A stretch of 52,572 bases of DNA from Planctomycetaceae bacterium (GTDB taxonomy: Bacteria > Planctomycetota > Planctomycetia > Planctomycetales > Planctomycetaceae). Positions 1-52,572 of the stretch are shown piece by piece. Every line of letters starts with the position of its first letter. Positions within the stretch are counted from its first letter, which is position 1. Where the stretch lies: contig WFTL01000171.1 of NCBI GenBank assembly GCA_015485495.1, positions 1 through 52,572 of the forward strand. The letters run 5' to 3'. The notes below the pieces were generated by a model, which worked only from the letters and a program-made list of their open reading frames with translations, made no database searches and was not told where the DNA came from. The position numbers and the translations under genes were made by a program.

Positions 1-813
1 ACGTCAAGGCTCTGCCGGGAGCGATCGCAAGGAATCTCAGAAAAATCTGCTTAGGAGACGGTCGGCAGAACACACGAATAGCGTGTTCGTTCTCCCGTCG
101 GCCGGAAGTTCCGGTGCCGGGTCGCCGTTCTCGGTAACCATTCATCCTGGTGGGAATCGGTATTGGCGAATCGGGAACGATTCGTTCTACCGGATCCATC
201 ATGGGCGGTGCAGCGGGGATTGTCGAGAGCACGGAAGTCGACACGGCGTTTGTCGAACGATTTCTCGCTGCGCGGGTCACCGAAGAGGAGACTCGCAGGT
301 TGGCCCGGCAGCCTGCTGAGGTCACTGGCCTGACGCTCCTGATGATCCAGGCCCGCACGGGCCGACAACCGTCCGGAAAAAACGCTCCCGACGCCGCTGA
401 CCGTCCGCCACGTCACCTCCCGGGACGTCTGCTCACGCTGAAGATCGCCCTGACGGATCGGCATCACTCCGCTCCTGGTTCCGGCCTGCTGGCATCGGGG
501 ACACGACCGGAAATCGCGGCGAAACGCCGCGAGCCCTCCGGCGACAACGATCACCTCGGTACCGACCGGGCGGCTTGCGCCGCTCCGCTAACACTGCCAC
601 CTCCGCACGCCCGCCGGTGACAACCATCACCCGCGCAGCAACCGGTCGGTCTGCGGCGTGCCGTTTCAACGCGCTGTCCCGGCCCGCTCGTTCCGGCCTC
701 CTCGATGCTGCAGCTCCGCGACTCCGAGGTCTCCGTGAGAGCCCCCTTCACCCAGCCTCCGCACTTCACGCGCACACCGCTCGGCCGTTCGCCCCTGTCA
801 GTCCGGCAGCCTG
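1..813. other. Gene-poor stretch, no supported gene
   Basis: Open frames exist on both strands (for example plus 150-620 and minus 51-554), but none has a recognisable domain, a convincing ribosome-binding site or a plausible amino-acid composition. They are rich in Arg, Pro, Ser and Gly, as expected of random frames in GC-rich DNA. The plus frame from about 198 to 370 looks slightly more protein-like than the rest, so a decayed gene cannot be excluded. No RNA gene or terminator was recognised. Confidence 0.5.
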
Positions 814-1260
814 TCAGTCGCCGCAGCCGACTTCCAGGTTGACGGCCGTCTGCAGCAGCCGCGATTCACGGCGATTCCAGGCGATGAAGGCCTGCATCCA
901 GGCCTTCAGTTCCATCCGCAGCGTTTTCGCCAGAGACTCCGTCCGCACGGCATTGGGCAGTTCTCTCCGCAACTGACGCAGCCGGTCACACATCTGTTCG
1001 TGTTCCACAGCCAGCGACGTCACATGGCATTCCCAGTTCGGATGGACATCCAGAATTTCCTGGCTGAAACCGGCCTTCTGCTTCAGTTCGAACTGTTTCG
1101 GAAGCGTTTCCAGAAGAGCATCCAGAACGGCGGAGATCCATCGCAGATTCTGTTCATCGATCGGCGATTCCAGCAGATCACGCAGGTCGCCGATCAGGAT
1201 GTACTCCAGTTCGGAAATCCGTCGAAGAGATTCGGCCCGGGCGGTTTCAGCTGATGTCAT
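814..1260 (-). CDS. Small all-helical hypothetical protein (possibly hemerythrin-like)
   Basis: A 148-residue soluble protein with no signal peptide or membrane segment. It is almost entirely charged, leucine-rich helix (long stretches around residues 10-50 and 75-135), which suggests a four-helix bundle. The ATG at 1260 is preceded by GAGGTGA about four bases upstream, a good Shine-Dalgarno, so the start is well supported. The C-terminus (helix with RRESRLLQTA, ending in GCGD) resembles small planctomycete proteins of hemerythrin-like fold, whose final helix usually carries a His-Glu pair. Here those ligand positions are not conserved, so an iron-binding role is doubtful. It stands alone, with no same-strand gene close by. 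The function is unknown; confidence that it is a real gene is fairly high. Confidence 0.75.
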   Translation of the reverse strand: MTSAETARAESLRRISELEYILIGDLRDLLESPIDEQNLRWISAVLDALLETLPKQFELKQKAGFSQEILDVHPNWECHVTSLAVEHEQMCDRLRQLRRELPNAVRTESLAKTLRMELKAWMQAFIAWNRRESRLLQTAVNLEVGCGD

Positions 1261-1775
1261 GAATCACCTCACTGTGGTCTGACAGACTCCGATTCGACTC
1301 AACTGAAAGACGGGAGTGGTACTGCAGTCGATACGGAGCTCTGCTGAAGAAAGGACGAATGGAATTGGAGACCGTGCGTCGAGAACATTCGATCTCAGAA
1401 CTGAGAAGCCTTCATTCTACCACGAAGAACCCATTCGGCAATCACGAATCGGCCGAATCTGCCGAAGAACACGATCATGTCAACGCAAGTAGTATATGGG
1501 AAAGCATTTACAAACCGGATAAAAACATCCTTATCTGGGGCGTCCACGAAGAAACGGCGGCCCCCTCCACACAGGTTTCCGGTCTGATTCGCCCCACGGC
1601 CCCACGGCCCCACGGCTCCCGGGCTCCCGGGCTCCCGGGCTCCCGGGCTCCACACGATCGCAGCAACGTTGCCTGTTGCCGACCTGCCCGATGCACCGTC
1701 TTGCCGGCGCACAGAAAAAGCCGGTTCCGGGAGGGACCGGCGGTTCGCACAGAAAGCTTTGACCAATAACAGACG
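1261..1775. other. Intergenic region with relatively AT-rich patch and inverted repeat
   Basis: About 515 bases without a supported gene. Positions 1434-1440 (TTCGGCA) and 1460-1466 (TGCCGAA) form a perfect 7-base inverted repeat, with the palindrome TCGGCCGA (1449-1456) inside the loop. The segment 1480-1540 is noticeably more AT-rich than the surroundings. A GC-rich 8-bp tandem repeat follows at 1592-1651. A plus-strand frame at 1359-1769 runs across all of this, but it translates the simple repeat and has no family resemblance. Confidence 0.5.
1592..1651. repeat. GC-rich 8-bp tandem repeats
   Basis: Two abutting short tandem arrays: about three copies of CCCCACGG (1592-1612), then about four and a half copies of GGGCTCCC (through about 1651). 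Both have an 8-bp period and one may derive from the other. The second contains the palindrome CCCGGG in each unit. The array sits between the AT-rich patch and the tRNA-His gene and is not in any supported gene. Slippage-type copy-number variation is likely. Confidence 0.85.
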
Positions 1776-1850
1776 GGTGGCTAACCGGATTCGAACCGGC
1801 GACCTCTGGAACCACAATCCAGCGCTCTAACCAGCTGAGCTATAGCCACC
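1776..1850 (-). tRNA. tRNA-His (GTG anticodon)
   Basis: Read on the minus strand, the sequence folds as a full cloverleaf. The acceptor is GTGGCTA/TAGCCAC, preceded by the extra 5' G (G-1) that is diagnostic of tRNA-His and faces C73. The D-arm is GCTC...GAGC. The anticodon stem is CTGGA/TCCAG with loop TTGTGGT, giving anticodon GTG. The T-arm is CCGG-TTCGAAT-CCGG. The 3' CCA is not encoded (the DNA continues CGT after the discriminator base), so it must be added post-transcriptionally. It is a single isolated tRNA gene. Confidence 0.97.
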
Positions 1851-1976
1851 ACACTTCGTGTTCGACGGGATGCCGAACAGAGGGGCGGATGATATCGGTG
1901 CGGGAAATCACCTTCAAGCTGCCCTCAAAGCCAAACACACATTTCACCTGCAGGATGTCGAATCCGTCCCGGTTCC

Positions 1977-2756
1977 TCAGGAACGCTGCAGATGTTCTCC
2001 CAGCTGCAGAACGACTCCCTGAACAAACCGACTCAGCCGCCGTCCGGCCGTGTCTGTTCGTTCGACCCATGGGCGCACCGGAGCAGGAACCCGCCAGCCG
2101 GACAGCAGACGGCTGACCGGGCTGCGCTGCTGCCGGCTGATTCCAAACACGGCTTCCATCGCTTCCTCGGGAAGGTTTTCATCCATTCCGTCGATGATGG
2201 CCCGAATGGAGAGAAACGGAATCCGGGATTCCTCGCAGATCTGAGCGACGGCCAGACTGACGGTGTCCACGGCACCGGCATCGGATTCGGCCGCCAGTTC
2301 GCGTTTCTGTGCAGCGGTTACCGGGTGACTGTCGGCCACCAGGTGGGGTCTCAGAGTCACGTGGGGCGATTCCGGGATGGGACATCGAACGTGCAGACGC
2401 TGTCCGTGGGTGTCACAGACCGAAGTGGCCAGGCTGAGATCACCGGGTCGGACATCGTCGGCCAGGGACGAACTGAAGCCCACGCTGAGAATCCAGCGGG
2501 GCCGGTGTTCGGCCATGAGGATTTCGGAGGCCCGTCGGTGGGCTGCAAATCCGGAACCGGCTTCCACGACCGCCACACGGAACGATTCCCCCAGAAAGCC
2601 GCCGTGGAAGCGCTGTCCGCCGTCTGTGTAGCGTCGGCGGCGGTCAAGCTGTTTCAGCAGCGGTCGAATTTCCTGAATGCGGGTGCACACCAGGGCCACG
2701 TGGGCCGTGGACCGGTCCGGCGGCCCTGCATCCTGGTCATCGACAAGAAAATCCAT
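1977..2756 (-). CDS. Nucleoside phosphorylase-fold protein (MTA/SAH nucleosidase-like)
   Basis: About 259 residues, with the layout of the PNP/UDP phosphorylase superfamily (5'-methylthioadenosine/S-adenosylhomocysteine nucleosidase and hopanoid HpnG relatives). There is an N-terminal beta strand (VALVCT), the glycine-containing strand VVEAGSGFAA near residue 65, and WILSVGFSSSL followed by DDVRPGDL, matching the family's SxGxAGxLxxxxxxGD region. The C-terminal loop IRAIIDGMDENLP contains the usual catalytic-Asp position. The normal substrate-binding Met-Glu pair near AVAQ is replaced by Thr-Val (AVDTVSLAVAQ), so ribose binding or the substrate may differ. It lies 19 bases downstream of argJ and is probably co-transcribed. 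ATG at 2756 is used; an in-frame GTG at 2765 is possible. Neither has a clear Shine-Dalgarno. The exact substrate is unknown. Confidence 0.8.
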   Translation of the reverse strand: MDFLVDDQDAGPPDRSTAHVALVCTRIQEIRPLLKQLDRRRRYTDGGQRFHGGFLGESFRVAVVEAGSGFAAHRRASEILMAEHRPRWILSVGFSSSLADDVRPGDLSLATSVCDTHGQRLHVRCPIPESPHVTLRPHLVADSHPVTAAQKRELAAESDAGAVDTVSLAVAQICEESRIPFLSIRAIIDGMDENLPEEAMEAVFGISRQQRSPVSRLLSGWRVPAPVRPWVERTDTAGRRLSRFVQGVVLQLGEHLQRS

Positions 2757-2775
2757 CACAGACACGATCGCACTG

Positions 2776-3981
2776 TCAGGTGGTGTATTCGGAATTCAGG
2801 CGGACGTATTCCTGCGTCAGGTCGGACGTCCACAGCCGGGCCTGACTGCTGCCGGACCGGGGACCTCCGGTCAGTTCCAGCCGCAGATGTACGTCCTGTT
2901 CGGCCATCACGGCCGACAGCGCCCCTTCATCATACGGTACGGGAACCCCGTTCCGATAAACCGTCACGCCATTGATTTCCAGAGTCAGGCAGTCGGCATC
3001 GAATTCGATCCCCGCATAACCGGCAGCCGACGTGATGCGTCCCCAGTTGGGATCGTTGCCCGTGACGGCCGTTTTCACCAGAGCACTGTCCGCCACGGCC
3101 CGGGCCACCTGAACGGCGGCTTCCCGGGAATCGAATCCACAGACATCGACCACAATGAAATGCGATGCACCTTCGGCATCGCGCACAATATCCGTTGCCA
3201 GTTTCTCACACACGTCTGTGACGGCCTCGCGAAATTCCGGCATGTCCGCCGCCGCCACACCGGACGATCCTCCGGCCAGCAGCAGAACCGTATCACTGGT
3301 GCTCATGTGCCCGTCCACGCGGATGCAGTTGAATGTCCGTGCAGTCGCTTCCCGCAGCAGTTCGTCGCACTGCGGCGGCGTGAGGACCGCGTCGGTCATC
3401 ACGACCGCGAGCATGGTGGCCATGTTCGGAGCGATCATGGCCGCCCCCTTGGCCGCTCCGGCCACCCGCACGGTGCCGTTTTCGGCCGCCACATCGCGTG
3501 AAACCAGTTTGGGAAACGTGTCCGTGGTCATCATGGCTTCTGCAGCGGCCATCAGATCGGCATCATCCGTTCCGGCGTCCTTCACTGCCGGGCCGATCGC
3601 GGCGGTGATTCGGTCCACGGGAAGCGGCACACCGATGATTCCGGTTGAACAGACGAGCACCTGTTCGGCCCGGCAGCCGATCTGCCGGGCGACGGACGCG
3701 GTCATCGCCTGAGCGTCCTGGATTCCCCGATCACCGGTGCAGGCGTTGGCATTTCCGGAATTGATGACCACAGCGCGAATATCGCCTGCAGGCACCCGCT
3801 GCTGCGACACCATCACGGGAGCTCCCAGCACCCGGTTCGTGGTGAACACTCCGGCGGCGGCCGCCGCCGTGTCGGACACAAACAGGGCCAGATCCGATCG
3901 GCCGCTCGGTTTGATCCCACAACTGCGGCCACAGGCCCGAAACCCCTCAGGAAGACTGGCTGACCCGGCGGACGACAACAC
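2776..3981 (-). CDS. argJ: Bifunctional ornithine acetyltransferase / N-acetylglutamate synthase
   Basis: ArgJ transfers the acetyl group of N-acetylornithine to glutamate, closing the cyclic arginine biosynthesis pathway in the cytoplasm; some family members also use acetyl-CoA. The sequence has the diagnostic AAGVFTTNR segment (about residue 42), VVINSGNANACTG (71-83), CSTGIIG (111-117) and the autocleavage site N-M-A-T-M-L. There Thr189 becomes the nucleophile of the beta chain after A-T cleavage. NDPNWGRI lies near the C-terminus. The frame stays open far upstream to 4806, but homology begins near LPEGFRA. The GTG at 3981 gives 401 residues, the normal family length; TTG at 3978 is an alternative. 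The upstream extension overlaps the divergent acylase gene and is not coding. A phosphorylase-like gene follows closely. Confidence in function is very high, in the start moderate. Confidence 0.95.
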   Translation of the reverse strand: MLSSAGSASLPEGFRACGRSCGIKPSGRSDLALFVSDTAAAAAGVFTTNRVLGAPVMVSQQRVPAGDIRAVVINSGNANACTGDRGIQDAQAMTASVARQIGCRAEQVLVCSTGIIGVPLPVDRITAAIGPAVKDAGTDDADLMAAAEAMMTTDTFPKLVSRDVAAENGTVRVAGAAKGAAMIAPNMATMLAVVMTDAVLTPPQCDELLREATARTFNCIRVDGHMSTSDTVLLLAGGSSGVAAADMPEFREAVTDVCEKLATDIVRDAEGASHFIVVDVCGFDSREAAVQVARAVADSALVKTAVTGNDPNWGRITSAAGYAGIEFDADCLTLEINGVTVYRNGVPVPYDEGALSAVMAEQDVHLRLELTGGPRSGSSQARLWTSDLTQEYVRLNSEYTT

Positions 3982-4275
3982 GCTGACTCCCGATACAGAA
4001 ACACGTTTCCAAAAGCGATGGAATCTTACCGAACAGACCGCCTGCCGAAAGTCCGGGTTCGGTGGCAACAGACGGGGCGCGGGGGCATTCCGAAACGCGG
4101 GACGCGGACCATGCAGAACCAGCGGATTCTGCCTGGCATTCTCCTGCTGTGTGCATGACCATACGCATGCTGTCTGCCGTATCCGCTGCAGGCAGCCTCT
4201 GTCCCGCTGTGCCGGCCCGTTCAGGCACATGTCTTTTTTTCGGGTTTGTGTCCTGACCAATTGGAGGTGACTGCC

Positions 4276-6528
4276 ATGATTTTGTCGGCTCGTCGTACGT
4301 GGGTGATTCTGACAGCCCTGCTGACAGTCGGCGGGCTTTCGGCTGCGGCGGCTGATCCGCTGCCGGATTCGGAGCGGCAGCGGCTGGAACAGACGGCGCA
4401 GCGGGTGACCATTCGCCGTGACGAATGGGGCGTGCCCCATATCGACGCGCCCACGGATGCGAACGTGGCCTTCGGCATGGCCTGGTGTCAGTGCGAAGAC
4501 TACTTCTGGCAGGTCGAAGATTCCTATATCCAGTCGATCGGCCGCTATGCGGAAGTGGTGGGAGAAGCCGGTCTGGCCGGAGACGTTCTGAACCGGCTGT
4601 TCGAGATCCCTCAGCGGGCCCAGGCAGAACTGAAAACTCTGCCGGAAGAACACCGCCGCATCATTTCCGCCTATGCGGACGGCATCAACTACTTTCTGGC
4701 GTGCCGTCCGGACGTGCAGCCTCGGCTGATCACCCACTTCGAACCATGGCATCTGCTGGCCTATGACCGTTTTATTCTGTTGAGCTTTGCATACAGGAAA
4801 TCGCACGCGCCGCGTCCCGGCCCGGAAGGCATTGTCACCGTCCGGCGGCCGGACGGTTCTCAGACCGATTCGCTTTCAGCCAACACGCTGGACGGGGACG
4901 TGATTCGCGAGGTCACCGGATCGAATCAATGGGCTCTGGCCGGCTCACGCACGAAATCCGGACACGCCATGCTGTTCGCCAATCCGCATCAGCCGTGGTA
5001 CGGCCCCGGCCAGTGGTACGAAGCACACACCCGCAGCGGCGAAGGACTCAACTTCACGGGAGCCTGTTTTTTCGGTTCCCCGTTTCCGGGGATGGGTCAC
5101 AATGAGCATCTGGGCTGGGCCCATACGGTCAATGAGCCGGATCTGGCCGATGTGTACCGGGAAACGTTCGACGACCCGGACCATCCGCTGAACTACCGTT
5201 ACGGCGATGGTTACCGCACCGCCACGGAATGGACCGACACGATCCGCGTGCTCACCGAACAGGGATTCATCGAAAAAGAATACACCTTCCGCCGGACTCA
5301 TCACGGCCCCTGCGTGGCCCGGGAAAGCGACACGACGTGGCTGGCGGTCCGCATGGGCAACGTGATCGACACGACTCGCGTGCCGCAGGGGCTGGCCATG
5401 GCGAAGGCCACCTGTCTGGAAGAATGGCTGGAAGCGATGGAAATGCGGCGTCTGCCGATGTTCAACTGCGCCTACGCCGACCGCGAAGGAAACATCCTTT
5501 ACCTGTACAACGGTGCCGTCCCGATTCGAGACCCGCAGTTCGACTGGACCCGTCCGGTCGACGGCAGCGACCCGCGGACGGAATGGCAGGGGCTGCATTC
5601 GGTGTATCAGCTTCCGCAGGTACTCAATCCCCGCTGCGGCTATGTGCAGAACTGCAATTCCACGCCGTACCTGACGACCGACACCGACAATCCGCCGGCC
5701 GGCGACTTTCCGAAATACATGGTCGAAGAATACGACTTCGACCGCAGACGGGCCAAAGTATCCCGCATGCTGCTGCGACAGACCGAGGACCTGACTCTGG
5801 ACGATCTGGAAACTCTGGCCTTCGATACGACTCTGTACTGGCCGCTCACCAGCCTGCCGGTCCTGGCCCGGGAACTGGAGCGGATTCAGAAAACCCACCC
5901 CGAAACAGCCGCGGCCGCGCGGCCGTACTTCGATCATCTGCGCGACTGGGACTGCCGGACATCGTACGACTGCACCCGCACGGCGCTGTGCCTGCGCTGG
6001 TACCGCATCATGTACGGGCGCAGTGAGCGGCTGCAGCGGGAATTCGCTCTGCATCCGGAGAAGAAGTTCGCTGCTCTGGTTCAGGCCGCCCGGTCTCTGG
6101 AACAGTATCACGGAAGCTGGAAAATCCGCTGGGGCGATCTCAACCGGCTGCAGCGGGTCCCCAACGCGCCCAGTCCCGAAGCGTCCGTGGCCGGTCTGAG
6201 CGACGATCGTCCCAGCCTGCCGCTCATCGGAGCCCCGGGGCCTCTGGGAGAAGTCTTCACCGTGTACTGCACACCGGATGATCCGAAACTCCCGTTCCGA
6301 CGACGGTACGGAGTCGTGGGAACGTCTTTCATGGGAATCTATGAATTCGGAGACCGGGTGGAAGCCAGGACGCTTCTGCAGTTCGGCGTCAGCGGCGACC
6401 CGAAATCCCCTCACTTCTTCGATCAGGCCCGGCTGATGTCCGAACGACGGCTCAAACGCGCCTGGTTCTACGAAGACGACGTGGCCGCTCACACCCAGGT
6501 CACCTACCATCCCGGAGACCACCGCTGA
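4276..6528 (+). CDS. Penicillin acylase family secreted hydrolase
   Basis: A 750-residue N-terminal-nucleophile hydrolase of the penicillin amidase family (relatives cleave amide bonds of penicillins, cephalosporins or N-acyl-homoserine lactones). The start is set by GGAGGTGA five bases before ATG 4276. A signal peptide spans about residues 1-26 (hydrophobic [16 protein letters not shown], cut near AAA-DP). [11 protein letters not shown] (49-58) and [14 protein letters not shown] are typical of the alpha chain. The motif G-S-N-Q-W-A places the autoprocessing site at Gly215/Ser216, Ser216 being the catalytic nucleophile of the beta chain. [17 protein letters not shown] follows, as in the family. 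It is predicted to act in the periplasm after self-cleavage. It is divergent from argJ and followed by a HAD gene 142 bases on. The substrate cannot be inferred. Confidence 0.92.
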
Positions 6529-6670
6529 CCGGTCGGCGTCCATCGTCCGCCGAACTGCAGACCCCATCGGCCCCGTCCTCCTGGCGGCATATCGATTCGC
6601 TGTTTCTCCGCCGACCGGCGGACGAGGACTCCGCTGTCCACCGGAGCCGGGCGGGCCGTTCCGAAACGTC

Positions 6671-7372
6671 ATGACTGCACGCGTCGTCCTGTTCGATATC
6701 GATGGAACTCTGCTGGCCACCGGCGGAGCCGGACGAAAGGCCATGGAGCTGGCTCTGGCCGATGTGTTTCAGCGGCACTGCCCGGCAGACCGAATCGATA
6801 CGGCCGGACGGACGGACTGCCGGATCATCACCGACATCCTGGAAAGCTGCGGCATTTTTCCTGGCAGCGATGAACGGCGGCGTTTTTGCCGGGCCTACCT
6901 GAAGCACCTGCCGGCCTGTCTGAAGTCCCGCCGGGGACACGTTCTGCCCGGAGTCGCCCGACTTCTGAAGCTCCTGGCCGCCCGGCAGGATGTGGTTTCC
7001 GGGCTGCTGACGGGCAACTGTGAAGAAGGCGCCCGAATCAAGCTGAAGCATTTCGGTCTGGATCGATTCTTTCTGTTCGGCGGATTCGGCGATGTTCACA
7101 CGGATCGCAGCGACGTGGCCGCCGCCGCCTGGCAGCGGGCTCAGGAAATCCTGGAAACACCGATCCCTGCAGAACACTGCTGCATCATCGGCGACACACC
7201 GGCCGATATTCAGTGCGCTCGAGCCATCGGGGCATCTGCGGTGGCCGTGGCCACGGGCACCTCGACCCGACACGATCTGGCATCCTGCCACCCGGACGGC
7301 CTGCTCGACAGTCTGGCAGACACCGACGCCGTTCTCGAAGCGGTCCTGCGCGGATTTCCGGAATCCGGCTGA
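6671..7372 (+). CDS. HAD-superfamily hydrolase (phosphoglycolate phosphatase-like)
   Basis: A 233-residue cytoplasmic phosphatase of the haloacid dehalogenase superfamily. Motif I is FDIDGTLL, with nucleophile Asp9 and acid/base Asp11. A helical cap follows (residues about 20-95). Motif II is the Thr in LLTGN, motif III a Lys in the IKLKHFGLD region, and motif IV is IIGDTPADI, supplying the Mg-binding acidic residues. The layout fits phosphoglycolate phosphatase (Gph) or related small-molecule phosphatases, and the substrate is not determinable. ATG 6671 lacks an obvious Shine-Dalgarno, but the following codons match the family N-terminus. alaS starts 90 bases downstream on the same strand, so co-transcription is likely. 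Confidence 0.9.
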   Translation: MTARVVLFDIDGTLLATGGAGRKAMELALADVFQRHCPADRIDTAGRTDCRIITDILESCGIFPGSDERRRFCRAYLKHLPACLKSRRGHVLPGVARLLKLLAARQDVVSGLLTGNCEEGARIKLKHFGLDRFFLFGGFGDVHTDRSDVAAAAWQRAQEILETPIPAEHCCIIGDTPADIQCARAIGASAVAVATGTSTRHDLASCHPDGLLDSLADTDAVLEAVLRGFPESG

Positions 7373-7462
7373 ACCACCACCAGCTTCTCACAGAACACAG
7401 GTCTGCTATGGTTCCGGCAGACTGCAGCGGATCCTGTTTCCCGATCTGTTCACACGACCATC

Positions 7463-10096
<2,634 letters not shown>

Positions 10097-10170
10097 CAAC
10101 TGTGTGGGCGGGCCGTCGGACGGAGTGTTCCTGGAACGGCATCGATCTGTCCCGCAGCCTGCTGGCGTGC

Positions 10171-10275
10171 TGCCCCAAAACTGGTCCAGGTGTTATGAGA
10201 GTCTCAGCGGCCCAGTTGGGCAGGGAGACTGTCATGAAACGGAAACGCCACACGCCGGAGCAGATCATCCGGACG
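10171..10275 (+). mobile_element. Truncated IS3-type insertion sequence (left end and start of orfA)
   Basis: From 10171 the sequence TGCCCCAAAACTGGTCCAGG resembles the terminal region of IS3-family elements. It is followed by a hairpin and, at 10234, by an ATG opening MKRKRHTPEQIIR. This is the near-invariant N-terminus of the IS3-family orfA (helix-turn-helix transposase subunit). After that 13th residue the similarity stops: the expected continuation (a Lys/Leu/Arg-rich helix) is replaced by unrelated sequence. The catalytic orfB with its DDE residues and the right end are absent. It is a dead 5' fragment, probably left by deletion or a nested rearrangement. The exact boundary of the element is uncertain. 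Confidence 0.75.
10200..10230 (+). promoter_or_regulatory. Hairpin in front of the orfA start of the IS stub
   Basis: AGTCTC (10200-10205) pairs with GAGACT (10225-10230), and GCCCA (10210-10214) pairs with TGGGC (10217-10221) across a 2-base loop. The outer stem ends just before the ATG at 10234 and includes the GGGAG-type ribosome-binding site. Such structures in insertion sequences commonly mask transposase translation in read-through transcripts; that role is inferred here. Confidence 0.5.
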
Positions 10276-10684
10276 CAGAGCCAGATTCCGGACGGTACCC
10301 CGGTGCTGACAGGTCCGCCCGCGGTCCAGGCTGCTCGGATCCGTGCATTCCTCAGGATGGTTCCAAGTCAATTGCTCCCACGGAAACGAGGGAACGGCTT
10401 CCCTTTTCGATTTGCTCGTTCTGTTCATCCTGCGCACTGTCTGCTTCACTGCCGGCCACCCCGATTTCGTGCACGGAAAGTGGATCTCGGCTGAGACCTC
10501 CGAGAAATCCACTTCGATGGGGCAGCCTGCCTGGCAATCGGAAACCGTCCCAGACAGCTCTTTGACATGCCGGAAGGTTCCCTGTAGAAGAAGGGGATAG
10601 AATCCGGTGTCCGGAACGTTCAGGAGTCCTTTCTACGGCCGGACCGCCGGGAAATACCGCGTGGTTTCATCTCGGGGGCATTTC

Positions 10685-11029
10685 ATGGCCGGGCAGCAGA
10701 CAACACGGCGTCCCGCACTGTCGGCATGGTGGATGACGGCCGTGGCCTTCCTGTTCAGCGCCGTCCTGCTGCCCGCTCCGCAGTTTCTGACCGGTTTCGA
10801 AGCTGCTGAGTCCGAATGCCCACTGGAAGAAGACGGGGATTCCGGCGGCAAAGAAGAAGCCATCGCGTGTCTGGCCGTGCGGCGTCGCGTTGTCCGCGTT
10901 CGGTGGACCTCGGTTCCCTGGGCTGCCCATCATTCGGATTGCCGCGGTATCGTTGACGGGCCATTTCGACGTGCGGCAGTGATCGGCCACGTTCTGATCG
11001 GCCCTGTGTGTGCGCCCCTGCTGATCTAG
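10685..11029 (+). CDS. Small secreted or membrane-anchored hypothetical protein
   Basis: A 114-residue protein beginning MAGQQTTRRPALSAWW. Basic N-terminal residues are followed by a hydrophobic segment (about residues 17-36, MTAVAFLFSAVLLPAP) that looks like a signal peptide or anchor. An acidic stretch with a Cys (ECPLEEDGD) and an Arg-rich, Cys-containing C-terminal half ending GHVLIGPVCAPLL follow. Three cysteines lie outside the anchor. GGGGG eight bases before ATG 10685 could serve as ribosome-binding site. No known domain was recognised. It lies 211 bases upstream of the carbonic anhydrase on the same strand and could belong to that unit. Existence is likely but not certain; function unknown. 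Confidence 0.55.
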   Translation: MAGQQTTRRPALSAWWMTAVAFLFSAVLLPAPQFLTGFEAAESECPLEEDGDSGGKEEAIACLAVRRRVVRVRWTSVPWAAHHSDCRGIVDGPFRRAAVIGHVLIGPVCAPLLI

Positions 11030-11240
11030 CCGGCCGCCCGGGAGGGGATGCCTGCAGTGCCTCGGCTTCAGACCGATTCGGGTTCGCGGCGCTGCCACGT
11101 TCTTCGGCCGCACTGAGCGCCCCTGCCCCGCCCTCCGGGTGTTTCCGGCAGCCTGTACCGGCACCCCGGTTCGGTGAGCACATGTTTCATCCCGCGCGCA
11201 GGAACGGCCTGCGCAGATCTTTTCCGTGGAGTCCTCAGCG

Positions 11241-11906
11241 ATGCAGAAGCTTGTCGATGGCATTCACCAGTTTCAGAAGGACGTCTTCAGCAGCAAGCGG
11301 ATTCTGTTCGAAAGACTGGTCGACGGTCAGCACCCGCTGGCTCTGTTCATCACCTGTTCGGATTCCCGCATCAATCCCGGTCTGCTCACTCAGACAGAAC
11401 CTGGTGAACTGTTCATCCTTCGCAACGCGGGCAACATCGTGCCGCCATACGGAGCGGCGGAAGGGGGCGAGGCAGCGACCATCGAATATGCCGTAAGTGT
11501 CCTGGAGGTTCGGGACATAGTGATCTGCGGGCATTCTCACTGCGGTGCCATGGGAGGCCTGCTGAACCCGGATCAGGTGGACAGTCTTCCCGCCGTGCGG
11601 GCGTGGCTGCAGCACGCCGAATCCACGCATCGGATCATCCAGGAAAACTATGGACACATCACCGAACCTGGTGCCCGGCTGACGGCTACGGTGGAAGAAA
11701 ATGTTCTGGTTCAGCTGGAACATCTGAGAACCCATCCGGCCGTCGCCGCAGCTCTTGGTCGCGGCGCCCTGACGCTGCACGGATGGGTTTACAAGTTCGA
11801 AACCGGGCAGGTGTTCAGCTTCGATCCGGACAGCGGCCAGTTTCTTCCGCTCGAAGGGGCATCCGGTGCCGTACCGAACACCGCACGGATCCTGCCGCCC
11901 ATCTGA
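11241..11906 (+). CDS. Beta-class carbonic anhydrase
   Basis: Interconverts CO2 and bicarbonate. It has 221 residues, normal for the bacterial beta class. Zinc ligands are Cys39 and Asp41/Arg43 in CSDSR, then His98 and Cys101 in [10 protein letters not shown]. The Asp41-Arg43 dyad is the catalytic switch pair of type I enzymes. [16 protein letters not shown] and [15 protein letters not shown] are also family hallmarks. No signal peptide is seen, so it is cytoplasmic. GGAG nine bases before ATG 11241 supports that start over an in-frame GTG at 11226. A SulP transporter starts 85 bases downstream on the same strand, a pairing seen with SulP bicarbonate transporters, which suggests a shared role in inorganic carbon or pH homeostasis. 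Confidence 0.95.
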
Positions 11907-11991
11907 CCGGCGGAAAGACACCCCATCGCAGTGACAGATTCCTGAACGGCCCTTTTCACAATTCTGCTGCCATCCCGGAAAGTCAGGTCCT

Positions 11992-14001
11992 GTGAACGAA
12001 CAGTCATCTGCAGAAACAGTGAACACGGCGAGCGGTCCGGCGAATATCGAACCGTCGCCGGTTCGCCAGGATGTCCTGGCATCGATCGTCGTCTTCCTTG
12101 TTGCCCTGCCGCTGTGCATGGGCATTGCGATTGCATCGGGAGTTCCCGTCGCTGCGGGGCTGATGACCGGCATCGTCGGCGGTCTGGTTGTCGGTTTTCT
12201 GGCCGGAGCTCCGCTGCAGGTCAGTGGTCCGGCCGCCGGTCTGACAGTGATCGTTTACGAACTGGTGCAGACGCACGGGCTGGAAGTTCTGGGACCGGCG
12301 GTTCTGCTGGGCGGAACCGTGCAGCTGATCGCCGGCCTTCTGCGATACGGGCGCGTGTTTCGGGCCGTCTCCCCGGCCGTGATCCATGGCATGCTGGCCG
12401 GCATCGGTGTCCTCATTTTCGCCAGCCAGTTTCATGTGATGGTGGACGATGCTCCCAAAGGCAGCGGCATTGCCAACCTGCTGTCGATTCCCGAAGCCGT
12501 CCGTAAAGGTCTGCCGGTGCCGGAACCGGGGACAGCCGACGAACGGCGTGCCCGCCGCTGGCTGCTGCAGCAGTTCGGTGCACTCCACGAACAGCAGGTC
12601 CAGCTTCGGGAACTGGCGGCCGAACGGATTCCGGCAACAGCTTCATCGCCGGATCATGGGCATGACGCGCATCATTCGCCGCCACCGGCTCTGCCGGATC
12701 CGCAGGAACTGAAGCCGCTGGCAGTTCGGCAGAAGCAGCTCACTGACCACCTTGCGGAACTCATGCCGCAACTGCAGGAGCTGCTGAACTCCGGAAGCAT
12801 CCGGGATGCGGAAGAGGTCCGGCGGGCAGCGGAACTGGCCCGGCGGCGGCTGGAAACCGCCCGGAATCATCTCGAACAGGGAAATGTCGAGCTGGTGCGG
12901 GAATCCCAGGCCGCCGCTCAGACAACTCTGGAACATGTCCTGAACCGTCTGAAAAACCACGACTGGGCCGCCAAGATCGGCCTGCTGACGATTCTCACCC
13001 TGGTTCTGTGGAACTTCGCCGTTCCTCGAAAGCTGCGTCTCGTTCCGGCCCCTCTGGCGGCCGTTCTGGCGGCCACGATTGTGGCGGCCGTCCTGAACCT
13101 TCCGGTTCTGTATGTGGAAGTTCCCGATCAGCTCTGGTCAGAAATCCATGTTCCATCCTGGTCTGTGCTGCAGTCGGTGCCTCCAATGGTCATCGTGCGT
13201 ACGGGAATCGTTCTGGCCGTCGTGGCCAGCGCCGAAACGCTGCTGTGCGCCACAGCCGTCGATCAGATGCAAAGCGGCAGCCGCACCGCCTACGATCGGG
13301 AACTGGCTGCTCAGGGCATCGGCAACATGATCTGCGGGTTTCTGGGGGCCCTGCCCATGACCGGCGTGATCGTTCGCAGTTCGGCCAATGTCGAAGCGGG
13401 GGCCCGCACGCGGCTGTCCACGATTCTGCACGGACTGTGGCTGCTGATTTTCGTGTCCTTTCTGTCGTTTCTGCTCAGAATGATCCCCACGGCCGCTCTG
13501 GCCGGAATGCTCGTGTACATCGGATACCGCCTGGTCAGCCTGCGGGCTGTGCAGGAACTGAGAAAGTATGGCCGCGGGGAGGTCGCTGTCTACACGGTGA
13601 CACTGGTTACCATCGTCTGCACGGACCTGCTGACCGGAGTCCTGACGGGAATCATTCTGTCCGCCGTCCGGCTGCTGCACCGATTCTCCCGGCTCCGGGT
13701 TGAACTGGACATCCATCCCGACCGTCAGCAGGCTCTGCTGAAGCTGACCGGCGCAGCCACGTTCATTCGCCTGCCCGCGCTGGCTGATGCCCTGGAACGG
13801 GTGCCGCCGGCCTGCGAACTCCATGTCGATTTCGATCGCCTGACATACATCGATCACGCGTGCCTGGACCTGCTGATGACATGGGCCCGACAGCACGAAA
13901 CCACGGGGGGAACGCTGGTCATCGACTGGGAATCCCTGCACGCTCATTTTCGAAGCCGCCCGGTCGACCCGGATCGCACCAGCCGGCCCGGAGCGGCCTG
14001 A
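11992..14001 (+). CDS. SulP family anion transporter with STAS domain and large inserted soluble segment
   Basis: A 669-residue inner-membrane transporter of the SLC26/SulP family (sulfate, bicarbonate or other anions). Residues 27-150 hold the first membrane helices with the SulP hallmark VSGPAAGLTVIV. Membrane helices resume at about 327 and continue to about 570. A C-terminal STAS domain (about 575-655) ends in a DRLTYIDHACLDLL helix. Between them, residues 172-325 are hydrophilic, with a His-rich patch DHGHDAHHS (221-229) and long Glu/Gln/Arg-rich helices of coiled-coil character. Typical SulP proteins have only a short loop here. The start is GTG 11992 (MNEQSSAE). The carbonic anhydrase immediately upstream argues for bicarbonate as substrate, as in cyanobacterial BicA, but this is inference. 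Family assignment is certain; substrate is not. Confidence 0.92.
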   Translation: MNEQSSAETVNTASGPANIEPSPVRQDVLASIVVFLVALPLCMGIAIASGVPVAAGLMTGIVGGLVVGFLAGAPLQVSGPAAGLTVIVYELVQTHGLEVLGPAVLLGGTVQLIAGLLRYGRVFRAVSPAVIHGMLAGIGVLIFASQFHVMVDDAPKGSGIANLLSIPEAVRKGLPVPEPGTADERRARRWLLQQFGALHEQQVQLRELAAERIPATASSPDHGHDAHHSPPPALPDPQELKPLAVRQKQLTDHLAELMPQLQELLNSGSIRDAEEVRRAAELARRRLETARNHLEQGNVELVRESQAAAQTTLEHVLNRLKNHDWAAKIGLLTILTLVLWNFAVPRKLRLVPAPLAAVLAATIVAAVLNLPVLYVEVPDQLWSEIHVPSWSVLQSVPPMVIVRTGIVLAVVASAETLLCATAVDQMQSGSRTAYDRELAAQGIGNMICGFLGALPMTGVIVRSSANVEAGARTRLSTILHGLWLLIFVSFLSFLLRMIPTAALAGMLVYIGYRLVSLRAVQELRKYGRGEVAVYTVTLVTIVCTDLLTGVLTGIILSAVRLLHRFSRLRVELDIHPDRQQALLKLTGAATFIRLPALADALERVPPACELHVDFDRLTYIDHACLDLLMTWARQHETTGGTLVIDWESLHAHFRSRPVDPDRTSRPGAA

Positions 14002-14152
14002 TTCGGTCGATGCAGTGCCGGCGGTACAACGGTGTTTCGATGGTTCCTCCGGATCCGGGACTGGACCACGGGCGAACGACCGGCGGTGCGGGGGATGGAA
14101 AAGACCGCCGGCCGACGGCACGTCCGCACAATCCGTGTTCGGAAGCGGTCGG

Positions 14153-15493
14153 CTATCTGTCGGCCGCAGAACGGACGCTTTCGCCGGCTGGAATCTTTCT
14201 GATGACCTGGCCGCTGAAACCGGCGCTGTGAACGGCGGCAAGAATGTCCTTTTCCGGAACCGGACAGCAGAATTCCGTGCCGACCACCACCTGGTGCTTC
14301 GCGTAGTCGACGTCGACGGCCAGCACGCCGGGCACGTCACGGACAGCAGCGGCAAGGCCGGCGGCGCAGCCTTCGCACGTCATGCCATCGACGGCGATGA
14401 CGGCCCGGTTCATGTCCTGCGTCACGGCTGTGCCGTCTCCACCGAGAAATGCGCCGACATAATCCGGAAAGAACAGAAACGCGATCGCCAGGATGGCTGC
14501 CATCCAGAGCATGGCCCGGTTCAGCGTCATCATGCGGAAACGCCCTCCGCCTGTCGGTGCGCAGCAGTCGGCGGATGAAGCCGGCTCGCCGGAGCAGCAG
14601 TCATGCAGGGTGGGCTCGCCGGAGCCGTCATTCTCCGCGTCAGCGGTCTGAACGGAACAGCAGTTGTCAGGGCCGGCGGTGACTGTTTTCTTTGGCCGGT
14701 ACGCGAACCAGAAGGCCGTGCCCAGAAACCCGAACGTCAGTACCATGAAACCGGGTCGGTACGCTTCCAGCGTCGATGCGATCCCGGCGCCGGAAACACC
14801 GGCAGCGAGAAGCAACAGAGGCAGCCAGCAGCAGCTCGACGCCATGACGGCAGAGATCAGTGTTCCTGCTGTGGCGATCTTTTCGCCGCGACCTGTCATC
14901 GACGCGCGCGATCCGGCACCGGATGCATCCGGAAGCGGAGACATGTCCTCATCGGCCATGCCCAGTTCCTGCTGAGCGATCTTCAGTCCGTGCGCGACGC
15001 TGCCCAGACAGCACGAACCGGACGGATTCTCAGTTTCACACCGGCAGCCGGAGTTTTTCATCTTCGCCCGGATGTCGTCCAGAGCCGTGCAGGTGCCCGT
15101 CCTCCGCAGTTCCCGCTTCATGCTCTCAACCGAATGCCCGAAACAGTAACACAAAGGGCGTTCGCCGCTGGTTTCCTTGATGCCGACTTCCACTTTGAGC
15201 TGTGATTTCGTGAACTGCCGGTCGTCGCATTCGGAAAAGTAGACAACGTCACAGCCGGGAGACTCACAGAACCGCCAGCCCGTCTCAGACGCCGCAGGCC
15301 GGCAGCCGCCCGCTTCCGATCCGCTCGATGTGTGGCACCCTTCCGAGCCGGTTCCACGAACCTGTTCGGCGAATTCGTCCTTCAGCAGGGAACGGAGCGT
15401 CACGGAACGGACAGGTTTTCCTCTGGCGCCGCATGCAGGACAGCAGATTCGCACAGACATGCCTGGCAGGACATCATCAGCCGTTTCGTTCAT
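14153..15493 (-). CDS. CopZN-MerT-HMA fusion, mercuric ion transport protein
   Basis: A 446-residue fusion. Residues 16-165 match the N-terminal cysteine-rich domain of Archaeoglobus-type CopZ (zinc plus 2Fe-2S): CCPACGARGKPV, CESPGCDVVYF, CYCFGH and NPSGSCCLG motifs. Residues about 204-265 are a MerT-like pair of membrane helices with the vicinal Cys221-Cys222 that passes Hg(II) through the membrane. A loop with three more Cys-Cys pairs (278-279, 299-300, 310-311) follows. A third membrane helix spans about 327-347. Residues 363-435 form an HMA/MerP-like domain with MTCEGC (Cys373, Cys376). The start ATG 15493 follows a purine-rich GAAGGCGG; upstream frame extension is discarded because homology begins here. 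It is transcribed divergently from a MerR gene with a MerR-type promoter between. Mercury is the likeliest ion, but lead, cadmium or copper cannot be excluded. Confidence 0.88.
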   Translation of the reverse strand: MNETADDVLPGMSVRICCPACGARGKPVRSVTLRSLLKDEFAEQVRGTGSEGCHTSSGSEAGGCRPAASETGWRFCESPGCDVVYFSECDDRQFTKSQLKVEVGIKETSGERPLCYCFGHSVESMKRELRRTGTCTALDDIRAKMKNSGCRCETENPSGSCCLGSVAHGLKIAQQELGMADEDMSPLPDASGAGSRASMTGRGEKIATAGTLISAVMASSCCWLPLLLLAAGVSGAGIASTLEAYRPGFMVLTFGFLGTAFWFAYRPKKTVTAGPDNCCSVQTADAENDGSGEPTLHDCCSGEPASSADCCAPTGGGRFRMMTLNRAMLWMAAILAIAFLFFPDYVGAFLGGDGTAVTQDMNRAVIAVDGMTCEGCAAGLAAAVRDVPGVLAVDVDYAKHQVVVGTEFCCPVPEKDILAAVHSAGFSGQVIRKIPAGESVRSAADR

Positions 15494-15548
15494 CGGACCG
15501 CCTTCGCTCTGACCTTTCCTTCGCTGGTATCGCTGTTCAGCAGTTCTT

Positions 15549-15580
15549 ATTATGAACCCTGTACCTGAGTGAAACGTCAA
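15549..15580 (-). promoter_or_regulatory. MerR-type promoter/operator for the MerT fusion gene
   Basis: Read on the minus strand, TTGACG (15580-15575) and CATAAT (15554-15549) are good -35 and -10 hexamers separated by 20 bases (19 if the -10 is read as TCATAA). This overlong spacer is the hallmark of MerR-family promoters. The imperfect dyad CACTCAGGTACAGGGT lies within the spacer, where MerR dimers bind and untwist DNA. It sits between the divergent merR-like and merT-like genes, so one operator could serve both. Confidence 0.7.
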
Positions 15581-15647
15581 GGGCAAACCGGAGCTTTCGG
15601 TCCGTCGGGCCGGGGCGGTGCATGGAACAGTCGCACAGGGATCCTGT

Positions 15648-16061
15648 ATGGCAGCGCCGAAGTACTGCACGATCGGCCGGCTGGCGAAGCGGGCCGGCAT
15701 TCCTTCATCGACGATCCGTTACTACGAGCGGATTGGTCTGATCGAACCGGAATCCCGCAGCACGGGCAACTACCGTCTGTACAGCCAGACTTCCCTGGAG
15801 AAGCTGCGTTTCATTCGGGCCGCACAGGCGGTCGGCTTCACGCTCGACGACACGCGTGCTCTGCTGGCCGATGAAACAGGCGAACCGCCGCCGTGCGGAA
15901 GCGTGCAGAAGCGAATCGAAGCCCGGCTGTCGGATATCGAGCAGCGGCTGAAACAACTGCGTCATGTCCGCAGGGTGCTCAAAGCGGCCCTGGAACAGTG
16001 TTCCGCTCAGTTGCCATCGGAGCGCTGCTGCATCGTGGAAAAGCTGCGGGCGGCCTGCTGA
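15648..16061 (+). CDS. merR: MerR family regulator, mercury-type
   Basis: A 137-residue transcriptional regulator. The winged helix-turn-helix is at the N-terminus (YCTIGRLAKRAGIPSSTIRYYERIGLIEP, residues 6-34, then NYRLYSQ). A long dimerisation helix spans about 84-118. Cys83, Cys118 and Cys127 have exactly the spacing (35 and 9 residues) of the Hg(II)-binding triad Cys82/117/126 of Tn501 MerR. An extra Cys128 and a terminal Cys137 are present. ATG 15648 is chosen because homology starts there and AGGGA lies upstream; an in-frame upstream start at 15618 exists. It is divergent from the MerT fusion and presumably represses and activates it through the promoter between them. arsC follows 48 bases downstream. 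Confidence 0.9.
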   Translation: MAAPKYCTIGRLAKRAGIPSSTIRYYERIGLIEPESRSTGNYRLYSQTSLEKLRFIRAAQAVGFTLDDTRALLADETGEPPPCGSVQKRIEARLSDIEQRLKQLRHVRRVLKAALEQCSAQLPSERCCIVEKLRAAC

Positions 16062-16109
16062 TACGGGATTCCGCCGAACCGGGCTGCGGTGCGGCAGTGA
16101 CACAGAGAA

Positions 16110-16541
16110 ATGAGGCTGGAATTGAAACGCGTCCTGATTCTCTGTACGGGGAATTCGTGCCGTTCCCAGATGGCAGAAGCACTGTGGAAATCGCTCGGCG
16201 GTGATCAGTGGCACGCGGAATCCGCCGGTTCGCATCCGTCCGGATTCGTTCATCCGCTGGCCATCCGCGCCATGCAGGAAATCGACATCGACATCAGCAC
16301 CCGTCGGAGCAAATCCGTCGACGAATTCCAGGACCGGACGTTCGATCTGGTCATCACTGTGTGCGACAACGCAAAGGACTTCTGCCCGTCCTTTTCCGGA
16401 GCACGACAGATTCTGCACTGGCCGTTTGAAGACCCCGCTGACGCAGCGGGATCCGAAGAAGAACGCATGCAGATTTTCCGACGCGTCCGAGACGAGATCC
16501 GGGAGCAGATCGTCCGGTATCTCGGGGGCAGTCCGAGCTGA
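16110..16541 (+). CDS. arsC: Arsenate reductase, thioredoxin-coupled (low-molecular-weight phosphatase fold)
   Basis: Reduces arsenate to arsenite in the cytoplasm using a cysteine relay regenerated by thioredoxin. 143 residues. The P-loop C-T-G-N-S-C-R-S (Cys12 to Arg18, CX5R) and the resolving pair Cys85/Cys92 in CDNAKDFC match Cys10, Cys82 and Cys89 of the staphylococcal enzyme. WPFEDPADA is the usual catalytic-Asp loop. ATG 16110 gives MRLELKRVL; a TTG at 16122 preceded by GAGG would give MKRVL, closer to the family N-terminus. It follows merR by 48 bases on the same strand. No arsenite efflux gene (arsB/acr3) or arsR is visible in the window. Confidence 0.93.
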   Translation: MRLELKRVLILCTGNSCRSQMAEALWKSLGGDQWHAESAGSHPSGFVHPLAIRAMQEIDIDISTRRSKSVDEFQDRTFDLVITVCDNAKDFCPSFSGARQILHWPFEDPADAAGSEEERMQIFRRVRDEIREQIVRYLGGSPS

Positions 16542-16591
16542 AGCAGTGCCGGTCACATACTCACCCGGATAACGCCGTCATGCATCGAATC

Positions 16592-17698
16592 TCAGTACAT
16601 GCGGCGGCGGAACAGCCAGGCGGCGCTCAGCATGGTCGTGACCCCGATGACCGCCAGCGGCCAGAACTGACTGATCAGCAGTTCAAACGGAGTGCCTTCC
16701 AGAAACACTCCGCGCAGGATGATCATGAAGTAACGCATCGGGTTGAGATACGTGAGCTGCTGCACGGCCGGCGGCATGTTGGCGATCGGTGTTGAGAAGC
16801 CCGACAGGATGATCGCCGGGACCAGAAACAGGAATGCGCCCAGCAGGCCCTGCTGCTGAGTCACCGACAGCGACGAAATCATCAGGCCGACGCCAATCGC
16901 CGAAAGCAGAAACAGGGCGATTCCCGTGTACAGGGTGCTCAGGTCTCCCCGCAGCGGCACACCAAACCACAACACCGCCACCAGAATGATGAAGGTCGCT
17001 TCCACCAGCCCGATCAGGAAGCCTGGAATCGCTTTGCCGATCAGGATCTCCCACGGCTGATACGGAGTGACCAGCAACTGGTCGAACGTGCCCTGTTCCC
17101 GCTCGCGAGCGACGGACAGGGCCGTCACCAGCATCGTGACCACGAGCGTCAGCAGGCCGACAATGCCCGGCACGATGAACCAGCGGCTGAGCAGGTTCGG
17201 GTTGAACCACGCACGCGATGTGATCGTCGCCGGCGGAGCCTCCGTGCCGCTGCGCCCGGCATAGTCGATGCTGAAATTCCGAATGATCGTCTGCGCGTAG
17301 CCGCTGGCGATCATCGCCGTGTTCGAGTTGCGTCCGTCCACGATGACCTGCACGTCGGCCGTCGTGCCTTCCCGCAGATGCCGTTCAAACTGGGGACCGA
17401 TGTGCAGCACCAGCAGCGCCCGCCGCCGCTCGATCAGCGGAGCGATCCGGCTGTCGTGTTCGATCGTCGCCACCTGCTGAAAGCTGGGCGAGTTCACAAA
17501 CCGGGCGATCAGTTCACGCGACGCCTGCGAGCCGCTTTCGTTGTAAACCGCCAGCGGAACGTCATTCAGATCGAACGTCGCCGCATAACCAAACACCAGC
17601 AACTGAATGATCGGCGGACCGATGATGACAAACCGGCTGCGCGGGTCCTTCAGCAGAGCCAGAAACTCTTTGCGGATCAAAGCGAGCAGACGGGACAT
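16592..17698 (-). CDS. ABC-2 type transporter permease (second permease, YbhR-like)
   Basis: A 368-residue inner-membrane permease of the ABC-2 family. It has one N-terminal membrane helix after MSRLLALIRKEFLALLKDPRSR (about 22-40), a large extracytoplasmic domain (about 45-170), then five to six helices from about 175 to the end. The LQNxNPMRYF-like signature appears as TYLNPMRYFMIILRGVFLEG. It is the last gene of a four-gene minus-strand operon (adaptor, double ATPase, permease, permease) with the same arrangement as E. coli ybhGFSR. It lies 25 bases after the first permease. It presumably forms a heterodimer with that permease to export drugs or another amphipathic substrate. Confidence 0.93.
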   Translation of the reverse strand: MSRLLALIRKEFLALLKDPRSRFVIIGPPIIQLLVFGYAATFDLNDVPLAVYNESGSQASRELIARFVNSPSFQQVATIEHDSRIAPLIERRRALLVLHIGPQFERHLREGTTADVQVIVDGRNSNTAMIASGYAQTIIRNFSIDYAGRSGTEAPPATITSRAWFNPNLLSRWFIVPGIVGLLTLVVTMLVTALSVAREREQGTFDQLLVTPYQPWEILIGKAIPGFLIGLVEATFIILVAVLWFGVPLRGDLSTLYTGIALFLLSAIGVGLMISSLSVTQQQGLLGAFLFLVPAIILSGFSTPIANMPPAVQQLTYLNPMRYFMIILRGVFLEGTPFELLISQFWPLAVIGVTTMLSAAWLFRRRMY

Positions 17699-17723
17699 CG
17701 GATGAAAGGCTTCCCAAACCGGT

Positions 17724-18857
17724 TCAGCTCAGTTGCTTGCGGGACAGACGCCGCGTCAGCCCCAGAAAGACTGCCGCCATCGCGGCCAGTGCGATCGAGT
17801 TCGGCAGGATCACGGACCACACGTCGCCCGCCAGAAACACGGTCTGCAGAATGGCGACGAAGTACCGGGCGGGAATCGCGTGCGTGATGACCTGAATGAC
17901 GGCCGGCATGCTGCGGATGTCGAAAATGAAACCGGACAGAATGAACGCCGGCAGAAACGTCGTGATGATCGCGACCTGAGCCGCCACAAACTGGATGCGG
18001 GCCACCGTCGAAATGAACAGCCCCATGCCAAGCGCCGTCAGCAGAAACAGCGACGTGCCCAGCAGCAGGACCCACAGCGAGCCGCGCAGCGGAACCTCGA
18101 ACTGCCACACCGCCATCACGACGGACAATGCCATCCCCCCCATCCCCAGCACGAAGTACGGCAGGATTTTTCCGATCAGCACCTCGCGCATTGAAATCGG
18201 CGTGACCAGCAGCGCTTCCATCGTGCCGCGTTCCCATTCCCGCGCCATCACCAGGGCGGTCAGCAAAGCACCGATCAGCGTCATGATGACGGCGATCAGG
18301 CCCGGCACCAGAAAGTTCCGGCTGCGCAGGTTGCTGTTGAACCAGATGCGCTGCTGCATCGCGACAGGAACCGCCAGTGACTGACCGGCCGCCTGCGCCC
18401 GATGTTCCAGCCACTTCGCGTACACACCCTGCACATAACCGGTCACGAGTCGTGCCGTGTTGGCATCCACACCGTTGACGACCAGCTGCACCGGCGCGAC
18501 ACGTCCGGACTGCAGCCGATCGGAAAAGTCTTCGCGCAGATGCACGATGGCATCGACGCGCCGCTCCCGCATCGCCTGCTCCGCCGCACGCAGGCCGACA
18601 ATGGACTGCGGACGGAAGTAGCGGGACTGTTCGAACTCGGCACACAGGCTCGCCGTGTCCGCCGACGGCTGATCCACCACCAGCGCGACCGGCACGTGTT
18701 CGGCATCAAGCGACACGCCGTACCCGAACAGCAGCAGCAGCACCACCGGCAGCACAAACGCGATCGCCAGCGCACTCGGATCGCGCACGACCTGCAGGAA
18801 TTCCTTCCGCACCAGCCCGCGCATCCGCATCAGCGATCCGCCACGCGATTCCATCAT
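17724..18857 (-). CDS. ABC-2 type transporter permease (first permease, YbhS-like)
   Basis: About 377 residues. A cytoplasmic start containing MRGLVRKEFLQVVRDPSAL is followed by one helix (about 32-52), a large periplasmic domain (about 55-190) and a C-terminal block of about five helices that includes FILSGFIFDIRSMPAVIQ and HAIPARYFVAILQ, the ABC-2 permease signature. The start at ATG 18857 is supported by GGAGG six bases upstream; the frame extends to 18923 but would then overlap the upstream ATPase gene. It sits between the double ATPase and the second permease. Paralogous to its neighbour, it probably pairs with it in the membrane. Confidence 0.93.
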   Translation of the reverse strand: MMESRGGSLMRMRGLVRKEFLQVVRDPSALAIAFVLPVVLLLLFGYGVSLDAEHVPVALVVDQPSADTASLCAEFEQSRYFRPQSIVGLRAAEQAMRERRVDAIVHLREDFSDRLQSGRVAPVQLVVNGVDANTARLVTGYVQGVYAKWLEHRAQAAGQSLAVPVAMQQRIWFNSNLRSRNFLVPGLIAVIMTLIGALLTALVMAREWERGTMEALLVTPISMREVLIGKILPYFVLGMGGMALSVVMAVWQFEVPLRGSLWVLLLGTSLFLLTALGMGLFISTVARIQFVAAQVAIITTFLPAFILSGFIFDIRSMPAVIQVITHAIPARYFVAILQTVFLAGDVWSVILPNSIALAAMAAVFLGLTRRLSRKQLS

Positions 18858-18909
18858 GGCCGGCCTCCGCCATCGAACCGGCCGGAGGCGTTGTTTGTTC
18901 GTGCCTGCG

Positions 18910-20757
18910 TCATGCGTGCGCACCTCCCGCCGGGGGCTTCGATTCGATCAGGGCGATGAACGCGTCTTCCATCGTCGGTTCCGGCCGCTCCGGCGAAACG
19001 GCCTGCTGTTTGATTTCCGACGGTGTGCCCAGAGCGAGCAGGCGGCCGGACATCATGATGGCCATGCGGTCGCAGTATTCGGCTTCTTCCATGAAGTGCG
19101 TCGTCACCAGCACGGTGACTCCCTGATGCACGAGCGAGTTGATCCGCTGCCAGAACTCGCGCCGCGCCAGCGGGTCGACGCCGGACGTCGGTTCGTCCAG
19201 AAAAATGATCTCCGGTTCGTGCATCAGGGCGCAGGCCAGAGCCAGCCGCTGTTTGTAACCCAGCGGCAGGCCGCCGCTGGTCTGATCGCCAATCGGGCCC
19301 AGTTCGAATTCCGTCAGCGCCCAGTCGATGCGGTCGCGCCGCCGACGCCCCGACAGGCCGTAGGCACTGCTGAAGAACTGCAGGTTGTCCTGCACGCTCA
19401 GCGTTCCATACAGCGAGAACTTCTGAGACATGTAACCGATGCGGGCTCGGGCCCGTGCGGCGGTTTTGCGCACATCGACACCGGCCACCTGCAGCGTGCC
19501 TCCGCTGGCCGGCAGCAGTCCGCACAGCATCCGGAACAGCGTCGTCTTGCCGGCTCCGTTTGCGCCGAGTAATCCGAAGACCTCACCGCGCGGTACGTCG
19601 AACGAAATGTCATTCACCGCAAGGAACTCGCCGAACCGCCGCTGCACATGCCGCACGGAAATCACCAGGCCGTCACGCGCTGCCGGTTCAGCACGGGCGG
19701 TGGGCACCGGCGAACGAGCCGCCGACCCGGCAGACCGCTTCGCACGCAGCGTTGCGATGAATCCGTCTTCAAAACGCGGCGGGACGGATTCGATCACGGC
19801 CTGCTCCAGCCCGGTCAGCACCGAATCCGGCTGCGACGCGGCAGCTTCTGTCAACACAACGCGGACGGCGTCGCCCTGAATCACAGCGTCAATGACCTCG
19901 CTGCGCAAAGCCAGGTGCGTCTGCACGTCGCGCGGGCCGAGTCCGGTGGCGCGAACACGAAACGTCCGGCCGGTCAGCGGCCGACTGAACTGCGATGGCG
20001 GTCCCTGACCGATCAGGCTGCCTTCGTCCAGCACAATCACTTCGTCACAGCGTTCGGCTTCGTCGAGATACGCGGTGCTCATCAGGACGCTCGTGCCTTC
20101 GTGCTCGACAAACCGGTTGACGATCGCCCACAGCTCGCGCCGCGACACCGGATCGACGCCGACCGTCGGTTCGTCCAGCAGCAGAAGCTGCGGCGGATGC
20201 ACGAGGACGCAGGCGAGGCCCAGCTTCTGTTTCATCCCGCCGGACAGCCGGCCCGCCAGCCGCGCCGTAAACGGTGCGAGCCCGGTCATCCGCATCAGTT
20301 CGTCGTATCGCCGGCCGCGAATCGCTTGCGGAACGCCGTGCAGGTCGGCGTACAGATCGAGGTTCTCCTGCACGCTGAGGTCTTCATACAGACCGAACCG
20401 CTGCGGCATGTAACCGACGCGGGCCTGCACCGCTGCCTGGTCACGAACGCAGTCGAGTCCCAGCACTTCGATTCGGCCTTCATCGGGAACGAGCAGTCCG
20501 GCGGCCAGCCGCATCAGTGTGGTCTTGCCGGCTCCGTCCGGACCAATCAGTCCGGTGATGCGATGAGCCCGCACACGGACACTCAGCCCCCGCACCGCCG
20601 TCACGTCGTTCGGCTTTGCGGAGAACGTCTTCGTCAGCCCCTCGGCCCACAGCACGACGTCGTCCGCCACGACTGGCTTTGCCGCGTCGTTCTGCGTCGA
20701 GTGACCGGGGGTCGCCGGCTGACCCGGAACGACCGAAGCAGCCGATTCGTCCATCAT
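18910..20757 (-). CDS. Duplicated ABC transporter ATP-binding protein (YbhF-like)
   Basis: A 615-residue protein with two fused nucleotide-binding domains. The N-terminal half has Walker A GPDGAGKTT (72-80), signature LSGGMKQ and Walker B LLLLDEPTVGVDP. The C-terminal half has GANGAGKTT, signature replaced by LPLGYKQ, and IIFLDEPTSGVDP. The Asp in the first Walker A and the degenerate second signature are also usual in the YbhF/RbbA-type exporters, so the two ATP sites are likely unequal. Its ATG overlaps the stop of the adaptor gene (ATGA), indicating translational coupling. It energises export through the two downstream permeases. Confidence 0.95.
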   Translation of the reverse strand: MMDESAASVVPGQPATPGHSTQNDAAKPVVADDVVLWAEGLTKTFSAKPNDVTAVRGLSVRVRAHRITGLIGPDGAGKTTLMRLAAGLLVPDEGRIEVLGLDCVRDQAAVQARVGYMPQRFGLYEDLSVQENLDLYADLHGVPQAIRGRRYDELMRMTGLAPFTARLAGRLSGGMKQKLGLACVLVHPPQLLLLDEPTVGVDPVSRRELWAIVNRFVEHEGTSVLMSTAYLDEAERCDEVIVLDEGSLIGQGPPSQFSRPLTGRTFRVRATGLGPRDVQTHLALRSEVIDAVIQGDAVRVVLTEAAASQPDSVLTGLEQAVIESVPPRFEDGFIATLRAKRSAGSAARSPVPTARAEPAARDGLVISVRHVQRRFGEFLAVNDISFDVPRGEVFGLLGANGAGKTTLFRMLCGLLPASGGTLQVAGVDVRKTAARARARIGYMSQKFSLYGTLSVQDNLQFFSSAYGLSGRRRRDRIDWALTEFELGPIGDQTSGGLPLGYKQRLALACALMHEPEIIFLDEPTSGVDPLARREFWQRINSLVHQGVTVLVTTHFMEEAEYCDRMAIMMSGRLLALGTPSEIKQQAVSPERPEPTMEDAFIALIESKPPAGGAHA

Positions 20758-21926
20758 GGATGCGCACTTTCCGGACCGTCTGCTGTCTCGCCGTCTGCAG
20801 AACCACTCGTCGACCGCGAACCTGTCTCGCCGCCATCTGCCGCTGCGTCCGATCTGTCCGCCGCGTCCGGACTCGCATCACCGGAAGCGTCGGCGGCGTT
20901 CGGGTCCGTTTCGGAAGACGATGCCGCCAGGGCTCCGTCCAGCGCCACGCGCACGGTCACCGGCATTCCCAGTCGCAGTTCGTTGTTCGGGTTCTTCGCG
21001 AACACGCGGACCTGATACACAAGCTTTGTCCGCAGCTCCGTCGTTTCGACCGGTCGCGGAGTGAACTCAGCCGTCGGAGAAATGAAGCCGACCCAGCCTG
21101 CGTACTCTTTTCCGGGAAAGCTGTCGGTCGTGATGGTCGCCGGCATGCCTTCGTGAATCCGTCCCAGATCCGGCTCCGAGACATACACCCGTGCCCAGAC
21201 GGGATCGACCAGAGCCAGCGTGAACACCGGTTTCTGCGGCGAGGCCATGTCGCCGACTTCCAGAATGCGTTCCTGCACGATCGCCCTGGACGGCGCATGC
21301 AGCGACGCGTCTTTCAGATCATGGCGGGCCTGAGCGAGCTCCACGTCCAGTCGCTTGAGCACGGCTCTGGCTTCGGCAATGTCTTCCTCGCGCGGCCCGG
21401 CTTTCGCCAGATCGAGCGCCGCCTGAGCGTAACGGACGTTCGCGGCTGCCGTGTCGCGTTTTGACCGGGCGTCATCGATGTCCTGCTGCGTGGAGGCTTC
21501 CTTTTCGAAAAGAGCCATCACACGTGTCAGCGTGGCCTCGGCATCGTCGAGCGTTGCCTGTGCTGCCGCCAGAGCGGCTTCGGCTTCCCGAATCTCCTCG
21601 GGCCGCGTGCCGGCTTCCAGCCGCGCCACAACCTGACGCTGCGTGTCCACCTGGGCCTGGGCCCGCGCGACGGCAAGCTGAAAGCGTTCCAGTTCCAGTT
21701 CAGCCATCAACTGCCCCGGCTCGACCAGATCGCCCTCTTCGACCAGCAGCCGCGCAATCCGCTCGCTGCCGTTGATTGCCAGGGCCACCTGCCGAATATC
21801 AATGTTTCCGTAAAGAATCAGTTCGTCTGGCGGTCCCGGATCGGTCCGAAACTTCCACACCCACGCGGCGTAACCGCCTCCACAGATGATGAGCAGCAGC
21901 AACACAATTCTGAAAGGTCTGGGCAT
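20754..21926 (-). CDS. HlyD-family periplasmic adaptor (membrane fusion protein, YbhG-like)
   Basis: A 390-residue adaptor. An N-terminal signal anchor (RIVLLLLIICGGGYAAWVW, about 6-24) is followed by a biotinyl-lipoyl half (GSERIARLLVEEGDLVEPGQ), long alpha-hairpin coiled coil (about 75-210), the second lipoyl half (LHAPSRAIVQERILEVGDM) and a beta-barrel domain to about 330. Residues about 332-390 form an Ala/Ser/Asp/Gly-rich low-complexity acidic tail unusual for the family. It is the first gene of the exporter operon and overlaps the ATPase gene by four bases. It links the inner-membrane permeases to an outer-membrane channel, which is not encoded in the operon. Confidence 0.93.
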   Translation of the reverse strand: MPRPFRIVLLLLIICGGGYAAWVWKFRTDPGPPDELILYGNIDIRQVALAINGSERIARLLVEEGDLVEPGQLMAELELERFQLAVARAQAQVDTQRQVVARLEAGTRPEEIREAEAALAAAQATLDDAEATLTRVMALFEKEASTQQDIDDARSKRDTAAANVRYAQAALDLAKAGPREEDIAEARAVLKRLDVELAQARHDLKDASLHAPSRAIVQERILEVGDMASPQKPVFTLALVDPVWARVYVSEPDLGRIHEGMPATITTDSFPGKEYAGWVGFISPTAEFTPRPVETTELRTKLVYQVRVFAKNPNNELRLGMPVTVRVALDGALAASSSETDPNAADASGDASPDAADRSDAAADGGETGSRSTSGSADGETADGPESAHP

Positions 21927-21987
21927 GGTGGTGTTCGGTTTTTCTGAATTGTCTGCAGTGACGCTTCGCCTGGCGACTCTTCTCAGT

Positions 21988-23340
21988 TCAGTCGTCGCCC
22001 CGATGTTCGATGTTATCGTCTTCCGTGTGACCGGGCTGCTGTGTCAGCGGATCCAGCGGGCACTGGCGCCGGCAGAAGGCGACTTCCACAATCACGATGG
22101 CCGCGAAAAAGCCGCCAACCCACAGGAAGGTCCTGCGGTCTTCGTGCCACAGATGCACCAGCAGCAGCGACACGGTTGTCAGCATCAGGGCGATGCCCGG
22201 CAGGACCAGACCGACGCTGCTGTGTGTGATGTGCCGAAGCTTCAGATTGGCCACCGACACCGCGATCGAAACGGCCAGAAACGTCAGACTGGAAAACGTG
22301 GCGATTGTTTCCAGTCCGCCCAGGATCGTGAACGTTCCGGCCAGGCCGGTCAGCGTCACGATCGCGACCCACGGCACGTCGGTGCGGCTGCGGAATGAAA
22401 ACGCCTGGGGCATCCGGTGTTCCGTCGCCATTTCGGCCATCATCCGGGACGCTCCGAACGCTGTCGCATTCACGGCCGACGAGGTGGCCAGCAGCGCGGC
22501 CAGATCGACAAGCACCTCACCGGCGTTTCCCAGAGCCGGCCTGGCCGCCACGGCCAGTGCGTATTCTTCGGCCGCTGTCAGTTCGTCCGGCGTCAGATTA
22601 CCGATCGCCACCGTGGCGACTCCAAAGTAAATCAGCGACGTGATGATGATCGACCCGTAGATCCCGCGCGGCACATTGCGCTGCGGGTTGTCGGTTTCCA
22701 TCACCGCATTCGTGATCAACTGAAAGCCTTCGAACGCGACGAAAATCATGGCTCCGGCAATGAAGACCGACGAGCCGCCTTTGTCGAACACCGGAAACAG
22801 ATGGTCCTGCCTGACTGAGGACAGGCCGGCGGCGGCGAACAGTCCCAGCAGAATGACTTTCGTGAAGACGATCATGTCTTCCGTTTTGCCGCTGGCCTGC
22901 ACGCCGCGCAGGTTGACGGCCATGAAAAACAGCAGAACGCCGGCAGACAGCACCATTCGCAGCGTGTGAGAATCGGCACCTCCCAGCAGATGGGCTCCGT
23001 AAGCGCCGAACGTGAAGGCGTACAAAGCCAGCGTCCCGATGTACCCCACGACGACCGTCCAGCCGACGATCCCGGCGATGTTCGGGCGATGCGGAAACGC
23101 ATGCTCGATGTAGGTGAAGCTGGCCCCGTCGCTGTGAAACCCCAGGGCGAGTTTCACGTACGAATAGCCGGCGGCCAGGGCGACGAAACTGCCGACCAGA
23201 AACGCCAGGGGCGCGGCATGTCCGGCCATTCCCACGGCCATGCCCAGCACCGAAAAGATGCCGCCGCCGATCATTCCGCCGATCCCCATCGCCAGAAGTT
23301 CGGGCAGCTTCAGCCGGTTGTTCGCTGGTGTTCCGGACAT
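21988..23340 (-). CDS. APC family amino acid permease
   Basis: A 450-residue integral membrane protein with about twelve helices. It opens with the glycine-rich APC hallmark GIGGMIGGGIFSVLG in helix 1 (residues about 18-32). AMIFVAFEGFQLITNAVME (helix 6 region) and NPQRNVPRGI after it are typical of cationic or neutral amino-acid transporters of this superfamily. The C-terminus is hydrophilic and His/Asp-rich. It imports or exchanges an amino acid or amine; the substrate is not predictable from sequence. It ends 61 bases before the HlyD adaptor start on the same strand, so read-through into the exporter operon is possible. No good Shine-Dalgarno is visible at ATG 23340. Confidence 0.92.
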   Translation of the reverse strand: MSGTPANNRLKLPELLAMGIGGMIGGGIFSVLGMAVGMAGHAAPLAFLVGSFVALAAGYSYVKLALGFHSDGASFTYIEHAFPHRPNIAGIVGWTVVVGYIGTLALYAFTFGAYGAHLLGGADSHTLRMVLSAGVLLFFMAVNLRGVQASGKTEDMIVFTKVILLGLFAAAGLSSVRQDHLFPVFDKGGSSVFIAGAMIFVAFEGFQLITNAVMETDNPQRNVPRGIYGSIIITSLIYFGVATVAIGNLTPDELTAAEEYALAVAARPALGNAGEVLVDLAALLATSSAVNATAFGASRMMAEMATEHRMPQAFSFRSRTDVPWVAIVTLTGLAGTFTILGGLETIATFSSLTFLAVSIAVSVANLKLRHITHSSVGLVLPGIALMLTTVSLLLVHLWHEDRRTFLWVGGFFAAIVIVEVAFCRRQCPLDPLTQQPGHTEDDNIEHRGDD

Positions 23341-23583
23341 GACAGGACTTTCAGATGGTCACCGGAACCGTGCCGCAGAAAAGATCACAGACGGCGCCCG
23401 ATTCACGGAAATGGTGTGGAGTCGGCTGCTCATGAAGCGAGGCGTCGGGGACGGGACCGGAAGTTCGGCACGGTGTCACGGGCTTTGCAGATCATCCGCC
23501 ATGGTGCAAATCTGTTCGGTGTGTCTGTTTCCGATCGGTGCGCCATGTCCTGAGCGTTCTCCGGATTCGCGACGCTGAACCAC

Positions 23584-24324
23584 TCAGCGATACGGCATCC
23601 AGGCATGTTCATAGCTGCCTTCGTCAGAATACGGATCTCTGCGCTCACCGGCCGACCGCAAGAACGGACGGAAAATCAGCACGCCTGTGATGAAACCGCC
23701 AATATGAGCCCAGAAGGCGATGCCGCCCGCTTCGGGCATCGCAATCCGCGCCGCCGTGCCGCTGACGAGCTGCAGCAGAAACCAGTAGCCGAGATAGAAC
23801 ACTGCCAGAAACTCGAACAGCAGCGGGAAAATGAAGATCGGAATCATCACAATCACACGTGACGTCGGGAACATGACCAGATACGCCCCCATCACGCCGG
23901 CAATCGCCCCGGATGCGCCGATCGCCGGTACGGTCGATTCGGCGTTGATCCATGTATGAACGACACCGGAACTGATTCCGCACAGCAGATAAAACGTCAG
24001 ATACCGAAACGGCCCCATGCGGTCTTCGATGTGCTGACCGAACAGCCACAGCGTCCACATGTTGCCGATGATGTGGGCCCAGCCGCCATGCAGAAACATG
24101 CTGGTCAGAAACGGCCAGTATTCATCGATGGGGAATCCGACCCGCATCGCCCAGTCCGGGTGCGTGAACCGCGCCGGTACGACTCCGAACAGATACGTGA
24201 ACCGTTCCAGCGCATCCGGCGGCATGTGCAGTTCGAAATAGAAAAACAGCGCGTTGATGCCGATCAGCACCCACGTCACGACGGGGGGGTGGCGGCTGAT
24301 GACGGTCGTCTGGAGTGGAAACAT
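23584..24324 (-). CDS. Rhomboid family intramembrane serine protease
   Basis: A 246-residue protein with six to seven membrane helices. The catalytic dyad is visible: Ser138 in GASGAIAGVMG and His207 in FWAHIGGFITG. The supporting HxxxN motif is His84-Asn88 (HIIGN) in helix 2, and the L1 loop contains the Phe/Trp-rich segment before it. It cleaves membrane-spanning substrates. ATG 24324 (MFPLQTTVIS) is chosen, since the frame extends to 24483 but the extra residues lack family similarity. A hydrophilic C-terminal tail (about 222-246) ends AWMPYR. It is followed by the APC permease 243 bases later. Active-site residues are intact, so a functional protease is expected. Confidence 0.93.
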   Translation of the reverse strand: MFPLQTTVISRHPPVVTWVLIGINALFFYFELHMPPDALERFTYLFGVVPARFTHPDWAMRVGFPIDEYWPFLTSMFLHGGWAHIIGNMWTLWLFGQHIEDRMGPFRYLTFYLLCGISSGVVHTWINAESTVPAIGASGAIAGVMGAYLVMFPTSRVIVMIPIFIFPLLFEFLAVFYLGYWFLLQLVSGTAARIAMPEAGGIAFWAHIGGFITGVLIFRPFLRSAGERRDPYSDEGSYEHAWMPYR

Positions 24325-24825
24325 GCTGAATCTGTTCCGTGTTCGGGATGTCAGACTATAACCGGATGTGTCTGCCGGGAAAGGGACCGGGGCGATCGGA
24401 CTGTGCGGAACCACCATTGACAGCGACCAGTCCGCGTCAGAACACAGGGCTGGCGCGGAAGTGCATCCGTCAGCGGTCCGCAATGCTCATCGTGGACATT
24501 CCCTCCGGGATCCGATCCATCCCATGCGTCTCAGCAGGAGTAAACCACCGGACAGATCACGCGCCCGGCTGCACCGGAGTCTGACCATGCGGAGCGGTGA
24601 GGACTCAGAAGGTGGTGCGGTGATCCGCAGAAGGCTGCAGACAGAAGACACGCAGCGGTGACGAACCGGATATCAGCGGCCGACCGGCGAAATGAAGGGG
24701 AAGCCGGTGTCCGGTGGTGAGCCCCGCCTTCATCGGCCCCGGGATCGCAGGACCGACCGCAGCCCTGCTGACGTCCTGTTTCGATGCGGCTCGGCAGAGC
24801 CGCATGCTGCATCGGACCGGCGGAA
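24325..24825. other. Intergenic stretch with no recognised gene
   Basis: About 500 bases between the start of the rhomboid gene and the 3' end of the DUF1501 gene. Short frames on both strands have no family resemblance. No hairpin followed by a T-run was recognised, although a promoter for the rhomboid gene should lie in its left part. Confidence 0.5.
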
Positions 24826-26250
24826 TCATCCCGAGACAAGTCCGTGGAAGACGTGTCCTTCGTCGACGTCCACGCGTTCGGGGCGTCCCTTGTGCATGTA
24901 GATCAGTTCGGTGTGGTCGAGCCCCAGCAGTGCCAGGACGGTGGCGTGGATGTCGTGGACGTGCAGCCGGTCTTCGACGGCGTACAGTCCCAGTTCGTCC
25001 GTGGCGCCGATGGTTCGTCCGCCCTGGACTCCCCCGCCGGCCATCCACATGGTGAACCCGGTGGGGTTGTGGTCGCGTCCCGTCCCTTTTTCACTCATGG
25101 GAGTGCGCCCGAATTCCCCGCCCCAGATCACCAGGGTTTCATCGAGCAGTCCGCGCTGCTTCAGATCGGTGATCAGGCCGGCGATCGGTCTGTCGACTTC
25201 GCGACAGAGCCGCGAGTGGTCCGTTTCGAGGTTGCTGTGGCTGTCCCACCTGCTGCCGGCTCCTGAGTAAAGCTGAATGAACCGCACGCCGCGTTCAACG
25301 AGCCGCCGCGCCAGCAGACACTGACGCCCGTAAACTTCCGTTTCCTTCCGATCGAGACCATACAGCGCTCGGATGTGTTCCGGTTCCTGATTCAGATCGA
25401 TGGCTTCCGGAGCGGCAGACTGCATTCCGGCCGCCACTTCGTAGCTGCGGATGCGGGCTTCCAGTTCGGTATTCGATTCGCGTCCGACAGCGTGGCGCCG
25501 GTTCAGGCGACTGATGAATTCCAGCCTGCTCTGCTGCTGTTCTGCTGAGACACCTTTGGGGTTGTTCAGGTTGCGAAGAGGTTCGGCACCGGTTTCGAAC
25601 AGCACGCCCTGATAGCCGGACGGCATGAATCCCGATCCCCATGCACGCGCGCCGTTGACGACCATCGCCGAACGGTCCTTCATCACCACGAAGGCCGGCA
25701 GATTTTCGTTTTCGGTGCCCAGTCCGTAGGCGACCCATGCCCCCAGAGACGGACGACCTCCGAACACAGCCCCCGTATTCATCTGGCAGACACCGCCGGC
25801 GTGATTGATGCCGTCCGAAACGCAGGAATGAATCACGCACAGTTCGTCAGCGATGGCGTGGTGATGCGGCAGCCAGTCGGAAATCCACAGCCCGGATTCG
25901 CCGCACCGATTCCATTTCCGCCGGCACGCCAGAATCGGCGAACCGACTTCTCCCATGGCGGTCACCGGCCGCGGAAAGCTGTCCGGCAGAGACTGCCCGG
26001 CCAGTTCGTTGACGGCCGGTTTTCGATCGAACAGATCCAGGTGACTTGGTCCGCCTTCCATGAACAGCCAGATCACATTTTTTGCCCGGCCGAGACGGTC
26101 CGGAATCTTCGCGGCGACAGGATTCGTCGACGTGGCGGCAGTCAGAGGCCGGGCGGTCATCGCGGCAAACGCCACGGCTCCGAAACCGCCGCCCGCACAG
26201 CGCAGGTAATCCCGCCGTGATGTGAAATGCTCGATTCTGCTGCAGCTCAT
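24826..26250 (-). CDS. DUF1501 secreted protein (Tat-exported)
   Basis: A 474-residue member of the DUF1501 family, sulfatase-like alkaline-phosphatase-fold proteins very abundant in planctomycetes and of unknown activity. The N-terminus carries a twin-arginine signal (SRRDYLRCAGGGFGAVAFAAM, residues 11-31), so export in folded form is likely. Family motifs include WLFMEGGPSHLDLFDRKP, HHAIADELCVIHSC, INHAGGVCQMNTG, WGGEFGRTPM and GRDHNPTGFTMWMAGGGVQGG. It lies 74 bases downstream of the DUF1549/DUF1553 cytochrome-like gene, its usual partner, in the sigma-factor operon. Role unknown; pairs of this kind are thought to act in degradation of complex carbon outside the cytoplasm. Confidence 0.95.
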   Translation of the reverse strand: MSCSRIEHFTSRRDYLRCAGGGFGAVAFAAMTARPLTAATSTNPVAAKIPDRLGRAKNVIWLFMEGGPSHLDLFDRKPAVNELAGQSLPDSFPRPVTAMGEVGSPILACRRKWNRCGESGLWISDWLPHHHAIADELCVIHSCVSDGINHAGGVCQMNTGAVFGGRPSLGAWVAYGLGTENENLPAFVVMKDRSAMVVNGARAWGSGFMPSGYQGVLFETGAEPLRNLNNPKGVSAEQQQSRLEFISRLNRRHAVGRESNTELEARIRSYEVAAGMQSAAPEAIDLNQEPEHIRALYGLDRKETEVYGRQCLLARRLVERGVRFIQLYSGAGSRWDSHSNLETDHSRLCREVDRPIAGLITDLKQRGLLDETLVIWGGEFGRTPMSEKGTGRDHNPTGFTMWMAGGGVQGGRTIGATDELGLYAVEDRLHVHDIHATVLALLGLDHTELIYMHKGRPERVDVDEGHVFHGLVSG

Positions 26251-26324
26251 GGGTTCTTCTCGCGTGGGAAACGGTCGGTTCGGTCCGGCACGCAGCGCGA
26301 CGTAACAGGAGGCCGGTCGGCGGA

Positions 26325-29300
26325 CTAATGGAGGTAAAGGAATTCGCTGGAACTGAACAGGGCATGACAGAAATCGGCGACGGCCGCGCGTGTCTGAGCG
26401 GATGCGGCCGACCGGGTGTCCGCGGAGACCGTTCGGAGCCAGACGGCATGTGGTGCAGGCCGTTCACCATCGTCTCCGCGGAATGTCCAGTCCAGAATCC
26501 GACGGGCTTTGGACGATTCGCTGCCGATCAGACGCTGCTCCCGGGGCAGCACTCCACGGCTGACCGTCAGACGCGCGAGCTGACCGTCCCATAAATGGCC
26601 GGCTGCGTCACGGCCGCCGGCGATGATCCTGAGGGCCGGATTCTGAATCCGGCTCACAACGGCTGTTTCCACGGTCGCGGTCTGCGGCCGGGAATTCGGA
26701 TCGGAAAGATCCTGCATGCAGAACGTGACCGATCCGCTGGTCGGGTTCTCGCGTGACGTGGCTGCAGAAATCGCCGCCGCAATATAGACCGGCCTGTGCA
26801 GAGGAATCCGGAGACCGGATGCGACAACTTCGTAAGCCGGTTCGTCCTGAAACGTGCGTCCGACCAGCTGCACAATGAGATTCCGGGGCCGGAAGGCGGA
26901 CTTCGTACTCGTCACACCGATGCTCCAGCCGTTCGTCTGCGTGCTGCCGTTCCATCGCGACAGCAGCGTGCTGACGCTGGCATCGGGATAGAGTCGATCG
27001 AGACAGACGATCGCTTCGACTGTGAACTGATCGCCCGGTTCGTCCGTCTGCTGAACGTGCAGCCGTTCGAATCGGCTGCCTGGCTGAATCCAGAGTGCCC
27101 TGCTGCCCAGATCGAAGTTTTTTACCGCGCCGAAGTGCTGCTCAATCGGACGCAGGCCGGTTTCGTTCGGGAATCTGTCTTCAGGGGCCGGAATCCGAAT
27201 CGTGCCGGCATGACGGCGGAGGAATGCCAGCGAAGCGTCCACTTCATCGTCGGTTGCATCGCGGCCGAATGCCAGTTGCCACGCTCTGCGGATGTCTTCT
27301 TCTTCCAGATGCGGTTTTCCTGCCAGAAGCCGCCGGGCGAACGCCCGCGATCGTTCCAGACTCCAGCTTCCGTTGACCAGCAGCAGCGACTGAATCGGTG
27401 TCGTGGTGGAAAGACGATCGGGGGCCGATTCGAATCCAGGCGGTGCGTCGAATCCGTGGAGCATTTCGTCGGGCCGGTTACGCAGCTTCTTCACATAGAC
27501 ACTGCGAAACGGTTCGCTGCCGGACACCGAAGCTCCGCCGGCACGGTGCTTCAGTTCGCCCGAGACAGCCAGCATGGCATCGCGGATCTGTTCGGCATCC
27601 AGACGCCGCGGCCGAAATCTCCACAGCAGGCGATTGTCGGGATCGACCGTGGCAGGAAGCCGGCTGCCGGACCAGGAGGCCGTGTCGCCGGGATCATTCG
27701 GTTCGCGCCGGGTCGTCATCTGATACGTCGCACTGTTCATGATCAGTTCGTGCAGCGGTTTGAGTTTCCAGCCGCCTTCCAGGAAGCGGCATGTCAGCCA
27801 GTCGAGCAGTTCCGGATGACTGGGCGGTTCACCCAGTGTCCCGAAATCATTGGGAGTCGGGACAATGCCCCGGCCGAAATGGTGCTGCCAGATGCGGTTC
27901 ACGATCACGCGCGTCGAGAGAGGATTGTCGTCGCTGGCAATCCAGTCGGCCAGGGCTGTTCGGCGACCCGTGGATACGGATGTGGGGGTGATGACCGGTT
28001 TCTGTCCGAGCAGGGTGAGGAACGACGGTTCGACTTCCTGTTTCGTGGTGCGTGTGACCAGAAAGGTCGGAGCGGGATCCGGACCGATGTCTGTTCCGAT
28101 GAATGCCTTTGGCAGCGGCCGGGGTTTCAGGGCATCGAATGTCTTCAGCTCAGCCTGCAGTTCCTGGTATCGCTGAAGTTTTTCTGGATGGTTTTCGAGA
28201 GCTTTGACATAGTCGAACCGCGCGGCCGCTCGCTGAACCTGGCGATGGACGAGGTATGACAACTGCTTCTCATACGTGGTCTTTTCGGATTCCGGCCGGT
28301 GATAAATGGCCTGAATGTCGTCGGGGAACCGGGCGATGACAGCCTGCCGGCTGCTGTCGAAGGCATCCTTCGCCAGGGAGTGCATTTCATCGCGGATGGA
28401 CCGGGTGGCGTCTTCCCACCGGCGCTGCTGTTCCCGGTAAGCGGCGATTTCGTCGGGAGTCGCCAGGAGGCGATCTGTTGGCCAGGCGACGGACGAAAGA
28501 AACGCCTGCAGGCCGTAGTAGTCCTTCTGCAGAATGGGATCGTATTTGTGGTCGTGACACTCGGCACACCCGATGCCGATGCCCAGAAACGCTTCTCCGG
28601 TGACACGCGTCAGTTCATTGATGATCAGACTCCAGTGCATCCGAACGTCACGCTGGTTCCACTCGTAGACACCATGGCGCAGATAGGCCGTGCCGATGAA
28701 CACGTCCGGATCGTCCGGGGCGATTTCGTCGCCGGCAAGGTGTTCACGTACGAACTGATCGTAGGGTTTGTCGTCGTTCAGTGAGCGAATCACATAATCC
28801 CGAAAGGCGGCGGCATCCGGCCGGAACGCGTCTTCGTTGTAGCCATCGCTTTCGGCATAGCGCACCACGTCGAGCCAGTGCTGCGCCCAGCGTTCTCCAT
28901 AGCGCGGGCTGGCCAGCAGCCGTCGGACCAGACGCTGCCAGGCATCCGGACGATCGTCGGACACGAACGCTTCGATCTGCTCGGGCGTTGGAGGCAGCCC
29001 GTGCAGATCGAAATATGCCCGACGAACCAGTTCCCGGCGATCGGCTTCTCGGGCCGGTGTCAGCCCGGCTTCCTGCAGTTTCCGGGCAATGAATCGGTCC
29101 ACGGCATTGCGGGCCCAGCCTTCGCCGGCTGTCGGCACATCGGGGTCGACAACCGGCTGCACAGCCCACCATTTTCGGTCTTCCTCCGTGATGCGGTCGC
29201 TGTCGCGTCGAACAATGTGCGCGTGGTCGCCGCCGGGCCAGGGGGCGCCCAGTTCGATCCAGCGGACCAGCACGGCGATGTCTTTTTCGGGAAGCGGGCC

Positions 29301-29600
29301 GGCTGGCGGCATTTCGAAGGATTCGTACCGCACAGCCGAAATCAGCAGGCTGTCTTCCGGCCGGCCCGGAACAATGGCAGGCTCTTCCGATTCTCCGCCT
29401 TTCAGCATGGCGGCCCGCGAATCGAGACGCAGCATGGCTTTCTGGCTTTCCGCACCATGACACTCGAGGCAATGGCGGGCCAGCAGCGGACGAACATGCG
29501 TTTCGAAGAACCTGAGATGGTCCCTGCCGGCCGCGTCATCCGCGGACACAGCCGCCGGCAGCAGCAGGGCGGCGGAAAGAAGCAGCATTCGACCGTTCAT
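26325..29600 (-). CDS. Planctomycete cytochrome c (PSCyt1/PSCyt2) / DUF1549 / DUF1553 protein with inserted ConA-like domain
   Basis: A 1091-residue secreted protein. The signal peptide spans residues 1-20. PSCyt1 has a heme c motif C44LECH48 and the following WIELGAPWPG. PSCyt2/DUF1549 (about 155-360) includes LLASPRYGERWAQHWLD and a second CAECH motif in GIGCAECHDHKYDPI. DUF1553 runs from about 560, with TRVIVNRIWQHHFGRGIV and FRPRRLDAEQIRDAMLA. A beta-rich LamG/concanavalin-like segment (about 830-1060, EAIVCLDRLYPDASVSTLLSRW) lies before the final DUF1553 helix AVADFCHALFSSSEFLYLH, so it is inserted within the family's C-terminal region. The start overlaps the FecR gene stop by four bases. 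A periplasmic redox or carbohydrate-binding role is inferred. Confidence 0.95.
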   Translation of the reverse strand: MNGRMLLLSAALLLPAAVSADDAAGRDHLRFFETHVRPLLARHCLECHGAESQKAMLRLDSRAAMLKGGESEEPAIVPGRPEDSLLISAVRYESFEMPPAGPLPEKDIAVLVRWIELGAPWPGGDHAHIVRRDSDRITEEDRKWWAVQPVVDPDVPTAGEGWARNAVDRFIARKLQEAGLTPAREADRRELVRRAYFDLHGLPPTPEQIEAFVSDDRPDAWQRLVRRLLASPRYGERWAQHWLDVVRYAESDGYNEDAFRPDAAAFRDYVIRSLNDDKPYDQFVREHLAGDEIAPDDPDVFIGTAYLRHGVYEWNQRDVRMHWSLIINELTRVTGEAFLGIGIGCAECHDHKYDPILQKDYYGLQAFLSSVAWPTDRLLATPDEIAAYREQQRRWEDATRSIRDEMHSLAKDAFDSSRQAVIARFPDDIQAIYHRPESEKTTYEKQLSYLVHRQVQRAAARFDYVKALENHPEKLQRYQELQAELKTFDALKPRPLPKAFIGTDIGPDPAPTFLVTRTTKQEVEPSFLTLLGQKPVITPTSVSTGRRTALADWIASDDNPLSTRVIVNRIWQHHFGRGIVPTPNDFGTLGEPPSHPELLDWLTCRFLEGGWKLKPLHELIMNSATYQMTTRREPNDPGDTASWSGSRLPATVDPDNRLLWRFRPRRLDAEQIRDAMLAVSGELKHRAGGASVSGSEPFRSVYVKKLRNRPDEMLHGFDAPPGFESAPDRLSTTTPIQSLLLVNGSWSLERSRAFARRLLAGKPHLEEEDIRRAWQLAFGRDATDDEVDASLAFLRRHAGTIRIPAPEDRFPNETGLRPIEQHFGAVKNFDLGSRALWIQPGSRFERLHVQQTDEPGDQFTVEAIVCLDRLYPDASVSTLLSRWNGSTQTNGWSIGVTSTKSAFRPRNLIVQLVGRTFQDEPAYEVVASGLRIPLHRPVYIAAAISAATSRENPTSGSVTFCMQDLSDPNSRPQTATVETAVVSRIQNPALRIIAGGRDAAGHLWDGQLARLTVSRGVLPREQRLIGSESSKARRILDWTFRGDDGERPAPHAVWLRTVSADTRSAASAQTRAAVADFCHALFSSSEFLYLH

Positions 29601-31399
29601 TCGGGTTTCCTTCGGAGATGATCGCGCGCCGGCCGGCCCTTCTCGGCCACGGGCCGGGCACGTCCGGCATGTCCGTCAGCCGGAAGTCCGGCGATGAAAA
29701 CCGGATCAACGAAATGTTCGTCGTCGAGTGCATCCTGGAAGAACAGTCCGTCGGCCGTTTCACCGTCGGCGAATCCCAGATCCGACAGATCGATGCCCAC
29801 GGCCAGTGCACGATACCGCAGTTTCTGAACCCGTCGATCGGCAGCGCCGGTTTTCAGTGCTTCAGTCGACAAAGGCGATTCCGTGAAGAAAAACAGATCG
29901 AATTCGGGCAGCGGCAGAGCTTCCGGTGAATCCATCGTGATGTCGTAACGGCGAACTGTCCGCGAACGTCGGTCCTCACCGAATTCCAGCGGGCTGACAT
30001 GAAACGGGTCACCATCCGGAGGATTGATGACCGTCTGGAGTTCGAAGAACACCACGTCCGGGCCGGGCCGATTCACAACGGGATGATGAAATTCAATCGC
30101 CAGACCGAGCGTCAGATCGGCGTCGTCGACGCCGGTCAGAAGAGGAGGCCCGCGCAGCGGGTCGACCGAACCTCCCGGGTTCAGCAGGCCTGTGTGCAGC
30201 AGCCTGTCCGATTCCAGCACAGCCAGCCGGTCTCCGGAACAGCCAGGAGGAACGGCGACATTGGCGTGACTTTTTCCCGCACGAAAGAAACTCACTTTGA
30301 TTCCCGTCAGATCCCGGACCGGAATCGTCTGCATGCGGCCGCCGCGCTGGACTGTCACAGACTGCAGTTCGGCAGCCAGTCCGTCGTCCGTGGTCCGGAC
30401 ATCATACCGGACGACCCGATCGGGCAGCGTGCGGCGAAAACGGCCTGGGCGAAAATCCAGAACCTGCGGATCCGTGGTCACATCGCCGCTGAAGCGTCGG
30501 GCCTGCTGTGCTGCCAGGCGAATGGATCGAGTCGATTCATGGCCGGTCGGTCGGACTTCGGCAAGCCCTTCGAGAACCTGAACGTCCGTCTCCCCCACTT
30601 CACTGACGGACACCGAAAAACGTGTTCCCAGGTCCGTGATTTCCGTCTGGGGCGTTTCGATCTGAAATCCTTCTGCTCCCGGCGGGGCATGCACGCTGCA
30701 CGTTCCGGCGTTCAAAAGCAGCCGATCACGACCGGTGATGGTCATCACGCCGGGGGCTTCCAGAATCACTTCCGCGCCGTCCGGGAAACGCAGTTCGACG
30801 GTCCCGGAAATCAGCGCGTATTCATGTCCGAATTTCATGCTTCCTCCCGCAGGGGGGAGGAACTCACCAAACAGCCTGGCTCCCGCAGCCTGAACCAGAA
30901 TGACCGAATCTGCTTCACCGTCGATCTTTTCCGGGCGTTCCGCAGGCTGAGAATCGGGGAATGGGAATGCGGTGCTGCTGTCCCGGGAAACAGAATCTCC
31001 TGGACGCTGAAAAAGTGCCAGAAGAGCGATCAGGAACAGGCCGGCAGCGACCGTCGTGGCCCCGACGGCGATGTGCCGCCGGCCGGCCTGAGCGTGATGC
31101 CGCCGGCCCGGTTCGTCGGGACGCCGTGTCCTCGCTCCGTTCGCGTTCATCCGAACCCGGCGATTCTCTGAACCGACAGCAGCAGGTTCCGCCTGCACGG
31201 ATCCCCCGGCAGATGACTGCGCCGATGTGAGAATCTGAAGTCCGACGTGCAGATCCATGAATTCGAAATAGGCGTCCTGTGCTTCGGGATGATCGATCAG
31301 AAGCCTCTGCAGTTCACTGTGCTGTTTCGCCGAGATGGTCTCATTGGCAAGCTGTTCCAGCAGGTGACGCAGTCTGTCGGCGGGACGATGTTCGTTCAT
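29597..31399 (-). CDS. FecR-like membrane protein, putative anti-sigma regulator
   Basis: 600 residues. The N-terminal cytoplasmic segment (1-60, LEQLANETISAKQHSELQRLL...) resembles anti-sigma domains of planctomycete FecR proteins. One membrane helix spans about 110-130 (IAVGATTVAAGLFLIALLALF). A periplasmic FecR domain (about 165-300) shows the hallmark series GGSMKFGHEYALISGTVELRF, VHAPPGAEGFQIETPQTEITDLGTRFSVSV and VLEGLAEV. Residues about 330-585 form a beta-rich region with no family I can name, ending in an Arg-rich tail. Start and stop both overlap neighbours by four bases (sigma factor upstream, DUF1549 protein downstream). It probably senses something in the periplasm and controls the adjacent ECF sigma factor. 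Confidence 0.9.
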   Translation of the reverse strand: MNEHRPADRLRHLLEQLANETISAKQHSELQRLLIDHPEAQDAYFEFMDLHVGLQILTSAQSSAGGSVQAEPAAVGSENRRVRMNANGARTRRPDEPGRRHHAQAGRRHIAVGATTVAAGLFLIALLALFQRPGDSVSRDSSTAFPFPDSQPAERPEKIDGEADSVILVQAAGARLFGEFLPPAGGSMKFGHEYALISGTVELRFPDGAEVILEAPGVMTITGRDRLLLNAGTCSVHAPPGAEGFQIETPQTEITDLGTRFSVSVSEVGETDVQVLEGLAEVRPTGHESTRSIRLAAQQARRFSGDVTTDPQVLDFRPGRFRRTLPDRVVRYDVRTTDDGLAAELQSVTVQRGGRMQTIPVRDLTGIKVSFFRAGKSHANVAVPPGCSGDRLAVLESDRLLHTGLLNPGGSVDPLRGPPLLTGVDDADLTLGLAIEFHHPVVNRPGPDVVFFELQTVINPPDGDPFHVSPLEFGEDRRSRTVRRYDITMDSPEALPLPEFDLFFFTESPLSTEALKTGAADRRVQKLRYRALAVGIDLSDLGFADGETADGLFFQDALDDEHFVDPVFIAGLPADGHAGRARPVAEKGRPARDHLRRKPE

Positions 31400-31938
31400 G
31401 CCGGTTCTCCCTCAGCGGAAAGCCTTCTTTGCACGCACTCCTGCAGCCGGCGCCGAAGAAGACTCAGCCGATTGTAAAGTGTCTGGACAGACCGTCCGGA
31501 GGATCTGGCGAATTCCGACAGAGCTGCGGAATCGGCATACGCGGCATGGACCAGCTCGCGATCTTCGGCTTTCAGGCCGTCCAGACAGTCCCGCAGCGCA
31601 TCGAGCCGCTGATCAGCAACCACAGGAGATTTGAGTCTCCGTTCAGCAAGCTGCTCGATCAGTTCGTCACCGAACTGCAGCCGGTCCCGCTCCGCCACAC
31701 GCAGAAAGTTGCGGACTTCATAGAAGGCAACGCCGCACGCCCAGGAAAGAAACTCACGCTGAATGTCGAACTCACGGAATTTTCGCCACAGCACGATGCT
31801 GCATCGCTGGAAAACATCTTCCGCATCGGCCCGGTGCGGAAGAAGCGACTGGACATAGCCCAGAATGTGATGACGGTTCTGCGCAAAAAGACGCAGGAAC
31901 ACTTCATAGCGATCATCGTTCTCACCGGATTCCGTCAT
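31396..31938 (-). CDS. ECF RNA polymerase sigma factor (planctomycete/verrucomicrobial type)
   Basis: A 180-residue sigma-70 family protein. Region 2 (about 12-80) contains HILGYVQSLLPHRADAEDVFQRCSIVLWRKF, binding the -10 element and core polymerase. Region 4 (about 115-172) contains LKAEDRELVHAAY and the helix-turn-helix SGRSVQTLYNRLSLLRRRL. It belongs to the ECF groups found upstream of FecR and DUF1549/DUF1501 genes in Rhodopirellula-like bacteria. It is first in a four-gene operon, and its stop overlaps the FecR start (ATGA). It likely directs transcription of its own operon under FecR control. No promoter could be assigned with confidence upstream. Confidence 0.94.
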   Translation of the reverse strand: MTESGENDDRYEVFLRLFAQNRHHILGYVQSLLPHRADAEDVFQRCSIVLWRKFREFDIQREFLSWACGVAFYEVRNFLRVAERDRLQFGDELIEQLAERRLKSPVVADQRLDALRDCLDGLKAEDRELVHAAYADSAALSEFARSSGRSVQTLYNRLSLLRRRLQECVQRRLSAEGEPA

Positions 31939-32222
31939 CGCGCCCCATCAGCATGCTCAGACCTCCCGCCACAGCGATTGCTCCTGTCAGCAGTCGTACG
32001 CCGAACCCGCGATCCTACCGGTCGATCTCGAAAAATTCCGGATCCTCGCCTGCACGGCTTTTCCTGCACCGAATGGCCGGAGTGGTCTGCCTGAGGGCCG
32101 GACCTGAGTCACGAAGCCACAGATCGGAACAGAAAACGGGCCCGGGACATCGTTTTGCAGAATCAGACACAACGGCCGTCGGGACCCGGCGGGGAATCCC
32201 GTCCGGTGGAAATGCACAATGT

Positions 32223-33029
32223 TCATTTCCGGAGCCGGTCCGATCTGTGCCGGAATCGGGACCTGATAGCGGGTTCCTGTTCCTGCCGAATCCGTGCGGC
32301 GGTGCGGAACACGCGTCCGGCAGACACGCCGGGAATCCGGCGCGATGAAGTCTGCGTCCGGACTTCATCAGCAGGAGCCGCTGCCGCCCCGGCAGGCACT
32401 TCCACCCAGAACCAACCTCGCAGATCTCCTTCCCGGAATCCGGTGGCCCGGTCATTGGGATAGTGCAGGTCAAGTGCTGCCCGCACGTCGTCTCGAAGCG
32501 AATCGCGGTCTCCGTGGCACACGGTGCACTTCTGTTTCAGCCGGATGGGCAGCAGCGCTCCCAGGGTGTCATCGGGCAGTGCCACGAACGTTGGTTCGTC
32601 CACTTTTGCAGCGACGAACGGGGCGACCCATTCCGGTCCGGCGTTGGTCGAATTCCGCAGCTTGAACGACGTGCGACCGATCTCGACGCCAAACTCCCGT
32701 TCAATCTGTTCCCCGATTGCCGGGGCATCCGTCCGGCACACGGAAATGGCCTGTGCCGGGCCGTCCGATTCGATGACGGACATCAGCCGGCCGGACAGCT
32801 TTTCGAACATGGCGTCCCGGGCCGCCAGCGCCACACGCTTCTGCTGCTGCTGAGACGCCGACAGTGTGTCCAGCACCACCGGCATCCTGGTTCCGGATGA
32901 TTCGGACGGCCGGGCCGAGGCATGCGATTCGGACGGCCGCGGCGGTTCTGAATCGCGGCATCCGCAGGACGCTGCGGTCAGAACCAGAAGGACAAGGGCA
33001 GTTGTGACACGAGACATCGCAGTTTTCAT
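32223..33029 (-). CDS. c-type heme DUF3365 (Tll0287-like) exported protein
   Basis: 268 residues from ATG 33029. A hydrophobic export signal (residues 5-20) ends at cysteines (TAASCGC), possibly a lipoprotein though the lipobox is imperfect. A Ser/Pro/Arg-rich linker (25-50) follows, then a DUF3365 domain (about 58-212) with a single heme c attachment motif C168TVCH172 near its end. Conserved-looking features are CRTDAPAIG and RNSTNAGPEW. DUF3365 proteins are periplasmic monoheme sensors or redox proteins. The last about 55 residues (after WFWVEVP) are an Ala/Arg-rich tail outside the domain. The neighbouring sulfide:quinone-reductase-like gene is upstream on the same strand, 178 bases away, so a redox partnership is possible but unproven. 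Confidence 0.85.
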   Translation of the reverse strand: MKTAMSRVTTALVLLVLTAASCGCRDSEPPRPSESHASARPSESSGTRMPVVLDTLSASQQQQKRVALAARDAMFEKLSGRLMSVIESDGPAQAISVCRTDAPAIGEQIEREFGVEIGRTSFKLRNSTNAGPEWVAPFVAAKVDEPTFVALPDDTLGALLPIRLKQKCTVCHGDRDSLRDDVRAALDLHYPNDRATGFREGDLRGWFWVEVPAGAAAAPADEVRTQTSSRRIPGVSAGRVFRTAARIRQEQEPAIRSRFRHRSDRLRK

Positions 33030-33207
33030 GGGCAGATCGGAACGGAATGGCCCCGGAGCACCGTACAACGTGCACGGTGGACAGGTTACGGGGCGCAGGA
33101 TCAGCTTCGGTCTTCATCGCATCCGACAGCGCAGCAAGGCTTCCTGGAATCCCGCGTGAAACGCTGCATTCATGATAGACGCTGCGGTGTGACCGATGCG
33201 AGCGGCA

Positions 33208-34470
33208 TCAGTCCGCGAGGACGCGGGACATCACTTTCAGTCCCAGATCCATGGCGTCCCAGGCGAATCCGGCGTGGAAGGGCTTGCCGTGACCGAATCT
33301 CCAGGGCAGATAGATTCCCAGCGTCGCCTTGCCCAGACGCCACAGGGGGGACACACCGACTTTGTAGTGTTCGGTGTCGTCCACGTCGACGGCGATCGGT
33401 TTCTCCGGATCACCGGTTTCTTTGAGAGGCACCTGGGCGAAGGTCGCTTTATTCAGCTCTTCCATGACACACATGCTCATCGGTTCGAACCGGATGTCCG
33501 GTCTGCTTTCCAGCACCTCGGCGGCGATGTGGTCGCCCACCGCATCGCCCTGAAGCAGAGCCAGAAAGGCCTGCTTGATCGGGAAATCGGCCGCATCACC
33601 GGCAGCGAAAATGCGATCCTGACCACACACACGGCGGCTGTCGCCTTCCACGGAAATGAACCCCCGGCTGTCGGTCGGCAGGTGCTCGAACGCCGTCGAA
33701 GCCACATAGGGCGGGAAACAGACCAGGACGTCGTACGGCAGATCCTCGCCGTTCTGAAACACAACACGCTCCGGTTCGACGCCCGTCACCACGAATCCTT
33801 TGTGGCCTTCGATGTTCCGTTCACGAAATTCATCGGTGACCACGGTGTTCAGCCGCGGACCGAACGCTTCGATATACGATTCCTCTTTGGTCGCATACAC
33901 GAGATCGACGGATTCCCGGCAGCCGTGGCGCCGCAGATGCGTATCCAGCATCAGCACCATTTCATACAGCGGCCCCGAACACCGGTTGTTCGGAGGCACC
34001 AGGAACAGAAACCGGGTGCGACTGCCGTCTTTCGCCCGCTGGATCGCCCATTCGATCCGTTCTCTCAGCCGCAGCATTTCATCGGGTGTCCAGATGGTCA
34101 CGGCGTGGTCTTCAAGTCCCGGAATCTCCCGGGATCGCATCTTCGCGCCGGTGGCAACCACCAGATAGTCATACTGCAGCGAGCCGTCCGTGGTCACCAC
34201 TTCGTTGTTGTCCGGATCGATGTTCTGCACCTTCGCGGAGGTGAACCGGATCGACTGTTTTCTCAGAGGACGGGCCAGGTCGATCTGAAGCTTTTCGGGG
34301 GACTCACCAAAGGGAATGTAGATGGTGTTCGGCTTGAACAGAAACTTCGGTTCATCGCTGACCAGTGTCAGATCCGCTCGATCGCCCAGTTTGTACTTCA
34401 GGTAGAACAGGGATTCGAGACCGGCGAAGCCACCACCCAGAACAGCAATTCGCGGTTTGGCACTCATCAT
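33208..34470 (-). CDS. Sulfide:quinone reductase-like FAD-dependent oxidoreductase
   Basis: A 420-residue pyridine-nucleotide-disulfide-family flavoprotein of the SQR/FCSD branch. The FAD-binding Rossmann motif is LGGGFAGLES (11-20). YDYLVVATGA (100-109) precedes the second dinucleotide region, and FAAGDAADFP (288-296) contacts the flavin. Cys164 (NRCSGPLYE) and Cys334 (PMSMCVMEE) sit where SQRs keep the catalytic cysteines. The C-terminus (WRLGKATLGIYLPWRFGHG...MSRVLAD) is amphipathic, as in membrane-associated SQRs. It is expected to oxidise sulfide and reduce quinone at the membrane. Tandem ATGs at 34470 and 34467 follow GAAGGAG; the second has the better spacing. The gene lies between a heme protein and a metal transporter. 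Confidence 0.87.
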   Translation of the reverse strand: MMSAKPRIAVLGGGFAGLESLFYLKYKLGDRADLTLVSDEPKFLFKPNTIYIPFGESPEKLQIDLARPLRKQSIRFTSAKVQNIDPDNNEVVTTDGSLQYDYLVVATGAKMRSREIPGLEDHAVTIWTPDEMLRLRERIEWAIQRAKDGSRTRFLFLVPPNNRCSGPLYEMVLMLDTHLRRHGCRESVDLVYATKEESYIEAFGPRLNTVVTDEFRERNIEGHKGFVVTGVEPERVVFQNGEDLPYDVLVCFPPYVASTAFEHLPTDSRGFISVEGDSRRVCGQDRIFAAGDAADFPIKQAFLALLQGDAVGDHIAAEVLESRPDIRFEPMSMCVMEELNKATFAQVPLKETGDPEKPIAVDVDDTEHYKVGVSPLWRLGKATLGIYLPWRFGHGKPFHAGFAWDAMDLGLKVMSRVLAD

Positions 34471-34765
34471 GTTCTCCTTCTTTGACTGCTGTCGAATCTT
34501 TGAAAATTCATCTCATGTCCGAATGCTCAGGAACGTTCATCAGTCGGTGGCTGTGCTGCTGCGTCACGGATCAGCCGCGATGCCAGGTTTCTGTGTGCAC
34601 TGCCGCACATTGCTCGTTCCTGCCTGTCCCGGTTCCGTCCGTCTCCTGCCCCGGCATGCCGGTATATGTCCGAACGTCCGTGCGATTCGACGTGGTTGCC
34701 GCAGAAGGCTTCAGAACATTCAGGCAGGCCGGCATCCGGACGGAACAATGCTTCTGCTGTTTGTG

Positions 34766-35458
34766 CTATGCAACCGACATGCCGAACAGCCGGCCGACGG
34801 CAGCCGTCGCTGCCATTGCCAGAGCCCCCCAGGCGGTGACGCGGACGACCGCTGTCATGATTCGGGAACCACCGGCCCGGGCGGACACGGCTCCCAGAAG
34901 AGCCAGGCCTGCCAGCGAGGTGGTCATGGTGGAGGCAACAAACAGGGAGCGAGGAACGAACAGGATGGCCAGCAGCGGCAGCGCTGCGCCGACGGCGAAT
35001 GTTGCGGCGGAAGCGAGTGCCGCCTGAACGGGCCGGGCGCGGGTGATTTCGGAGATGCCCAGTTCGTCACGCGCATGGGCTCCCAGAGCATCTTTTTCCA
35101 TCAGTTGTGCGGCGACCTGATCGGCCAGGCCCGGGTCGAGTCCCCGGCCGACATAGATCGACGAAAGTTCCGCGTGTTCGAAATCGGGGTCTCTGGCGAG
35201 TTCCCGGCGTTCCCGTTCGAGGTCCGACTGTTCGCTGTCCGACTGTGAGCTGACAGAAACGTATTCTCCGGCGGCCATCGACATCGCTCCGGCCACCAGA
35301 CCGGCCACTCCTGCCAGCAGAACCTCCGTTCGTCCGGTATCGGCGGAAGCGACTCCGGCCACGAGACTGGCGGTGGACACGATGCCGTCGTTGGCTCCCA
35401 GGACCGCCGCCCTCAGCCATCCGGTCCGGTTGACGAAATGGTTTTCCCGATGATTCAT
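34766..35458 (-). CDS. VIT1/CCC1 family iron/manganese transporter
   Basis: A 230-residue membrane protein. The N-terminal helix holds the family signature (AAVLGANDGIVSTASLVAGVA, residues 17-37). Helix 2 holds GAMSMAAGEYVSVSSQSD, with the conserved Met/Glu ion-path residues. A hydrophilic Glu-rich metal-binding domain follows (about 72-140, including SEQSDLERERREL). Three more helices (about 145-225) complete the five-helix fold. Family members move Fe2+ or Mn2+ out of the cytosol, typically in exchange for protons. ATG 35458 is immediately preceded by GGGAGG, closer than ideal. It ends 295 bases before the SQR-like gene, and 26 bases separate it from the protease gene, which lies upstream in transcription. 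Confidence 0.92.
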   Translation of the reverse strand: MNHRENHFVNRTGWLRAAVLGANDGIVSTASLVAGVASADTGRTEVLLAGVAGLVAGAMSMAAGEYVSVSSQSDSEQSDLERERRELARDPDFEHAELSSIYVGRGLDPGLADQVAAQLMEKDALGAHARDELGISEITRARPVQAALASAATFAVGAALPLLAILFVPRSLFVASTMTTSLAGLALLGAVSARAGGSRIMTAVVRVTAWGALAMAATAAVGRLFGMSVA

Positions 35459-35484
35459 GCCTCCCGGACCTGCGTGCTGCGACG

Positions 35485-36321
35485 CTATCGGCGAGCGGTA
35501 TGGGAATCGCCGCCGTGTTTCGGAATCGGCAGATATTCCACGGTCGACTGGTGCCGCACCGGCTGCGGATACAGCGTCATCAGTTTCATGAATTCCTCGG
35601 GCATGTCATCACTGACACACAGCCCGAATTCCTTTGCATCGTCGAATGTGATGGCATGGTCATGGGTCCATCGCCCTTCACTCAGCATGGCAGCCAGCTC
35701 GTCCGCCCGATCCGGATTGCATTTGTCTTTCAGCAGTTCCTGGGCCGTCGATCGAACCTGCGCGATGGCCTTTTCCGCCTGGTCGGCCAGAATCAGTGTC
35801 TGATCGTCGATTTCATCGACGGATTTCTGAGCCACCACCCGCAGGATCGAAGCAGCCGGGTACTGGCCGAGCTGCGGGTCCACCGGTCCCAGCACAGCAT
35901 GGGGGCTCATGATAATCTGATCGGCGGCCAGGGCGATCAGCGTTCCTCCGGACATGGCATAGTGCGGAACGAACACGGTGACTTTACCCGGGTGCTTATG
36001 GATGGCCCGGGCGATCTGAGTGGCGGCCAGAACGAGTCCTCCGGGAGTGTGCAGAACCAGATCCACGGGAACTTCCGGATCGGTCATGTCGATGGCCCGC
36101 AGCACTTCTTCGCTGTCGTTGATGTCGATGTATTTCATCAGCGGAAAGCCCAGCAGACTCATGGTTTCCTGCCGGTGCGCCAGCAGGATCACACGGGAAC
36201 CTCGCTGATTTTCAATCTTCGCGATCAGGCGCGTGCGCGCGCCGTCGAGCAGCTTGCGACTGAAGATCGGCTGCAGCATCGAAAAAATGAAAAACAGCCA
36301 GATCAGACTTCCCGCGTCCAT
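35485..36321 (-). CDS. SDH family Clp-fold serine protease, membrane-anchored
   Basis: A 278-residue protein of the ClpP/SppA superfamily, SDH (Ser-Asp-His) subgroup. An N-terminal membrane anchor (SLIWLFFIFSMLQPIF, 5-20) is followed by an oxyanion loop HTPGG (91-95), the nucleophile Ser124 in YAMSGGT and Asp148 in LGPVDPQLG. GRWTHDHAITFDDAKEFGL near 215-235 supplies a candidate His. Homologues are archaeal/bacterial membrane peptidases related to signal peptide peptidase A. It probably degrades membrane-embedded peptides from the cytoplasmic side. The ATG at 36321 follows a GGGG-rich stretch. It is followed closely by the VIT1-like gene and may be co-transcribed with it. Confidence 0.9.
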   Translation of the reverse strand: MDAGSLIWLFFIFSMLQPIFSRKLLDGARTRLIAKIENQRGSRVILLAHRQETMSLLGFPLMKYIDINDSEEVLRAIDMTDPEVPVDLVLHTPGGLVLAATQIARAIHKHPGKVTVFVPHYAMSGGTLIALAADQIIMSPHAVLGPVDPQLGQYPAASILRVVAQKSVDEIDDQTLILADQAEKAIAQVRSTAQELLKDKCNPDRADELAAMLSEGRWTHDHAITFDDAKEFGLCVSDDMPEEFMKLMTLYPQPVRHQSTVEYLPIPKHGGDSHTARR

Positions 36322-36522
36322 CCCCTGCCCCTCTCATCCGCGTCATTCTGCCGGGATCTCCGGCCGATTCAGACCGCATCGTCTCAGGAGGTCCCCCGGC
36401 CACTCACTTCATATACGGCTTTGCAGATCATCCTGTTTCAGATCCAGCGAAAGTCTATGGTCCGGGCGAAACGTCATAAAGCGGTCCGGACGAAAACATT
36501 CGCAGAACGGGCGAACGGAGAT

Positions 36523-37191
36523 CTACGAAGCGGGTGTCCGGGCGGTGACGGCGGCAACCGGCAGGGTCCAGATTTCCAGGCGTTCTTCCTGCACACTGCA
36601 GAATCCGGCTGACCGAATGACTTCGGCTGCATCGATCGGTCGGCAGTCGATGATGTGGGGAAAATGCCGATGCAGCCATTTGTACGTTTTTTCCAGCAGA
36701 GAATCGTGTTCGCCTTCCTGAACGGTGGCCATGGAAACCACGGACAGCCGGCCCTGAGGGCGCAGGACCCGGAACGTCTCGCTGAGCACCTCCTTCATTT
36801 CGGCTTCAGGAAACAGTTCCAGCACAAAGCTCATGAACACCCCGTCGAACTGGTCATCCGGCCAGGGCAGCGGCGGAACAGAACCGGTTCGGATCGTCAC
36901 GCGATCGGCCAGGCCGGCCTCGGCCAGACGTTTCGACGCCACCTCGTGCATCCCTGACGAAACGTCGATTCCATCGATGTGCCCTTCCGGTCCTGCCGCC
37001 TCAGCCAGATCCACCAGGGCCCGTCCGGTCCCGTACCCGATTTCCAGAATCCGTTCTCCGGGCTGCACGTGCAGCAGTTGCAGCCCTTTGTCCCGGGCCG
37101 CGTGTTCTCCGGCATCGGCGATCAGATCGTACACCGAACTGATCCGGTCGTAGAACGTCCGGGTATCGCTGTGGGAAGCAGACGGATCCAT
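36523..37191 (-). CDS. Class I SAM-dependent methyltransferase
   Basis: About 222 residues with the UbiE/COQ5-like Rossmann methyltransferase layout. Motif I is RILEIGYGTGRALVDLAEA (SAM-binding Gly loop, about 49-67), the acidic residue ending strand 2 is in HIDGIDVSSGM, motif II is in PWPDDQFDGVFMSFVLELFP, and motif III is in RVLRPQGRLSVVSM. FYDRISSVYDLIADAGEHAARDKGL at the N-terminus is typical of the methyltransferase 11 group. The substrate is unknown. ATG 37191 begins MDPSASHSD; the frame extends to a TTG at 37260 with a purine-rich upstream, so the start is uncertain. It is divergent from the cardiolipin synthase gene. Confidence 0.88.
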   Translation of the reverse strand: MDPSASHSDTRTFYDRISSVYDLIADAGEHAARDKGLQLLHVQPGERILEIGYGTGRALVDLAEAAGPEGHIDGIDVSSGMHEVASKRLAEAGLADRVTIRTGSVPPLPWPDDQFDGVFMSFVLELFPEAEMKEVLSETFRVLRPQGRLSVVSMATVQEGEHDSLLEKTYKWLHRHFPHIIDCRPIDAAEVIRSAGFCSVQEERLEIWTLPVAAVTARTPAS

Positions 37192-37427
37192 GCCCGTCAG
37201 TGTGGCAGCCGTCACCTGTTCTGTCACGTCCGTCTGTGGCCGGAACGGAAAAACCGGCAATCTCCTCCGCTGACGCCAAAAGCCGATTGGAACCGCTTCG
37301 GAAGGAAGGCGTCTGCACGGGATCGGCAGACGCGTCGATTGAATGGCCGTCTGTCATTCCGGATCATGTGCAGGCACCTTTCGCCTGCTGCGTACTCGGG
37401 ACGCACCTTCGTATCGGCCGATCGACC

Positions 37428-38948
37428 ATGACCTGGTTTCTTTTCAGCATCACCGGACCCGCCTGGTCGGTTCTGCAGCACAGCCCTCCTCTGGAACTGC
37501 TGATCAGTGCCCTGGTGTTCCTGGCCCACTGCCTCGGACTGATTTCCGCCGTTCAGGCCATCATGGAAACCCGCACGTCCCAGGGCGCCATTGCCTGGGG
37601 AATTTCGCTGCTGACGTTTCCCTGGATCGCTGTCCCGGCCTACTGGGTGTTCGGGCAGTCCCGGTTTCGGGACTATGAAGTCATTCGCCGTCGCGGACTT
37701 CTGGACAGCACGGACACAATGTCTGAAACGGCCCGCGTTCTGCGTGACCAGGAACTTCTGACCGATGCCGATGCCGATCATCCGTTTCCTCACACGGAAC
37801 TGCTGCAGAAGCTGGCGAAGCTGCCGGCCACGCGGCGCAACAGTGCGGAACTGCTGATCAACGGACAGAACACGTTCGACGCGATCTTTGCGGCCATGGC
37901 TTCTGCCCGCCGGTACATTCTTGTGCAGTTTTACATCCTGCGCGACGATCGGCTCGGCACACGACTGAAGAACGTTCTTCTCGAGCGGGCCCATGCCGGA
38001 GTACGCGTGTACGTACTGTATGACGAACTGGGCAGCAGCCGGCTGTCCGAATCATGGATCGCCGAGCTGCGCGAGGCGGGCATCGCCATCCATCCGTTCA
38101 ACACGACCAGAGGACGTGGCAACCGGTTTCGTCTGAATTTTCGCAACCACCGCAAGATCGTCATTGTCGACGGTGTCACGGCTTTCGTCGGCGGCCATAA
38201 CGTGGGAGACGAATACCTGGGACACCACCCTGTCCTGACGCCCTGGCGCGACACCCATGTGGCCGTCCGCGGTCCGGTGGTGCAGTGCGTTCAGGTGTCC
38301 TTCGTGGAGGACTGGCTGTGGGCGGTCGGGTCGATTCCGGAATGGCGCACCCGGGAACGAGACGAACTGAACTGGCATCCGGAACCGGCTCCGGACAGCG
38401 ACATGATCGCTCTGTGCATGCCGACGGGGCCGGCGGATGATCTGGAAACGTGCACCCTGTTTTTTCTGGACCTGATCAACAGCGCGACGAAACGTCTGTG
38501 GATCGTCAGTCCGTATTTCGTGCCGGATCCGCAGCTTCTGTCAGCTCTGCAGCTGGCTGCTCTCCGCGGTGTCGATGTCCGGATCCTGATTCCGGACCGT
38601 CCCGACCAGAAGCTCGTCTGGTATTCGTCGTTTTCCTATCTGGAAGAAGCGGAACAGACCGGAGTGCGGGTGTTCCGTTACGCGCGAGGGTTTCTGCATC
38701 AGAAAGTCATGCTCATCGATGACCACACGGCCGCTGTGGGCACCGCCAACTTCGACAACCGGTCCATGCGGCTGAATTTCGAAGTCACGATGCTGTTCGC
38801 CGATGCGCAGTTCGCCCGGCAGGTGGCCGCCATGCTGGAAGACGATTTCGCCGACAGCCGCGAAGTGTTCGCTGCCGAATACACCGAAGCACCGTTCTGG
38901 TTTCGGCTGATTGTCCGAGTGGCCCGGCTGATGGCTCCCATCCAGTGA
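37428..38948 (+). CDS. cls: Cardiolipin synthase (phospholipase D superfamily)
   Basis: A 506-residue membrane enzyme joining phosphatidylglycerol molecules into cardiolipin. Two N-terminal membrane segments (about 22-45 and 52-76) carry the family phrase TRTSQGAIAWGISLLTFPWIAVPAYWVFG region. Two catalytic HKD motifs follow: NHRKIVIVDG near residue 240 and LHQKVMLIDD near 423, each with the downstream GG/N-type residues (GGHNVGDEY and GTANFDNRS). Residues FAAEYTEAPFWFRLIVRVARLMAPIQ at the end match the usual Cls C-terminus. ATG 37428 is chosen because homology and the first helix start there, although the frame is open from 37200. It is a single-gene unit flanked by minus-strand genes. Confidence 0.95.
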   Translation: MTWFLFSITGPAWSVLQHSPPLELLISALVFLAHCLGLISAVQAIMETRTSQGAIAWGISLLTFPWIAVPAYWVFGQSRFRDYEVIRRRGLLDSTDTMSETARVLRDQELLTDADADHPFPHTELLQKLAKLPATRRNSAELLINGQNTFDAIFAAMASARRYILVQFYILRDDRLGTRLKNVLLERAHAGVRVYVLYDELGSSRLSESWIAELREAGIAIHPFNTTRGRGNRFRLNFRNHRKIVIVDGVTAFVGGHNVGDEYLGHHPVLTPWRDTHVAVRGPVVQCVQVSFVEDWLWAVGSIPEWRTRERDELNWHPEPAPDSDMIALCMPTGPADDLETCTLFFLDLINSATKRLWIVSPYFVPDPQLLSALQLAALRGVDVRILIPDRPDQKLVWYSSFSYLEEAEQTGVRVFRYARGFLHQKVMLIDDHTAAVGTANFDNRSMRLNFEVTMLFADAQFARQVAAMLEDDFADSREVFAAEYTEAPFWFRLIVRVARLMAPIQ

Positions 38949-39014
38949 TGCCCCGCCGGCTGCCCGGTGTCCGGCCTGTTCTTTCGCCCCGCGTATCCGC
39001 GGGCAGACATTCGT

Positions 39015-40523
39015 TCAGAATTCGATGCCGTAGCGTTCGGTCATCGTTCGGCGGATCTCAAACGTCGCGTTTTCAATCAGCCGAAAGCCTTCGATTTTCG
39101 TCTTCGTGGCGCCGGCCTGGATGCGGTTCTTGGCGGCGATGTGCGCTTTCGATTCCGCACGTGAACGGCTGGTCACATCTTCGTAGCCGGCGCCGCGATA
39201 ACCATAGTACCCGTAGTAACCGTTGTACCCGCCGCTGTAGCCATCACCGTATCCATACCCGCCGCTGGCATTGATATTCGACCGGGCCACGCCCGTATCG
39301 ATATTGGCCCCTTTTCGCTTCCCGGACATGTAACGCAGTGTTTCGGCCGTTTTCTGCCCGTAATCCAGCAGGTCCGGATCGACGTGGAGAATCGGCAGCC
39401 GGTCGATCTTTTTCGCATAACGATCAAACCAGAAGTTGTCTCCATTGCTGGATTTCGACCGTTTCTGCAGACCTTCGACCAGCTTCGTTACCGACTGGAA
39501 ATAGGCCAGAGAATGCCGGGCGATTTCATCCTGTGATGCTTCGGATTCCGTGTCTTCTTCCCGGAGACTGCTGAATTTCGTGGAAGGGATTTCCACGACA
39601 CTCAGAACCCGCCGCAATGCCTCCTCATCCAGGTCGCCTTCAGCCGTGATCATGCTGCCTTCGACCCGGAACACCCAGTTGTCGGCTCCCGGAAGTTCCG
39701 CTTCCAGATTCGTCAGCGCATTCAGAACGAGCGCTTTGGCGACATCGGCGTCGAACGGAATCGTCTGTCCGAAGGAAATTTCCGCCCGGCCGCGGGCCGA
39801 GTCGCTGATGGAAATTTTCAGACGGGCGCCCACAAGAGAAACCAGCAGATTCGTGATCTCTTCCACATTCAGTTCGTGTTCTTTCACGATCGGCGATTCC
39901 GACACATCCTGGTGCACGCGGTGCGGCTGAACCGCGTCCCGGGCATCGAAAGCCAGAACCATCTGCGGAGCAGATGGGCCCGCGCTGACCGCCTGGATGG
40001 ACGACCGCAGATAATCGGAAATGCCTCCCAGTTCGTTCTGTCTCTGGCGCAGCCAGCGAGACACGGCCTGTCGATTCGCCGGGTAAATCAGCCCCAGAAT
40101 ATTTTCTCCCAGGGACACGAAGTAGGCGTCGCTGGGCACCCAGGCCACTTCCTGGCCGTTCAGCGTATCGGTGTACCCGCCTTCGGCTCGGGCAATGAGC
40201 CGCATGGGCAGCGATTCCTTCAGGCTGATCACCGCCACTTCCCACGCCTGAGCAAACCGCCGGACCGGATCCACCTGAGCGCTGACCACCACCCGGTCTG
40301 CTTCCGGCGGCAGATACATGGGACGATTCGCCACGGCGTCCGGACTGCCCCAGCCGTTCTTCGATGCCATGTCCGTGGACAGAATCCGATCGACATCGAT
40401 GATCAGGGCGACATTGGCGCCGATCGGTACCATTTCAGCCAGCTCATCGAAATCCGCTGCCCGACAGCAGATTCCTCCCCAGGTCATCATCACCGCGGAC
40501 AACACGACAGCCGCATGTTTCAT
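39015..40523 (-). CDS. Secreted hypothetical protein with Gly/Tyr-rich C-terminal segment
   Basis: 502 residues from ATG 40523. A signal peptide spans about residues 1-22 (HAAVVLSAVMMTWGGICCRA). The body is a mixed alpha/beta domain of unknown family. Near the N-terminus (25-45) it reads like planctomycete secreted proteins that begin with MVPIGANVALIIDVD, and a repeat of this theme appears in the middle (VWVPSDAYFVSLGENILGLI). Residues about 420-450 are low complexity, with many Gly and Tyr (GYGYGDGYSGGYNGYYGYYGY). A basic Ala/Lys/Arg segment follows, ending in a short amphipathic tail. The frame extends to 40793 but has no signal there. It follows the SHD1 protein gene, 145 bases away on the same strand. 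Function unknown. Confidence 0.8.
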   Translation of the reverse strand: MKHAAVVLSAVMMTWGGICCRAADFDELAEMVPIGANVALIIDVDRILSTDMASKNGWGSPDAVANRPMYLPPEADRVVVSAQVDPVRRFAQAWEVAVISLKESLPMRLIARAEGGYTDTLNGQEVAWVPSDAYFVSLGENILGLIYPANRQAVSRWLRQRQNELGGISDYLRSSIQAVSAGPSAPQMVLAFDARDAVQPHRVHQDVSESPIVKEHELNVEEITNLLVSLVGARLKISISDSARGRAEISFGQTIPFDADVAKALVLNALTNLEAELPGADNWVFRVEGSMITAEGDLDEEALRRVLSVVEIPSTKFSSLREEDTESEASQDEIARHSLAYFQSVTKLVEGLQKRSKSSNGDNFWFDRYAKKIDRLPILHVDPDLLDYGQKTAETLRYMSGKRKGANIDTGVARSNINASGGYGYGDGYSGGYNGYYGYYGYRGAGYEDVTSRSRAESKAHIAAKNRIQAGATKTKIEGFRLIENATFEIRRTMTERYGIEF

Positions 40524-40668
40524 CGCAGACCACTTTCGCTGGTACCGAAGGAAGGCGAACGGAACTCGCATCATTCCGTCCGCAGGCAGCAGAGTCAAGG
40601 ACCGAACAGACGCTCCGACGCCGAATGGAGACGGCTGCCCGGTGTCCTGGCCCACATCGGAGATTCGC

Positions 40669-41649
40669 CTACCGGCGACTGATCTGCACACTGCCGACAA
40701 CCGTGTATCCCGGGTTGCGCTGCAGAGCCGCCTGCTGAGCGGCCAGGCTGTTTCTGGCGGGCACCACCACGCGCACGGGCCGTCCCGGAACACCCGGGTT
40801 CGGCATCAGCCGGACTTCCCACAGCGACGTCACGCCCGCATCCACGGCCAGCAGACCAAGCTGCATCAGTTCGATCTGTTCGCGCCGCTGTGCCGCGGCC
40901 TGCTGCTGCTGCCGCCGTTCGTTGCGCTGTCTTTGAAATTCGGCTGCTTCCGCCCGCAGCAGAACGTTCTCCTGCTCCTTCTGTTCCTGATCGGCCTGTT
41001 CCGCACTCCACCTGTCCCACCCCGACTCGAGTACCTGGCGATCGGCATCGGAAAACAGAAACAGCGGCACTGCGTATTCATCACCGTTCGGAAGTTTCAT
41101 GAGCACACCGTCCACGGGAATCGACCGTTTTTCCCGCCGCAGTTTTCGTGCCCACTTCCGAAAGTCCTCTTCCGTCTGCACGCTGTCGTCGTCGACGGCC
41201 GCGATGAGTTTCGGGAGCATCGCCTGGTAGACCGGATCCAGTGAACGAAAACGCTTTCCGTTCACATACGGCGTGCCGCTGCGATTTTCGATGACCACCG
41301 GACCACTGCGATATCCGAGCACCGTTCCTTTGATTTTCAGGCCGGAGTTCAGTGTCCACATCTGCTGCTGGCGACTGACCGCTGAAGCACCCTGTTCCAG
41401 ATATTTCCGGACGAATGCGCGATCGGCCTCGCTGAGTTCATCCACCTGGACCGCATGCAGTTTTCCTTTGCGATCTCGCAAAACGGCCAGATCATCGCTG
41501 GCTGCAAACAGTTCCGCGCGCCACCGATGACGCCCCGTGGCATCCGACCATTCCCGCAGTGCTCCGGAAACTTCCAATGGAAATACGGCCAGCACCAAAA
41601 GCAGCAGGAACCACCGCACCGTGCGGTGCGTGTTCAGGACAGGCTTCAT
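40669..41649 (-). CDS. SHD1 (SLA1 homology domain 1) secreted protein
   Basis: 326 residues. A signal peptide spans about residues 1-29 (WFLLLLVLAVFPLEVSG). SHD1 domain: residues about 30-86, with REWSDATGRHRWRAELFAA, VLRDRKGKLHAVQVDELSEADRAFV. This is the classic planctomycete version of the yeast SLA1 domain, usually found in exported proteins. A middle domain (about 95-205) has no family name. A Gln/Glu/Arg-rich coiled-coil stretch (about 215-265) is followed by a C-terminal beta segment. Coding is clear from the ordered domain and signal; the role is unknown. It lies upstream of the Gly/Tyr-rich secreted protein and may share its transcript. Confidence 0.88.
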   Translation of the reverse strand: MKPVLNTHRTVRWFLLLLVLAVFPLEVSGALREWSDATGRHRWRAELFAASDDLAVLRDRKGKLHAVQVDELSEADRAFVRKYLEQGASAVSRQQQMWTLNSGLKIKGTVLGYRSGPVVIENRSGTPYVNGKRFRSLDPVYQAMLPKLIAAVDDDSVQTEEDFRKWARKLRREKRSIPVDGVLMKLPNGDEYAVPLFLFSDADRQVLESGWDRWSAEQADQEQKEQENVLLRAEAAEFQRQRNERRQQQQAAAQRREQIELMQLGLLAVDAGVTSLWEVRLMPNPGVPGRPVRVVVPARNSLAAQQAALQRNPGYTVVGSVQISRR

Positions 41650-41806
41650 GAATTTCTCCCGTTGTCATCTTCGGTGCAGGACGCTGCTTTTGTGCAGAAC
41701 ACGTGGTCTGCAGGAAGACAATCATTCAGTCAGTGATCTTCCGGGAGCAGCAGGCAAAAGGCAAGATGCCGGCAGAAGAACTTTTCGTGCCGGGCCGGCG
41801 GGCGAT

Positions 41807-42142
41807 TCACGATGCGTTCGGTTCATCCTGACTGCCGGCCGCACGCACACGTTTTCTCACATCGGTTTCCACCACACCGAACGCCTGTTCATGGCGGCTG
41901 ATGGCCGTGGCCAGAGCGCTGAGCAGCCGCTTGGCGCTGTAAGGAGTCATGATGATGCGCTGACCGATCCGGACGGTCACCTGGCCGGTCGCAAACGGCG
42001 CGGGATTGAGCCCGAGATCCAGAATCAGTTCTTCCGGTGTGCTCGACACCCGACAAAAGTTCGCGTAGCCGGTCTGCACGTCCGAATCGTCCAGGAGGAT
42101 TTCCTGAGTCGCTTCTGACGATGTGTCCTGGTCTTCATTCAT
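41807..42142 (-). CDS. DUF3467 domain protein
   Basis: A 111-residue soluble protein. The DUF3467 domain (about 20-95) shows the typical order: YANFCRVSSTPEELILDLGLNP, then a basic beta strand VTVRIGQRIIMTPYSAKRLLSALATAI. The family is small, widespread in planctomycetes and other bacteria, and of unknown function; homologues resemble DNA- or phage-associated beta proteins only weakly. No signal peptide. The start is ATG 42142, without a strong Shine-Dalgarno. It stands apart from its neighbours, with 157 bases to the SHD1 gene. Confidence 0.88.
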   Translation of the reverse strand: MNEDQDTSSEATQEILLDDSDVQTGYANFCRVSSTPEELILDLGLNPAPFATGQVTVRIGQRIIMTPYSAKRLLSALATAISRHEQAFGVVETDVRKRVRAAGSQDEPNAS

Positions 42143-42423
42143 GAAACGGATGCTTCGGCTGAAGGATGGAAAACGGACAAAGTCCGCGAAACTCGATCAC
42201 CCTGACGCAGATGATCTCTTTGCCGACCGCGCATGCTACACACGCGCGGCGGAATCCTCCAGGCGTTACAGGCCCGTCTGCCGGACAGTCGTCATACGGC
42301 GCCGGTGCGGCGACCGCTTGACAGAACCGGCCCGGCCCGGATGATCGGCGTCTCCGGACCGGCTGTCTGATGCGGCGGACCGGTTCTTTCTGTTCGCCGT
42401 CCGCTGTCGAGGGAGCCGACTCC

Positions 42424-43572
42424 ATGATGCGTGTCTGTCTGCTGTTCGTGTGGGGAGCGGCGGCCGCAGTCGGCACAGCCGCCGGGCCGCCGTCGGATGG
42501 TCCGCCGGAACCTTTTCTTCAGGACCGGCCGCTGCAGATCACAACGCTGTTCGAAGATGACCGTTTTCCCAACATCGTGGTCAGTGTTCAGGGAACGCTG
42601 CTGGCTGTCTGCGGCCGGGAACAGGTGCGCGTGCGCCGCAGTACGGACGGCGGTGTCACCTGGGAGGATCCGCTGACGATCGCCGAACAGGGCCTGCACG
42701 CAGGCGGGGTCACTGTGGACGAAACCACGGGCCACCTTCTGGTCTTTGTGGAAGACCATCATCCGCCGGCTCCTCTGACCATGTGGCGGAGTACGGATGA
42801 CGGGCGGACATGGAAGCCCGAACGTCCGGTCGTCCTTCCCGATCGTTTCGGTCATGTGCCGTCGATGCACATGAACGAACACGGCATCACGCTGAAACAC
42901 GGGCCCTGGCGCGGGAGACTGCTGCGAGCCAGCCGGTTTTACGCCGGAAAGAACGAACGAGCCCGCTGGCCCGACCATTACACGAATGCCGTCTACAGCG
43001 ACGACGGTGGCCGGACCTGGCAGACGAGCGATCCGTTTCCGGAACACGGCACCGGTGAAGCGGCCGTGGCGGAACTGTCCGACGGCCGAATCTGCTGCAA
43101 TTCCCGGGTCCACTGGGACGCGCGCCCCCGCAACACCCGCCGCCGCAGTGCGGTCAGCCGCGACGGCGGACAGTCATGGACCGACCTGACCATCGTGGAC
43201 GTTCTGCCGGATGGCGACCAGCAGCGTTCCTACGGATGCATGGGCGGTCTGACACGTCTGCCTGTTGCCGGCCACGACATCCTCATTTTCAGCAACATCG
43301 ACTGCCCTGGTCCGGAACGCGAAAATGCCACCGTGTGGGCCAGCTTCGACGGCGGCCGGACCTGGCCTGTCAAACGACTGATTCAGCCCGGTCCTGCCGC
43401 CTATTCGTCTCTGACAGCCGGCCGCCCGGGAACAGTGACGGAAGGAGGCATCTGGCTGCTGGGAGAAGGCGAGAACGGCAGCATCCGTGTGGTTCGGTTC
43501 TCTCTTGCCTGGCTTCTGCAGGGCACCCTCACCGGCGACGGATCGATCCCCGCATTTGCGAAACCGCGATGA
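42424..43572 (+). CDS. Secreted sialidase-like protein with BNR/Asp-box repeats
   Basis: 382 residues from ATG 42424, with GAGGGAG eight bases upstream. A signal peptide spans about residues 1-20 (CLLFVWGAAAAVGTAAG). Five Asp-box repeats (S-x-D-x-G-x-T-W type) are visible: STDGGVTW, STDDGRTW, SDDGGRTW, SRDGGQSW and SFDGGRTW, consistent with a six-bladed beta-propeller of the sialidase superfamily. FPNIVVSVQGTLLAVCG sits near the usual position of the FRIP motif but is not the exact motif. In planctomycetes such proteins are common and most have not been shown to release sialic acid; the catalytic Arg triad and Tyr/Glu pair could not be verified. It is divergent from nothing close by and convergent with phnW. 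Confidence 0.85.
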   Translation: MMRVCLLFVWGAAAAVGTAAGPPSDGPPEPFLQDRPLQITTLFEDDRFPNIVVSVQGTLLAVCGREQVRVRRSTDGGVTWEDPLTIAEQGLHAGGVTVDETTGHLLVFVEDHHPPAPLTMWRSTDDGRTWKPERPVVLPDRFGHVPSMHMNEHGITLKHGPWRGRLLRASRFYAGKNERARWPDHYTNAVYSDDGGRTWQTSDPFPEHGTGEAAVAELSDGRICCNSRVHWDARPRNTRRRSAVSRDGGQSWTDLTIVDVLPDGDQQRSYGCMGGLTRLPVAGHDILIFSNIDCPGPERENATVWASFDGGRTWPVKRLIQPGPAAYSSLTAGRPGTVTEGGIWLLGEGENGSIRVVRFSLAWLLQGTLTGDGSIPAFAKPR

Positions 43573-43579
43573 ATCATGA

Positions 43580-44692
43580 TCAGGTCCAGTACATGGACCG
43601 TTCCACGGCATCGACCAGCCGATCGATGTCATCAGGAAACACGTGACCGATCGTGCCGATGCGGAACGAATCGACTCCCGTCACCTTTCCCGGATAGATC
43701 ACGAACCCCTGCTGTTTCAGAAGATCGTAGAACCTGCGAAATTCGTAGTCGGGATGATCCGGATTGAGGAACGAGGTGATGATCGGGCTGTGATACGCTT
43801 TGGGCAGCACGCACTGAAAACCCAGCCGCTCCATTCCCTCCACCAGACGCCGCTGGTTTTCCGCATAACGGGCGTGCCGGGCTTCGACGCCGCCTTCTTC
43901 ATCCAGTTCCTGCAGCGCCTGATAGAAAGCGCGAACGGTGTGCGTGGGACTGGTGTACCGCCACTTGCCCTGCCCGTCTTCCATGACGCGCCACTGATCG
44001 TACAGATCCAGAGACAGCGATCGGGCCTGGCCGCGTGTCTGTTCCAGAAGCGACCGGCGGGCGATGATGAAGCCGAATCCCGGCACACCCTGAATGCACT
44101 TGTTGGCCGATGAAATGATGTAGTCGATGCCCAGTTCGCCGACATCCAGCGGCACTCCGCCAAAGGCACTCATGGAATCCACCAGCAGCACGCGGTCCCG
44201 CGATTTCACGATTCCCGCGATGTCATCCAGAGGATTCATCATGCCGGTGGTCGTTTCATTGTGGACGACGACCACGTGCGACAGGTCCGGTCGGCCGTCG
44301 AGCTCCTCTTCCAGCCGCCGCAGATCGGGCGGATCGAGTTCCCCCGAATCATGCACGATGTGATCGATGTTCAGTCGTTCGGCAATCTGAGCCAGACGGT
44401 TTCCGTAGGCCCCGTTGGCCAGCACCAGAAGCTGTCCGTCTGACGGAACAGCCGTGCCGATCGTCGCTTCCACGGAAAACGTACCGCTGCCCTGCATGAG
44501 CACACAGGTGTATTCGTCCGGACAGGCGGACGTGGCCAGTTGCACGAGCCGCCGTCGGATGGGTGTCACCACACCGTGGTTGTAGTCATCGTCCCACGTG
44601 CACCAGTCGCGATCCATCGCCAGCCGGACAGTCGGCGATGTGGACAGCGGACCTGGCGTGAGCAGCAGATAGTCGTTGTCTGTTCGTTCCAT
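43580..44692 (-). CDS. phnW: 2-aminoethylphosphonate:pyruvate aminotransferase
   Basis: PLP-dependent fold-type I transaminase making phosphonoacetaldehyde and alanine from 2-aminoethylphosphonate and pyruvate. 370 residues from ATG 44692. The N-terminus [26 protein letters not shown] (30-41) and [13 protein letters not shown] (68-80) are PhnW hallmarks. The Schiff-base Lys198 lies in [15 protein letters not shown], and the PLP-binding Asp172 in [11 protein letters not shown]. An ATG at 44725 overlapping the upstream phnY stop (TGATG) could add 11 residues; homology favours 44692. It is last in the phnA-phnY-phnW operon and convergent with the plus-strand sialidase-like gene, whose stop is eight bases away. 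Confidence 0.95.
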
Positions 44693-44724
44693 GGATTCCG
44701 TATTCCGGCAGTCTGTTCTGATCA

Positions 44725-46149
44725 TCAGCCCCACGGAAGACTGAACGTCTTCACATTCGTCATGTACTTCATGGCTTCGATCACTCCTTCCTTGATGCCC
44801 AGTCCGGAATCCTTCACTCCTCCGAACGGACTGGATTCGATTCGAAACCCGGGGATTTCATTGATGTTCGTGGTTCCTGTGCGCAGTTCCCGAACAGCCT
44901 GCAGGGCCCGATCCAGACGGTTCGTGACCACCGCCGTGCTCAGGCCGAAGTTCCCGCTGTTGTACCAGGCGATGGCATCATCCAGATCCCGGATGGGCAG
45001 AACGGGAGCCAGGGGACCGAAGCTTTCCTGCACCACCACTTCCGAGGTGCGCGGCACGTCGCGGAGCACGGTGGGTTCCATGAGGGCTCCGCGACGGCGG
45101 CCGCCAAGCAGAACCGTGGCGCCGTCCTGCACGGCCTGCTGCACCCGCGATTCCAGAACCGCAGCCGCCGCTTCATCGATCACCGTGCCCACCCGGGTGT
45201 CCGGATCTTCGGGATCTCCGGCCGTGTATTCTCGAGCCTTTTCGACAAGCCGTTCCACGAACTCTTCCAGAATCGATTCCTGCACCAGAATCCGCTTGAC
45301 GGCCGTGCACCGCTGACCGGAATTGCGAAAACTGCCTTCTGCCGCCAGGGCCGCCGCCTCTGCCGGATCGGCATCGTCCAGCACAATGAGCGGAGAATTG
45401 CCTCCCAGTTCCAGACACAGTTTTTTGTAACCGACTGTGCGGGCGATCTGTTTTCCGACCTGAACGGATCCTGTGAACGACACCAGTTCCACACGCGGAT
45501 CGGTCAGCATGGGCGTGACGACTTCGTCGATGTCGCCGAGGAACACGCTGAGCATCCAGCCGGGAAGACCGGCTTCATAAAGCAGCTCACAGAATTTCAG
45601 AGCCGTCAGAGGCGTTTTTTCACTGGGTTTCAGCAGCATGGGAGCTCCGGCGGCAATCGCGGGAGCCACCTTGTGCACGACCTGATTCAAAGGGTGATTG
45701 AATGGTGAGACAGCCGCCACCAGCTTCACCGGCTGCCGAAACGTGAAAATCTTCCGGGGTTTTCCCTGAGGCGAAATATCGCAGGAGAAAATCTGTCCGT
45801 CGTCCTTCAGAGCCTCCATCGCGGCGAATTCGAGAACATCCGAACTGCGCCCCAGTTCGTACTGCGTTTCGCGAATGCACATGCCTCCCTCACGGGTGAT
45901 CAGCCCGGCGAATTCGTCGCGCCGTTCTGCCAGCAGGCCGGCCGCGGTCCGCAGGATGTCGTGCCGTTCGAAGCGGGTGAGCGGTTTTGCGGCACCGTCC
46001 ACCGCCGCACAGATCGCCCGTTCCAGGTGGTCCGGTCCGATCACTGCGGCCCGGCCGGTCAGAGAATTGTCCCAGGGATAATGCACATCCAGCCAGCGAC
46101 CGGTTGTCACTGGCTCCCCGGCAATGAAAGAAGGCAGTTCCCGTGTCAT
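44725..46149 (-). CDS. phnY: Phosphonoacetaldehyde dehydrogenase
   Basis: NAD-dependent aldehyde dehydrogenase, 474 residues. It oxidises phosphonoacetaldehyde to phosphonoacetate. Catalytic Cys281 is in [12 protein letters not shown] and general base Glu247 in [16 protein letters not shown]. The coenzyme-binding segments are [29 protein letters not shown] and [10 protein letters not shown]. The tail [14 protein letters not shown] ends the active-site tunnel. The general family would allow other substrates, but its position between phnA and phnW (overlapping phnA by four bases, ATGA) makes phosphonoacetaldehyde the natural one, as in Sinorhizobium meliloti phnWAY. Confidence 0.92.
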
Positions 46150-47390
46150 GATCGGTCGTTCCGTGTTCCGTTGCAGGCGAAATCGAAGATGTCGAAATTT
46201 CTGGGATCCATGCGGGCCCGCTGAAGGTACCCGTCGGTCAGCGGTTCGCTCAGCAGAAAGGGCACCATCTGTTCATAGCGGCCGCCATGAGACCGCAGGC
46301 CGCCTTCCAGAACGCTCAGATCGTGGTGTTCCGGTGTTTTTCCCAGCACCACACTGCGGCCGGACAGAACCACCAGATCGCCGATGCGGTCCGGAGGCAG
46401 TTCCAGTTTCCGAGCAGCCTGGGAGCGGGTGAGGACTTCCGTGATTCCGTCCTGTTCATCCAGAAACCGAATCACGTCCGCTTCCGGCGCTCCCTGCTGC
46501 AGATGAACCATCACCAGAGCGCCCAGAGCCCCGTGATGGACGACGTACGGATCCGTGATGGGGCAGATGACCCGGGCGATCGGCCCGAATCGATCCGTCA
46601 GAAGCGATTCCACGTAGATGACATTGGGAGCGCCATCGGCCCGGTTTTTGCCGTTCATGCCGTGATCGGCCGTCGCCGCCACGAGGCAGCCGGCCTGCAG
46701 GAGACGTCCGATCTGTTCATCCAGGGCCGCGTGGAATTCCAGACTTTCCGGTGCTTCCGGAGGATACCGGTGCTGCATGTAGTCGGTCAGCGACAGGTAC
46801 AGAAAATCCGCCCGGCCCTGTTCCACCAGAGCCGCACCGGCTTCCAGAACATACACGGACGCATCGCCCGAATAAATCTCCGGACGCGACCGCCCGACGA
46901 TCGATTCGGCTCCGTCGATGCCATGCGAAGCAGCCCGCGCTTCATCCACCTTTTCGGACGAAAAGGCGATCCCGCCGCGGGAGACGATGCCGTTGCCCAG
47001 AACCGTTCGCAGTTTCTCCTTGGCGGTGATGAACGCCACTTTCCGTCCCGCATCGGCCGCGGCCGTCAGCAGCGTGCCGCACCGCAGAAATTCCGGTGCA
47101 TTCATCATCACTTCTTCACCGGTGTCGGGATTGAGAAAGAAATTGCCGGCAATGCCGTGTGCGGACGGCGGAACTCCCGTGACGATCGATGCGTTGTTGA
47201 CGTTGGTGAAGCTGGGAACCACACCGCGGGCCAGCCCGCGGTACCCGCGCCGGCACAGTTCGGCCGTGTGCGGCATTTTTCCATGGCACATGGAAACCGA
47301 AAGATATTCGTCTGCACAGCCGTCGATGCAGATGACAGCCACAGGGCGTTCCGGAGGCGCGTAGCGTCGCTGGTTGGCTTCGAATTCCAC
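46146..47390 (-). CDS. phnA: Phosphonoacetate hydrolase
   Basis: Alkaline-phosphatase-superfamily dizinc enzyme cleaving phosphonoacetate to acetate and phosphate. 414 residues. Metal ligands and nucleophile follow the family: Asp23 in VAVICIDGCADEY, nucleophile Thr62 in SFTNVNNASIVTGVPPSAHG, and ATADHGMNGKN with Asp/His ligands. SLTDYMQHRYPPEAPE carries further metal-binding residues, and SHGGRYEQMVPFLLSEPL near the C-terminus contains the last His ligand. The start is GTG 47390, supported by GAGGG six bases upstream and homology; the frame remains open to 47624 without family similarity. It is first gene of the phnA-phnY-phnW operon, with a candidate promoter 55 bases upstream. No regulator or phosphonate importer is obvious nearby, except possibly the MFS protein. 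Confidence 0.95.
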   Translation of the reverse strand: MEFEANQRRYAPPERPVAVICIDGCADEYLSVSMCHGKMPHTAELCRRGYRGLARGVVPSFTNVNNASIVTGVPPSAHGIAGNFFLNPDTGEEVMMNAPEFLRCGTLLTAAADAGRKVAFITAKEKLRTVLGNGIVSRGGIAFSSEKVDEARAASHGIDGAESIVGRSRPEIYSGDASVYVLEAGAALVEQGRADFLYLSLTDYMQHRYPPEAPESLEFHAALDEQIGRLLQAGCLVAATADHGMNGKNRADGAPNVIYVESLLTDRFGPIARVICPITDPYVVHHGALGALVMVHLQQGAPEADVIRFLDEQDGITEVLTRSQAARKLELPPDRIGDLVVLSGRSVVLGKTPEHHDLSVLEGGLRSHGGRYEQMVPFLLSEPLTDGYLQRARMDPRNFDIFDFACNGTRNDRS

Positions 47391-47444
47391 AGAAATCCCT
47401 CGCAAAGGGCCGATCCGATTCCGGCTCCACGGCAGCCGGAGCGG

Positions 47445-47473
47445 TATCGTCACCGATCCCCGCCTGTTGTCAA
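47445..47473 (-). promoter_or_regulatory. Candidate promoter of the phnA-phnY-phnW operon
   Basis: On the minus strand TTGACA (47473-47468), a perfect -35 hexamer, is followed after 17 bases by ACGATA (47450-47445), a weak -10. The -10 ends 54 bases before the GTG start of phnA. The spacing is ideal but the -10 match is poor, so the assignment is tentative. Confidence 0.35.
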
Positions 47474-47669
47474 CCAGGCTGCCCTGCCGGGAAGAATCGA
47501 CGCTCCTGCGCCCTTCCTCTTTTGGCAGCATCAGCAGGCCCGGGGCCGACGGCCCGAACGGACCGATCGAGACCTGTCCGGCGACCGGAAACCACGAGCA
47601 CGTTCTGCAGCCCGGATGTGTCATGCGATTCGGAAAGGCTGCTTCGCGGAACGGTGCCGTCCGTCTGAA

Positions 47670-48527
47670 TCACTGTGGTTTCGGAGCAGGCGGCAGCTTC
47701 AGAAGGGATTCCGGAATGTCCACGGGGGCGCCCTGCGGCGGGACTTCGACATGAGCGGTCCACAGGATGCCGTTCACAATCATTTTCCGGAAAGCTTCGA
47801 TTCGGAAATTGTCGTAAAAATGCCCCAGCGTCGTGGCGAACGCCCGTCCCGAATCACTGCGCTGAAGCACCCAGCCGGTCACCACATCCTCCTGAGGAAC
47901 GGTCACCTGGAGCAGAGGCGTCCCGCTTCGCAGAATCGGGCGCAGATAGAATTCGTCGCGCAGTTCATAAGGTTCCCACCCGCGGCAGACAGGGTGATCG
48001 GGAAGAAGCTGTTTCAGCCGGGACGTTCCCGTATGCAGGCCGTCGTTGGACACCCAGGTGCCGCCGAGCAGATCCATCCAGCGGTCCCCCAGACGGTCCA
48101 GGTTGCGTCTGTACACCGATGACGCCCAGTGAATCGTCACCAGGCCGGTTCCCTGCCGCATCATCTGCTGAAAGTCCCGACTGCCAGGACCATCCAGAAG
48201 GAATTCCGCTCCCGGCGTTGCATACAGAACGATCGCATCGACATCGTCCGGAACCGGCGGATCGGAGGGCCAGCCGCTGCTGACGGTCGCCGTGATTCCC
48301 GGTGTGTTTTCCAGACAGCGGGCCAGAAGCCGCTGTGTGTGCAGATACATGTGCGTTCCGTGAGGATGATCGGGGGCCTTGCCGATCAGCAGAATTTTCG
48401 CAGATGGTTTTCCGTCCGGCAGGCGGTCTGCCGGAGAAACGCCGGATGATTCAGATCGTTCGTCGGCCTGTGCGACGGAGGCCAGCAGCGGCAGAAGCAG
48501 CAGCAGAACGTGCACGCATCTGTTCAT
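47670..48527 (-). CDS. ThuA-domain secreted protein
   Basis: 285 residues from ATG 48527, preceded by GGGAG nine bases upstream. A signal peptide spans about residues 1-21 (CVHVLLLLLPLLASVAQA). A ThuA-like (class I glutamine amidotransferase-fold, trehalose-utilization family) domain occupies about 42-265. Features are ILLIGKAPDHPHGTHMY, DAIVLYATPGAEFLL, GTGLVTIHWASS and GGTWVSNDGLHTG, ending GRAFATTLGHFYDNF, the family's conserved His-containing C-terminal motif. Planctomycetes carry many exported ThuA proteins beside sugar-acting genes; biochemical function is unproven. It lies 31 bases downstream of the PLP enzyme and 279 bases upstream of phnA on the same strand. Confidence 0.88.
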   Translation of the reverse strand: MNRCVHVLLLLLPLLASVAQADERSESSGVSPADRLPDGKPSAKILLIGKAPDHPHGTHMYLHTQRLLARCLENTPGITATVSSGWPSDPPVPDDVDAIVLYATPGAEFLLDGPGSRDFQQMMRQGTGLVTIHWASSVYRRNLDRLGDRWMDLLGGTWVSNDGLHTGTSRLKQLLPDHPVCRGWEPYELRDEFYLRPILRSGTPLLQVTVPQEDVVTGWVLQRSDSGRAFATTLGHFYDNFRIEAFRKMIVNGILWTAHVEVPPQGAPVDIPESLLKLPPAPKPQ

Positions 48528-48558
48528 GTTTCGATACTCCCCGATCTGAGGCGCTCTG

Positions 48559-49575
48559 TTACCTGTCCGACGGAACATCGATCCAGTCGCGAAATCGGTC
48601 ATCATCCACGTTGCGTCCGCTGATGACCGCCACGATGTCGCCGTCGCTGTCAGGGACCACCTGCCCTTCCAGCAGCGCGGCCACCGCGATGGCTCCCGAC
48701 GGTTCGGTTCGCAGACCATGATGGTCGTACAGCCACTTCATGGCCCGACGAACCTGCAGATCCGCGACGGACACAGCCGCCGACACGCCGTCCCGAAGAA
48801 TGGGCCAGTTGTGTTCTCCCACATCGTACGACAGCAGTCCATCACAGATGCTTTGCGGATGGTCGATCCGTATCCGTCGCCGTTCGCGCAGTGAACGGCA
48901 GAAGTCGTCGGCTCCCGCCGGCTCCACGCCCGTGATCTGTGCTTCCGGGAAACCGTCGCGAATGGCCAGAACATGGCCTGCCATGAGCCCGCCGCCGCTG
49001 ACGGCGCAGACGAAGTGCGACAGCGACCGGTCCATCCGCCGCAGTTCCTGCACGATTTCCAGACCGCCCACGCCGTTGCCGGCAATGACGTACGGGTCGT
49101 CGTACGGAGATGCCTGCACGGCGTTTTCCTGTTCGGCAACTTCACGGACGGTGCGAATGCGGGCTCCTGTTCGGTGATCACTGGCCGCTTCGTAGCGGCG
49201 GATTTCCGCTCCGAACGACAGTGTCCGTTCGCATTTGATGCGCGGGGCCGTATCCGGCATGACGACAATGACACGTTTGCCGTACTGAGCCCCCGCCCAG
49301 GCGATGCCGGACGCGAAATTCCCCGATGAATCGGCAGCAATGGCACGGTGGCCGATTCGTTCCAGATTCCCGGCCACCCAGTTGATCGCCCCCATCAGTT
49401 TGAAGGATCCGACCGGCGTCCAGCCATAGTCGCGCAGCCACACACGCCGTCCAGGCGGAAGTTCGAGAGCCGATTCCAGCGGCCAGGACCGAATGAGGGG
49501 AGCCGGACTGATGTGTTTCCGGACAACCGCCTCGGCCGCACGCACATCGCGAATGGTCGGAACACGGCAGGTCAT
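48559..49575 (-). CDS. Fold-type II PLP-dependent enzyme (threonine dehydratase-like)
   Basis: 338 residues, cytoplasmic. The PLP-binding Lys59 is in TPVGSFKLMGA. The substrate-binding loop S-S-G-N-F-A-S-G (ADSSGNFASGIAWA) and the phosphate-binding glycine loop AVSGGGLMAG follow the serine/threonine dehydratase arrangement. EPSGAIAVAALLEG near the C-terminus is the usual PLP ring-contact region. Family members deaminate serine, threonine, hydroxyaspartate or phenylserine, or racemise serine; the substrate is not known here. The gene overlaps the MFS transporter stop by four bases and GGAG lies seven bases before ATG, so it is translationally coupled to transport. The context suggests catabolism of an amino or phosphonate-linked amino compound. 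Confidence 0.9.
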   Translation of the reverse strand: MTCRVPTIRDVRAAEAVVRKHISPAPLIRSWPLESALELPPGRRVWLRDYGWTPVGSFKLMGAINWVAGNLERIGHRAIAADSSGNFASGIAWAGAQYGKRVIVVMPDTAPRIKCERTLSFGAEIRRYEAASDHRTGARIRTVREVAEQENAVQASPYDDPYVIAGNGVGGLEIVQELRRMDRSLSHFVCAVSGGGLMAGHVLAIRDGFPEAQITGVEPAGADDFCRSLRERRRIRIDHPQSICDGLLSYDVGEHNWPILRDGVSAAVSVADLQVRRAMKWLYDHHGLRTEPSGAIAVAALLEGQVVPDSDGDIVAVISGRNVDDDRFRDWIDVPSDR

Positions 49576-50924
49576 GATGATGCTCCTTCTTCGCAGACGG
49601 TCCGTCGGCCGGCTGCTGCGGCGGATCGCAGATCTCCATGCAGCCAGGACATCCAGGCGGCCGCCTGCAGAAGCAGCAGCCCGGACAGGACGGCGGCCGC
49701 CAGAAGCCAGGGCGTCGATTTTCCCAGCGTGCTGCCAAGAACACCGCCTGTCAGCGTGCCGGCTGCCATGCCGACAGCCAGAGTCGCTTCATGGATTCCC
49801 GCTGCCAGCGTCCGGCCGCTGCGGACACTTCCGGCGGTGCTGTAAAACAGGCCGGAAAAATAATTGTAACCCACAAGCTGTCCGTGCAGGGTGACGCCCA
49901 GAAGCAGCAGAACGGAAGAAGGAATTCCTTCAGGCAGCCATCCGGCCGACGGGGCGGTGGCAATCAGAAGCAGTCCGGCCACACCCAGAAGCTGAGATGC
50001 CACGGAAGCAGCCAGTCGATAGTGCCAGAATCCGAACACGTGCATCGCCCCGTACGTGGCAATCACCACGCCGCGCCACCAGGCCAGCAGACTGCCATGA
50101 CTGTCGGAAGCCATTCCCAGCGACACGGCCAGATCCGGCAGCAGATGGAAAATCAGGCTGCCTCCGAATGTCCCGCCCAGATTCGCAATCCAGCTCAGCC
50201 GACGAAACCGCAGCGCTGTTGTCCAGAGCCCGTCGGCCGTCGGAGACGGTGATTCTGCCGGAACGGATGATGCCCCATCCGCCCGCCTCGGTGAACGCCG
50301 CGAAACGATTCCGACTGCCAGCAGCGCCAGAACGATGTTGATTCCCGCCGTTCCGCCGGCCACCGCGTACAGCCGGCTGAGACCTTTCAGGAACAGGGAT
50401 CCGGACACCAGTTGTCCGCACATCATGCCCAGGTTCCAGGAGATGCAGTACAGTATCAGCGTGCGGCTGACGCCGCGGCGATCGGCATGAGCGTCCTGGT
50501 CGGCGCTCAGCCAGCCGATCAGTGTCGGATAAATGCACCCCAGTCCGATACCCAGCAGAGCGTAACGCAGCAGAAACAGTCGTGCCCCCGGATCGCCCGA
50601 TGCGCACAGAGCCACCGCCAGAACCATGACGACGGCACCGAACAGAAAGACGGCCCGGTCGTTCACGCGATGCGCCACCAGACCTCCGATCACATTGGCG
50701 GCGCCCGAACTGCCGGCAAAGACCGCTCCGGCCAGACCCAGATACCACAGTGGCGCATGCTGTTCCGCAAGCTGCCGTGTCACAGCGAACACCACCATGA
50801 AGCCGGAAAAATCGGCCAGCAGGCAGATCAGGTACAGCAAAGGTTTCAGACGCAGCTGGATCAAAGCCGTTTCACCGGATCGGCAGGCGCTTCGTTTCGG
50901 CAAAGAACCATGCGGCAGATTCAT
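49572..50924 (-). CDS. MFS transporter
   Basis: 450 residues from ATG 50924, with about twelve membrane helices split by a central hydrophilic loop (about 205-235, Ser/Pro/Arg-rich). Helix 2-3 region: GGLVAHRVNDRAVFLFG is the MFS motif A equivalent (G-x-x-x-D/H-R-x-x-R). The frame continues to 51356, but that extension overlaps the sialidase-like gene in a different frame and is discarded. No clear Shine-Dalgarno precedes the chosen ATG. It follows the sialidase-like gene by 47 bases and couples to the PLP-enzyme gene. The substrate is unknown; the gene order suggests uptake of a product of the secreted enzyme. Confidence 0.88.
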   Translation of the reverse strand: MNLPHGSLPKRSACRSGETALIQLRLKPLLYLICLLADFSGFMVVFAVTRQLAEQHAPLWYLGLAGAVFAGSSGAANVIGGLVAHRVNDRAVFLFGAVVMVLAVALCASGDPGARLFLLRYALLGIGLGCIYPTLIGWLSADQDAHADRRGVSRTLILYCISWNLGMMCGQLVSGSLFLKGLSRLYAVAGGTAGINIVLALLAVGIVSRRSPRRADGASSVPAESPSPTADGLWTTALRFRRLSWIANLGGTFGGSLIFHLLPDLAVSLGMASDSHGSLLAWWRGVVIATYGAMHVFGFWHYRLAASVASQLLGVAGLLLIATAPSAGWLPEGIPSSVLLLLGVTLHGQLVGYNYFSGLFYSTAGSVRSGRTLAAGIHEATLAVGMAAGTLTGGVLGSTLGKSTPWLLAAAVLSGLLLLQAAAWMSWLHGDLRSAAAAGRRTVCEEGASS

Positions 50925-50971
50925 GCAGACGGCAGCACCCGTTCGGGAAGTTCGGGAAAGAGGATCGTCGT

Positions 50972-52246
50972 TTACCACAGAGACCGTCGGCTGGGAACAG
51001 ACCAGCGGATCCGGGCCAGCAGCAGGTTGCCGCGGGCCTGCTGCTTCGGAATCCATTCGCCGACTGTCACCCAGGATTCCCGCGGACTGACGGCCGTGAC
51101 ATGGAAATTTCCCATCAGAGCCACCTGATCCGGTTCCCGAATACCGTCTCCGACCAGCGGCAGAATGACCCGTTCCGTGCTGCGCTGCAGGCAGAGCCGT
51201 CTGGGGTCCACGCGGGCCACCCACAGCGGTGAACGCCAGCGAACCACGTTTTCGTTGGATGCGTCCCGCCGTGTGTAGACAAGAAACAGTCCGTCGCTGT
51301 GTTCCAGCCAGTGCTGCTGCGTTGTCGACATGTCCAGAGGCGTGCCGTCGTCCCATGTCCAGGGAATCTGTTTCCGCCAGTGAATGCCGTCCCGGCTGAC
51401 ACTCAGATATCCCCGACCGTCTTCGGCGCGCAGAGTCATCCAGAAACGTTCATCGAACCAGGTGATGCTGGGTTCCAGAAGACCGCGCCCGGCCGTGTTC
51501 GTCAGAGCGGGACCGGCGTCGCGCACCGTCAGAAAACGACCGTCGAAGGCCGCCCGCACGCCACACACACGCCGAGGTGTCTGCGGCTGTCCGAAAGAAA
51601 ACGCCAGTTGAATGGTTCCGTCCGAACAGACCACGCGCTGTCCGCAGTTGTTCGTATAAATCTCGCATTCCCGGGATCGGGGATCATTCCACTGCAGAAT
51701 GCGGCGTTCCGACCAGGTTCCATTGGCCGCACGAACCGCATAGACCGGATACCGGGGAAGCTGTTCGTCGCGCGCGAAATACGGGCCTTTGTAAAATACC
51801 ACGTGTCCCAGCGCGATCACGGTCCCGGTGGGCGGATGATACTGCGGAACGACATCGCAGACTCCCGCTTCCAGTCCGTCGTCGCGGCCGGCCACGGGGG
51901 CTCTTCCCAGTGCGGGAATCGGCTGCGGGTCCGTCCAGGTACGCCCCAGGTCCCGGGACAGCGACCAGTGCACCGGGCCGAAATAGTCAGAGCCCCCGAT
52001 TTCCTGCAGTGTCATCAGAGCGATCGGGTGTCCGGATTCATCCGGCAGCATGCAGACGCGCGGATGAAACCAGGTCCGCCCGGTCCCGGATCGGTTTTCC
52101 CGGATGATCTCACAGGAAATCGATGCAATGAGCGGTTCTTTCGCCTGGACAGGCAGGTTCGGGATTCCCGCCAGAACAGTCAGCAGCATACCGTGCAGAA
52201 CACCGCACCATCCCGCCGCCTGCCCCCGAACCACTGGCACCATCAT
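50972..52246 (-). CDS. Secreted sialidase-like (BNR-repeat) protein
   Basis: 424 residues from ATG 52246, with GGGAG nine bases upstream; the frame is open to 52345. A signal peptide spans about residues 10-35 (AGWCGVLHGMLLTVLAGIPNLPVQA). BNR/Asp-box-like elements are SRDLGRTWTDP and SVSRDGIHWRKQ. FHPRVCMLPDESGHPIALMTLQ and NTAGRGLLEPSITWFDERFWMTLRAEDG are typical of planctomycete sialidase-fold glycosidase-like proteins. The catalytic residues could not be checked, so exo-alpha-sialidase activity is only a family-based label. It is first in a run of four minus-strand genes (this, MFS, PLP enzyme, ThuA). Confidence 0.83.
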   Translation of the reverse strand: MMVPVVRGQAAGWCGVLHGMLLTVLAGIPNLPVQAKEPLIASISCEIIRENRSGTGRTWFHPRVCMLPDESGHPIALMTLQEIGGSDYFGPVHWSLSRDLGRTWTDPQPIPALGRAPVAGRDDGLEAGVCDVVPQYHPPTGTVIALGHVVFYKGPYFARDEQLPRYPVYAVRAANGTWSERRILQWNDPRSRECEIYTNNCGQRVVCSDGTIQLAFSFGQPQTPRRVCGVRAAFDGRFLTVRDAGPALTNTAGRGLLEPSITWFDERFWMTLRAEDGRGYLSVSRDGIHWRKQIPWTWDDGTPLDMSTTQQHWLEHSDGLFLVYTRRDASNENVVRWRSPLWVARVDPRRLCLQRSTERVILPLVGDGIREPDQVALMGNFHVTAVSPRESWVTVGEWIPKQQARGNLLLARIRWSVPSRRSLW

Positions 52247-52572
52247 TCGGCTGACTCCCCGATCATCTGTTCCCTTCCCGATCGCACAGGACCGTCTGAG
52301 TATGATGGCTGTCGGCGGTCTGAACAAACGTTGTCCGCTGTCCATGATGCTGTCCGTGATACAGTCGCGAACGACTGCAACGATGATGTCTGAACATTTT
52401 CAGGGGGAGGCCTACCGGCTGGTGGAGTTCTGCTGACAGGGGATTTTTCGGGAACGTGTTGTATCCGGACTTTACGTTTTGTACCGACGTGTGCAGCACG
52501 CTGGCTGCCGTTTCGAGAAGCTGTTCTGATTGTTGTGGTGCACCGGATGAGTGGCTTTCGTCAGACTGCGTG
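52247..52572. other. Intergenic end of window
   Basis: No gene, RNA or repeat recognised in the last 326 bases. Short plus-strand frames (for example ending at 52436) have no family resemblance. The promoter of the sialidase-like operon should lie here, but only weak -35/-10 matches could be found. Positions 52441-52500 are relatively AT-rich. Confidence 0.5.

Follow-up and report, generated by a model that had tools for sequence, protein, structure and literature searches.

The stretch of planctomycete DNA analyzed here (the window, 52,572 nucleotides of contig WFTL01000171.1) carries at 14153-15493, on the minus strand, a reading frame of 446 residues without internal stop that joins a CopZ-type N-terminal domain (CopZN), a MerT membrane part and an HMA domain in one chain. 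An earlier note, made from the sequence letters, had described this frame with its CopZN-type domain of at least ten cysteines, a vicinal Cys221-Cys222, three further Cys-Cys pairs in a loop and a C-terminal HMA domain with MTCEGC. All of these features hold, and the pairs lie where the note had placed them.

The fusion gene and its domains

The domain search proposed in the earlier note placed each of the three domains above its curated cut-off in Pfam: zf_CopZ (PF18423) with 54.7 bits (cut-off 28.4), MerT (PF02411, residues 207-281) with 46.8 bits (cut-off 32.9), and HMA with 44.0 bits (cut-off 24.8). The NCBIfam model NF047645 (CopZ_Nterm_CC) gave 97.4 bits against a cut-off of 100 in the NCBIfam protein scan, and 106.7 for the fusion frame in the genome search, over the cut-off with neighboring stretches counted. 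The NCBIfam scan turned up no full-length model for the fusion chain. A longer open reading frame of 515 residues, reaching up to 15700, is present in the same frame. It was rejected as the true protein, and the start at 15493 is favored, because the proposed promoter (see below) sits within the extension.

CopZN covers residues 18-166 (14996-15442, minus strand). The MerT part follows at residues 202-350 (14444-14890, minus strand), with Cys221-Cys222 in transmembrane helix 1 (14828-14833, minus strand) and a putatively cytosolic loop (14561-14662, minus strand) that holds the Cys pairs 278-279, 299-300 and 310-311. The chain ends in a MerP-like HMA domain (14216-14401, minus strand) with the motif GMTCEGC (C373 and C376). 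The earlier note had divided the membrane part into a MerT-like helix pair, a loop and another helix. These elements are present, but they are better described as a unit: in the predicted model, helices 202-230, 246-265 and 318-341 form one complete three-helix MerT, and three membrane helices have been described for MerT (PMC3466566). The fusion is therefore a MerTP-type transporter, in which a MerT and then a MerP-like HMA domain occur within one chain, preceded by a CopZ-type [2Fe-2S]/zinc domain.

Structure, conserved cysteines and topology

The predicted model of the fusion has a mean pLDDT of 76 and a pTM of 0.50. Confidence is good for the two soluble domains, fair for the membrane part and lacking for the loop 270-317, and the relative placement of the domains should not be relied on. 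At E 3e-10, phmmer matches CopZN to A. fulgidus CopZ-N, whose crystal structure is 2hu9, and Foldseek matches the model to the same structure with a TM of 0.78-0.82 of target. The C-terminal domain of the model matches HMA structures, including MerP 1osd.

Conservation was studied in an alignment of 49 rows, made up of the window protein and 48 relatives chosen as full-length from 79 loci (see below). The zf_CopZ, MerT and HMA domains occur in all 49, with Fer2_BFD additionally in two; because the rows were picked as full-length, these counts speak for conservation among members and not for the frequency of the fusion. The window protein has 27 cysteines, 15 of them within residues 1-178, and its Cys-Cys pairs begin at 17, 161, 221, 278, 299, 310 and 409. 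Thirteen cysteines are invariant in all 49 members, namely 18, 76, 81, 115, 117, 152, 161 and 162 in CopZN, 221 and 222 in helix 1, 310 in the loop, and 373 and 376 in the HMA domain, while C21 of CopZN is cysteine in 44 of 49. In the columns of the alignment, the loop pair at 278-279 occurs in one of 49 (the window protein only) and 299-300 in 25, both counts being rough because the loop aligns poorly. From the alignment with 2hu9, we take zinc to be bound by Cys18/21/76/81 and the [2Fe-2S] cluster by Cys115/117/152/161-162. The predicted cluster and zinc cysteines of the CopZ N-terminal domain are all present in the fusion.

The mean net charges flanking the helices in the 49 aligned members are +1.6, +0.1, +3.4 and -0.9. 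This topology signal suggests that the N terminus with CopZN and the cysteine loop are cytosolic and that the HMA domain lies outside.

The divergent regulator and the proposed promoter of the fusion

A gene for a MerR-family regulator (15648-16061, plus strand; Pfam and NCBIfam) lies divergent from the fusion at a distance of 154 bp. Among solved structures, its product comes closest to Bacillus MerR (4ua1), with 5gpe and CadR entries next. Among the 79 loci, which stem from the best 80 of 429 confirmed stretches, 59 have a MerR-family gene no more than 4 kb from the fusion, and several of the other 20 have little flank.

The Hg(II) triad of Tn501 MerR consists of Cys82/117/126 (PMC5027573). 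The window regulator has C83, C118 and C127, with spacings of 35 and 9 equal to those of that triad, and the three columns are cysteine in 94, 94 and 99% of 69 MerR rows, a set that includes 10 rows in other positions and one far, broken row (L072). At least one triad cysteine is missing in L076 (second copy), L105, L128, L140 and L144 (second copy), and one MerR copy in each of L111, L114, L119, L122, L130 and L137 has a shorter, CadR-like C-x6-C loop.

How closely does such a regulator point to mercury? The same three-cysteine set is reported to serve regulators of Cd and other divalent metals as well, and Cys versus Ser at one position is said to decide between +2 and +1 ions (PMC9909328); the window regulator has Cys, not Ser, at that position. 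Its score with TIGR02051 (MerR) is 101.5 bits, under the cut-off of 150.85, and it falls below the cut-offs of the ZntR, CueR and CadR models of NCBIfam. Because none of these four models reaches its cut-off, the metal of the regulator is not readable from model scores.

The proposed promoter of the fusion (15549-15580, minus strand) combines a -35 element TTGACG and a -10 element CATAAT with a 20-bp spacer. This spacer is conserved among the upstream regions, being exactly 20 bp in 40 of 42 scored -35/-10 sites, where shuffled sequences that keep single-base composition only give about two per length. The survey took in 57 upstream regions, two of which (L084 and L085) are copies; 15 of the 57, some of them short, yielded no scored promoter. 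Spacers of 19-20 bp are described as typical of MerR-controlled promoters (PMC9909328). An operator dyad matches at 8 or 9 of 9 positions in three relatives, and the window's own is weak, with 6 of 9.

Neighboring genes and candidate exporters

A gene for an ArsC-like (thioredoxin-type) protein (16110-16541, plus strand) begins 48 bp behind merR. The protein matches Pfam LMWPc and reaches 142 bits with TIGR02691, under the cut-off of 174, and it is probably a neighbor rather than part of the relay discussed below. At 11226-14001, the window encodes a carbonic anhydrase and then a SulP transporter with STAS, the core of which seems, by eye, to be broken by a hydrophilic segment around residues 175-310.

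Elsewhere in the window's genome lies a gene for an SO_0444-like Cu/Zn efflux permease (G000:C132, L066 5099-6328, minus strand) with a C-terminal HMA domain carrying GMKCEGC. The permease scores 287 bits against a cut-off of 300 and is the only other HMA match in this genome at E 0.001. Three E1-E2 ATPases are also present, two with CPC and one with SPC. The SO_0444-like transporter and these ATPases could serve as exporters for imported metal.

Small proteins recur near the fusion in other loci. A short cysteine-rich protein with a signal-like N terminus is encoded between merR and the fusion in L103, L119, L126, L133 and L143 and also near the fusion in L122, L137 and L145, so that the cluster spans 8 loci; a scan of one member, from L143, gave no Pfam match. 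A gene for the small membrane protein YnfA (UPF0060; one member scanned in Pfam) lies near the fusion in 9 of the 79 loci from the best 80 of 429 (L072, L074, L076, L083, L099, L116, L118, L120 and L125).

Occurrence across genomes

The planctomycete survey suggested in the earlier note was carried out as a census of 294 Planctomycetota genomes, the window's own included. Relatives of the window protein occur in 33 of them at E 1e-10, MerT (PF02411, E 1e-5) likewise in 33, and CopZN (NF047645, E 1e-8) in 33, with 24 of these over the cut-off. Comparison of match positions by hand divided the 33 MerT genomes into 22 with CopZN in the same chain, one (G006) in which the two are split but adjacent, and 10 without adjoining CopZN. 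The fusion of G017 was missed by PF02411 at E 1e-5.

A scan of genome_contigs confirmed 429 of 514 candidate stretches, and the best 80 of these 429 make up the 79 loci used throughout. Most of the 79 are titled Planctomycetota, with five Verrucomicrobiota and one Nitrospirae; the titles Bacteroidales, Porticoccaceae and Quisquiliibacterium are probably binning errors. Judged by simple motifs, the fusion is complete in one frame in 70 of the 79, and some of the remaining nine are cut by contig ends or vary in motif. Single-frame fusions are also found on a complete plasmid and on single-contig chromosomes. The fusion is a genuine variant of the MerTP transporter, widely distributed and without a name of its own.

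Two other arrangements were observed. In G006 (L063 1606-2712, minus strand), the split form consists of merR, then a gene for MerT-HMA, then a separate CopZN gene, and the HMA motif reads GMT-TGA-PVG-TGA, which suggests a putative selenoprotein with two Sec in the metal site. In G198 (L062 7200-8201), the place of CopZN in front of MerT-HMA is taken by a different N-terminal segment, thioredoxin-like by eye, which would be a further kind of N-terminal addition to MerTP.

Linkage to MerA and MerB

Six of the 79 loci drawn from the best 80 of 429 have, next to the fusion, a MerA-type reductase whose last residues are SCC, namely L072 (where its frame is broken), L076, L096, L109, L110 and L120. 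A TIGR02053 scan of the last five gave 498-514 bits for four of them, against a cut-off of 454, and 414 for L096. Within the census, MerA over the cut-off occurs in 4 of 294 genomes, in all four less than 1 kb from a MerT-type gene. Two of these (G220 and G238) have MerA beside a MerT with CopZN and two (G084 and G206) beside a MerT without it, the G084 MerT match itself being under the Pfam cut-off. Were four genomes drawn at random, all of them would belong to the 33 with MerT with a probability of 1.3e-4.

Among the 22 fused census genomes, 20, the window's own among them, have no MerA over the cut-off, and 12 of the 20 are at least 90% complete; a MerA may have been missed in some, because only the five best candidates per genome were scored. 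In the window's genome, all 35 candidates were scored and none is over the cut-off. A hidden MerA was not adopted there, considering that the three longest matches score no more than 384 bits (cut-off 454) and that the best MerA relative is without the C-terminal Cys pair. No MerB was found in this genome at E 1e-10.

Does CopZN simply take the place of MerA? Such mutual exclusion is not seen in the census, with MerA over the cut-off in 2 of 22 fused genomes and 2 of 10 unfused MerT genomes, and one further genome split. Nor does MerA mark one clade of fusions: on a tree of 75 rows its distribution requires 5 changes, a number not exceeded in 56 of 500 shuffles, the bootstrap of this tree being not settled and 'no MerA' meaning that the fetched flank showed none. 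Fusions that have MerA in that flank are interspersed with fusions that do not, with L079 beside L109 and L110, and L070 beside L072 and L076; in G257, a genome that carries the L070 fusion, there is no MerA match at 1e-110. Because of this interleaving, the absence of MerA does not seem to go along with a change in the fusion.

MerB is found at E 1e-10 in 6 of the 294 census genomes. In G020 (L132/L046, 2462-5699), merR, the fusion, a thioredoxin-like gene and merB follow one another in one direction; the MerB exceeds the cut-off of one NCBIfam model (195.5 bits, cut-off 193) and falls short of that of a second (183.5 bits, cut-off 200), and as a query over the fetched loci it was found beside no other fusion. 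With no MerA over the cut-off, G020 is a case of MerB without MerA, and how cytosolic Hg(II) is handled without MerA is a question raised for MerB-only genomes (PMC8261052). A free-standing CopZN-type gene occurs about 3 kb from a MerB-like gene in L181 (G016 contig 158; 4941-5468 and 8347-8889), with protein-kinase-like genes between the two.

A proposed relay and its alternatives

The best reading of the observed domains, cysteine conservation, topology signal, type of regulator and promoter, and linkage to MerA and MerB in some genomes, one to which we give slightly more belief than disbelief, is that the locus is a variant merTP encoding a relay, inducible by Hg(II), that leads from the HMA domain outside through the membrane cysteines to the cytosolic CopZN. 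Hg(II) would activate the divergent MerR, which would then turn on the promoter with the 20-bp spacer. In the inner membrane, the fusion would hand Hg(II) along cysteines within one chain: the periplasmic HMA domain (C373/C376) would capture the ion, C221-C222 of helix 1 and the cytosolic loop cysteines would carry it across the membrane, and CopZN would receive it. Where MerA is present, Hg(II) would pass onward from CopZN to MerA; in the majority, without detected MerA, it may stay with CopZN itself or go to low-molecular thiols or an exporter.

The earlier note had proposed a relay along the cysteines of a single polypeptide for a thiophilic metal in general, with the iron-sulfur domain receiving or sensing it. 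The relay fits the invariant cysteines in every segment and the N-in/C-out charges, and the MerR triad and the linkage to MerA and MerB speak more for mercury than for an unspecified thiophilic metal. Hg(II) as the metal, the inward direction, the order of hand-over and the role of CopZN as acceptor are what we infer from these data, and the iron-sulfur domain may receive the metal or sense it. What, then, happens in cells without MerA? A cell that has MerT but no MerA would be expected to suffer from it (Nakahara 1979, as cited in PMC4570782). One of three things should then hold: CopZN takes up the ion safely, the cell exports or sequesters it, or mercury is not in every case the metal handled.

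Where MerA is absent, the same relay might serve another soft divalent metal (Cd, Pb or Zn), with Hg as a side branch, and this has perhaps a minor share of the probability. The regulator scores alike on the ZntR, MerR, CueR and CadR/PbrR models, none of them over cut-off, regulator loops of CadR length occur in six loci, and the K2D plasmid island carries czc and cadA; among the 79 loci from the best 80 of 429, CzcA-type genes lie no more than 4 kb away in 9 and HMA-bearing P-type ATPases in 7. However, MerA and non-MerA fusions interleave (5 changes) and have near-identical regulators (L109 versus L079), the window regulator has MerR spacing, and the specificity of MerR and MerT is classically for Hg. 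With 27 cysteines in the chain, most fusion genomes without a MerA over cut-off, and candidate exporters in the window's genome (the SO_0444-like permease with its own HMA domain and the three E1-E2 ATPases), the membrane thiols might instead trap Hg(II) or pass it to an exporter with little net import, which would amount to sequestration, not reduction. We regard this as unlikely, considering that the helix 1 cysteines and one loop cysteine are strictly kept and that MerA lies beside the fusion in some genomes.

CopZN could also act on the metal. The A. fulgidus CopZ, which contains a CopZN domain, is reported to reduce Cu(II) (PMC7558416), and by this analogy a redox-active CopZN in the fusion might take Hg(II) from the transport path and reduce or hold it, making the fusion a MerA-independent mercury detoxifier. 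This seems quite improbable; if true, import and detoxification would be combined in one polypeptide, and CopZN would be a candidate acceptor for MerB-released Hg(II) in the G020 operon. The same precedent could be read as pointing to a copper system, in which CopZN would reduce Cu(II) while the chain would deliver Cu(I) or act as its chaperone, and the HMA domain of the fusion also matches copper chaperones and copper ATPases. That reading becomes very improbable in view of the linkage to MerA and MerB, the rarity of HMA-bearing P-type ATPases no more than 4 kb away (only 7 of the 79 loci from the best 80 of 429), and the regulator's Cys, not Ser, at the position reported to separate +1 from +2 ions (PMC9909328). 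As for a sequencing or frame error that joins separate genes, which the earlier note had named as grounds for withdrawing its claim, a split adjacent version does exist in G006 (merR, MerT-HMA, CopZN), but the single frame recurs in many independent assemblies, including the complete plasmid and single-contig chromosomes. Chance or artefact is therefore excluded with near certainty.

The interest of the fusion lies mainly in its usual occurrence without detected MerA, and it offers a way to test how a cell deals with cytosolic Hg(II) if it has no MerA.

Comparison with known systems

The fusion shares with the MerTP fusion (NF033556), and with MerT plus MerP, a three-helix MerT with a vicinal Cys pair in its first helix, cysteines in the loop and an HMA domain at the C terminus, and likewise an adjoining MerR-type gene in most loci and MerA or MerB in some. 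It differs by the added N-terminal CopZN of about 170 residues, by the loop Cys-Cys pairs of its clade (versus C-x5-C in distant members), and by occurring mostly without detected MerA. The window fusion (81.6 bits) and the K2D member (97.9 bits) both lie below the NF033556 equivalog cut-off of 180. A mer operon would have merA in the locus, and the window's genome has none over the cut-off.

The N-terminal domain of A. fulgidus CopZ (2hu9; NF047645) has the same fold as the fusion CopZN, with aligned cysteines. In A. fulgidus CopZ, however, its partner in the chain is a soluble HMA chaperone (PMC7558416), whereas the fusion has a membrane transporter between the two. The model NF045683 (MerT/CopZ fusion-like heavy metal transport selenoprotein) combines, by its name, MerT and a CopZ-type domain, and the window MerT part matches its start; unlike the fusion, its 235 positions are too short to include CopZN too, and the match is partial, with 45 bits against 375. 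Selenoprotein lists have one entry for a putative mercuric transport protein and others for CopZ-family (2Fe-2S) proteins.

The earlier note had seen no description of this domain order. Among the top-ranked results from the open-access PMC literature, we likewise found no earlier description of the CopZN-MerT-HMA order and no earlier report of an iron-sulfur metallochaperone domain within a Mer transporter; the order is nevertheless common, and one member has apparently been printed as MerA. The parts of the fusion are known, and the whole is not named in NCBIfam.

The member in question, K2D_46930 (QDV81057.1; CP036351.1 37939-39174, or L178 12016-13251), is 52% identical over 97% of the window protein and has CopZN, MerT and HMA stretches in NCBIfam, as the window fusion does. 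By sequence it is a CopZN-MerT-HMA fusion, whereas the record annotates it as merA and names it mercuric reductase; the reductase model matches no more than an HMA stretch of 72 residues, with 34 bits against 600. The divergent MerR-type ORF (L178 11487-11963) is not among the features listed (24 of 66) in CP036351.1. A plasmid-encoded putative MerA is listed for strain K2D in PMC11588811 and is very probably the K2D_46930 fusion. The CopZN-fused form is the commonest MerT in our sample of the phylum (22 of 33 MerT genomes) and mostly occurs without detected MerA; surveys that count merA could therefore miss mercury genes, or may miscount them, as has apparently happened for the K2D plasmid.
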